Assembly: GCA_025937835.1 (NCBI GenBank)
Contig: JAICQO010000053.1
Span: forward strand, 1 to 45,472
Length of the DNA stretch: 45,472 nucleotides
Source of the DNA: Polyangiaceae bacterium
GTDB taxonomy: Bacteria > Myxococcota_A > Polyangia > Polyangiales > Polyangiaceae
Direction of reading: 5' to 3'
A program made the translations under genes and the position numbers. The notes beneath the pieces are model-generated. The model ran no database searches, was not told the origin of the DNA, and worked only from the letters and a program-made list of their open reading frames with translations. Shown piece by piece: positions 1 to 45,472 of this stretch. Each line of letters starts with the position of its first letter. Within the stretch, counting starts at the first letter, position 1.

Positions 1-2
1 CC

Positions 3-56
3 AGCGGAGGAGTGTTCGCGAAGCCGCACGACGAGCAGATGATCTTTTCCGTCTGA
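3..56 (+). CDS. 3' end of an upstream gene (partial)
   Basis: The first bases stay open in one frame for 17 codons and stop at TGA 54-56, giving a tail ending KPHDEQMIFSV. Codon third positions are mostly G or C, as in the neighbouring genes, and the other two forward frames give arginine-rich nonsense of the kind expected from a wrong frame. Too little is left to name a product. Confidence 0.45.
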   Translation, partial: SGGVFAKPHDEQMIFSV

Positions 57-61
57 GCCAT

Positions 62-111
62 CGAGAACCCAAAGGGTAGCTCTCGTAGGTCCTTCAGAGG
101 GGCGGTTTTTT
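62..111 (+). terminator. possible terminator after the truncated first gene
   Basis: CGAGA (62-66) plus ACCC (67-70) can pair with GGGT (74-77) plus TCTCG (81-85), leaving a 3-base loop and a 3-base bulge. A run of six T lies at 106-111, about 20 bases further on, which is further than in a classical intrinsic terminator. It sits just after the stop codon at 54-56 and before the next gene, so termination is plausible but not shown. Confidence 0.3.
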
Positions 112-194
112 GGCTATTCCAGTGTTGCTGTACACGCGCGCCGCTTCCCCGTGGGAACAACCCGAGAGTCCAGCTGTCGGAGGAGCTCAGCGCA

Positions 195-839
195 ATGGAA
201 AGTCCCGTCTCCGCGGTCGCGCCGGCACCTCCACCCGAAGCGGATCTGGCGGAGCTGCCGGCTCCTCGCCGGCCCTTTCGGCGCCTGACCTTCGCGGTGA
301 TGTCGCTGACCGGGCTCGCTTCGTTGCTGCTCTTGGCCGGGCTTCGGGGAGAGCTCTCGTACGCGCTCTCTGGCGGACGCCCGACCGACCTCGGCGAGCT
401 CTCACACGTGAAGCTCGAGCCTGCGCAGTCCAACACCTGGATCCGCGCCGAGGGCGCCTTGAGCGGCGAAGACGTGATCGGCTACCAGCGGCCGCTCGAC
501 GCGGACAGCTACCGGCTCGCGCGCGTCGAAGGCACCCGCAACGTGTGGGTGGAGTTGCGCGTACCGGAGGGCGCCGACGGGGCGCGTTTCATCGCGCCTT
601 CGTCGTTCGTGGGCCGGCTCTTTCCCGTGACCCGCGCGGGCGTGCGCTACGGCGCCTTGCCGGAAGCCGTGGCCGAGGCGGGCCGGCCGCCCTTGCCGAA
701 CGACGCCTGGCTGTTGATCGACGGAGAAGCGCCCGCCGGAACCCGCTGGGCACTCGGCCTGGGCGCGCTGCTCGTGGCCTTTGCCGCGTTCAACCTGCTC
801 GGCGTGCTGCACCTCGCGCAGCGCGTGCGCGACGCTTGA
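195..839 (+). CDS. Unknown membrane protein with two transmembrane segments
   Basis: A 214-residue protein I do not recognise. A Pro/Ala/Glu-rich N-terminus of about 30 residues is followed by a hydrophobic segment at about 33-50, a soluble domain of about 130 residues, a second hydrophobic segment at about 186-205 and a short basic tail. The layout suggests an inner-membrane protein with an extracytoplasmic middle domain. The start is well supported: GGAGGAG at 179-185 sits about 9 bases before ATG 195. A longer reading in another frame across the same stretch is arginine-rich and was discarded. No function is proposed. Confidence 0.8.
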   Translation: MESPVSAVAPAPPPEADLAELPAPRRPFRRLTFAVMSLTGLASLLLLAGLRGELSYALSGGRPTDLGELSHVKLEPAQSNTWIRAEGALSGEDVIGYQRPLDADSYRLARVEGTRNVWVELRVPEGADGARFIAPSSFVGRLFPVTRAGVRYGALPEAVAEAGRPPLPNDAWLLIDGEAPAGTRWALGLGALLVAFAAFNLLGVLHLAQRVRDA

Positions 840-901
840 TCTGAAGGGGAGCGCGCAACCGCGCGCGGGCTCGCTCCGATAGAGCCGGCAGGAGGTGTCC
901 T

Positions 902-1069
902 TTGCCTGATCGTATCGATTGCTCGTCGATGAGTCGCCCTGCGTGCTTGCCCGCTCTGGAGCCTGAGAGCGAGTCCACGGAAGAGCAGCAGGACCGCTAT
1001 GATTGTGTGAACGAGTGTATGAGCGGTCGCGGATTGCCGCTCGCCGTCGGGGGCACTGCGGTAGCGTAG
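902..1069 (+). CDS. Possible small Cys-containing protein (55 aa, TTG start)
   Basis: The roughly 370-base gap between the membrane protein and the oxidase contains a 55-codon frame that starts with TTG at 902, directly downstream of AGGAGGTG (890-897), an almost ideal ribosome binding site. The peptide has four cysteines (7, 15, 35, 39) and a Glu/Asp-rich centre, ending VGGTAVA. About 31% of third positions are A or T, higher than in neighbouring genes, so coding bias is only partly supportive. There is no signal peptide and no recognised family. The rest of the gap (840-901 and 1070-1206) shows nothing I can name. Confidence 0.35.
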   Translation: MPDRIDCSSMSRPACLPALEPESESTEEQQDRYDCVNECMSGRGLPLAVGGTAVA

Positions 1070-1206
1070 CCGGAGGTTATTGGGGTCGAACGCTGACGAT
1101 CCGCGTGCGCGGAGCCCCGGACCTCGCATTGCGCGGCCCACCCGGGCAGCTTCTGCGCTTGCAGGCTGATTTGCTGACGGCGTTCGAGGTGCGGTAGGAC
1201 GCGGCC

Positions 1207-2322
1207 ATGGCTCGAAGCAAGGCCCGGCAGCGCTGCGTGGTGATTGGCGGCGGGGTCATTGGTTGTTCGGTGGCGTGGGAGCTCGCGCGCCACGGCGTCG
1301 CCGTCACCGTGCTCGAACGCAGCGTGCCGGGCGCCGAGGCGTCGAGCGCCGCAGCGGGGATACTTGGCGCGCAGTTCGAGTGCAGCGAGCCCGGGCCGCT
1401 GTTCGAGCTCGCCTTGGAGAGCCGCGCCCTGCACGCGCCGTGGGCCAAGCGCCTCGCGCAGGCGACGGGTATCGACGTCGAGTACCGTGCTTCGGGGCTC
1501 CTGCACGTCGAGCTCGGCGCGGCTGCGCTGAAGCGCGTTCGAGACAGCTACGCGTTCCAGCGCAAGGCCGGCCAGCGCGTGGTCGAGCTCGGCGCGCGCG
1601 CGCTGCGTCAGCGCCTGCCGTCGATTTCGCCGAAGGCCGTCGGAGCGCTCCATTTCCCGGACGACGCGCGCGTCGATCCACCGGCGCTGTTCCGGGCTCT
1701 GCGGATCGCGGCGGAGCGCGCGGGCGCCGTGTTTCGCTCTGGCGCTTACGTGCGCCGCGTCGTCAGCGCGTCGGGACGCGTCGCGGGCGTCGAGCTCGAC
1801 GACGCGAGCGTAGTGCCGGCCACGGACGTGGTCGTCGCGGCGGGCAGCTGGAGCTCGCTCGTGGAGGGGGCGCCCTTGCCGTCGGGCGGCGTGGTGCCGG
1901 CGCGCGGGCAGATCGTCGAGCTGACTTTGCAAGCTCCGCTGTTCGACGCGGTCGTGCACGGGCCGCGCTGTTACCTCGTGCCGCGCGACGACGGCCGCGT
2001 GCTGATCGGCTCGACGCTCGAGTTCGTCGGCTACAAGCGCGAGGTGACGGCCGGCGCCGTGCGGGATCTGCTCGACGCGGCGATCGGGCTGTGTCCCGCG
2101 CTCGCCGACGCGCAGCTGTCGCGCAGCTGGTCGAGCTTTCGCCCGTACGTGAAGGGCGGCCTGCCCGCGATCGGTCCGACGGAAACGCAAGGGCTCGTGG
2201 TCGCGACCGGCCACTACCGAAACGGCATCCTGCTCGCGCCGATCACGGCCGAGCTCGTCGGAGCGCTGGTGCGCGGGCGGCGACCGAGCCTCGACCTCGC
2301 GGCCTTTTCGCCGGTGCGCTGA
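1207..2322 (+). CDS. thiO: ThiO-like glycine oxidase / DAO-family FAD oxidoreductase
   Basis: 371 residues, the usual length for ThiO. The N-terminus is a Rossmann FAD-binding segment: a beta strand, GGGVIG at 14-19, a helix and the acidic residue of VLER. The ASSAAAGILGAQ stretch and the C-terminal ATGHYRNGILLAPITAEL block are typical of the D-amino-acid oxidase/ThiO group. Glycine oxidase oxidises glycine to the imine used to build the thiazole ring of thiamine. No other thiamine gene lies in the window, so a general D-amino-acid or sarcosine-type oxidase remains possible. It converges on the sirtuin gene with 3 bases between the stops. Confidence 0.75.
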   Translation: MARSKARQRCVVIGGGVIGCSVAWELARHGVAVTVLERSVPGAEASSAAAGILGAQFECSEPGPLFELALESRALHAPWAKRLAQATGIDVEYRASGLLHVELGAAALKRVRDSYAFQRKAGQRVVELGARALRQRLPSISPKAVGALHFPDDARVDPPALFRALRIAAERAGAVFRSGAYVRRVVSASGRVAGVELDDASVVPATDVVVAAGSWSSLVEGAPLPSGGVVPARGQIVELTLQAPLFDAVVHGPRCYLVPRDDGRVLIGSTLEFVGYKREVTAGAVRDLLDAAIGLCPALADAQLSRSWSSFRPYVKGGLPAIGPTETQGLVVATGHYRNGILLAPITAELVGALVRGRRPSLDLAAFSPVR

Positions 2323-2340
2323 GCTTCAGCAGAGCCGGCG
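2309..2340. terminator. hairpin spanning the convergent thiO/sirtuin stops
   Basis: CGCCGG (2309-2314) pairs with CCGGCG (2335-2340), and inside it GCTGA (2318-2322) pairs with TCAGC (2326-2330). The structure covers both stop codons. No U tract follows in either direction, so it would be a GC-rich, possibly bidirectional terminator. Confidence 0.35.
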
Positions 2341-3162
2341 CGCCACCTGATCGAGCGTGCTCGCGGCGTCGCCGTCGACCTTCACCTCGGCCACGCCGTC
2401 GGCGCGCGTGTGACCGCGATTGACGACCGCGACGGGGATGCCGAGCCGCTCCGCCGCGCGCACGAAGCGGTACCCGGAGAACACCATCAGGGACGAGCCC
2501 ACCACCAGCAGCGACGCGGCACGCTCGAGCGCCGCCATCGCGCTCTCCACCCGCGCCTTCGGCACGTTTTCGCCGAAGAAGACCACGTCGGGTTTGAGCA
2601 TGCCGCCGCAAGCGCAGTCGGGGACCCGAAAACCACTGGTGTCGAGCTCGCCTGGATCGGCGTCGCCGTCCGGAGCGATGCGCGCGGGCAACGCCGTCCA
2701 CTCCGGATTCAAGCGAGCGAGCTCCCGCTGCAGCGTGGCGCGCGGCGTCCGTTCCCCGCACGAGAGACACGTCACCTGGTCGATGCGCCCGTGCAGGTCG
2801 ACGACGTTGCGAGCGCCTGCGGCTTGATGCAGCCCATCGACGTTCTGGGTAACTATCCCCGAGATGCGGCCCTGCCGTTCGAGGTCGGCGAGCGCCCGGT
2901 GCGCGCGGTTCGGCCGAGCTTCACCGAGCACCCGGAAGCCGAGCAAGCTGCGCGCCCAGTAGCGCCGGCGCGACGCTTCGGACCCCGTGAACTCGCGGAA
3001 CTGGATCGGCGGCGAGCGTTTCCAGTTGCCGAGCTCGTCGCGGTAGTCGGGGATGCCGGACTCGGTGCTGACACCGGCGCCCGTGAGCACGAGCGTGCCA
3101 CCGCGCTCGAGCAGCGCCGAAAGCCGCTCGAGAGGCGCGGGCGTGAGCTCGCTCGGTAGCAT
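2326..3162 (-). CDS. NAD-dependent protein deacylase, Sir2 family (class II-like)
   Basis: 278 residues with all sirtuin landmarks: GAGVSTESGIPDYR at 28-41 for NAD binding, TQNVDGLH at 105-112, catalytic His124 in VDLHG, a zinc site from Cys132, Cys135, Cys183 and Cys185, and KPDVVFFGE with VVGSSL later. STESGIPDYR rather than SAESGIP, and the FFGENVP segment, resemble class II (SIRT4-like) sirtuins rather than CobB. Sirtuins remove acyl groups from lysine using NAD; class II members may prefer acyl groups other than acetyl. Cytoplasmic, no signal peptide. The gene upstream (3170-3595) is on the same strand with 7 bases between, so the two may be co-transcribed. Confidence 0.9.
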   Translation of the reverse strand: MLPSELTPAPLERLSALLERGGTLVLTGAGVSTESGIPDYRDELGNWKRSPPIQFREFTGSEASRRRYWARSLLGFRVLGEARPNRAHRALADLERQGRISGIVTQNVDGLHQAAGARNVVDLHGRIDQVTCLSCGERTPRATLQRELARLNPEWTALPARIAPDGDADPGELDTSGFRVPDCACGGMLKPDVVFFGENVPKARVESAMAALERAASLLVVGSSLMVFSGYRFVRAAERLGIPVAVVNRGHTRADGVAEVKVDGDAASTLDQVARRLC

Positions 3163-3169
3163 CGGGTGC

Positions 3170-3595
3170 TCAGTCGAAACCGTCCGGCGTGCAGCCCTTG
3201 CCGCGGCAGCCCTTGACGTCGTAGGCGATCAGCTGCTGCGGGTTCTTGGCCCAGCAACCCTCGCGGCTAGTGTCGAAGGTAGCCTGGAAGCGTCGCTGTC
3301 CGGAGGCCGGGTTCGGAAAGATCGGGGACATGACCTTGTCGCCGCTCTTGAACTTGAGCCGGGCCACGAAGCGGAAGCGCGGGGTCGCGGGATCGGCGCC
3401 GCGGTAGTGATCCTGCGGGGCCGAAAAGTCGAGGCGATACTTGAGCACGCAGTCGTCGGCCTCGACCGTGACCTTGTGAAACTCGTGCCCGTGGACGCGG
3501 TTGCCGAAGCTCGCCGTCTGCGACCACGCGAGCGCGAGGCTCGAGCCGAGGAGCACGACGCCGGTCAGACAGGCTCGGAAGAGGGGCTGACGCAT
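3170..3595 (-). CDS. Secreted hypothetical protein
   Basis: 141 residues with a clear signal peptide: MRQPLF, a hydrophobic core CLTGVVLLGSSLALA, then a likely cut near ALAWSQ. The mature part is about 115 residues, rich in Phe, Arg and Lys, and has four cysteines (DDC, EGC, KGC, KGC) that could form two disulfides. The family is not recognised. It sits upstream of the sirtuin on the same strand. A periplasmic or secreted location is inferred. Confidence 0.75.
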   Translation of the reverse strand: MRQPLFRACLTGVVLLGSSLALAWSQTASFGNRVHGHEFHKVTVEADDCVLKYRLDFSAPQDHYRGADPATPRFRFVARLKFKSGDKVMSPIFPNPASGQRRFQATFDTSREGCWAKNPQQLIAYDVKGCRGKGCTPDGFD

Positions 3596-3637
3596 TCCGG
3601 AGAAGATAGCGCAACGGCGCTCTGGTAGCTTTCACGC

Positions 3638-3910
3638 ATGGTCAGGGACAACCCCGCGCTGAATCGCTTCGAGCTCGAACAGGACGCCCTGGTCGCGTTT
3701 TCAGCCTACCGCCGCGAACCCGGGCGCATCACCATCACCCACACCGAGGTTCCGGACGCGTTCCGCGGTCAGGGGATCGGTTCGAAGCTCGCTCGGGGGG
3801 CGCTCGATCTGGTGCGCGCGAGCGGAGACCAGCTGGTGGCGCGTTGCCCGTTCATCGCCGCCTACATCGAGAAACACCCGGAGTATCGGGACTTACTGGC
3901 GCCGCACTGA
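3638..3910 (+). CDS. Small GNAT-like acetyltransferase (YidJ/GTPase-free acetyltransf_CG type)
   Basis: 90 residues containing VPDAFRGQGIGSKLARGALD, which matches the acetyl-CoA pyrophosphate loop (Q/RxxGxG/A) of GNAT enzymes, followed by ARCPFIAAYIEKHPEYRDL, the typical end of the short, stand-alone GNAT-like proteins of about 90-100 residues. These are compact cytoplasmic proteins and their substrates are mostly unknown. It is read divergently from the secreted protein gene, with 42 bases between the starts. Confidence 0.85.
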   Translation: MVRDNPALNRFELEQDALVAFSAYRREPGRITITHTEVPDAFRGQGIGSKLARGALDLVRASGDQLVARCPFIAAYIEKHPEYRDLLAPH

Positions 3911-3952
3911 GGCGGGTTGCGCCCGAAGCGTAACGGCTCTACCAGAGCCCGC

Positions 3953-4153
3953 ATGAAGGAGCTCGTGTCTCAACTGGTTGCCCGAGCCGACTTGAGTGAA
4001 GCGCAGGCTGCGAAGGTGGCCGAGGTCGTGCGCAGTTTCCTCGCCTCGAAGCTTCCGGAAGCGCTGCGCGGTCCGGTCGACAGCGCGCTCACCGGCCAGG
4101 CCGTGGACAGCGGGCTCGACCAGCTCAAGGGGCTGGCCGGAAAGCTGTTCTGA
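3953..4153 (+). CDS. Small helical hypothetical protein
   Basis: 66 residues from ATG 3953; an in-frame TTG at 3917 would add 12 basic residues but lies only 7 bases after the previous stop and has no obvious ribosome binding site. The sequence (KELVSQLVARADLSEAQAAK, then VRSFLASKLPEAL and LDQLKGLAGKLF) is typical of small two- or three-helix bacterial proteins related to DUF2267/DUF937-like or EF-hand-free helical domains, but I cannot assign the family. The following 112 bases before purM contain nothing I recognise. Confidence 0.65.
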   Translation: MKELVSQLVARADLSEAQAAKVAEVVRSFLASKLPEALRGPVDSALTGQAVDSGLDQLKGLAGKLF

Positions 4154-4265
4154 GCAGCCGCCGCTCTTCCCGGCGCTCTGAAAATAGCTCAACTGCGCGA
4201 AACCTCCGGAGAAAGCCGGTGGCCCGGTGGACCTGCGCGGTGCTGTCGGCTATGACCGGCCCGCG

Positions 4266-5315
4266 ATGAGCGTTACGTACCGCGATGCGGGAGTCGATAT
4301 CGACGCGGGCGACGAGCTCGTGGAGCGGATCAAGCCGCTGGCGAAGAGCACGCGGATCCCGGAGGTCGTCGCCGACGTCGGGGGGTTCGCGGGCCTGTGC
4401 GCGCTGCCGAGCGACATCGAGGATCCGCTGCTCGTGAGCGGCACCGACGGCGTCGGCACCAAGATCCAGCTGCCGTTCGCGACCGGCAAGCACGACACGA
4501 TCGGCATCGATCTCGTGGCCATGAGCGTCAACGACGTGATCACGACCGGCGCGCGCCCGCTGTTTTTCCTCGACTACTTCGCGTGCGGCAAGCTCGACGT
4601 GAACATCGCAGAGCAAGTCATTTCCGGGATCGCCGAGGGCTGCCGGCAATCGGGCTGCGCGCTGCTCGGCGGCGAGACGGCGGAACACCCCGGCGGCTTC
4701 GCGGACGGTGAGTACGAGCTCGCTGGGTTCGCGGTCGGCGTGGTGTCGCGGCGCGGCGTGCTCGGGCCCCAGCGCGTGAAGGCAGGCGATCGCCTGCTCG
4801 CGGTGGCCTCGAGCGGGCTCCACTCGAACGGCTTTTCGCTGGCGCGGCGCGTGTTGCTCGAGCTCTCGGGCCTCCGCCTCGATCAGAAGTTGCCCGAGCT
4901 CGACGGCGCGAGCGTCGGCGAGGCGTTGCTCGTCCCCACCAAGATCTACGCGCGCGCGGTGAAGGCGCTGCAGAGCGCGCTCGGCGCGGACCTGCACGCG
5001 CTCTGTCACATCACGGGCGGCGGCTTGCCCGGCAACCTGCCGCGCGTTCTGCCCAAAGGCACGCTCGCCAAGATCACGGAGCAGCCGCCCGTGCCCGCGA
5101 TCTTCAAGTTGATCGAGGCGCGCGGGCCGGTCGAAAAGGACGAGATGCGGCGGACGTTCAACCTGGGCGTGGGCCTGGTGGTGGTGGTCTCCGCCCCGGC
5201 CTACGAGCGAGCGCGCGAGGCGCTGGTCGCCGCGGGCGAGCAGGTGTTCCCGCTCGGCGCGGTGGAAGCGGCGGACGACGGCGCGGAGCCGAGCGTGGTC
5301 TACGTCGAGGGCTGA
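4266..5315 (+). CDS. purM: Phosphoribosylformylglycinamidine cyclo-ligase (AIR synthase)
   Basis: 349 residues. PurM closes FGAM to AIR with ATP, the fifth step of purine synthesis, in the cytoplasm. Hallmarks are YRDAGVDI at the start, SGTDGVGTKIQL, AMSVNDV, GGETAEHPGGF, ASSGLHSNGFSL, CHITGGGLPGNLPRVLP and FNLGVGLV. An in-frame start 39 bases upstream exists, but ATG 4266 gives the normal N-terminus beginning MSVTYRDAGVDI. purN follows after 2 bases, so the two are clearly an operon. purL is in the same window but at 26.6-30.6 kb and on the other strand. Confidence 0.97.
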   Translation: MSVTYRDAGVDIDAGDELVERIKPLAKSTRIPEVVADVGGFAGLCALPSDIEDPLLVSGTDGVGTKIQLPFATGKHDTIGIDLVAMSVNDVITTGARPLFFLDYFACGKLDVNIAEQVISGIAEGCRQSGCALLGGETAEHPGGFADGEYELAGFAVGVVSRRGVLGPQRVKAGDRLLAVASSGLHSNGFSLARRVLLELSGLRLDQKLPELDGASVGEALLVPTKIYARAVKALQSALGADLHALCHITGGGLPGNLPRVLPKGTLAKITEQPPVPAIFKLIEARGPVEKDEMRRTFNLGVGLVVVVSAPAYERAREALVAAGEQVFPLGAVEAADDGAEPSVVYVEG

Positions 5316-5317
5316 GC

Positions 5318-5917
5318 GTGGCGCGGCTCCGTCTCGGCGTGCTGGTGTCCGGGAACGGCACCAATCTGCAAGCGATCCTCGACGCGGCGCGCGCGGGTCG
5401 AATCGACGCCGACGTGGGCGTCGTGATCAGCAACCAGCCCGGAGCCTACGCGCTGTCGCGGGCCGAGAGCGCGGGCGTGAAGGCGGTGTCGCTGCCTCAC
5501 AAGGGTTTCGCTTCGCGCGAGGCGTTCGACGTCGCGCTCGCCGACGAGCTCCGCCGCGAGCGAGTCGAGTGGGTGGTGCTGGCCGGGTTCATGCGCCTGC
5601 TCACGCCCGGGTTCCTCGCGGCCTTTCCCCAGCGCGTTATCAACATCCACCCCTCGCTGTTGCCGGCGTTTCCCGGCACGCACGCGATCCGTGACGCGCT
5701 CGCATACGGAGTGCGCGTGACGGGCTGCACCGTGCACCTGGTCGACGAGGGCGTCGATACCGGGCCGATCCTGGACCAGCGCGCCGTCCGCGTGGAGGAC
5801 GGCGACAGCGAGCAGACGCTGGCCGAGCGAATGCACCGCGCCGAGCACGAGCTGTACGTCGACGTGCTGGCGCGGCTCGCCCAGGGTCGCTTGCGCTTGC
5901 CGGCGGCACAGGGCTGA
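5318..5917 (+). CDS. purN: Phosphoribosylglycinamide formyltransferase (GART)
   Basis: 199 residues from a GTG start. It transfers the formyl group of 10-formyl-tetrahydrofolate to GAR, the third step of purine synthesis. The N-terminal LVSGNGTNLQAILDA is the GAR-binding loop; the catalytic trio is Asn109 and His111 in INIHPSLLPAF and Asp147 in DEGVDTGP. The length is close to the usual 190-215. The gene begins 2 bases after purM and its TGA overlaps the ATG of the following oxidoreductase (TGATG at 5915-5919), so translational coupling is likely. Confidence 0.97.
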   Translation: MARLRLGVLVSGNGTNLQAILDAARAGRIDADVGVVISNQPGAYALSRAESAGVKAVSLPHKGFASREAFDVALADELRRERVEWVVLAGFMRLLTPGFLAAFPQRVINIHPSLLPAFPGTHAIRDALAYGVRVTGCTVHLVDEGVDTGPILDQRAVRVEDGDSEQTLAERMHRAEHELYVDVLARLAQGRLRLPAAQG

Positions 5918-7506
5918 TGCCGTCGCGTTTCTACGACGTGGTCGTGCTCGGTCGCTCGCTCGGCGCGCTGACCGCGGCCGTGCTGCTGTCGCGCCGCGAT
6001 TTTCGGGTGTTGCTCGCGGGCCAGGGTCAACGCCCGCAGACCTATCGCTACGAAGGGCGGCTGCTCGCGCGCCGCACCTTCGCGCTGCTCTCGGGTTCGT
6101 CGCCCGCGTTCCGGCGGATGCTCGAGGAGCTCGCGCAGATCCCGCAGTTTCGCCGGCGCACGCAGCATCTGGATCCGATGTTCACGCTGCTCTGTGACGG
6201 ACGGCGGATCGAGGTGCCGCCGGACATGGACCTGTTCGCGCGCGAGGTGGACCGCGAGTTCGCGGAGGTGCGCCAGCTCGTGGACGAGCTCTACACCACC
6301 GTCGCGCACGTCAACGCGGGCGCCGATGCCGCGTTCGAGCGCGAAGGCGTGTGGCCGCCGGCGACGCTCTGGGAGCGGCTCGAGACCGGCCGCGTCGCGT
6401 ACGCGATGCCGTTCGCGCGTGGCGACAAGGGCCACGACCTGCTCGGCAAGTTTCCGCGCGGGCACGCGTTCCGCGAGCTCGTCACCGTCCCCGTCGAGTT
6501 CGCGACGCACCTGTCGCAGTCGTCGCAGTCGTCCCAGTCGGCCGCGGAGCTGCCGGCGCTGGCGCTGGCGCGGCTGCACGGCGCCTGGACGCGCGGGATT
6601 TCTGCGCTCGGGCAGAGCGAAGACGGGCTCTCGGAGTTCTTGATGGAGCGCATCGAGGCGCACGGCGGGGTGCTCGATCTCGCCGGCAAGGCGCACTCGA
6701 TCCTGATCAAGCGCGGCCAGCTGCACGGGGTCTGGATCGACGGCGCGGACGATCCGCTCGGAGCCGGCGCGGTGATCTCGGATCAATCCGGGGAGGCGCT
6801 CGCCGAGCTCAGCGGGGGCGAGGGTGTCACCCGCAGCGCGCGCCGAGATTGGCCGAAGATCAGCACCGCAGCAGGCCGGTTCGTGACGAGCCTCGTGGTC
6901 CGGCGCGAGCTGTTGCCGGCGCCGCTCGGCAAGATCGCCTTCGTGTTGCCGAAGAGCGAGGGCCGGCGCGATCCGCGGCGCCCCACCGTGCGGCTCGAGG
7001 TGCTCGATCCGCTCGATTTTCCGGATCCGCACCCGAAGGCGGCGGAGGAGCTGTTGCTGGTGGCGGAGATGCTATTGCCGTCGCGCGGTGCGCTGACCTT
7101 GCTCGAGGCTCGCGAGGCGGTGTTGTCGTCGCTGCGCGAGGCCTTGCCGTTCCTGGACGAGCACCTCGTCTGCGTGGATTCACCGCACGACGGGCTGCCG
7201 CTCTACGACTACGAGGGCGGAACGCGGCGCGAGGTGGAGCGCGTGCGGTTGACGCGCGCGGCGGCCACGCCCGAGCCCATGGAACGCCAGATCAGCATCG
7301 ATCGCGCGGGCTACCTGGATTTGTCGGGAGAGCCGCTGCGGGGTCCGATCCCGGGCACGTACCTGGTCGGCAAGACGGTGTTGCCGGCGTTGGGTCAAGA
7401 AGGCGAGCTGCTCGCGGGCACGAGCGTGGCGCGGATCATCACGCGCAAGGATCGCGCGCGGCAACGCATGCGCCATCAGATGTGGAGCCGAGCCGAGACT
7501 CAGTGA
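5917..7506 (+). CDS. Phytoene-dehydrogenase-like FAD/NAD(P) oxidoreductase
   Basis: 529 residues. The N-terminal beta-alpha-beta unit (VVVLGRSLGALTAAVLLSRR at about 8-27) and the C-terminal GTYLVGKTVLPALGQEGELL block, the FAD-ribityl contact of phytoene desaturase and related proteins, place it in that broad family. The dinucleotide loop reads GRSLGA rather than the standard GxGxxG, so two of the three glycines are replaced. A short Ser-Gln repeat (SQSSQSSQS, encoded at 6514-6540) interrupts the middle. There is no carotenoid gene nearby; the 1-base coupling to purN suggests co-expression, not a shared pathway. The substrate is unknown. Confidence 0.7.
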   Translation: MPSRFYDVVVLGRSLGALTAAVLLSRRDFRVLLAGQGQRPQTYRYEGRLLARRTFALLSGSSPAFRRMLEELAQIPQFRRRTQHLDPMFTLLCDGRRIEVPPDMDLFAREVDREFAEVRQLVDELYTTVAHVNAGADAAFEREGVWPPATLWERLETGRVAYAMPFARGDKGHDLLGKFPRGHAFRELVTVPVEFATHLSQSSQSSQSAAELPALALARLHGAWTRGISALGQSEDGLSEFLMERIEAHGGVLDLAGKAHSILIKRGQLHGVWIDGADDPLGAGAVISDQSGEALAELSGGEGVTRSARRDWPKISTAAGRFVTSLVVRRELLPAPLGKIAFVLPKSEGRRDPRRPTVRLEVLDPLDFPDPHPKAAEELLLVAEMLLPSRGALTLLEAREAVLSSLREALPFLDEHLVCVDSPHDGLPLYDYEGGTRREVERVRLTRAAATPEPMERQISIDRAGYLDLSGEPLRGPIPGTYLVGKTVLPALGQEGELLAGTSVARIITRKDRARQRMRHQMWSRAETQ

Positions 7507-7525
7507 GTCCGGAAGGGGTCGAGTC

Positions 7526-8107
7526 ATGAGCGTTCGGATCATCGCCGGCAGTCTGCGGGGGCGCGTGCTGAAGACCCCCGAAGGGCTCTCCACTCGGCCG
7601 ACCCTGGCGCGCGCGCGGGAGGCGATGTTCTCGATCCTCGCCAGCGTGGAGGGTGCGAGCGTGCTCGACCTGTACGCGGGCAGCGGCGCGCTCGGGATCG
7701 AGAGCTTGTCGCGCGGGGCAGAACGCGCCCTGTTCGTCGAGGACGACCGGCGCGCGCTGGATTGCTTGCGCGACAACGTCGAGAAGCTCGGGCTCGCGGC
7801 GCAGACGCGAGTCTTCGCCGTGAGCGCGGAGGACGCGCCGCGCGTGCTCGGCAGGGACGTCGCGCTCGACCTCGTGTTCTGCGACCCGCCCTGGCCGGAC
7901 ATGGATGGCGCGCTCGCTGCCCTCTCCGCGCTCGTGCCGCGGCTTCGCGACGGCGCGCGTGTCGTGCTCGAGCATCCGGCCAAGCGCGCGGTCGAAATCG
8001 CCGGGCTCGCCGCGGTGGATACTCGCCGCTGGGGCGACACGGGCGCGACGTTCTTCGAGCTCGCGCGCCAAGGTCATTCACGGATTGCCGACCACGTGGC
8101 CGGGTAG
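7526..8107 (+). CDS. rsmD: 16S rRNA (guanine(966)-N2)-methyltransferase
   Basis: 193 residues. RsmD methylates G966 of 16S rRNA with S-adenosylmethionine during small-subunit assembly. The N-terminal RIIAGSLRGRVLKTP and STRPTLARAREAMFSIL are diagnostic, LDLYAGSGALGIES at 48-61 is SAM motif I, and DPPW at 120-123 is the catalytic motif IV. GGAAGGGG lies just before ATG 7526. The gene follows the oxidoreductase after 19 bases. The usual partner coaD is not next to it here. Confidence 0.93.
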   Translation: MSVRIIAGSLRGRVLKTPEGLSTRPTLARAREAMFSILASVEGASVLDLYAGSGALGIESLSRGAERALFVEDDRRALDCLRDNVEKLGLAAQTRVFAVSAEDAPRVLGRDVALDLVFCDPPWPDMDGALAALSALVPRLRDGARVVLEHPAKRAVEIAGLAAVDTRRWGDTGATFFELARQGHSRIADHVAG

Positions 8108-8168
8108 CGGCTGCGACCGCCAAATCCTGGCGATCGCGGCGCGACCTTCGCGCGCACACATGGGCCCC

Positions 8169-8198
8169 CTGACCCGAGACAAGCAAGCGGGTTATACC
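8169..8198 (+). promoter_or_regulatory. Candidate sigma-70-like promoter of the AgmX/PglI-tail gene
   Basis: CTGACC (8169-8174) and TATACC (8193-8198) are separated by 18 bases, and the start codon follows 21 bases after the -10-like box. The sequence is AT-enriched against the GC-rich surroundings of the 112-base gap after rsmD. This is a by-eye match to consensus only. Confidence 0.3.
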
Positions 8199-8219
8199 AG
8201 GCGTCGGGAGAGCAAAGAC

Positions 8220-8807
8220 ATGGCGAGTACGACCCCGCCGCCGCCGAAGAAGAGCAGCGGTGGCCCGTTGATCCTAGGCGCAGCGCTTCTGCTGCTCGGG
8301 GTCGGTGTGATGTATCTGGTGAAGCGCTCGGGCGCGCCGGAGCCTGCTCCGGTCGAGGCGGCGCCGGTCGCGGCCACGACGCCGGAAGCGCCGCTGCTCG
8401 ACGCACCGCCGCCGCCGCCACCACCGCCGCCGGAGCCGAGCGCATCGGCCGAAGCGGTGACGGAGGTCAAGCCGACTCGCCGCTCGGGCCCCGCGGGCTG
8501 CGCAGGTCCGTGCGAGGGAGCGGAGCCGCCGGGGCTTCAGGGCCAGCTCGCAGCCAAGGCGTCGCTGGCGCGCGGTTGTTACGAGCGCGCTCTCCGTCAG
8601 AACCCGACCTTGCAGGGACGGATGCGCGTGAGCCTGCGCGTCGCGCCGAACGGCAGCGTCTGCAACGCCAACGTCACCCAGAACGAGCTCGGTGACGCGG
8701 GGGTCGCTTCGTGCGTGTCTCAGATTTTCCGGAGCGCGACGTTCGCGGCGCCGCAGGGTGGTTGCGTGGAGGCGGCGGTGCCGCTGCGCTTCGCGCCGAA
8801 GGGCTGA
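8220..8807 (+). CDS. Membrane-anchored protein with AgmX/PglI-type C-terminal domain
   Basis: 195 residues. A short basic start is followed by one transmembrane helix (about 18-36, PLILGAALLLLGVGVMYLV), a Pro-rich stretch with nine consecutive prolines and a globular C-terminus of about 90 residues. That domain has the pattern seen at the end of many myxobacterial envelope proteins such as AgmX and PglI: Cys-Tyr near its start, NPTLQGRMRVSLRVAPNGSV in the middle, Cys in VASCVSQIF and a closing PLRF. It is likely periplasmic, anchored in the inner membrane. The Pro-rich spacer resembles TonB-type proteins. AgmX and PglI were named from gliding motility screens, but this protein's role is unknown. 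Confidence 0.8.
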   Translation: MASTTPPPPKKSSGGPLILGAALLLLGVGVMYLVKRSGAPEPAPVEAAPVAATTPEAPLLDAPPPPPPPPPEPSASAEAVTEVKPTRRSGPAGCAGPCEGAEPPGLQGQLAAKASLARGCYERALRQNPTLQGRMRVSLRVAPNGSVCNANVTQNELGDAGVASCVSQIFRSATFAAPQGGCVEAAVPLRFAPKG

Positions 8808-8810
8808 GCG

Positions 8811-9029
8811 TTGCGCGCGCTGATTTCCGGCTTGCTGCTGGCCGCGTGCGGCAGTGATGGCTACACGCCGAGCTGCCCGCCCATGCCGCTCTACGACATC
8901 ACCGTCGCTTCGGAGCGCACGAGCGCCGAAGTCCTCCGCGCCCAGCGCGAGGCGATCGAGGCCGGGTGTCTGACGGCGCGGGGCGAGCCCGAGCTCTCGA
9001 ACACGGGCGGCAGCGGCGACGAGCCCTGA
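8811..9029 (+). CDS. Tiny lipoprotein
   Basis: 72 residues from TTG 8811, 3 bases after the preceding stop. MRALISGLLLAAC is a compact lipoprotein signal with a canonical lipobox (LAAC), so Cys13 would be lipidated. The mature part is about 60 residues, acidic, with two further cysteines and a Gly/Ser/Asp tail. The family is not recognised. Tight spacing suggests co-expression with the AgmX/PglI-tail protein. Confidence 0.65.
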   Translation: MRALISGLLLAACGSDGYTPSCPPMPLYDITVASERTSAEVLRAQREAIEAGCLTARGEPELSNTGGSGDEP

Positions 9030-9050
9030 GCGGCTCCGGCGTCTGCAAGC

Positions 9051-9848
9051 ATGGCCGCGGGCGTACTGCTCCAGGTCGCCTACGACGGTCGACCCTTTTC
9101 GGGCTTTGCTCGGCAAGAGAACGCGCGCACGGTCGCGGGCGAGCTTTTGGGTGCGGTGCGCGCGCTCGACCCGCGCGCGTCGGAGCTCCGGGGCACGAGC
9201 CGCACCGACGCCGGCGTGCACGCGCGCGCGCAGCTCGTCGCGTTCGACGCAGCGCTCGAGATTCCTCCACGCGGCTGGGTGCTCGGTCTGTCTCGGCACC
9301 TGCCGAGCGAGATCGCGGTGGTTCGGGCCGCGACGGTGCCGCTCGGCTTCGAGCCGCGCCGTCACGTTCGGAACAAGACCTATCGCTACCTCTTGCTCGA
9401 GAGCGCCGTGCGCGATCCGTTCTTGGAAGGTCGCGTCTGGCGCTTGGGGCACAGGTTGAACCAGATGGCGATGGTGGAAGCCGCTGCGCCGCTCGTCGGC
9501 GAGCACGACTTCGCCGCGTTTCGCGCGAGCGGTGACGAGCGAACCGAGACAGTGCGTCGGCTGGTTCGCGTCGAGGTGCGTAGGGCGCGTAGCGATGCGC
9601 GCGTCTTGGAAATCGTCGTGGAAGGCGATCGCTTCATGTACAAGATGGTGCGGATCATCGTCGGCGCCTTGGTCGACGTGGGTCGCGGGCGGCGAGCTGC
9701 GAATTGCACTTCTCTGGCGCTCGCTTCGCGCAACCGGACCGACCTCGGGATCACGGCTCCACCCGACGGGCTGTACCTCGATTCGATCGAGCTCGACGTC
9801 GACACGAACGACGCATGGCCGGTTGACGGAATCGAGTTGTCGCCGTAG
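9051..9848 (+). CDS. truA: tRNA pseudouridine(38-40) synthase
   Basis: 265 residues. TruA isomerises uridines 38, 39 and 40 in the tRNA anticodon stem-loop. The catalytic Asp53 lies in SRTDAGVHA, and LQVAYDGRPFSGFARQ, NKTYRYLL, HDFAAFRASG and the C-terminal MYKMVRIIVGALVDVGRG block are all typical. The length is normal. It starts 21 bases after the small lipoprotein gene; the ribosome binding site is weak. The next gene starts 72 bases after its stop. Confidence 0.95.
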   Translation: MAAGVLLQVAYDGRPFSGFARQENARTVAGELLGAVRALDPRASELRGTSRTDAGVHARAQLVAFDAALEIPPRGWVLGLSRHLPSEIAVVRAATVPLGFEPRRHVRNKTYRYLLLESAVRDPFLEGRVWRLGHRLNQMAMVEAAAPLVGEHDFAAFRASGDERTETVRRLVRVEVRRARSDARVLEIVVEGDRFMYKMVRIIVGALVDVGRGRRAANCTSLALASRNRTDLGITAPPDGLYLDSIELDVDTNDAWPVDGIELSP

Positions 9849-9920
9849 CGTCCCGGACGCCGAGTCGGAAGACCCGTTGCCGGACGGCGCGGACCCGAAC
9901 GGAGCTCAGGAGCCACAGTC

Positions 9921-11543
9921 ATGCGTTTGACCCAACGTCTCGTCGACAAGAGCAAGGAGCGGCTGCTCACGCCAGCCGTGTTGCGCTGGGTGACGGACGA
10001 TCGAGTGATGAAGGCCACCGAGGGCCTGATGGACGCGCGCATGCGCGTGAAGGCTGCCTGGGATCTGTTGCTCAACGGTCACGCGCTCCCGAACGTGGAT
10101 CCGGCGCTCGACGAGTCGATCGGCAAGCAGCCGCTGAACGGCAAGAAGAACGGCGCCGTCAACGGCGTGAACGGAGCCAACGGCCACGCCCACGGTGACG
10201 GCGAGCTCGGTCACCCCAGCGCCGCAGCGCTGAACGGCAACGGCGTCAAGACCAACGGCACCAACGGCGCGCACGCCCAGATGCACGGCTCCGAGGACAT
10301 GGAAGTGTCGATGAAGGAGCGCTCGTCACTCGCCAGCATCGGCGGGCGGGACGTGCTCGAGAAGTGTCAGAAGTTCATGGCGGCGGACAACGCGCGCAAG
10401 CGCGGCATCTATCCGTTCTTCCGCCCGCTCGATCTGAACGACGGCCCCGAAGCGGTGATCAACGGCCGCCGCGTGGTGATGTTCGGCTCCAACAACTACC
10501 TGGGACTGACCACGCACCCCAAGGTGCGCGAGGCCGCCAAGGCCGCGATCGATCGCTTCGGCACCAGCATGACCGGCTCGCGCCTCGTGAACGGCTCGAT
10601 GAAGCTGCACGAGGAGTTCGAGGAGAAGCTCGCGCGCTATTTCGGCAAGGAGAGCGCGCTGGTGTTCACCACCGGCTACCAGGTGAACCTGGCGATGTGC
10701 GCGGCGCTGCTCAGCAACAAGCAGAGCGTGGCCGTGATCGACCGCAACGTGCACGCCTCGCTCTACGACGGCGCGCGGCTCGGCCAATCGGCAGGCGCCA
10801 CTCTGGTTCGCTACCGCCACAACGACGCAGAGTCGCTCGACAAGGTGCTCGAAAAGCTGGGCGAAGGCGAGGGCGCGCTGGTCATCACCGACGGCGTGTT
10901 CAGCGCCGAAGGCGAGATCGCGAAGCTCGACGAGATCGTCCCGGTCGTCAAACGTCACGGCGCGCGCCTGTTCGTGGACGACGCGCACGCGCTCGGCGTG
11001 ATCGGCCCCGGCGGTCGCGGCACGTCTCACCATTTCGGCGTCGCCGATCAGGTCGACCTGATGGGTGGAACCTTCTCGAAGTCGCTCGCCAGCATCGGCG
11101 GCTGGCTGGTCGGCGAGCGCAAGGTGCTCGACTACATCCGTCATTTCGCGCCGAGCTTCATGTTCGCGGCGGCGGCGGCGCCCCCGTGCGTGGCGGCGGC
11201 GATGGCGGCCTTCGACGTGATGCAAGAGGAGGCCTGGCGCATCGAAAAGCTGCGCGAGAACTTCACGTACATGCGCGACGAGCTGCGCGGCATGGGCTTC
11301 GAGCTCGGGCACACGCAGACGGCCGTGATCCCGATCTTCATCCGCCAGGACCTGCGCACGATCATGATGTGGCGCGACCTGCTCGAGGAGCACGGCATCT
11401 ACACGAACCCGTTCATCTCGCCCGGCGTGCCGCCGAAGAGCGCGATGCTCCGGACGAGCTACATGGCCACTCACGACCGGAGCCACCTCGACCGAGGGCT
11501 CGAGGCCTTCCGCGCCGTTGGTAAGAAATACGGCGTGATCTAG
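9921..11543 (+). CDS. Serine palmitoyltransferase-like alpha-oxoamine synthase with N-terminal extension
   Basis: 540 residues, about 130 longer than typical family members of about 400. Residues 1-68 form a compact, probably helical region (RLTQRLVDKSKERLL to ALDESIG); about 69-125 are an Asn/Gly-rich linker with many NG pairs. The catalytic domain starts around 140 and has MFGSNNYLGLT, His278 in NVHAS for PLP stacking, Asp353 and His356 in VDDAHALG, and the PLP lysine Lys387 in GTFSKSLAS. The family joins an amino acid to an acyl-CoA with loss of CO2; members make sphinganine, AON (biotin), ALA (heme) or KBL products. The palmitoyltransferase assignment is by resemblance and by the adjacent GNAT-like gene; biotin and heme genes are absent. 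CAGGAG precedes ATG 9921. Confidence 0.8.
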   Translation: MRLTQRLVDKSKERLLTPAVLRWVTDDRVMKATEGLMDARMRVKAAWDLLLNGHALPNVDPALDESIGKQPLNGKKNGAVNGVNGANGHAHGDGELGHPSAAALNGNGVKTNGTNGAHAQMHGSEDMEVSMKERSSLASIGGRDVLEKCQKFMAADNARKRGIYPFFRPLDLNDGPEAVINGRRVVMFGSNNYLGLTTHPKVREAAKAAIDRFGTSMTGSRLVNGSMKLHEEFEEKLARYFGKESALVFTTGYQVNLAMCAALLSNKQSVAVIDRNVHASLYDGARLGQSAGATLVRYRHNDAESLDKVLEKLGEGEGALVITDGVFSAEGEIAKLDEIVPVVKRHGARLFVDDAHALGVIGPGGRGTSHHFGVADQVDLMGGTFSKSLASIGGWLVGERKVLDYIRHFAPSFMFAAAAAPPCVAAAMAAFDVMQEEAWRIEKLRENFTYMRDELRGMGFELGHTQTAVIPIFIRQDLRTIMMWRDLLEEHGIYTNPFISPGVPPKSAMLRTSYMATHDRSHLDRGLEAFRAVGKKYGVI

Positions 11544-11680
11544 CGGCGCCGCCGGCTGGCTCTGGGCGTCCCTGGCCTGCGCGCGCGGTCAGCGGCTCGG
11601 CGGGGGCCCGGCGTGCTATGCATGGCCCCCTCGCGCCGAGCACTGAAGGTAGTCTCGGCTGAGCCGGAGCCAGCTAGAGA

Positions 11681-12814
11681 ATGTCGGTCAACATCCGAAC
11701 CACACCCGTCGGGGGTGGGCTCGAAGATTTCCTGAACGTCGTCACGCCGATCTACCGCGGCGACCCGAACTACGTGCGGCCGCTGGACATGGAGTTGAAG
11801 CGCCGCCTCGACCCGAAGAATCCGTTCTTCGAACACGCGGAGGGCACGATCTTCACCGCCTACAAAGGCGGGCGCTGCGTCGGCCGCTGCACCGCGCAGA
11901 TCGATCGGGCCCACCTGGCGCGCCACCAGGACGGCGCGGGCTTCTTCGGCTTCTTCGACACGATCGAGGACGAGGAGGTCGCGCAAGCTCTGCTCGACTC
12001 GGCCGCGGAGTGGCTGAGCCGCCGCGGCATGAAGCGCATGCGCGGGCCGATTTCACTGAGCTTGCACGAGGAGCTCGGCTGCCTGGTGGAGGGCTTCGAC
12101 ATGCCGCCGATGATGCTGATGCCGCACCATCGGCCGTATCAGGGTGGCTTGATCGAAAAGGCCGGCCTCGCGAAGATCAAGGACGCCTACGCTTGGCGCT
12201 ACTCCGTCGGTGAGGTGCCGCCCCGCGCGCAGAAGGCCCACGACGAGATCGCGGGTCTGCCGGAGGTGCGCGTGCGCACGGTCGACATGAAGAACTTCGA
12301 GGCCGACGTGCACACCATCCTCGACGTGTTCAACGACGCCTGGGAAGACAACTGGGGCTTCGTGCCGGCGACGCCGAACGAGGCCAAGCGCCTGGCGGAC
12401 GAGCTGAAGCTGATCGTGTACCCCGAGCTCGCCTACATCGCCGAGGTGGACGGCGAGGCCGCAGCCGTGGCGCTGGCGCTGCCGAACCTCAACGAGCTGA
12501 TCCGCGACTGTGACGGCAAATTGTTCCCGGTCGGCTTGCCCAAGCTGCTCTGGCGGCTGAAGGTCGCGGGCGCCAAGACCGCGCGCTTGATGATCCTCGG
12601 CATCCGCAAGAAGCACCGGAACCAGCGCAAGTACGCGGGCCTCAGCACGCACCTTTACGTGAAGCTGAACCAGGCCGGCAAGCGCAGCGGTATCCAGTGG
12701 GGCGAGCTGTCCTGGACGCTCGAGGACAACGCTCCGGTCAACGTCGCGATCAAGTTCATGGGCGGCAAGATCTACAAACGCTACCGAGTCTACGAGAAGG
12801 AGCTCGCGGGCTGA
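11681..12814 (+). CDS. GNAT-like N-acyltransferase, candidate bacterial ceramide synthase
   Basis: 377 residues without signal peptide. The N-terminal half (FLNVVTPIYRGDPNYVRPL, FFEHAEGTIFTAY, GRCTAQIDRAH, GFFGFFDTIED) and the C-terminal half (VFNDAWEDNWGFVP, LAYIAEVDGEAAAVALALPN) look like a pair of GNAT-type folds. It belongs to a group annotated only as N-acetyltransferase-like. In Caulobacter, ceramide is made by serine palmitoyltransferase, a reductase and a GNAT-like ceramide synthase that is not related to the eukaryotic enzyme. The position directly downstream of the palmitoyltransferase-like gene (137 bases) makes an equivalent role plausible. No reductase gene is adjacent. trpE starts 31 bases downstream and may share the transcript. 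Confidence 0.6.
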   Translation: MSVNIRTTPVGGGLEDFLNVVTPIYRGDPNYVRPLDMELKRRLDPKNPFFEHAEGTIFTAYKGGRCVGRCTAQIDRAHLARHQDGAGFFGFFDTIEDEEVAQALLDSAAEWLSRRGMKRMRGPISLSLHEELGCLVEGFDMPPMMLMPHHRPYQGGLIEKAGLAKIKDAYAWRYSVGEVPPRAQKAHDEIAGLPEVRVRTVDMKNFEADVHTILDVFNDAWEDNWGFVPATPNEAKRLADELKLIVYPELAYIAEVDGEAAAVALALPNLNELIRDCDGKLFPVGLPKLLWRLKVAGAKTARLMILGIRKKHRNQRKYAGLSTHLYVKLNQAGKRSGIQWGELSWTLEDNAPVNVAIKFMGGKIYKRYRVYEKELAG

Positions 12815-12845
12815 GCCGCGAGCCCGTTCGTCAGCGAGCTCACCG

Positions 12846-14228
12846 ATGGCTGGCCTGTACTCGAAAACGCTGGTGGTCGATGGTGTCACGCCGGTCGGCG
12901 TGTACGAGGTGCTGCGGCGGGACGCGGGCCGCGGCTCGTTCTTGCTCGAGAGCGTCGTCCCCGGCGAGCGCTGGGGGCGCTACTCGATCCTCGGCTACCG
13001 GCCGCGCTCGGAGATCGTGCTGTTCGCCGAACGCGGCGTCGAGCCGTTCGCGAAGCTCGCTGAGCTCACTCGCGGCAGCCAGGAGCCCGCGGCCGACGTG
13101 GCGGAGCGCTTCGCGCGCTCGGTGGTCGGGCTGATCCCGTACGACATCGTTCACTACGTCACCAAGGTCCTTAGCTGGCCGGAGCTCGAGCGCGGCGGCC
13201 GGCCGCTGGCGCGGCTGATCGCGGACAGCACCGTGATCGTGTTCGACAACCTGACGCACACGGCGACCATCGCCGCGCACGATCAGGCCGAGCTCGAGCG
13301 CGCCGAGCGCGACATGGCACGCGCCGCGGCCCTGCCAGCGATCTTGCCGCCCAACCCGGCGGGTGCACCCCAGGTCGTGGACGTGAGCATCAGCGACGCG
13401 GACTATCACCGCGTCGTCGAGCGCGCGAAGGAGTACATTCGAGCCGGAGACGCGTTCCAGATCGTGCCCGCGCGCACCTTCTTCACGCCCACGCTCGGTG
13501 CGGATCCGTTCGACGTGTATCGGGCGCTGCGCGTGCTCTCGCCGGCGCCGTACATGTACCTGCTCGAGCTGCCGGAGTCCCAGGGCGCTCCGCCCGTGGC
13601 GATCGCCGGCGCGAGCCCCGAGACGCTGGTCCGAGTGGAGGACGGCCGCGTCGTGCTGCGGCCGATCGCCGGCACGCGCCGCCGCGGCCGGAGCCCCGGC
13701 GAGGACGAAGCCTTCGCCGAGGAAATGCTGTCGGATCCGAAAGAGCGAGCCGAGCACGTGATGCTGATCGATCTGGCTCGCAACGACGTCGGCCGCGTCG
13801 CCAAGACCGGCAGCGTGTCGGTGCCCCGGCACATGACCGTCGAGCGTTACAGCCACGTCATGCACATCGTGAGCGAGGTCGAGGGCGTGCTGAAGGAAGG
13901 CCTGGCTCCCTGGGACGTGATCCGCGCGACCTTCCCCGCCGGGACCTTGACCGGAGCGCCCAAGGTGCGCGCCATGCAGATCATCCGCGAGCTCGAGGTG
14001 CGCCCGCGCGGGGCCTACGGCGGCGCGCTCGGCTACGTGACGCGCGGCTCCGATCTGGATCTCGCGATCTGCATCCGCACCGTCGTCATGTCCGAGGGCC
14101 GCTTCGAGGTGACGGCGGGCGCCGGCATCGTCGCCGACAGCGTCCCCGAGCTCGAGGCGCTCGAGACGCGCAACAAGGCCCGAGCCGCCCTGGCGGCGGT
14201 GGCCGCGGCTCAAGAAGCGTTTCGCTGA
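12846..14228 (+). CDS. trpE: Anthranilate synthase component I
   Basis: 460 residues. TrpE makes anthranilate from chorismate with glutamine- or ammonia-derived nitrogen, the first committed step of tryptophan synthesis. The N-terminal LLES (about 33-36), where tryptophan binds for feedback inhibition, is present, as are the chorismate-binding blocks IAGASPETLVRVEDG, PIAGTRRRG, LIDLARNDVGRV, SHVMHIVSEVEG, GTLTGAPKVRAM and GGALGYV. The amidotransferase partner trpG and the rest of the pathway are not in the window, so they must be elsewhere. The stop overlaps the region of the convergent lipoprotein gene, which ends one base later. Confidence 0.93.
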   Translation: MAGLYSKTLVVDGVTPVGVYEVLRRDAGRGSFLLESVVPGERWGRYSILGYRPRSEIVLFAERGVEPFAKLAELTRGSQEPAADVAERFARSVVGLIPYDIVHYVTKVLSWPELERGGRPLARLIADSTVIVFDNLTHTATIAAHDQAELERAERDMARAAALPAILPPNPAGAPQVVDVSISDADYHRVVERAKEYIRAGDAFQIVPARTFFTPTLGADPFDVYRALRVLSPAPYMYLLELPESQGAPPVAIAGASPETLVRVEDGRVVLRPIAGTRRRGRSPGEDEAFAEEMLSDPKERAEHVMLIDLARNDVGRVAKTGSVSVPRHMTVERYSHVMHIVSEVEGVLKEGLAPWDVIRATFPAGTLTGAPKVRAMQIIRELEVRPRGAYGGALGYVTRGSDLDLAICIRTVVMSEGRFEVTAGAGIVADSVPELEALETRNKARAALAAVAAAQEAFR

Positions 14229-14229
14229 G

Positions 14230-15393
14230 CTACAACCAGCAGGAGTCGACGTCGTTGCCCTCGACGTCGACGGTGGCGGAGCATTCGCTCGCGGGGTACG
14301 GGCTGCAGGTCGCCGGGTCTTCGCACGTCAGCAGACACAGCGGGTCTCCGAACGAGTCCGCGGCGCAGCTCGAGTCCGCTGCGCACGATAAATTATCGAC
14401 GCACGGCGTGGTGCACCAACCCTGCGCTCCCGGGGAACCCGTGCACCAGAAGCTGTGGCACTCCGCGTCGCTGAAACAGGGCTCCGACAGGGCCTGGAGC
14501 GACGTGCACAGCGGCAGCGCGAAGTCGTCGAGGGTCGAGACGTAGCCGCAGTGGTGGCCTGCCGGGCAATCCGAGTCGCTGCAGTCTGGGAGGCAGCGCG
14601 TGATTCCGTCGACGTCACGGGCGCACCAACCGTCGATCGGGCAATCCAGGTCGTCCTCGCACAGAAAGGTGCAGAAGCCTTCGGGACCGGAGCAGGTGCC
14701 CGTCGCGCACTCTTCGTCCAGGTCGCAGGCCGCTCCGAAGCGCGCGCCGCAGCTCGCAGCGCAGCTCGTGTAAGCGCACGAATCGTACACCTCGATCAAG
14801 GCATCGCTGCTGTCGGGATGCGCGTCGAAGCAGCCTTCGAGGCAAGAGTTCGAAAAGCAGCCCTGCGCGCAAGCGATCAGCGCTCGGCAGTCCGGGTCAC
14901 CAAGGCACGGGTCACACACCGAGCCGCAGCTCGCGTCGATGCACGAAGCGCAGGCTCCTTCGTAGGCCGGCAACGCGCAGCTCGTCACGGGGCCGCCGCC
15001 GCCCGCTCCGCTGGTTGCTGGAGCGCCGCCCACTACCGGCGCCGCCCCGCCACCCGAGCGAGCGCCGCCCATAGCGCCGCGGCCCCCGGTTGCCGGCCGA
15101 GCTCCGTCCGTGTTTTGCGAACCGCCCGTGCTCGCGGGAGCACCGCCGGTCTCTGTCGGACGGCCTCCCGTCGCCGCTGGGCGGCCGCCAGTGCTCTCGC
15201 CGCCCTCACCCGACGCGCCCGCGGAACCCGGGTCGCCGCCGCTTGCCTGGCGCACCGGATCGTCCGATTCGGTGTAGTCGTCGAGGCCGATCAGGTTCGC
15301 GCAGCCCGCGACCCAGCACGCGGCGCCGAGCGTTCGGATCCGACGCAGCGTGGCGCCGCGCAGCAGAGCTCTGTTCAGCCGGGTCGAACTCAT
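14230..15393 (-). CDS. Cys-rich surface lipoprotein with Gly/Ser/Thr-rich linker
   Basis: 387 residues. A basic start and hydrophobic segment lead to a lipobox-like VAGC with Cys31 as lipid site; the mature protein begins CANLIGLDDY. A linker of about 100 residues rich in Gly, Ala, Thr and Ser (repeated TGG, GGRPA, ATGG units) follows, then about 240 residues with more than 35 cysteines in loosely repeated short spacings, such as CDLDEECATGTC, CPAGHHCG and CFSDAECHSFWC. This resembles the disulfide-rich modules common in myxobacterial surface proteins; the precise fold is not assigned. An outer-membrane or surface location is inferred. Confidence 0.8.
   Translation of the reverse strand: MSSTRLNRALLRGATLRRIRTLGAACWVAGCANLIGLDDYTESDDPVRQASGGDPGSAGASGEGGESTGGRPAATGGRPTETGGAPASTGGSQNTDGARPATGGRGAMGGARSGGGAAPVVGGAPATSGAGGGGPVTSCALPAYEGACASCIDASCGSVCDPCLGDPDCRALIACAQGCFSNSCLEGCFDAHPDSSDALIEVYDSCAYTSCAASCGARFGAACDLDEECATGTCSGPEGFCTFLCEDDLDCPIDGWCARDVDGITRCLPDCSDSDCPAGHHCGYVSTLDDFALPLCTSLQALSEPCFSDAECHSFWCTGSPGAQGWCTTPCVDNLSCAADSSCAADSFGDPLCLLTCEDPATCSPYPASECSATVDVEGNDVDSCWL
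14245..14271 (+). terminator. Perfect 10-bp hairpin after trpE, inside the 3' end of the lipoprotein gene
   Basis: GTCGACGTCG (14245-14254) pairs perfectly with CGACGTCGAC (14262-14271) around a 7-base loop, 17 bases after the trpE stop. It lies in coding sequence of the opposite-strand gene (encoding the Val-Asp-rich end). There is no U tract. It may end trpE transcription; alternatively it is chance in repetitive coding sequence. Confidence 0.3.
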
Positions 15394-15522
15394 GTCGAGT
15401 AGCGCTTCATTACCCTTCCTGGCCTTCGATCAGAAGTCCCGCACCGCGATTCACCCATGGTGATTTCAACGGTCTCGATTCTCGCGACAACGGAAGTCCC
15501 AGAAACGGGCTATACCGAGGCC

Positions 15523-15990
15523 ATGCCAGGCTGGCTCGAAGAGCTGCTCCCGGCAGCGGTGCGTGCGTGGCTCACGCCGACCGTGCTCGTTTCGCTCGGC
15601 GTGTTCGGCGTCGCGGCGTTCGTCGCCAGCCTGATCGGCGTGCCCTGGTTCTTCACGCGAATGCCGCCCGATTATTTTCGGCGACCCGAGGGCGAGCTCA
15701 GGCCCCGGACCCCAGGCGCGATGGCGCTGCGCGGGCTCCGCAACCTGCTGGGCGCCGTGCTGGTGGTCGCCGGCATTTTGTGCCTGGTTCTGCCGGGCCA
15801 GGGCCTGCTCACCCTGATCGTGGGTCTGGTGTTGATCGACTTTCCCGGCAAGCGCCGATTCGAGGGATGGCTCGTGAACCGGGGCCCGGTGCTGCGCAGC
15901 ATCAACGCGCTGCGCCGCCGCGCTCACCGCCCGCCGCTCGAAATGCGTGACTCGTGGCTGCCGCCGAACGAAGAGTTCCGGCGCCGGTAG
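15523..15990 (+). CDS. PGPGW-family membrane protein
   Basis: 155 residues from ATG 15523; 22 upstream codons are also open but contain no start with a ribosome binding site. Two hydrophobic helices are evident: about 22-44 (TVLVSLGVFGVAAFVASLIG) and about 84-108 (NLLGAVLVVAGILCLVLPGQG, then LTLIVGLVLI). The second carries the LPGQG/GLLTLIVGLVLIDFPGKRR signature of the putative transmembrane PGPGW family, found widely in Proteobacteria and of unknown function. It is divergent from the lipoprotein gene with 129 bases between starts. The next gene starts 7 bases after its stop. Confidence 0.75.
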   Translation: MPGWLEELLPAAVRAWLTPTVLVSLGVFGVAAFVASLIGVPWFFTRMPPDYFRRPEGELRPRTPGAMALRGLRNLLGAVLVVAGILCLVLPGQGLLTLIVGLVLIDFPGKRRFEGWLVNRGPVLRSINALRRRAHRPPLEMRDSWLPPNEEFRRR

Positions 15991-15997
15991 ACGGAAC

Positions 15998-16561
15998 ATG
16001 ACCTTCATCGACCAGAACGCGTTCGGCCTGCTCCTGAGCTTCCACGACATCGAAAACGCCGAGTACTCCCTGGGCCCCGAGGAGTTCGTCGAGCGCTTCG
16101 AGCTCTTCCGCTCGACCGTGCTCGAGCACGCTCGCTCGAAGCCGCTCGCGTCGGGGCTCTCGGCGCTCGACCTCGGGCACGCGCTCTACTTCGAGTTCGA
16201 GGACGGCGATCAGCTGCTCGATCCGATGCCGTGGCTGCGCGAGCTTCACAAGACCCTCACGCTCGAAGACTTCGAGGTCGTCGCCGTGCTCAGCCACGGC
16301 GGGCGTTGGGTGGAAGTCGAAGCTGCGCCTTCACGCCCGCCGGAAGCCGAGCTCGAGCTCGTGCGAGCCAAGCATCCGAGCGAGGCCCTGCGCCGCGCGC
16401 TGTACGCGGACACCGCGTCGCACGGGTCCGACGGAGACGACGGCTGGGGCTCCGGCGTGTTCGTGGACGAGGACGCCATCTCGGCGTTGAAGCGCGCCTT
16501 CAAGAACGCGCCGACCGCCCTCCGCGTCGCCGGAGCGACGTTCTTCCGCATCGGCGGCTAG
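15998..16561 (+). CDS. Hypothetical cytoplasmic protein
   Basis: 187 residues from ATG 15998, 7 bases after the PGPGW gene stop; an earlier in-frame start overlaps that gene and has no ribosome binding site. The protein is acidic, with no signal peptide or membrane segment. It contains FIDQNAFGLLLSFHDIENAEYSLGPEEFVERF, a central strand-rich part (EVVAVLSHGGRWVEVEAAP) and a Gly/Asp-rich loop (GSDGDDGWGSG) before the C-terminal helix. I do not recognise the family. Tight spacing suggests an operon with its upstream neighbour. Confidence 0.75.
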   Translation: MTFIDQNAFGLLLSFHDIENAEYSLGPEEFVERFELFRSTVLEHARSKPLASGLSALDLGHALYFEFEDGDQLLDPMPWLRELHKTLTLEDFEVVAVLSHGGRWVEVEAAPSRPPEAELELVRAKHPSEALRRALYADTASHGSDGDDGWGSGVFVDEDAISALKRAFKNAPTALRVAGATFFRIGG

Positions 16562-16623
16562 CGCCGCCCGCCGCGGCCAAGGCTCTCTGTCGTGCGGCCG
16601 AGAGGTGCTAGGCTGCGCGCGCA

Positions 16624-18087
16624 ATGTCCGGCCCGTCGCCCTCGCCGTTCCTACCCCTGGTCGCGTACACCGAGGCGCTCTGCTCGGGAGCGCGGATTCT
16701 GCTCGTGGGCGACGCGCTCGGTGGGGTCGCCGAGCAGCTCGTCCAGCGCGGCGCGCGGCTCGTGCACGTGTGCGACGAGGTGGCGCCGCGCCGAGCCCAG
16801 GCCGCGCAGCGCACCACCGATCGCAGCATCAGCTTCGGGTCGTTGAACGACGGCTCGTTCGCCTTGCGCGAAGGCTTCTTCGACCTCGGGCTGGTCGAGA
16901 GTCTGGCGGCCCACTCCGAGCCGAAGGCGGTGCTCGCCGCGCTCGCGCGGCTGCTCGCCCCGCGCGGTACGGCGCTCGTCGCCACGCCGAACCTCGAGGC
17001 GCGGCGTCCGTTGCTGGGCTCCGACGTCGGCTCCGAAGCGCGCACGACGGGCATCGACTATTACGCCCTCTACGACGCCATGGCGGCGCAGTTCCCGCGC
17101 GTGCGCATGCTCGGGCAGGTGCCGTTCGTCGGCTACGCGCTGGTCGACTTCGCGGCCGAGGGCGAGCCGTCGGTGGTGTTCGACGCCTCCCTCGTCTCGA
17201 GCTCCGGGGAAGAGCCGGACTATTTCGTGGCCGCCGCCGGAGAGGGTCGCGGCACGCTCGAGGCCTACTCCGTCGTCCAACTCCCGTCGGCGGACGTGCT
17301 CGGCGAGGCCCCGCTCGAGTTCGTGGCCGAAGCGCCGCTGGTTGCGCACGCTCTGCCGGTCGTCGCCGCGCCCGCCCCCGTGGAGCCGGTCGCGCCGCCT
17401 GCGCCGCCCCCTCCGCCCGCGCCCGTCGGGCCCTCGCCCGCCGAGCAGGCCGAGCGCGCACGCCTCGAAGCCTGGATTGCCGAGCTCGAGGCGCGCGGTC
17501 ACGCCGCCGACGCCCGCGCCGACGCGGCCGAAGCCGAGCTCGACGAGCTCCGCGAGCGCCAGGGCAACCTCGAGCAAAACGGCCGTCGCGAACGCGAGGC
17601 GATTCAGGAGGAGCGTAACGAGCTCAAGGCGGAGCTCGAGCGCCAGGTCCGCCACAAGCACGATCTGGGTGAGCTCGTGAACAGCGCCCAGGCCGAGTCG
17701 GCAGAGCTCCGCAGCCAGTTGGCCCTGGCCAACGAAAAGGCCTCGGCGGCCGCCGAGCAGCTGGCCGCGGCACAGCAGAAGCTCGCTGCGCTCGAAGAGG
17801 ACGCGGCGTCGGTGGAGGAGCTGAAGCGGCTCGAGGCACAGCTCGCCGAACGCGGCGAGCGGATCCGGGCTCTCGAGCGAGAGCTCCGCGACGCCGAGCG
17901 CACCGGGCGCGAGCTGGTCCGGCGCCTGGCTCGGCCGGCCCCGCCCCCTCCGCTCCCCCCGCCGAGCGCTTCACCCGAGAGGGTGGCCGAGCTCGAAGCC
18001 GAGCGCGTCGTCCTGGCCTGGGCCCTGCAAATTGCCCGGGGAGAAGGCGTCGTCGGCTCGAACACTCGTTCGCCCTCGGAGTCGTGA
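16624..18087 (+). CDS. Methyltransferase-like domain fused to a long coiled coil
   Basis: 487 residues. About 1-130 look like a class I SAM-dependent methyltransferase fold: ARILLVGDALGGVAEQL as motif I, an acidic residue in HVCDEV, and LARLLAPRGTALVATPN as the beta4-beta5 part. Motif I (GDALGG) is not a canonical GxGxG, so catalysis is uncertain. About 245-280 are rich in Pro and Val. About 283-440 form a continuous coiled coil, rich in Glu, Arg, Ala and Leu, and a last Pro-rich stretch precedes the short C-terminus. No signal peptide. dnaJ starts 88 bases downstream behind its own candidate promoter. A structural, scaffold or polar-localisation role is possible but unproved. Confidence 0.7.
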   Translation: MSGPSPSPFLPLVAYTEALCSGARILLVGDALGGVAEQLVQRGARLVHVCDEVAPRRAQAAQRTTDRSISFGSLNDGSFALREGFFDLGLVESLAAHSEPKAVLAALARLLAPRGTALVATPNLEARRPLLGSDVGSEARTTGIDYYALYDAMAAQFPRVRMLGQVPFVGYALVDFAAEGEPSVVFDASLVSSSGEEPDYFVAAAGEGRGTLEAYSVVQLPSADVLGEAPLEFVAEAPLVAHALPVVAAPAPVEPVAPPAPPPPPAPVGPSPAEQAERARLEAWIAELEARGHAADARADAAEAELDELRERQGNLEQNGRREREAIQEERNELKAELERQVRHKHDLGELVNSAQAESAELRSQLALANEKASAAAEQLAAAQQKLAALEEDAASVEELKRLEAQLAERGERIRALERELRDAERTGRELVRRLARPAPPPPLPPPSASPERVAELEAERVVLAWALQIARGEGVVGSNTRSPSES

Positions 18088-18116
18088 GGGCCGACGCGCA
18101 ATCCGCAGGCTCTGCG

Positions 18117-18144
18117 TTGACAGTTCGCGGACCCGCCTTAGTTT
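18117..18144 (+). promoter_or_regulatory. Candidate sigma-70 promoter for dnaJ
   Basis: A full TTGACA (18117-18122) is followed after 16 bases by TAGTTT (18139-18144), and ATG 18176 lies 31 bases further on. It is the same -35 box and spacer as upstream of rpsL (41393-41420). No CIRCE element or other heat-shock operator is visible near it. Confidence 0.45.
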
Positions 18145-18175
18145 TGGGGCCGGTTTCGGCCAGTGTGCTTCCAGT

Positions 18176-19279
18176 ATGAGTGAAAAGCGCGACTACTATG
18201 AAGTGTTGGGGGTCGCTCGAGATTGCTCCTCGGACGACCTTCGCAAGGCCTACCGACAGGCTGCGCTGAAGCATCATCCGGACCGCAACCAGGGCGACGC
18301 GGCCGCCGAGCTACGGTTCAAGGAAGCGTCCGAGGCCTACTCGGTCCTGTCGGACGATCAGAAGCGCGCGACCTACGACCGCTTCGGTCACGCCGGGCTC
18401 GGCGGAGGCGCCGACTTCTCGGGCGCCGGCGTCAACGACATCCTCAACCACTTTCAGGACATGTTCTCCGACTTCTTCGGGGGCATGGGCAGCCCGTTCG
18501 GAGGCGGCGGCTCGAACGGCCGGCGGCGCCGGCAAGACCGCGGCCAGGACGTGCGCGTCGAGGTCGAGCTCACGCTCGAAGACTCGATGCTCGGCTGCAA
18601 GCGCGAGGTCCCCGTGCACGGCCGCGCCGCTTGCGAGGACTGCAGCGGCTCCGGTGCTCAACCCGGGACGTCTCCGACCTCGTGCCAGCAGTGCCGCGGC
18701 ACGGGCCAGGTCACGGCGCAGCGCGGCTTCATCATGTTTTCGTCGCCGTGCGCTCGCTGTGGCGGCACCGGCAGCTTCATCCCCAACCCGTGCGGCACTT
18801 GCCGCGGCTCGGGCAGCGTGGAGCGCCAGCGGCGCGTGATCGTCACCTTTCCCCCGGGCATCGACTCGGGGCAGCGGCTGCGGGTGCCGAACCAGGGCAT
18901 GCCGGGCCCGAACCAGACCCCCGCGGGCGATCTGTACGTCGACGTTCACGTCGCCGCGGACGAGCGCTTCGAGCGTCAGGGGGACACGCTCGGCACGCGC
19001 TTGCGCGTCACGTTCGCGACCGCGGCGCTCGGTGGCAAGGCCGAGGTCACGCTGCCCGACCACACCCAGGTCGGCGTCGACATCGCCGCCGGCACCCAGC
19101 CTGGCGCCGTCGTCCTGGTGCGCGGCAAGGGCATGCCCCGGCTCGATCGCAGCGGTCGCGGCGATCTGCACGTGCTGGTCGAGGTCATGGTCCCGACCAA
19201 GCTCAGCAAGCACGCGAAGAAGCTGTTGAAGGAGCTGGAAGAAGAGCTCGGCGCGGCAGAAACCCACGCGGCCTCTTGA
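18176..19279 (+). CDS. dnaJ: Chaperone DnaJ (type I Hsp40)
   Basis: 367 residues from ATG 18176. DnaJ delivers unfolded proteins to DnaK and stimulates its ATPase. Domain order: J-domain (1-70) with HPD at 34-36; a short Gly/Phe/Asp region (74-113); a zinc domain with four C-x2-C motifs at C153/C156, C170/C173, C192/C195 and C206/C209; then the C-terminal substrate-binding domains (FPPGIDSGQRLRVPNQG). All type I parts are present. dnaK and grpE are not adjacent, so this gene is either the stand-alone dnaJ or an extra copy. Confidence 0.95.
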   Translation: MSEKRDYYEVLGVARDCSSDDLRKAYRQAALKHHPDRNQGDAAAELRFKEASEAYSVLSDDQKRATYDRFGHAGLGGGADFSGAGVNDILNHFQDMFSDFFGGMGSPFGGGGSNGRRRRQDRGQDVRVEVELTLEDSMLGCKREVPVHGRAACEDCSGSGAQPGTSPTSCQQCRGTGQVTAQRGFIMFSSPCARCGGTGSFIPNPCGTCRGSGSVERQRRVIVTFPPGIDSGQRLRVPNQGMPGPNQTPAGDLYVDVHVAADERFERQGDTLGTRLRVTFATAALGGKAEVTLPDHTQVGVDIAAGTQPGAVVLVRGKGMPRLDRSGRGDLHVLVEVMVPTKLSKHAKKLLKELEEELGAAETHAAS

Positions 19280-19281
19280 GG

Positions 19282-19313
19282 CCCGCCGGCGCGCAGATTT
19301 CGAGCCGGGCGGG
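19282..19313. terminator. GC-rich hairpin between convergent dnaJ and ATPase genes
   Basis: CCCGCC-GGC (19282-19290) pairs with GCC-GGCGGG (19304-19313) around a 13-base loop with one bulged G. It fills the 34-base gap between the two stops. There is no U tract; bidirectional termination is inferred. A 14-base palindrome (GGCCTCTTGAGGCC, 19270-19283) overlaps the dnaJ stop. Confidence 0.35.
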
Positions 19314-20663
19314 TCAACCCTTGTTCGAAAGCCGCAGGACTTCCTGGCGCGTGCGCTCGAACTCCGTGATCTCGAACGGGCTCTGAACCAGGAAGCGCTC
19401 GAGCTCCGGCATCAGATCGACGGCGCGATCGAGCTTCGGATCGGCGCCTCGCGAGTAGGCACCGACCGCGATCAGATCGCGCCGCTCCGCGTAGCTCCCG
19501 AGCGTGGCGCGGAGCGACTTTGCAGCGCGGGCGTGCTCGGCAGGCACCACGGCGTCCATCACTCGCGAAATCGAGGCGGGCACGTCGATCGCCGGGAAGT
19601 GCCCGCGCGCTGCGATTTCTCGCGAGAGCACGATGTGACCGTCGAGGATGCCGCGCACCTCGTCGGCGATCGGCTCGTCCGTGTCGCCGCCCTCCACGAG
19701 CACCGTGTACACGGCCGTGATCGAGCCCGTCGCGGCTTGTCCGCTGCGCTCGAGCAGCCGTGGGAGCATGGCGAACACGCTGGGCGGATAACCGCGGCGC
19801 GCGGGCGGCTCGCCGAGCGCGAGGCCCACTTCGCGCTGCGCACGCGCCACGCGCGTCACCGAGTCCACGAGCAGCAGCACGTTTTGCCCTTCGTCGCGGA
19901 AGCTCTCGGCGATGGTCGTCGCGGTCTGGGCCGCGCGGAGCCGCTCGAGCGGGGGTGAGTCGCTGGTCGCGACCACCACCACGGCCCGCCGCAGCCCGGC
20001 CTCGCCGAGCGCGTGATCCAGGAAATCACCGACCTCACGCCCGCGCTCTCCCACGAGCGCGACCACCACGGTGTCGGCTGCGGCGCCGCGCGCGATCGAG
20101 CCGAGCAGCGTGCTCTTGCCGACGCCCGAGCCCGCGAACAATCCGAGCCTCTGACCGATGCCCAGGGTGAGCAAGCCGTCGAGCACGCGCACGCCGGTGG
20201 CGAGCGGCGCCGTTACGCGCGCTCTGCCCAAGGCCGCCGGCGGAGCGCGATCCACCGCGGACGGGCGCAGCTTCTCGAGCGGCGGACCGCCGTCGAGCGG
20301 CCGCCCGAGGCCGTCGAGCACGCGACCGCGCAGCGCGTCGCCGACGCCGATCTCGAGCGAATGACCGGTAGACTCGACCTCGTCGTCGAGCCCCACGCCG
20401 AGCAGCTCGCCGTGCGGCAGCGCCAGCGCTTCACTGGCGGTGAGCCCGACGATTTCCGCGAGCAACGGACCGCCGCGCCGCCGGATCGTGAGGATGTCGC
20501 CGACGCGGACGCCCGGCACCGCGGCCCGCACCAAGAGCCCGGCTACGCCCGTGACTCGACCGACCGGCCTCAGGCTGGCCGTGTCCGACAGCCGCGTGCG
20601 CACGCGCTCGAGGTCCACGAGCCCGACGCTAGCACGGAGCTCCGAGCCCTCCGATACCCGCAC
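19314..20663 (-). CDS. FliI/SctN-type export ATPase
   Basis: About 449 residues from a GTG at 20661-20663 with GGAGG directly before it; another GTG at 20616-20618 would give 434 residues, close to the usual 430-450, so the start is uncertain. The protein is of the FliI/YscN family, which powers flagellar and type III export: N-terminal PVGRVTGVAGLLV, Walker A GSGVGKST, Walker B/ring motifs LVGERGREV and LLVDSVTR, and GGDTDEPIADEVRGILDGHIVLSR. No other flagellar or secretion gene is in the window, so it stands as an orphan. Relation to the F-type ATPase beta subunit is excluded by the FliI-type C-terminus. Confidence 0.88.
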   Translation of the reverse strand: MRVSEGSELRASVGLVDLERVRTRLSDTASLRPVGRVTGVAGLLVRAAVPGVRVGDILTIRRRGGPLLAEIVGLTASEALALPHGELLGVGLDDEVESTGHSLEIGVGDALRGRVLDGLGRPLDGGPPLEKLRPSAVDRAPPAALGRARVTAPLATGVRVLDGLLTLGIGQRLGLFAGSGVGKSTLLGSIARGAAADTVVVALVGERGREVGDFLDHALGEAGLRRAVVVVATSDSPPLERLRAAQTATTIAESFRDEGQNVLLLVDSVTRVARAQREVGLALGEPPARRGYPPSVFAMLPRLLERSGQAATGSITAVYTVLVEGGDTDEPIADEVRGILDGHIVLSREIAARGHFPAIDVPASISRVMDAVVPAEHARAAKSLRATLGSYAERRDLIAVGAYSRGADPKLDRAVDLMPELERFLVQSPFEITEFERTRQEVLRLSNKG

Positions 20664-20744
20664 ACCTCCGAGAAAAACCACAAAAAATCTCGCCTCGTTC
20701 GAAGATTTGCCCTCAAACCGACGAAGGTGCGAGGCTTTCGCTCG

Positions 20745-21383
20745 ATGTCGCGCGCTTTGGTGGTTCTGCTCGGTGCGTTGCTGGCTGCCTGTCAGGCATC
20801 CGTTCAAGCCGACGCGCGCATGAGCTCGGAAGCCAACGTCGATGGCGACGACGACGAGAACGGCGATACCGGGCAGCGCACCCTCGCGCTCGAGACGCTG
20901 ACCAGCTCGCCGCCAGAGCGCGTCCTGCTCGGCGCGCGCCGCGACCTGACGCTCAAGTCCACCGCCGACGCCGTCGCCTGTCGTTGCGTGAAGGTCGTGC
21001 TCGGCCCCGCGTCCTCGCCGCAATTCGCGTGGCAAGAGGCGCTGCCGCCCACGCTGCCGGACACGCAGCTGGTGCTGGCGTTCGAACCGGAGGAGGACTG
21101 CAGCGGCGGTCCCGCGGGCAGCAACGGCGCCTCGTACTGGGGCTACCGCATCGAAGGCGACGACGTGATCGTGCTGCTCGAGCCGCTCGTGAAGGGGCCG
21201 CCGCGCACCGTCGGCGCCGTCTTGCCGCGGCCTCCGAACGACGGACAGGTTTACCTCGCCCCGGTGAAGGCGGGTTTGCCGTACGGCCTCCCGCTTTCGG
21301 GCGACGGGACGCGCTGCGCGCTCGGCAACCCAGGGCCGAAGCGGACGATGCCGTTCACTGCCGCAGAGACCGGCAATCTCTGA
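20745..21383 (+). CDS. Lipoprotein of unknown function
   Basis: 212 residues. MSRALVVLLGALLAAC is a canonical lipoprotein signal, so Cys16 is the likely lipid site. An acidic linker with a DDDEN stretch follows, then a compact domain with five cysteines (CRC, EEDC, TRC among them). The domain does not match a family I know. The gene is divergent from the ATPase; the 80-base gap is AT-rich compared with the rest of the window, which suits a promoter, but no clean -35/-10 pair stands out. Confidence 0.75.
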   Translation: MSRALVVLLGALLAACQASVQADARMSSEANVDGDDDENGDTGQRTLALETLTSSPPERVLLGARRDLTLKSTADAVACRCVKVVLGPASSPQFAWQEALPPTLPDTQLVLAFEPEEDCSGGPAGSNGASYWGYRIEGDDVIVLLEPLVKGPPRTVGAVLPRPPNDGQVYLAPVKAGLPYGLPLSGDGTRCALGNPGPKRTMPFTAAETGNL

Positions 21384-21636
21384 GCGCGGTCCACGCGCTC
21401 GCGAGCACCGGGGCGGCAGTGACGGGAACCCGGATGTAAGACAGCGTGTTCGCGGTCTCGACGCTCGTCATGCGAGCGGGCGCTGAACGCTGTGTCCCAA
21501 CCCTGAAGTATTAATCGGCGCGACCGAGGGCACTGGTGGGTGGGTGGGGGGAGGGGGTGGTGCGCTTCTCGGCCGCGCCACTAGTTATTACGTTCCGGAT
21601 CGCCGCGAGTTTCAAGGAAGGAATGATCGATTCTTG
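21384..21636. other. Intergenic region with G-quadruplex motif
   Basis: A 255-base gap (21384-21638) between convergent genes. The + strand from 21538 to 21557 has four G runs (3, 3, 6 and 5 bases) separated by single bases, an ideal parallel G-quadruplex layout. Local AT-rich patches such as GTATTAATC and ACTAGTTATTACG make it less GC-rich than its surroundings. No coding frame with the local codon bias was found. Confidence 0.6.
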
Positions 21637-21670
21637 GGTCAAAATGAACGCTCGAGGATTTTGACCAAAG
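21633..21670 (-). terminator. Long hairpin over the alcohol dehydrogenase stop codon
   Basis: Arms 21633-21645 and 21658-21670 match as inverted repeats at 12 of 13 positions, with GGTCAAAAT and ATTTTGACC as perfect cores around a 12-base loop. The TGA of the minus-strand dehydrogenase gene lies in one arm. No U tract follows; it may work as a terminator, mRNA 3' stabiliser or protein-binding dyad. Confidence 0.45.
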
Positions 21671-22832
21671 CGGCGCGGGAAAGCTCGACAGGGTTGCCTT
21701 TCATGCTGCTCGCAGCGCTGGCTCTCGTCACCAATGTGTCGAAATCGTCCCAACTTGCCCCGTATGCCGAGAGACGCGGGATCTGGAGGTCCTGGACCAG
21801 CGCTTCCACCCATTCGATGCCGTCCTCCGGTCGAGCGTCGCGGCGTGAGGTGAAAATTCGCGCGATGGTGGCATACCGGTCGACGACGTCCGTCATGCCG
21901 TTGTCGCTGGCTCGGCCGGCCTGTCCACCACCGGTACGAGCCTGCTCGCGAGCCGCGGCGAGGTTTGCGCGCATCACCTCGGGCAACAGCCGAGCGCACA
22001 GGGCGCCGTGTGGCGCATCGTAACGGCCGCCGAGCGGGCCGGCGAAGCCGTGCACCGCTCCAAGCTTCGCGTTGGCGAGCGCAAGCCCCCCGAACAGGCT
22101 GGTCAGGGCCAAATCTTCGCGAGCGGCGGCGTCAGTGCCCTCCTCGAACGCGCGGCGCAGCGAGCGTGCGCCGCGCGTCAGCCCCTCGAGGCACAGCGCG
22201 TCGGTGAGCGGGCCGCGCGCATTGCTGACGTAGGGCTCGAGCACCTGCGTGAGCGCATCGAGGCCGGTCGCGGCCGTCACGTCGGGCGGCACGCCGTGTG
22301 TCAGCTCCGAGTCCACGAGCGCGACGCGTGGCAGTAGGCCGAGACCGCGCAAGCTCACCTTCACGCGCTGCTCCTCGGCGGTGAGCACGGCGTTCTTCGT
22401 CACCTCCGAGCCGGTGCCTGCGGTGGTGGGCGCCAGGATCGACGGCAAACTCGGCCGCTCTAGCGCTCGGCCGAGCCCGACGACTTCGAGGTAGTCGAGC
22501 GGCGCGCCCGGGTTCGGCGTCAGGCCCGCGATGGCCTTGGCCGCGTCGAGCGCGCTGCCGCCGCCGAGGCCGATCACGAGCTCTACCTGCTCGCGGCGGG
22601 CGAGCTCGACGCCGCGTTCGACGAGGCGCGTGCTCGGCTCTCCGGGCACCGAGAACACCACCCACTCGAGGCCGGCCTCGCGCAGCGACTCGAGCGCGCG
22701 AGGGAAGCGCTCGGGCTCGGCCCCCGTCACGAGCAGCGCTCGCCGTCCGAGGGAGCGCGCGCGGCGCCCGAGCTCGGCGATGCGTCCCCGCCCGAACACG
22801 ATCTCGGTCGCGGTAGCGAAGTCGAAGGCCAT
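21639..22832 (-). CDS. Iron-containing alcohol dehydrogenase
   Basis: 397 residues from ATG 22832. Group III (Fe-dependent) alcohol dehydrogenases oxidise alcohols or reduce aldehydes with NAD(P). Evidence: FGRGRIAELG, the dinucleotide loop GLGGGSALDAAKAIAGL, APTTAGTGSEVT, and the metal-binding HGFAGPLGG with PHG further on. The length is typical. An earlier in-frame extension crosses the ABM gene and is rejected. The ABM monooxygenase gene lies 8 bases upstream on the same strand, so the two form an operon. The substrate cannot be deduced. Confidence 0.9.
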   Translation of the reverse strand: MAFDFATATEIVFGRGRIAELGRRARSLGRRALLVTGAEPERFPRALESLREAGLEWVVFSVPGEPSTRLVERGVELARREQVELVIGLGGGSALDAAKAIAGLTPNPGAPLDYLEVVGLGRALERPSLPSILAPTTAGTGSEVTKNAVLTAEEQRVKVSLRGLGLLPRVALVDSELTHGVPPDVTAATGLDALTQVLEPYVSNARGPLTDALCLEGLTRGARSLRRAFEEGTDAAAREDLALTSLFGGLALANAKLGAVHGFAGPLGGRYDAPHGALCARLLPEVMRANLAAAREQARTGGGQAGRASDNGMTDVVDRYATIARIFTSRRDARPEDGIEWVEALVQDLQIPRLSAYGASWDDFDTLVTRASAASSMKGNPVELSRAALVKILERSF

Positions 22833-22840
22833 GGCTCGAG

Positions 22841-23152
22841 CTAACGGCCAAAGCCCGCAGCGTCGGGGAACACGCCGTGGAACTTGGTGCTCGTGCGCGG
22901 CGCCGCCATCATTGGCTCGACCGCGTCTCGCCACGCGGCGTAGTGCGCGGTCTGCTTGTGGGCGGCTGGGGCGGCCTCGTCTCGATACACCTCGACCAGC
23001 ACGAAGCGGCTGGGCTCGCCCTGCTGCTCGAGCACGTCGAAGCGGGCGATTCCTGGCTCCGTCAGGCTCAGCCGCGCATTTTCGAACGTGGCTTTCCGGA
23101 ACGCTTCGACCGCTTCGGGCTTGACCTGGACTTCGACGAGCACGACCAGCAT
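22841..23152 (-). CDS. ABM-domain protein (putative quinol monooxygenase/LsrG-like)
   Basis: 103 residues from ATG 23152, the common length of a single antibiotic-biosynthesis-monooxygenase domain. [20 protein letters not shown] at the N-terminus and [27 protein letters not shown] in the second half are typical of this dimeric ferredoxin-like fold, found in heme-free monooxygenases and in LsrG. A strong fit by pattern, but the substrate is unknown. The 8-base spacing to the alcohol dehydrogenase indicates co-expression. Divergent from the lipoprotein gene at 23243 with 90 bases between. Confidence 0.85.
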
Positions 23153-23242
23153 CGGCAGACTCCGCGCGCGACTGTACCATCTTGCCCCCGGCGCGGCCGG
23201 ACGTTGACAGCTCTCGAACCCGAGCGAAAGATTCGGCGCTCG

Positions 23243-24286
23243 ATGCGGGTCTTGCGGCACCTCGGCGTTCTGGGCGCGTGCGCCGGGTCACTGCTCGCGG
23301 CCTGCGCCCGACCGCCGAGCTCCGTCCCGCTCGGGGGTAAAGAGTGGGTGGCCGAGGAGCGGCACGTGGACCGCCGCCCGCACGGCGAAGCGCCTCCCGC
23401 CGACATCACGCCCAAGACCCGCCCGGCACCGCAGACGCCCGCGCGCACCGCCGCACTCGAGGCGCCGGGCGTTCGGCCCCCGACCACCGTCGCCGCGGAG
23501 ACTCGCTTCGGTCGCGTCCCGCTGCCGCAGGGAGCGACCGTCACGCTGCGCACCAAGTACACGGTGCGCGCCACGCTCGTGACGAGCATCGAAGAGGGCA
23601 GCTCCACTCAGTCGCTCGAGGTCGACGCGGCGGAGAAGATCGCGGTGCGCGTCGTGCGCTCGGGCGAAGACGGCCCGCGCGAGGTCGATGTCGAGTACCT
23701 CGAGTCGAGCGGCAGCTTCCGGATGGACGGCATGCCGAACGACGACGACTCGAACGCGGGCAAGCGTTTCAACGTCGTGTTCGAGGGCAGCGAGCCGAAA
23801 GTCAGCAAGCGCACGGGCGCGCTCGAACCGGACGAAGATCGCTCGGTGCTGTTCGATCTGGCCACGGTGACCGGCTATTTTTCGCTGCTCGCGCCGCGCT
23901 TGCCGCGCGAGATCGCGCCCGGATTTCGGCTGCCCCTCGAGAGCCGTGACCTTTCGAAAATGTTCGGGGCGCAGGACGACCTCGATTTCGAGGGCGGAGA
24001 GATCGCGCTGCGCGGTCGGTCGGCGAGCGACGACCAGGTCGCCGTGTTCGACTGCCAGCTCCCCGTGAAGTTCGAGAAGGACGGCGTTCAGCTGAGCGTG
24101 GACCTGAAGGGCACGTTCGGCGTGCGCACGGCCGACGCGCGTCCGCTCGACGTCTCGCTCAACGGCACGATCCGCGCCGACGCTTCGGCGCTCGGTGCGG
24201 GCGCGAGCCTGAACGGCAGCGTCGCGGTCGAGCTGTCGCACGAGTATGCGCAGGCCGGGAGCGCGGCTCCCGCGTCGTCAGACTGA
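23243..24286 (+). CDS. Lipoprotein of unknown function
   Basis: 347 residues. The signal ends in SLLAAC, a canonical lipobox; Cys22 is the probable lipid site. A Pro/Ala/Arg-rich linker of about 60 residues is followed by a domain rich in beta strands, with alternating polar and hydrophobic residues ([20 protein letters not shown], then [20 protein letters not shown]) and a long acidic patch ([10 protein letters not shown]). No family recognised. It converges on the hydrolase gene with 10 bases between stops. Confidence 0.75.
24256..24272. terminator. Short hairpin before the lipoprotein stop
   Basis: CGGGAGC (24256-24262) pairs perfectly with GCTCCCG (24266-24272) around GCG, 14 bases before the lipoprotein stop at 24284-24286. 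Same GC-rich type as at other convergent ends in the window. Could act for the plus strand only if transcription stops inside coding sequence; equally could be chance. Confidence 0.2.
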
Positions 24287-24296
24287 CTCCGACGGC

Positions 24297-25139
24297 CTAA
24301 GTGCCCTGCGCCGTGTCCAGCAGCCAGCTCAGCATCTCGCCGACCAGGCGGTTGCCTTCAGGACCGAACTCGCCGTGCTTGGCTGCGGGGAGCAGGAAGA
24401 AACGCACGGGCTTACCTGCGGCGGCCAGCACCTCGGTTCCGGCGCGCATGTGCCCCGTGGTCTCGCGCTCGCCGCCGAACACGACCACCGCCGTGGTGTT
24501 GCCGAGGTGCGGCAGCTTCGGCTGGCGCGGCGGCCCGCCGAGCACCACCAGGCGGTACTTCTCCGGATAGTGCGAGACGAGCGCCTCGGCTTTGGCGGCG
24601 CCCTGCGAATAACCGAACAGGACGGGGTGCTCGACGTCGAGCATGCCGCCGCGAGCGCGCTTCACGGCTCGCAGCGCCTGATCGATGCGCTGTCCGATGG
24701 CGTCGATGTTCTTGCCCCACTTGAAGCGGCCGCCAGGGCATTTGCGGTCGCCCAGGAGCGCGATCACGGTGCCGACGCGCCGGGTCGCGGCGCTGAAGTT
24801 CTCGACTGCGCGCACGTTGCCGCAGAGCCCGTGGAGGTAAACGATCGCAAGCTCGCTGTCCGCGGGGCCCTGCACGACCAGGGCCTGCTTGTCGCCCGGC
24901 ACATCGACCCAAGTCGGGATCCCCGGGACGAAGGCGGTGACTACGGCCGCGCTCGCCGGCGGTGGGTCCGTCTTCTCCTTGCCCGACGGCGTTGGGGCAG
25001 GTGCCTTCGCCGGTTCGGTCGGTGGCGGAGTCGGATCGATCGCGAGCGCGGGATCCGGGGCGTGAGCGAACGCGATCAGCGCAGCCAGGGAAAGGCGGCG
25101 CAGGAGCCGGAGTGTGGGAGGTCGGTCAGGTCCGAGCAC
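24297..25139 (-). CDS. Secreted alpha/beta hydrolase
   Basis: 280 residues. A basic N-terminus and hydrophobic core end near ALAIDP, a signal peptidase I site; a Pro/Ala/Lys-rich linker (37-65) follows. The hydrolase core has IVYLHG (oxyanion strand), GYSQGA with nucleophile Ser178, and a C-terminal His in AAKHGEFG. Cysteines in HGLCGN and RKCPGG may pair. An esterase or peptidase-like activity in the periplasm is inferred. It is related in architecture to the two hydrolase-like lipoproteins at 30.6-32.3 kb but is a separate gene. Confidence 0.75.
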   Translation of the reverse strand: MLGPDRPPTLRLLRRLSLAALIAFAHAPDPALAIDPTPPPTEPAKAPAPTPSGKEKTDPPPASAAVVTAFVPGIPTWVDVPGDKQALVVQGPADSELAIVYLHGLCGNVRAVENFSAATRRVGTVIALLGDRKCPGGRFKWGKNIDAIGQRIDQALRAVKRARGGMLDVEHPVLFGYSQGAAKAEALVSHYPEKYRLVVLGGPPRQPKLPHLGNTTAVVVFGGERETTGHMRAGTEVLAAAGKPVRFFLLPAAKHGEFGPEGNRLVGEMLSWLLDTAQGT

Positions 25140-25315
25140 GCAGGGTGACTTTGCTCAAGATGGCGGGATTTCGCGACCGGGCAAGCCGTTCGCCGGACTT
25201 AGCGCCGGAAGCTTTCGAACGGCCAACTTCGCAGCCTTTTGCCCACTAGTCACTACAAAGTCTCCAACCCGTCACGGTTGAAGTATCTCTTCTGGCCGCG
25301 AAAGGACGCATATCC

Positions 25316-26584
25316 ATGCCCACATTCCGCGCCGCCCTCATTGCTTCGATTTCCTTGTTTGGAACGAACGCGCTCGCACAACCGGCGCCACCGCCCGCCG
25401 AGCCGCTGCCCCCTCCTCCCGCTGCAGCGCCCGGGCCCGCTCCCGCACCGCTTCCAGCCGATCCGGCCGTGGGAGCAGCCGGACCCGATGCTCCAGCACC
25501 CGCCGTGGACACCTCGCCCGCGACGCCTTCTGCGCCTGCCGAGCCGTGGGCGCCGATCGCGGCTCCCGAGGCCGGTCCCGAGCTGGAGGCGGCGCAGCCG
25601 GCGCTTCCGGATCGCCTGGAGGTCGGCAAGAGCGGCGGGTTCTTTCGTCCTTCGGCGTTGCTTCAGTTCTGGGCTTTCTACGATCACTCGGAGAGCGACA
25701 AGCGCTCGACGGCGAGGCTCCGGCGCGCCGAGATCCGCGTCAAAGGCGAGATCGCGCCGAAGCTCGTCGCCTACCACATCGGGATCGACGCCGCGAAGAC
25801 GCTGGCCTTCGGCAGGGACGCGGAGGGCGACCTCACGGCGCCTTCGGACACGTCGATCCTGCAAGATTATCTGATCACGTTCCTCAGCGACTACGCCGAC
25901 GTCTCGCTCGGACAGTTCAAGACGCAGGTCAGCCTCGAAGGCATCACGAGCTCCTCGAAGACGATCCTGCCGGAGCGCTCGCTCGTGTCGCGCGCGTACG
26001 GGGATCGGCGCGACGTGGGCCTCAAGGTCGAGAAGAAACTCGGAGACCACTTCTTCTACTCGGCGGGCATCTACAATGGTTCTGGTCAGAACCGCGTCGA
26101 TAACAACAACGAGAAGGATCTGTCGCTGCGCCTCGAGGTTTACCCGGTTGAAGGGCTGACGATCGGTGCTGCGGGTGCGAAGACCGTCGGCGAGCGCGAC
26201 GACGGGCTGGCTCGCGATCGCCTGGAAGGTGACATCCGCTACGACGCCAACGCCTTCCGGGCGGAGGCCGAGTACATTCGCGCCTGGGACGGCGTGGACG
26301 ACGCCGACGCCGGGACCACGCGCGTACAGGGCCACGGCGGCTACGTGGCGCTCGGCTACACGTTCATCGACCGCATCCAGCCCGTGGTGCGCTTCGGCTT
26401 CCGCGACGCCGACACGGACGACGACGATAGCGACGTGCTGAAGCAGTACGCAGCCGGCGTGAACTACTTGCTGCGCGGCAACGAGATGAAGCTCACCCTG
26501 AGCGGCGAATACTTCGATCCCGAGAGCACGGTGGCCAGCGACGGCATGCTCGAGATCCTGCTCGCCGCCCAGGTCAGCTACTGA
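25316..26584 (+). CDS. OprO/OprP-type outer-membrane porin
   Basis: 422 residues. A signal peptide ends near ALAQ; about 24-105 are a long Pro/Ala-rich N-terminal part; the rest has alternating strand-like segments of a beta barrel, such as LLQFWAFYDHSES, RRAEIRVKGEIAPKL, SLGQFKTQVSLEGITSS and YVALGYTFIDRIQPVVRFGF. The last residue is Tyr, as expected for BAM-dependent insertion. The family includes phosphate- and pyrophosphate-selective porins; the actual ion is not shown. The Pro-rich part suggests a periplasmic spacer. The 176-base divergent gap upstream holds no clear Pho box. Confidence 0.8.
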   Translation: MPTFRAALIASISLFGTNALAQPAPPPAEPLPPPPAAAPGPAPAPLPADPAVGAAGPDAPAPAVDTSPATPSAPAEPWAPIAAPEAGPELEAAQPALPDRLEVGKSGGFFRPSALLQFWAFYDHSESDKRSTARLRRAEIRVKGEIAPKLVAYHIGIDAAKTLAFGRDAEGDLTAPSDTSILQDYLITFLSDYADVSLGQFKTQVSLEGITSSSKTILPERSLVSRAYGDRRDVGLKVEKKLGDHFFYSAGIYNGSGQNRVDNNNEKDLSLRLEVYPVEGLTIGAAGAKTVGERDDGLARDRLEGDIRYDANAFRAEAEYIRAWDGVDDADAGTTRVQGHGGYVALGYTFIDRIQPVVRFGFRDADTDDDDSDVLKQYAAGVNYLLRGNEMKLTLSGEYFDPESTVASDGMLEILLAAQVSY

Positions 26585-26593
26585 GGCTCCACC

Positions 26594-26628
26594 CGCCCGT
26601 GCTGGGTCAGCCGACCCAGCGGCGGGCG
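26594..26628. terminator. Strong bidirectional hairpin between porin and purL
   Basis: GCTGGGTC (26601-26608) pairs with GACCCAGC (26613-26620) around AGCC; below it CGCCCG (26594-26599) pairs with CGGGCG (26623-26628). The purL stop (26607-26609) lies inside the stem. The symmetry suits a terminator for both convergent genes, though no U tract follows on either strand. Confidence 0.45.
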
Positions 26629-29600
26629 TTGGCGAACAGGCGGAGCCAGGGCGAGCGCTCTCCCCACTCTCGAGGGTGATGAGAGAGCTGCACGGTGCGG
26701 AACCCACGCTCGGCGTGCGGCATCAGGATCGTGACGCGGCCGTCCCGCGTGGTGACGCCGGTGATGCCGCGCGGGGAGCCGTTCGGGTTCTCGGGATAGT
26801 GCTCGGTCGGGCGGCCGCGATGGTCCACGAAGCGGAGCGCGACCAGGCCGGTTTCGGTGCACGCTTCGAGGTCAGCCGGGCTGGCGAACGATGCGCGACC
26901 CTCGCCGTGCGCCACGGGGATCGGGATCCGGGAGCCGGCCATGCCTTGAAACAGGATCGACGGCGATTCCGGCACCTCGACCAGCGACAGGCGGGCCTCG
27001 AACTGCTCGGAGTCGTTGCGCACGAACTTCGGCCAGGCCTCGGCGCCCGGGATCAAGTCCTTCAGCGCCGAGATCATCTGACAGCCGTTGCAGGCGCCGA
27101 ACGTGAACGTGTCCGGGCGGCGGAAGAACTTCGAGAATTCGGCGCGCGCGCGCTCGCTCCACAAGATCGACTTGGCCCAGCCGAGGCCTGCGCCCAGCAC
27201 GTCGCCGTAGGAAAACCCGCCGCAGGCCGCGAGCCCCCGGAAGGAGTCGAGGCTGACTTTTCCGCTGAGCACGTCGCTCATGTGCACGTCGACCGAGCTG
27301 AAGCCGACCCGCAGGAACGCGGCTGCCATCTCGACCTGGCTGTTCACGCCCTGCTCGCGGAGGATGGCCACGCGCGGGCGCTCTTCGACCAGAGTGACCC
27401 GCGAGGCGGCGCTCCGCTCCACCTCTTCGTCGAGATCGAAAGTCAAATGCGGGACCAGACCCGGATCGCTCGCGTCGGAGTTGAGCTCGCGTTCTTGCGC
27501 GGCCGAGCGCGCGTTGTCGCGCAGGGCCTGAATGGCGTGGCTGGTCTCGGTCCAGATCAGGAGCAGCTCGGTGCGCGTCGCCCGGAACAGCTCCGCGCCG
27601 TTCGACTCCACGACCAGCGCATCGCCCGCGTCCGGCTCACCCACGACGTGGAGGTGCCGCCCGCGTGACAGCCCGAGCTTCTCGAAAGCCGCGAAGGCGC
27701 GCTCGACGTCGGGCTCGCGCAGCTGGAGCAGCGCGCCGAGCTCTTCGTTGAACAGCGCGGCCAGCGGATCCGCGCCCAGCCCGTCGAGCCGGAGCTTGAC
27801 GCCGGTCCCGGCGGCGAACGCCATCTCGCACGCGGTCGCGAACAGGCCGCCGTCGGAGCGGTCGTGGTAGGCGAGCACGGCGCCGTCGCGCTTGAGCTGG
27901 TTCAGGCCTTCGAACAGCGCTCGCAAGAGCTCCGGACCATCGAGATCGGGCGGGGTGCTGCCGAGCGCGCGGTACGCCTGCGCGAGCACGGAGCCGCCGA
28001 GTCGATTCTGGCCCGCCCCGAGGTCGACCAGGAACAGCCGCGTCGGCCCCGCGTCGAGCCGGAGCTCGGGCGTGAGCGCGCCGCGGACGTCGTCGATGCG
28101 CGCGAAGGCGCTGATCACGAGCGACACCGGCGAGACCACGCGCTTTTTCCCGGCGTCCCAGCTGGTGCGCATGCTGAGCGAATCTTTACCGACCGGGATC
28201 GAGATCCCGAGCGCGGGGCACAGCTCCATGCCCACGGCGTGGACCGCGTCGTAGAGCGCCGCGTCCTCACCCGGGTAACCCGCGGCCGCCATCCAGTTCG
28301 CCGACAGCCGCACGTCCCCCAGCCGGGCCACCGGGGCGGAGACGAGGTTCGTCAGCGCTTCGCCGACGGCGAGCCGAGCCGCGGCCTTCGAGTCGAGCAA
28401 CGCCACCGGGGTGCGCTCGCCCATCGACAGGGCCTCGCCGGCGTAGCCGGTGTAATCCACGAGGGTGACACCCGCGTCCGCCACGGGCAGCTGGTGCGGG
28501 CCGACCAGCGAATCCCGCGAGACCAGCCCGCTCACGGTGCGATCGCCGATCGTGATCAAGAACGATTTGGAGGCCACCGTCGGGAACGCGAGCACGCGGC
28601 GCGCCGCCTCTCCGAGCTCGAGCCCGCGCGTCGAAAAGCCGTCCGAGGCCGGCGGCATGCGCCGATCGTTGCGCGTCATCTTCGGCGGGTTGCCGAGCAG
28701 CACCGAGATCGGCAGGTCAATCGGCGTGTCACCGAGCTCGCGATCCGCGAGCACGAGCTTCTCTTCCAAGGTCGCCGTGCCAACCACGGCGAACGGGCAG
28801 CGCTCGCGCTCGCAGATGGCGCGGAACTGCTCGAGCTTCTCGGGATCGATCGCCATCACGTAGCGCTCTTGCGCCTCGTTGCACCAGATCTCGAGCGGGC
28901 TCATGCCCGGCTCCGCGTTGGGGATGTCGCGGAGCTGGAAGCGGCCGCCGCGCTTCGAGTCGTGCACGAGCTCGGGCAGCGCGTTCGATAGGCCGCCCGC
29001 GCCGACGTCGTGCATCCACAAGATCGGCGACTCCAGGCCGAGCGACGAGGCGCGATCGATCACCTCCTGGCAGCGGCGCTGCATCTCGGGGTTGTCGCGC
29101 TGCACCGAGGCAAAATCGAGATCCGCCGAGCTCGCGCCGGACGTCATGGACGACGCCGCGCCGCCGCCGAGCCCGATCAACATGGCGGGCCCGCCCAGCA
29201 CCACGATCGGTGAGCCCGGCGGAAACTCGCGCTTTTGCACGAGATCGGGCCGCACGGTTCCGAGGCCGCCCGCGAGCATGATCGGCTTGTGGTAGCCGCG
29301 CACGAGCTCGCCCTCCGCGTCGCGAGTGCGATGCTCGAAGGTGCGGAAGTAGCCGATGATCGCGGGGCGGCCGAACTCGTTGTTGAAGGCGGCGCCGCCG
29401 AGCGGGCCGTCGATCATGATCTCGAGCGCGTTGACCATGCGCTCCGGCTTGCCGTAGTCGTCGCCTTCCCACGGCCGCGGCAGGCCCGGGATGCGCAAGT
29501 GCGAGACCGAGAAGCCGGTCAGCCCGACCTTGGGCTTTGCGCCGCGCCCGGTCGCGCCCTCGTCGCGGATCTCGCCGCCCGAGCCGGTGGATGCGCCGGG

Positions 29601-30566
29601 ACGGGGAGCGATCGCGGTCGGGTGATTGTGCGTCTCGCATTTGACGACGATCGGCGCCTGCTCGTGGCGCTCCGTGTAAACGCCCGTCTCCAGGTCCGGA
29701 AACAGCCGCACGGCGGGCGAGCCCACGAACACGGCGGCGTTGTCGGCGTAGGCGGATAGCGTGCCTTCGGGGTGCAGCTCGTGCGTGTTGCGGATCATCG
29801 CGAACAGCGAGCGAGGCTGCTCCACGCCGTCGAGCACGAACGTGCCGCGGAAGATCTTGTGCCGGCAATGTTCGCTGTTCGCCTGAGCGAACATCATCAG
29901 CTCGACGTCGGTCGGGTTGCGCTCGAGCCCGCGGAAGCTCTTCTCGAGGTAGACGATCTCGTCTTCGGCGAGCGCGAGACCGAGCTCTCCGTTGGCGCGA
30001 TCGAGCGCGGCGCGCCCTTGCCCGAGCACGTCGATGCGTGCGAGCGGCCTCGGCGCTTCGTGCCGGAACAGGGCCCCGGCGCGCTCCGGGCGGTCGAGCA
30101 CGCTCTCCGTCATCCGGTCGTGCAAGCGCGCGGCGATCCGCGACAGCTCGGCGTCGTCGAAGCTGCCTTCGAGCCGGTAGGCGATGCCACGCTCGATGCG
30201 ACGCACGACGGGCAAGCCGGACACCTTCAGAATGTCCGTAGCCTTGGAGGACCAGGGCGAGATGGTGCCGAGCCGCGGCACGACGAGCAGCAAGTGTCCG
30301 GGCTCGGCGGCGGGCAGGGCCTCGGCCTCGACGATCGCCAGGAGCCGCTTGGTCTCCTCGGCGTCGAGCTCGCGGTCGAGCTCGACGAAGTAGCGGTAAC
30401 GCGCGTCGAATCCGCGCAAACCGGGGGCGATCGCGGCGAGCTCGGCCTTTCGGCGGGCGAGGCGGAACGGAGTGAGGGCAGTTTCGCCCTGTAGCGCGAG
30501 CAGGGCGAGGGGAGCGAGCGGGGCGAGCAACGACGTGGGCGACAAGGCGGCTTTGCTTAGCACCAC
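26607..30566 (-). CDS. purL: Phosphoribosylformylglycinamidine synthase, long form
   Basis: 1319 residues; it converts FGAR to FGAM with glutamine and ATP, the fourth step of purine synthesis. This is the long single-chain form: an N-terminal adaptor (about 20-170), two PurM-like synthase halves (with FKETHN-like [26 protein letters not shown]-type and later [15 protein letters not shown] blocks) and a C-terminal class I glutaminase with catalytic Cys in FGACNGCQM and His in VAHGEGR. The start is uncertain: GTG 30566 gives a Leu/Pro/Ala-rich N-terminus ([15 protein letters not shown]) not seen in other PurL; an internal TTG a little downstream may be the true start. purM and purN lie 21 kb away on the other strand. 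Confidence 0.96.
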
Positions 30567-30616
30567 TGCCTGGAGCGGGTCGACGGCCGACCCGGAGGTC
30601 GCCTAGTCTCGAGGCG

Positions 30617-31390
30617 TTGGCAGCACTGTGGATCATCCCGTTGTGTCTCGCCCTCGCGCTCGGCTGTCGCAGTTCTCGCAAGAGTGGAAGCGCGCCGTCG
30701 GCGTCGGCTTCGCTGCGGGTGTTGCCGCCGCTCGCGGCGCCGAGCTGGCTCGCCGCCCTCGACGTCCCCGGGTTCGGGGAAGCTCGTGTCGCGCTGCCGC
30801 TCGGCTCGCGCAAGCCGCGTCCGATCGTCGCCGTCATCCACGGCGATGACGACCGCCCCGAGTGGCCGTGCGGGAGCTACCACCACGCGAGCAGCGCACG
30901 CGCGTTCGTGCTGTGTCTGCGCGGCGTGCCGCGTGACGACGGGCGCTTCGGGCTCGGCGACCCCGCAGCGACGCGGGCCGAGCTCCGCGCGGCGTTGCCA
31001 GCGCTCAAGGCTCGTTACGGAGACCACGTCGCAAGTGGCCCGATCGTGCTCGCGGCGACCGGTCCCGGCGTCGAGCGCGCGATCAGCGTCGCGCTCGAGG
31101 AGCCGAAGTTCTTCGCGGCGTTGGTGCTCGTCGACGGTTCGCTTGCACAGCTCAGCTCCGGCGTGATCGAGCGCTACGCCCGGGGCGGCGGAAAGCGGGT
31201 CTTGCTCGTGTGTACACCGGATTCGGCGTGCCGCGCCGAGGCCGTCGAGCGGCTGCTCGCGCTCAAACGCGCCCGGCTCGACGTTCACCTGCTCGAGCCC
31301 CCGCACGGCTTCGGGCTGGACGGCGAGATCACGGCGGCGATCCGCAAGGAATGGGCGTGGCTCGTGGGAGGCGACGCGCGATGGCAGTGA
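30617..31390 (+). CDS. Hydrolase-like lipoprotein lacking a nucleophile
   Basis: 257 residues from a TTG start 50 bases from purL. LALALGC gives a plausible though not canonical lipobox at Cys17. The alpha/beta hydrolase-like core resembles the next gene: IVAVIHGDDDRPEWPCGSY against VAVALHGNFDRPEWQCEVF, and a matching WLVGGDARW ending. Where the next protein has the nucleophile elbow GFSLG, this one has ATGPG, with Gly149 in place of Ser. The C-terminal His (PHGFGLDGEI) remains. It is therefore probably catalytically inactive. The last 10 bases overlap the next start, so translation is likely coupled. Confidence 0.75.
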   Translation: MAALWIIPLCLALALGCRSSRKSGSAPSASASLRVLPPLAAPSWLAALDVPGFGEARVALPLGSRKPRPIVAVIHGDDDRPEWPCGSYHHASSARAFVLCLRGVPRDDGRFGLGDPAATRAELRAALPALKARYGDHVASGPIVLAATGPGVERAISVALEEPKFFAALVLVDGSLAQLSSGVIERYARGGGKRVLLVCTPDSACRAEAVERLLALKRARLDVHLLEPPHGFGLDGEITAAIRKEWAWLVGGDARWQ

Positions 31391-32265
31391 GCCGAAGCGC
31401 AAAGCTCGTCGCATTGGGCTTGTTCGCTGCGATACCGGCCTGCACCCGCAGCGAGCCGGCGCCGTCGCCGCGCACGCTCGCGCCGGAGTCGAGCGCGCGG
31501 CTCGCACGGAGCGCAAGCGCCGCGGCCGGCGCATCGAGCGCGCCGTTGCCCGAGCCCGCGCAAGTGGCCCCTCCGATGCCTCCGCCGCTCGGGAACGAGG
31601 GCGAGCTGATCGCGCTCGAGGTCCCCGGCTTTCAACCTGCCGTGGTGTCCGTGCCGTCGGCAGTGCGCGCAGCGCACCCGGTGGCGGTGGCGCTTCACGG
31701 TAACTTCGATCGCCCGGAGTGGCAGTGCGAAGTCTTCCGGCCGGTCATCGGCGACACGGGGTTTCTGCTGTGTCCGCGCGGCAAGCCGCGGCGCGACGTG
31801 CCGAAGAGCCTCGACCGCTGGGAGTACCAATCCGGCAAAGCCATGGCGGCTGAGCTCGACGCTGCGCTCGCCGCGCTCGGGCAACGCTACGGCGACCGCG
31901 TCGATCCGGGGCCGATCGTGTTCATCGGCTTCTCGCTCGGCGCCATCTACGGCGCGCCGCTCGTCCAGAAGAACCCCGAGCGCTTTCCCCGCGCGGTGTT
32001 CGTCGAGGGCGGCCACAACGCCTGGACGCCCGCCAGCGCGAAGAAGTTCGCCGAAGCGGGCGGTCTGCGCTTGCTGCTCGTCTGCGGTCAGGCGCCATGC
32101 CTGACGAACGCCCAGCGCCTGACCTCCAAGCTCACGAAAGCCGGGCTGCCCTCCCAGAGTGGCGGCTCGGCGAAAGCGGGCCACACCTACGACGGGGAAG
32201 TGGCCGCGGCGGTCAAGGCCGCGTTCCCGTGGCTGGTCGAGGGCGACGGACGCTGGAATGATTGA
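31381..32265 (+). CDS. Alpha/beta hydrolase lipoprotein (active-site paralogue)
   Basis: 294 residues. Signal with IPAC lipobox (Cys21), a Ser/Ala/Pro-rich linker to about residue 72, then an alpha/beta hydrolase core: VAVALHG (oxyanion strand), GFSLG with nucleophile Ser185, and His in AGHTYDGE near the C-terminus. Four cysteines in the core are likely disulfides. The upstream gene is a tandem paralogue without the nucleophile, overlapping by 10 bases. Function as an envelope esterase is inferred. The CotH-kinase gene starts 43 bases downstream. Confidence 0.78.
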   Translation: MAVSRSAKLVALGLFAAIPACTRSEPAPSPRTLAPESSARLARSASAAAGASSAPLPEPAQVAPPMPPPLGNEGELIALEVPGFQPAVVSVPSAVRAAHPVAVALHGNFDRPEWQCEVFRPVIGDTGFLLCPRGKPRRDVPKSLDRWEYQSGKAMAAELDAALAALGQRYGDRVDPGPIVFIGFSLGAIYGAPLVQKNPERFPRAVFVEGGHNAWTPASAKKFAEAGGLRLLLVCGQAPCLTNAQRLTSKLTKAGLPSQSGGSAKAGHTYDGEVAAAVKAAFPWLVEGDGRWND

Positions 32266-32308
32266 CGCCCGAGTGACTCGCTCAGACCTCCGGGCTTACA
32301 CTTGGAGG

Positions 32309-34477
32309 ATGCGCGCGGGTTTGGTTGCGATGGGCATCGTGGGGGCGGTGGCGTGCGGTGCGACGAGTAGCGACGACGGAGCCGGCGACGCAACGGGCGG
32401 GCGCCCTGCCCAGGGCCCGGTTTCCGGGGGAAACCCCGGCCAGGCCAGCGGTGGCAGCGCCAGCGACGCGGGCAACGCCAACGCAGCAGGCGCAGCAGGC
32501 GCAGCAGGTGCAGCGGGCAGCAGCTCGTCCCCCAAACCGGTTCCGGGCGACGTCGCCTTCGCCGACGATCAAGTGCTGGAGGTCCGGCTCACGCTGAGCG
32601 CGGAGGATTGGACCGAGCTCGAGGAGCACGGCAACCGCGAAGAGTACGTGCCGGCGGCCGTCCGGCTTTCGGGCGCGGGCTTCGACGGCGTGGCGCTGGA
32701 CTCGGTGGGCCTGCGTCACAAGGGCAATTGGACCCTGCACCACTGCTGGGACGAAAACGGCGGCATCCGTGACAGGACCGACGAGTGCAGCAAACTCTCG
32801 TACAAGATCAAGTTCGACGAGTACGTCGCGGACGCGCGCTTCGACGGCTTGAAACGCATCAACCTGCACGCGGCGTCGGGTGACGCCACGCGGCTCCACG
32901 AGTTTCTCGGCTACGCCACCTACCGAGGCTTCGGCGTGGACGCGCCGCGCGCCGTGCCAGCGCGGGTGTTCATCAACGACGAACTCCAAGGCCTGTTCAT
33001 CGCGGTCGAAGAGGTGGACGGCCGCTACACGCGGGCGCATTACCCGCACGGCCCGAACGGCAACCTGTACAAGGAGGTGTGGCCCAGCTCGCTCTCGAGC
33101 GATCAGGACTTTCTGGACGCGCTCGAGACCAACGAGAATGCGGCAGATATCTCCGGTATAAAGGGCTTTGTCGAGGCGATCGCCGGGGCTGACGCGACGA
33201 ACTTCGTCGAGCGCATGGAGCCGTGGGTGGATCTCGAGCAGGTGCTCCGCTACCTGGCGGTCGACCGCGCGATCAAGAACTGGGACGGCATCACGGCGTT
33301 TTATTCGCCGAACAGCCCTCACAATTTCTTCTGGTACCAGGACGACGGCGAAGCAGGGCGTTTCCATCTCATCCCGTGGGACCTCGACAACGTGTTTTGG
33401 GAGTTCGACCCGTACATGCAGCCGGAGCAGTGGGTCACGGCCGATCCGTTGCCGGATTGGAACATGGAGGCGCGTGACTGCACCCCGCGCGGCGTCTGGG
33501 ATCAGACTCTGACGACGCTGGTGACGCCGCCGCGCTGCGACCGGTTCCTCGATCTGCTCGCGGAGACGTCGTGGCAGCGCTTCGTCGAGCTCGGTGAAGA
33601 GCTGCTCGCGGGGCCGCTCGCCCTGGGCGAGCTGAATCGCAAGCTGAGCGCGCGCCGCGCGCAGATCGCAGCGCTCGTCGCCGAAGATCCGACGATGGAC
33701 GCCGCGGCCTGGGAGGCGGCGGCCAGCACTCTGCCGGCGGTCTTCGAGCGAGCGCGCCGGGACTTTCAGGCGTTGCTCGAGCGCGGGCTGATCGACGAGC
33801 CCCCACCGGGCGAGGTTCCTCCTATCGAGCCGCCGCCGGACGATGTCGACGCGAAAACCGAGGACACCGGTCTTCACGTCGGGGGCGTCACGAATTTCGA
33901 GTTCGCGACGGCGCCTGAAGCCGAGCCCGCCAACGTGTTCACCTACGGCGACACGCTCGCCGTCGTCGCAGCCTCGTGGAACACGAGCTCGCCAATTTCG
34001 GGCATCGCGGACCTCCGCTTCGACTTCACTTTCAACGAGCAACCCGGCCAGTACGACGAATACGTGGCGCTGGGCGTGCGCGCGTCCGAGCCGGAAGTCG
34101 ACGTCACCGGCTATGCGAGCGTCGTGCTCACGCTGCGCAGCAGCGCTGCGCGGGTCGTGCGGATCCGGCTCGAAAGTCCGGCTTACGCCGACGCCTGGGG
34201 CGGGATCTGGAGCGAGTTCGGCGTCGATGTTCCGGTCGCTGCCGCTAACCAGACCCTGCGGCTGCCGCTCGAGAGCTTCGTCTACCCAACCTGGGCGAAG
34301 GACGCCTGGACCGCCGGGCAAGGCTTCAGCGTCGGCGACGGCGAGGCTTTGCGGACGGTGCTGCTCCGCTTCGGCGGGTTGATCTTTGCCCCGGCCCCCA
34401 CCACCGACGGCTCCGGGGACCTCGTTGCCGACTCCGAGTCCGCCTTCATCCAGATCGACAACATCTACTTCCGCTGA
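32309..34477 (+). CDS. CotH-kinase family lipoprotein
   Basis: 722 residues from ATG 32309 after GGAGG. GAVAC is a lipobox, Cys16 being the lipid site, and a Gly/Ala/Ser-rich linker to about 80 includes AGAAGAAG units. About 85-540 match the CotH kinase fold: [55 protein letters not shown], an [11 protein letters not shown] block (Asp319, Asn324, Asp326) and [11 protein letters not shown] with Asp358 and Asp360, likely metal-binding. CotH proteins are atypical kinases that phosphorylate secreted proteins in Bacillus spores; other members are widespread in bacteria. The C-terminal part (about 565-722) looks like a carbohydrate-binding beta-sandwich. It is placed after the hydrolase pair, 3' end overlapping alanine dehydrogenase by 13 bases. 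Confidence 0.85.
32483..32518 (+). repeat. 9-bp tandem repeat x4 in the CotH gene linker
   Basis: Four tandem copies of GCAGCAGGC (last two with single-base changes) encode the Ala-Ala-Gly repeats of the linker. Such repeats can change length by slippage. Confidence 0.85.
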
Positions 34478-35610
34478 AGGGCCGGAGGGCTCGACCAGCG
34501 CCTGCCCGCGTTCGCAGGCAACTCCACGTACGGTAAGCCGTGCGCCTCGGCCACGGGTTGGCACGTCACGGCGCCGCCCAGCGTGTTGACGCCCGAGGCG
34601 AGCGCCGGGTCGTTCAGCGCGGCATCCACACCGAGCTCCGCGATGCGCACGGCGTAGTCGATGGTGACGTTGGTGAGCGCCCAGGTGCTGGTCTGCGGCA
34701 CGGCGCCCGGCATGTTCGGAACGCAATAGTGCACGACGCCGTGCACCTCGTAGGTGGGTTGATCGTGCGTCGTGGGCCGGCAGGTCGTGATGCAGCCGCC
34801 CTGGTCCACCGCCACGTCGACCACGACGCTGCCCGGCTCCATGCGCCGGATCAGCGCCTCGTCGACCAGCTTCGGCGCCACCGCGCCCGGCACCAGGACG
34901 GCTCCGATCACCAGATCGGCCCGGGACACGCTGTGTTCGATGTTCAGCGGGTTCGAATACAGCGTCTCGATCGAGCTGCCGAACACGTCTTCCAGGTACT
35001 CCATCGTCTTGGCGCGGATGTCGAGCAGCGTCACCTGCGCGCCCATGCCGACCGCGATCGTCGCGGCGTTGCGGCCGACCACGCCGCCGCCGAGGATCAC
35101 GACGTGAGCGCGGCGCGTGCCCGGGACTCCTCCGAGCAGAACGCCCTTGCCGCCGCGCTCCTTCTCGAGACAGCTGGCGCCGACTTGCACCGCCATGCGC
35201 CCCGCGACCTCGCTCATCGGCCGCAGCAGGGGCAAGCGGCCGTCGGCGGTGCGGATCGTCTCGTAAGCGATCGCCGTCACGCGCTTCTCGACGAGCGCGC
35301 GCGTCAGCGCCGCCTCCGCGGCCAGGTGCAGGTACGTGTAGAGCACGAGGCCCTCGCGCAGGTACTGAAACTCCGCCGCGAGCGGCTCCTTCACCTTGAC
35401 GACCATCTCGGCCGACCACGCATCGGCCGCGGTCGGCACGAGCTTCGCGCCTGCGTCGATGTATTGCTGATTCGTGATGCCGCTGCCTTCGCCGGCGCCG
35501 TCTTCCACCCAGAGCTCGTGGCCCCCCGCGACCAGCTGCCGGACTCCAGCTGGGGTCATGCCCACCCGGTATTCGCGCGTCTTGGTTTCCCGCGGCACGC
35601 CGATCTTCAT
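34465..35610 (-). CDS. ald: Alanine dehydrogenase
   Basis: 381 residues. It catalyses reversible oxidative deamination of L-alanine to pyruvate and ammonia with [26 protein letters not shown] is the classical start; Lys in VVKVKEPL, His in [25 protein letters not shown] for [20 protein letters not shown] and [13 protein letters not shown] follow. Start ATG 35610 chosen because it gives the family N-terminus; upstream residues are not conserved. Slightly longer than the usual 371 residues, the extra being at the C-terminus. Convergent with the CotH gene (13-base overlap), divergent from the hydrolase gene with 37 bases between starts. Confidence 0.96.
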
Positions 35611-35647
35611 CGACGAAGCGTGCCAGTTGGCGCAGGCTTCCGCCACC

Positions 35648-36541
35648 ATGGCGGACACCCTCGACTTCGCGCCGAAGAAGCTCCAGATCGCCGCCGTCGA
35701 CGGGCTGGTTTTGCGCGGCCGCGTGTACGAGCCCGAAGCTGCGCGCTGCACGCTCCTGGTGTTGGGCGGCATCGGCGTGCCCCAGCGCGCTTTCCGTCAC
35801 TTCGGTGCCTGGTGCGCGCCGCGCGGCGTGCGAGTCGTCACGCTGGACTATCGCGGCATGGGGGAGTCTCCGCGAGACGCCGCAGCCCTCGAGACGGCGA
35901 CGCTCACGAACTGGGCAACGCTCGACGCCGTCGGCGCGCTGCGCTTCGTCGAGCGGACCTGGCCCGAGCAGCCGCCCGTGTTGCTCGGCCACAGCTTCGG
36001 GGGCCAGGTGCTCGGCTTTGCGGACGATTTCCGGAGGCTCGGCGCGGCGGTGCTCGTCGCCTCTCAGTTCGGAGAAGCCGCGCACTGGGACGGCTTCGAG
36101 CGCCTCAAGATCAGCGCCTATTGGAACCTGATCCTGCCGGGCGCGGCGGCCCTCTTCACCAAGCAAGTGCCGGGATGGACCGGTATCGGCGAATCCATCC
36201 CGACCGGCGTCGCGCGGGAATGGGCGCTGTGGGGCCGTTCCCGCGGCTGGTCGCTCGCGCACGTTCCGGGTGTCGCCGAACGCTACGCCGCTTTCGACCG
36301 GCCCCTCCGCGCTTACGCCATCTCGGATGACAAGATCGCACCGCCGCGCGCGGTCTCGGCGCTCCTCGAGCGGTTCCGTGCGACCCAGCCCGAGCGCATC
36401 GACATCACGCCCGCCGAGCTCGGCATGTCCAAGCTCGGCCATCTCGGCCTGTTTCGCCCGGGCGCCGAACGGATCTGGCAGCAGCTCACCGACCATGCCG
36501 CGACGCAGTCGCTGCTACCGAGCGTGCGCAACGCGGGGTGA
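35648..36541 (+). CDS. Alpha/beta hydrolase
   Basis: 297 residues from ATG 35648, no signal peptide. [31 protein letters not shown], and GHSFGG with the nucleophile Ser near 117 define an alpha/beta hydrolase core; the C-terminal [15 protein letters not shown] carries the probable catalytic His. Related proteins are often annotated as serine aminopeptidase-like S33 hydrolases. Substrate unknown. Divergent from ald with only 37 bases in between. Confidence 0.85.
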
Positions 36542-36633
36542 AGGGACAGCCCGAGCCCAGGCTTGGCTCATCGCGCGTGGGCCGAGCACGGAGATTTGCC
36601 TACAATTTGACCCCGCCCGCGGGAGCGTCTTCA

Positions 36634-37296
36634 ATGGCGCTCGTGCCGGACGTGATCCAACGCGCCTCGAGCGGACGCGCCAAATGCCGCGGTTGTTCGC
36701 AGCCCATCGCCAAAGGCGAGCTGCGCTTCGGAGAGAGCCTGTCGAACGCCTATGCCGAGGGGGAGGCGCTGTATTGGTTTCACCTCTACTGCGCGTCGGC
36801 GATGCGCTCGGAGAAGTTCTTGCCCGCGCTCGAGCAGAGCAGCGAGAGCATCGGCGAGCGCGACGAGCTCCGGAAAACGGCGGAGCTCGGGGTCCTGCAC
36901 CCGCGCTTGCAGCGCTTGCTGAAGGCCGAGCGCGCTCCATCGGGGCGCGCGCACTGCCGCTGCTGTCGCGAGCTGATCGAGAAGGGTGAGTGGCGGCTGT
37001 CGCTCCAGCTGTTCGAGGAGACGCGGTTCTCACCGATCGGCTCGATTCACCTCGGCTGCAGCGAGGCCTACTTCGGGACGGCCCAGATCCTCGAGCGGAT
37101 CCAGCGCCTCACCACCGGGCTGGGCGACGACGACGTTCAGAGTTTGGTCCAGGGGCTTTTGGTGCAGCGTCCGGCCCCGCCCGAAGCGGACGAGGCGAGC
37201 GACGCGCCGGGTAGTGAGGGAGACGCGCCCGGGCTCGCCAAGACGCGTGGCGAAGAGGCGGACCCAGGCGCTCGAGCGGGCGGAAAAAGCGGCTGA
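36634..37296 (+). CDS. Protein with two PARP-type zinc fingers
   Basis: 220 residues from ATG 36634; upstream codons in frame belong to the spacer. Two copies of the PARP-type zinc-finger pattern are present: C18-x2-C21-x28-H50-x2-C53 and C108-x2-C111-x27-H139-x2-C142. Both have the SGRAxCxxC entry and the KGE/xR segment after it (IAKGELRFGE and IEKGEWRLSL), characteristic of eukaryotic PARP1 fingers that bind DNA breaks. No catalytic ADP-ribosyltransferase domain; a Pro/Glu/Asp/Gly tail of about 60 residues follows the second finger. A DNA-damage role is inferred from the finger type only. The sensor kinase gene starts 57 bases downstream. Confidence 0.85.
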   Translation: MALVPDVIQRASSGRAKCRGCSQPIAKGELRFGESLSNAYAEGEALYWFHLYCASAMRSEKFLPALEQSSESIGERDELRKTAELGVLHPRLQRLLKAERAPSGRAHCRCCRELIEKGEWRLSLQLFEETRFSPIGSIHLGCSEAYFGTAQILERIQRLTTGLGDDDVQSLVQGLLVQRPAPPEADEASDAPGSEGDAPGLAKTRGEEADPGARAGGKSG

Positions 37297-37353
37297 TCTT
37301 CGCCTCCGAGCAGCACGCGAGCCGGTCATGGTAGCCTCGCGAGAAGTGCCCGG

Positions 37354-39933
37354 GTGAAGAGTAGTCCGCGGCTTCACGGCTACCTGCTGGCGATCGGCTT
37401 GATCGCCGTGCTCACGAGCGTGAAAGCGCTGGCGGGTGAGGGGCTCGGACGCGACGCCCCGTTCTTCTTGTATCCCGTGGCGCTGATCGCCGTGGGCTGG
37501 TTCGGTCACCCGCGTAGCGCCTTGTTCGCCACGGTGCTGGCTGTGCTCGCGGGCTGGCTGTTCTTCATTCGCAGCTCCGGGACCACCGGCCTGCGCGCTC
37601 TGCTCCCGCTCGCGGCGCTGGCGCTCGAGGGCGCGGCGATCACGGCTCTGGTCGTGCGCTTGCGCGCGGCGCATCGGCTCGGCGAGAAGGCGGCTGAACG
37701 CGTGACGCGGTTGCAACGCTTGACCGCGGCGCTGGCGGCTGCGCGCACGCCCGACGAGATCGCGCGCATCATCGTCGAGCAGGGCGTGGCCGCGCTCGGC
37801 GCCACGGTCGGCGTGGTGCGGCGCGCGCGCTCGGACGACGAGCTCGAGGCAATGGCGCACCTCGGCTTGTCGCCGGAAGACTCGGTGCGCTACCGGGTCG
37901 TGAACGCCGCCGACGGGCTGCCGTCTTCCGTGGCGTTTCGCACGGGCGAGGCCCAGTGGCTCGAAGGCGAACGCGGCGTCTCCTCGAAATACCCGGACCT
38001 ACCGCCAGGAAAGCTCCCGGCTCGGGGGGCGCTCGCGGCGCTGCCGCTCGGGGTCGAGGGGCGGCGCATCGGCGTCATGACCTTCCGCTTCGACGAGCCG
38101 CGCACGTTCTCGACCCAGGAGCGCACGCTGCTCGAGACCTTCGCGTCGCAGGCGGCGCAAGCCCTCGAACGCTCGGACCTCTACATGCAAGAGGTCGCTC
38201 TCCGCCAGCGTCTCGAGAGCCTCGAGGCTCTGACCGAGGCCTTCTCGGAGGCGATGACGCGCGAGGAGGTGGCGGACGTCGTGATCGACCTCGGCATGCT
38301 CGTCGCCGACGCCGACAGCTGCAGCGTCTACACCCTGGATTCGGCCGGCCGCAGCCTGCAGCTGATCGGGCACCGTGGCGTCGCAGCGGAGCTGCTCGAG
38401 CGGATCCGCCTGCTCACGCCCGAGACGGCGAGCCGCGCCTTCGGCATCCTCGAGGGCGGCGAGCCGCGGTTCGCCGAGACCGAGAGCGAGTACGCGGCGC
38501 ACTTTCCGGAGCTCTTGAAGCTGGAGGTCGAGAGTAAGCGCACTCGGGCCTTCTGGTGCGTGCCGCTCACCGCAGAAGGCAAAGCCTTCGGCATGATGTC
38601 GATGGGCTTCTACGAGCCGCGCCGCTTCGGACCCGTCGAGCGCACGTTCGTTGCCACCTTCACTCGCCACTGCGCGGAGGCGCTGCGCCGGGCCGAACGG
38701 CTCGAGGCCGAACAGCGAGCTCGCAACGCCGCGGACGTGGCCAACCGAGCCAAGGACGAGTTCCTCGCGACGGTGAGTCACGAGCTGCGCACGCCGCTCA
38801 ACGCCATCTTGGGCTGGGCCAAGATGATGGCCGCCGCACAGCTCGACGAGCCGAAGCGGCAGCGCGCCGTGACCATCATCGAACGCAACGCCGTGGCCAT
38901 GGCGCAGCTGATCGAGGACTTGCTCGACGTGTCGCGGATCATCAGCGGCAAGATGCGGCTCGAGGTGCAGAGCGTGGACCTGTCGCGGATCATCGAGGCT
39001 GCGCTCGAGTCCGTGCGGCCCGCGGCCGAGGCGAAATCGATCCAGATTTCGGCCGCGCTCGGCGCCTCGGCGGAGCCGCTGCTCGCCGACCCGCCGCGGC
39101 TACAGCAGATCATCTGGAACCTGCTCAGCAACGCCGTGAAATTCACGCCTGACGGCGGACAGGTCGAGATCGCCGCGCGACGCGTCGAGGCGAACACCGA
39201 GATCCGCGTCAGCGACAGCGGGCGTGGCATCGCGCCGGAGTTCTTGCCGTACGTGTTCGAGCCCTTTCGCCAGGAGCACCCCACGCACTCGCGGGCGCGC
39301 GGCGGCCTGGGCTTGGGGCTCGCGATCACGCGGCAGCTCGTGGAGCTGCACGGTGGTCGAGTCGAAGCGCACAGCGAAGGTCCAGGCCGAGGCGCCACGT
39401 TCATCGTGCATCTGCCGCTTTCGCGCGTCGCCCCCCAACCGAAGCCAGAAGCCGCCGCCGGTCGCCGGATCCGGGCGGAGGGGGACTTCGAACGCCCGAA
39501 AGAGCTCGTGTCGCTGGCGGTGCTGGTCGTGGACGACGACGAGGACGCGCGGCAGCTGGTTCAAGCCGTGCTCGAGGAGTGCGGCTCGCAGGTGATCGCT
39601 GTCGACAATGTGGAGTCGGCGCTCGAGGTGCTGTCGCGCGGTGCCACCGACGTGCTCATCTCCGACATCGGCATGCCGGGCCAGGACGGCTACGATCTGA
39701 TCCGCCGCGTGCGCGCTCTGCCGGGCGGCATCGCCGGGGTACCGGCTGCCGCGCTCACGGCCTACGCCCGCGAGGAGGATCGGCGTCGCGCGCTCGAGGC
39801 AGGTTACACGATGCACCTCGCCAAGCCCGTCGAGCCCGCCGAGCTCGTCGCCGTCGTGGCCGGGCTCTCCCGCTCTGCCGCCGCCGCAGCGCTCTCCAGG
39901 CGCGGCGCTCGGGCTACAGCGACAAACGGTTAG
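37354..39933 (+). CDS. Hybrid sensor histidine kinase with two GAF domains and a receiver
   Basis: 859 residues from a GTG start. Residues 10-105 hold about four short hydrophobic segments like the DUF4118 membrane domain of KdpD; a helix leads to a first GAF domain (about 115-270) and a second (about 280-440). The HisKA site is His476 in SHELRTPLN, followed by N-, G1- and G2-type ATP motifs (NLLSNAVKF, DSGRGIAPEF, GLGLGLAI). The C-terminal receiver has phospho-acceptor Asp771 in ISDIGMPG and Lys near 821 in LAKPVEP. It is a membrane phosphorelay protein; no output regulator gene lies beside it. Confidence 0.93.
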   Translation: MKSSPRLHGYLLAIGLIAVLTSVKALAGEGLGRDAPFFLYPVALIAVGWFGHPRSALFATVLAVLAGWLFFIRSSGTTGLRALLPLAALALEGAAITALVVRLRAAHRLGEKAAERVTRLQRLTAALAAARTPDEIARIIVEQGVAALGATVGVVRRARSDDELEAMAHLGLSPEDSVRYRVVNAADGLPSSVAFRTGEAQWLEGERGVSSKYPDLPPGKLPARGALAALPLGVEGRRIGVMTFRFDEPRTFSTQERTLLETFASQAAQALERSDLYMQEVALRQRLESLEALTEAFSEAMTREEVADVVIDLGMLVADADSCSVYTLDSAGRSLQLIGHRGVAAELLERIRLLTPETASRAFGILEGGEPRFAETESEYAAHFPELLKLEVESKRTRAFWCVPLTAEGKAFGMMSMGFYEPRRFGPVERTFVATFTRHCAEALRRAERLEAEQRARNAADVANRAKDEFLATVSHELRTPLNAILGWAKMMAAAQLDEPKRQRAVTIIERNAVAMAQLIEDLLDVSRIISGKMRLEVQSVDLSRIIEAALESVRPAAEAKSIQISAALGASAEPLLADPPRLQQIIWNLLSNAVKFTPDGGQVEIAARRVEANTEIRVSDSGRGIAPEFLPYVFEPFRQEHPTHSRARGGLGLGLAITRQLVELHGGRVEAHSEGPGRGATFIVHLPLSRVAPQPKPEAAAGRRIRAEGDFERPKELVSLAVLVVDDDEDARQLVQAVLEECGSQVIAVDNVESALEVLSRGATDVLISDIGMPGQDGYDLIRRVRALPGGIAGVPAAALTAYAREEDRRRALEAGYTMHLAKPVEPAELVAVVAGLSRSAAAAALSRRGARATATNG

Positions 39934-39988
39934 GGACTTGCCGAACTTGGCGGAAAACTCCGACGAAGATGATCGGCGTTGTAGTAGC

Positions 39989-41140
39989 TCAATCCCCGAC
40001 GATCTCTTGCAGCATCGCGGCGACGGCCGTTCGTACCTCTTCCGGGCCGAGCGCCCAGGAGTAGGACGCGAAGTCGCCCTGGTCCCGGTACTCGGAGAGC
40101 AGCACGCCCCCGGTCTCTGCCGCGCACGGCAAGCTGCTGTAGACGTCCGGAGGCGCCTGCACGCGCAGGCCGCGCCCGGCGTTCGCGAGATCCTGGAAGT
40201 GGTTGGTGCCGCAGCGCGACTCTTCCGGGTTGCAGTCGTACTCGCGGCCGTAGCCGATGCCGATCGCGCGGGTCTCGATCCCGGCGCGGTACGCCTCTTG
40301 AACGGCGAACACGGCGCGATCCTGGCCGCACTGCGGCCGCGTCGTCAGGCACGTGTCCGGCGCGCCGTCGCTGAAGAGGAAGATGAACTTGCTCGGCCCT
40401 TCCGGCGCCGCCAGCAGGTCTCTAGTGACACGGGTGAGCGCGTGCCCCGTCGGAGTCTCGTAGTAACCGCGCCGCGTCTCGAGCGCTCCGTAGGCGTCGC
40501 GGATCGCCGTCGTGTTGTCGAGCGCGAAGGGCACGCTGCTCATCTCCGCGCAGTTCGGATCGTCTTCGGCGAGCTGCCCGGGGCCGCGATAGCTCGCGAA
40601 GCCGAACTGCACTCGATCTTGGTAGCGCTCGATCGGACCGCCTGCGCCCGTCAGCGCTTCGAACGTGGGCTCCCACACCGACGCGGCGAACATGCTGAAC
40701 GAGCCGTCGATCAACAGCAGCACGAGCGGCGGCTCGGAAGCGGCGCCGCCTGCGCCGGCCTCTCCGCCCGCGCCGGCTGCTCCCGCTTCTCCCGCTTCTC
40801 CCGAAGCGACGCCTGAGCCCGCGGCGCCGCCTGCGCCCGCGGCGCCGCCTGCGCCGGCCTCTCCGTCCGCGCTGGCTGCTCCCGCTTCTCCGCCCGCGCC
40901 CGCCGCGAGCTGTCCTTGACCGCCGTTGCCGCCGGTGAACGTACCGCCAGCGGCCGGCGCACCGCCCGACTGAGTCGCAGCTCCGCCGTCTCCGCCAAGC
41001 GCGGAGTCGATCGAGGGCGAGTCGGGGCAGTAGCCGTAGGAGCACGAGTCGATGCCGTTCCGGCTCCCGCACGAAAGCTGCAAGAAACACGCGCCGATCG
41101 CGACACCGCAACACCACGTCGTCCGAGCCGCGCGCTTCAT
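39989..41140 (-). CDS. vWA-domain lipoprotein with Gly/Ala-rich linker
   Basis: 383 residues from ATG 41140. The signal ends in LQLSC (Cys24), an unusual lipobox. A long Gly/Ala/Glu linker (about 48-135, with repeated GEAGAGGAAGAGG-like units) precedes the von Willebrand A-type domain. Its MIDAS motif is DGSFS at 145-149; TPTGHALTRV and FIFLFSDGAPD continue the fold. Several cysteines near the end suggest disulfides. Probably a metal-dependent surface adhesion or complex-forming domain. Divergent from rpsL; convergent with the kinase gene with a 55-base gap in which I see no clear structure. Confidence 0.85.
   Translation of the reverse strand: MKRAARTTWCCGVAIGACFLQLSCGSRNGIDSCSYGYCPDSPSIDSALGGDGGAATQSGGAPAAGGTFTGGNGGQGQLAAGAGGEAGAASADGEAGAGGAAGAGGAAGSGVASGEAGEAGAAGAGGEAGAGGAASEPPLVLLLIDGSFSMFAASVWEPTFEALTGAGGPIERYQDRVQFGFASYRGPGQLAEDDPNCAEMSSVPFALDNTTAIRDAYGALETRRGYYETPTGHALTRVTRDLLAAPEGPSKFIFLFSDGAPDTCLTTRPQCGQDRAVFAVQEAYRAGIETRAIGIGYGREYDCNPEESRCGTNHFQDLANAGRGLRVQAPPDVYSSLPCAAETGGVLLSEYRDQGDFASYSWALGPEEVRTAVAAMLQEIVGD
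40740..40891. repeat. 53-bp near-identical repeat within the linker of the vWA gene
   Basis: Positions 40740-40792 and 40839-40891 match at 51 of 53 bases; the sequence between (40793-40838) also contains shorter copies of GCGGCGCCGCCTGCG. They encode the Gly/Ala repeats of the lipoprotein linker. Confidence 0.85.
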
Positions 41141-41251
41141 TTGCCCGCGGCGAGCGTACGCGAGGCCGTTCGGACCCAGCAAGGCTCGATCGTCGATGTT
41201 TTCCGCCGGAAATCCGCCTCTGATACGAAAGTCGAGCAGGGCTACCTGACA

Positions 41252-41293
41252 GGCTCGCCCGGCTCGCCCGCGGCTCACCCGCGATTCACCCGC
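41252..41293. repeat. Degenerate 10-11 bp tandem repeat upstream of the str operon
   Basis: Four consecutive copies of a GCTCGCCCG/GCTCACCCGCG-like unit lie in the 330-base gap between the vWA gene and rpsL. The rest of the gap (41294-41392) holds no gene I can support. Function unknown. Confidence 0.4.
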
Positions 41294-41392
41294 GACGGGC
41301 GGCCTGCTGGCCCGACACTTGGGTGCGTGCCTCGGAAAGCGCGCTATCCTGGCCGCGATCGCCGAATGGTGGGTGGGGCGATGTCGTAAGGC

Positions 41393-41420
41393 TTGACACC
41401 CGGCCGCCCCCGGCTACCCT
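41393..41420 (+). promoter_or_regulatory. Candidate sigma-70 promoter for the str operon
   Basis: TTGACA (41393-41398) and TACCCT (41415-41420) are separated by 16 bases. rpsL starts about 50 bases after the -10-like box. The -35 box and spacer equal those upstream of dnaJ (18117-18144). Confidence 0.5.
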
Positions 41421-41460
41421 CCCGGTCCCCTTGAGCCCGGGAACCACTCTCGGACCGGGA
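41420..41460 (+). promoter_or_regulatory. Inverted repeat in the rpsL leader
   Basis: TCCCGGTCC (41420-41428) is a perfect inverted complement of GGACCGGGA (41452-41460), 23-base loop. The right arm ends 10 bases before ATG 41471 and contains the only Shine-Dalgarno-like GGGA, so a folded leader would hide it. The first arm begins at or just after the -10 region, so whether the full stem is in the transcript depends on the exact +1. Confidence 0.45.
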
Positions 41461-41470
41461 AATCTGCACG

Positions 41471-41869
41471 ATGCCGACGATTAGCCAGCTCATTCGATCC
41501 GGACGCGAAGTGTTGCGCATGCGCACTGCTTCGCCTGCGCTCCGCTCCTGCCCCCAAAAGCGTGGTGTGTGCCTGCGCGTGTACACGACGACTCCCAAGA
41601 AGCCGAACTCGGCTCTGCGGAAGGTGTGCCGCGTGCGGCTCACCAACCAGATGGAGGTCATCAGCTACATCCCCGGAGAGGGACACAACCTGCAGGAGCA
41701 CAGCGTCGTGTTGATCCGCGGCGGTCGTGTGAAGGACCTGCCGGGTGTTCGCTACCACGTGGTGCGCGGCACGCTCGACGCCTCCGGCGCGATCGGCCCG
41801 AGCAGCACCAACAAGGCCAACCGCAACCGCAAGCGCTCGAAGTACGGCGTCAAGCGGCCGAAGCAGTGA
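41471..41869 (+). CDS. rpsL: 30S ribosomal protein S12
   Basis: 132 residues. Universal S12 of the small subunit, contacting the decoding centre. [14 protein letters not shown] (with the streptomycin-linked Lys) and [16 protein letters not shown] are present; N-terminal [14 protein letters not shown] is as usual; the Lys/Arg-rich end [18 protein letters not shown] is a few residues longer than the typical end. First gene of the str operon. rpsG follows after 17 bases. Confidence 0.98.
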
Positions 41870-41886
41870 GGATTTAGGAGAAAGCC

Positions 41887-42357
41887 ATGCCGCGTCGCCG
41901 CGATGTACCGAAGCGCAAGATCCTCCCGGATCCGAAATACAAGGACAAGCTGGTCGCCAAGTTCACGAACAGCTTGATGCTCGAAGGCAAGAAGGCCGTT
42001 GCAGAAGGCATTCTGTACGGCGCGTTCGACATCATCCAGGCCCGCTTCAAGGAAGACCCGCTCGAGGTGTTCCGCAAGGCCCTCGACAACGTAAAGCCGA
42101 AGCTCGAGGTGAAGAGCCGCCGCGTCGGTGGCGCCACCTACCAGGTGCCGGTCGAAGTTCGCCCCGAGCGCCGCGTGGCCCTCGGCATGCGCTGGCTCGT
42201 CCTCCACTCCCGCGACCGCGGCGAGAAGACGATGCGCGAGCGCCTCGCGGCCGAGCTGGTCGACGCCTCGCAGCTCCGCGGTAACGCCGTGAAGAAGAAG
42301 GACGACACCCACAAGATGGCCGACGCCAACAAGGCGTTCGCCCACTACCGTTGGTGA
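41887..42357 (+). CDS. rpsG: 30S ribosomal protein S7
   Basis: 156 residues, the normal length. S7 binds 16S rRNA to start assembly of the small-subunit head. [16 protein letters not shown] at the start and [24 protein letters not shown]-type motifs ([18 protein letters not shown]) and AHYRW at the end are diagnostic. GGAG at 41876-41879 is a good ribosome binding site. In E. coli, S7 controls this operon by binding the rpsL-rpsG spacer; here that spacer is only 17 bases, too short for the same element. Confidence 0.98.
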
Positions 42358-42437
42358 GAGGTTCTTCGAGACGTTCCCTTAGAGGAGTTCACACGACGAG
42401 ATGTTGAACCTGACATAAGGACCGGGTTGCCGAACAG

Positions 42438-42531
42438 AGAGAGCCGCAACGCTCTCTCCCGCCCCGAAAAGGCGGCATCGAGCACCCCGGGACCCCTTCC
42501 GGCAGAATGCGCTCCCCAAAACGAGGGGAGC
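42438..42531 (+). promoter_or_regulatory. Three consecutive hairpins in the rpsG-fusA spacer
   Basis: AGAGAGC/GCTCTCT (42438-42457, 6-base loop), CCGCC/GGCGG (42459-42475, 7-base loop) and GCTCCCC/GGGGAGC (42511-42531, 7-base loop) are all perfect stems within a 227-base gap. The gap contains no supported gene. They may control fusA-tuf expression or process the mRNA; no U tract follows, so an ordinary terminator is unlikely. Confidence 0.5.
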
Positions 42532-42584
42532 CGGAGGCCGGAGGGGGTTTCGTCCGTTTCAGCACCTACCAGAACCTCCGACCC

Positions 42585-44708
<2,124 letters not shown>

Positions 44709-44727
44709 CGAAGGCGAGGGATCCAAG

Positions 44728-45472
<745 letters not shown>

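Follow-up and report, generated by a model that had tools for sequence, protein, structure and literature searches.

A gene of a Polyangiaceae bacterium encodes a protein built from two PARP-type zinc fingers, and we propose that this protein is a DNA-break-binding accessory factor or adaptor whose most likely pathway is end joining by Ku and LigD. We assign this reading a probability of about 0.5; its break-binding part is deduced from conserved residues and its link to Ku is correlational. The gene is located within a stretch of 45,472 nt, called the window in the following. In eukaryotes, PARP-type fingers are known as the part with which PARP1 and DNA ligase III sense breaks. A widespread prokaryotic family that has these fingers alone, retains precisely the DNA-contact residues and tracks Ku instead of PARP would set break sensing apart from ADP-ribosylation. 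If true, it would mean that prokaryotes, too, sense breaks with PARP-type fingers, and that they do so independently of this modification. Bacterial non-homologous end joining (NHEJ) would gain a directly testable candidate accessory factor, and the two-finger protein would be a minimal model for nick recognition. The finger domain itself is already known and the Pfam model already recognises its bacterial copies; our search of the open literature (a scope without subscription papers and preprints) brought up no finger-only prokaryotic family tracking Ku. Within these limits, the statement of an earlier note on this DNA that such recognition is undescribed in bacteria holds, and the same search yielded no accessory factor of this kind for Ku-LigD.

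A stand-alone protein with tandem PARP-type fingers

The open reading frame extends on the forward strand from 36634 to 37296 and evolves under purifying selection (dN/dS of 0.06–0.38 between homologues). Its sole Pfam domain is zf-PARP (PF00645), matched in two stretches with 72.1 bits, well above the curated cut-off of 39.3, and an E-value of 6.5e-20; therefore, the match is not due to chance, and the profile search that the earlier note had suggested supports its assignment. Pfam, alignments and an AlphaFold2 model place finger 1 at residues 8–88 (36655–36897), with ligands in the pattern C18-x2-C21-x28-H50-x2-C53. Finger 2 covers residues 96–178 including its C-terminal helices (36919–37167) and has the pattern C108-x2-C111-x27-H139-x2-C142. 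Both fingers are intact, are entered by SGRAxC and are followed by KGExR (KGELR and KGEWR, respectively), as had been described from the sequence; both are predicted to bind zinc. No ADP-ribosyltransferase (ART) domain is attached, as had also been stated, and Pfam detects neither an ART catalytic nor a WGR or ligase catalytic domain in the reading frame. The protein is not covered by any NCBIfam model.

The acidic, Gly-rich tail noticed earlier comprises residues 179–220 (37168–37293). It is the sole low-confidence part of the model (pLDDT 51–71) and predicted to be disordered. Within it a GLAKT-like motif (G-L-A-K-T, residues 200–204, 37231–37245) recurs in the alignments of about 8 of the 20 proteins of clade I (defined below), which makes the tail a candidate interaction site.

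The best match by sequence to a solved structure is the F1F2 fragment of human PARP1 (E-value 2.2e-13). With a family profile this value improves to 1.8e-23, and the next molecule is DNA ligase III. An AlphaFold2 model based on 36 homologues reached a pLDDT of 90 and a pTM of 0.80. Its 28 best matches in Foldseek are all fingers of PARP1 or ligase III, with E-values down to 3e-11, and the second one is PARP1 bound to nicked DNA. Compared by VIA-align to single PARP1 fingers, the model gives Z scores of 6–7 at 2.6–3.5 Å over 80–88 residues; no unrelated chain scores higher than 4.6. The arrangement of the two fingers superposes poorly on PARP1 (rmsd 6–8 Å), as is expected because tandem fingers are flexible. 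The resemblance to the break-recognising double finger of PARP1 is thus borne out by the sequence profile as well as by the predicted fold, which in the proposed comparison with ZnF1 and ZnF2 points to PARP1 fingers 1 and 2.

The window protein and human PARP1 F1-F2 have the tandem fingers, the ligand pattern, four arginine positions and the predicted fold in common. In contrast to PARP1, the bacterial protein has no third finger and no BRCT, WGR, helical or ART domains, and its linker is shorter.

Start codon and promoter

Read from the ATG at 36634, the frame encodes 220 amino acids. However, the DNA upstream of six relatives (L055, L058, L059, L064, L095 and L098) contains, by homologue comparison, the hexamers TTGACC or TTGCCC and, after about 17 bp, TTCAAT or CAAAAT, and some 7 nt separate the end of this core promoter from their start codons. 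In the window, a putative -35 hexamer TTGACC (36607–36612, forward strand) has the same position relative to the start, and a putative -10 hexamer TTCAAT (36630–36635, forward strand) follows after 17 bp. This core promoter spans 36607–36635, so that its second hexamer overlaps the ATG and stands 7 nt 5' of a GTG at 36643. From this overlap and from the spacing in the relatives, the GTG, giving 217 amino acids, is likely the homology-consistent start rather than the ATG. An mRNA beginning there would probably be leaderless. With a core promoter directly before the start, the zf-PARP gene seems to form a transcription unit by itself. A generic sigma-70 promoter scan did not flag the TTGACC/TTCAAT pair.

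Conservation of the arginines that align with DNA contacts of PARP1

In an alignment of 36 proteins only 12 columns are invariant. These are the eight zinc ligands and the arginines R15, R31, R105 and R121. R15 and R31 align with PARP1 R18 and R34, R105 and R121 with PARP1 R122 and R138; in structures of PARP1, R34 has a role at the DNA as well. Among 66 homologues the zinc ligands are invariant as well, R15, R31 and R121 are present in 100% and R105 in 97% (64/66). One protein in which the zinc ligands are lost (L101) was excluded from both the 36- and the 66-protein alignment. Of the 66 proteins, 65 have an aromatic residue at position 40 and 64 retain W48. W48 aligns with PARP1 W51, and Y40 comes to lie near PARP1 F44, offset by one residue in the ungapped alignment.

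PARP1 reaches into the minor groove with R18 and R122 and stacks F44 on the base laid bare at the break (PMC4678113). Its binding to breaks is weakened by mutation of S120, R122, R138 or W157 and lost altogether with R138I in a larger fragment; mutation of K197 on the far side is without effect (PMC3094755). The bacterial finger 2 differs from PARP1 F2 in that it has no equivalent of W157 and does not conserve the K141/K142 basic patch, which strengthens binding by PARP1 F2. Both differences count against the proposed reading, and the offset at position 40 is a further caveat.

As the invariant arginines correspond to the contact positions of PARP1, the suggestion of the earlier note that the protein is a DNA-break or nick sensor is well supported by homology. 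We regard the retention by selection of exactly these arginines as the strongest evidence for break binding, and judge it likely that the window protein binds DNA breaks. One could imagine that the fingers no longer do so and serve as a zinc module for protein interaction or regulation, for which speaks that L101 has been retained as a gene despite the loss of the ligands in both fingers. However, the strict retention of the DNA-contact arginines elsewhere in the family is hard to explain in this way, and we consider such a module very unlikely.

In L101 (1073–1630) the sequence apart from the ligands is kept. Its genome (G253) lacks Ku and belongs to the small number that encode a PARP catalytic domain.

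Distribution of the family

About 66 proteins make up this family of stand-alone double fingers. Most of them come from Myxococcota, and relatives occur in metagenome-assembled genomes of Planctomycetota and Melainabacteria/Cyanobacteria. A damaged relative is found in a Winogradskyella genome (L150, 7980–8477), where in an AT-rich context the second finger is broken and a further fragment follows about 2 kb off on the same contig. The gene is kept in seven out of seven congeners searched. Counting any zf-PARP domain, 19 of 59 relatives and 39 of the 379 genomes from the phylum are carriers, and 14 control genomes gave no match. In a tree, the 68 stand-alone proteins included separate into clade I (20 rows including the window protein, support 100/100) and clade II (48 rows). 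A scan of genome contigs with the single window protein as query gave no match.

A mobile-element origin was considered and rejected, as phage, plasmid and viral-contig collections contain no match to the window protein; in PHROGs there was a marginal match only. A component of an anti-phage or conflict system that senses the DNA ends of invading genomes would be a further conceivable role. A protein with zf-PARP fused to ankyrin repeats (L070) has PADLOC matches, probably via these repeats, but PADLOC reports none for the window protein. There are also no defence genes in the neighbourhood, and the absence of matches in the phage and plasmid collections together with the stable presence in the genus argues against this role, which we hold to be most improbable. 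Small proteins with zf-PARP or PARP-type domains are annotated in BFVD for medusavirus, an ascovirus and uncultured tailed phages (A0A3T1CWW9, A0A2Z5UZP5 and A0A6J5LY28).

Co-occurrence with Ku

Ku is present in 84 of the 379 genomes of the phylum, in 23 of 39 zf-PARP carriers versus 61 of 340 others. Among the 59 relatives, a completely listed set, 18 of 19 carriers but only 14 of 40 non-carriers have Ku (p = 1e-5). This association outlasts collapsing the own genus to one entry (11/12 versus 14/40, p = 7e-4) and permutation within genome-size terciles (p = 0.004); when only the own family is considered and the own genus again counts once, p is 0.08. In clade I all 19 tested genomes possess Ku, and G408, for which Ku was then predicted, had it too, raising the count to 20 out of 20. 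In an independent collection Ku was found in 24 of 28 bacterial carriers, a figure to be read with the reservation that the base rate of Ku varies by lineage and was measured in Myxococcota only. These include two out of two carriers from Planctomycetota and two out of two from Melainabacteria/Cyanobacteria. Cas1, a control of similar patchiness, is not associated with the gene (p = 0.32), and neither is WGR, the other such control, within the own family (p = 1.0).

In the own genome the gene for Ku is divergent from one for a full LigD, which comprises phosphoesterase, ligase and polymerase domains. Ku is missing from several carriers in clade II, for instance from most of family f33; therefore, it is not strictly required family-wide. 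The co-occurrence could also reflect shared lineage or lifestyle.

This leads to the main competing explanation, a general sensor of nicks or single-strand breaks in base-excision or single-strand-break repair that works independently of Ku, the link to Ku being due to lineage and to a large-genome, stress-exposed lifestyle. It draws on the same finger evidence as the NHEJ reading and is in line with the Ku-free carriers of clade II and with the position of the gene, as no Ku or LigD match was found in any flanking locus examined. Moreover, the finger of DNA ligase III, a nick sensor, is the closest eukaryotic finger tested to finger 1 in 44 of 66 members and has a similar PNPF-type loop, although ligase III carries a single finger on a ligase and the window protein two fingers and no ligase domain. 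The eukaryotic sequences in this finger-by-finger comparison agree with the stretches in the solved-structure alignments. One-to-one orthology of the bacterial fingers with PARP1 F1 and F2 is not supported by the comparison. Against a Ku-independent sensor stands the Ku association itself, which persists when the genus is collapsed and when genomes are stratified by size, and which recurs in three phyla; no such association exists for Cas1 or, inside the family, for WGR. We therefore consider it possible but rather unlikely.

Gene neighbourhood and ADP-ribosylation

The earlier note had seen no obvious partner for the gene. For the gene neighbourhood this is true, as neighbours are not conserved and flanking genes differ even within the genus; across genomes it is not, as the gene tracks Ku. 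The genes flanking it in the window, an alpha/beta hydrolase upstream and a hybrid histidine kinase downstream, were considered as partners and rejected since they are not kept in congeners. A shared neighbour exists only for the Kofleriaceae-type copies (L074, L083, L124, L125 and L130–L134), which show stable synteny and are mostly divergent from an acyl-CoA carboxylase-like gene.

It had also been suggested to look for ADP-ribosylation or repair genes beside homologues, but none is conserved there. The own genome has no match to the PARP catalytic domain (PF00644) and no WGR domain. ADP-ribosylation was also rejected as a partner function at the level of the phylum, where the PARP catalytic domain was found in 14 out of 379 genomes. 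Three of these are carriers (p = 0.17), and the domain always lies on other contigs. The bacterial PARPs covered by two published surveys have WGR, regulatory and catalytic domains, and zinc fingers are not among the domains reported (PMC4245714, PMC5966428). These proteins (WGR-PARP_reg-PARP_cat) resemble the window protein in being prokaryotic and in having domains in common with PARP1, but the latter consists of fingers only and does not significantly co-occur with them.

Across the phylum WGR is found in 24 of 39 zf-PARP carriers versus 71 of 340 others (p = 3e-7). Within the own family the association with the gene is gone (p = 1.0); therefore, the phylum-wide signal was treated as a lineage effect. 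It bears on a third possibility, according to which the protein is a break-sensing subunit acting in trans for damage-response proteins of the DUF4132/HEAT/LRR type, which often carry a WGR break-binding domain. In Myxococcota, zf-PARP is fused to DUF4132 (L068, L076, L078), ankyrin (L070), LRR (L102), HEAT and TIGR02996 proteins (L077 being a further such locus). In Deinococcus, proteins with DUF4132 or WGR domains are induced once the damage repressor DdrO is depleted (PMC8533742), and this de-repression agrees with a break-sensing use of such modules. The phylum-wide co-occurrence of WGR and zf-PARP would fit as well, but the missing WGR in the own genome, the missing association within the family and the missing conserved neighbour speak against such a subunit, so that we regard it as improbable.

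A possible role in end joining

The window protein has no homology to Ku or LigD and is encoded outside their operon, but it shares with bacterial NHEJ the presumed substrate, DNA ends and nicks, and co-occurs strongly with it. Consisting solely of a PARP1-like double finger, it would be a strand-break-binding adaptor. Each finger would grip the duplex beside the break via its arginine pair, R15/R31 and R105/R121, respectively, and Y40, an aromatic residue in the loop of finger 1, would probably cap the base pair exposed there. Since a catalytic domain is lacking, its action may consist in marking, protecting or bridging the break, or in recruiting another protein, perhaps via the disordered tail. 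The pathway would be Ku-LigD NHEJ, or the repair of nicks and gaps left during end joining, as the gene is found mostly in genomes with Ku and, in the own genome, together with a full LigD. From this correlation we see an even chance for an NHEJ-linked role. More tentatively, the protein might be a third component of bacterial end joining, a free double finger that senses nicks or ends together with Ku-LigD in Myxococcota, Planctomycetota and Melainabacteria, uncoupled from ADP-ribosylation.

Other prokaryotic zf-PARP proteins

Further prokaryotic proteins, among them the fusions mentioned above, have the finger domain in common with the window protein, but there the finger is usually single and located on a large repeat protein or next to an unrelated N-terminal domain. 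In one class of Thorarchaeota (Asgard), 20 of 47 genomes have a zf-PARP match. The occurrence of the finger in this class and in several bacterial phyla bears on the origin of the eukaryotic finger. The thorarchaeal proteins (L153, 881–1585; L154, 7503–8234; L170–L186) consist of a conserved N-terminal domain of about 150 amino acids followed by one zf-PARP finger. With a model of pLDDT 92, a Foldseek search of the PDB gave no clear match to a solved structure for this N-terminal domain. Two thorarchaeal genomes tested for Ku have none. The same architecture is found in two Planctomycetota proteins (L207 and L214). A family of proteins of about 470–490 amino acids (L099, L104, L105 and L106) combines a single N-terminal finger with a large C-terminal domain that is conserved and matches no Pfam model. 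Finally, Planctomycetota also have proteins of a different type (L210–L213, L193 and L195), which start with M[RH]WNPYID, are rich in Cys in their N-terminal part and carry the zf-PARP finger at the C-terminus.
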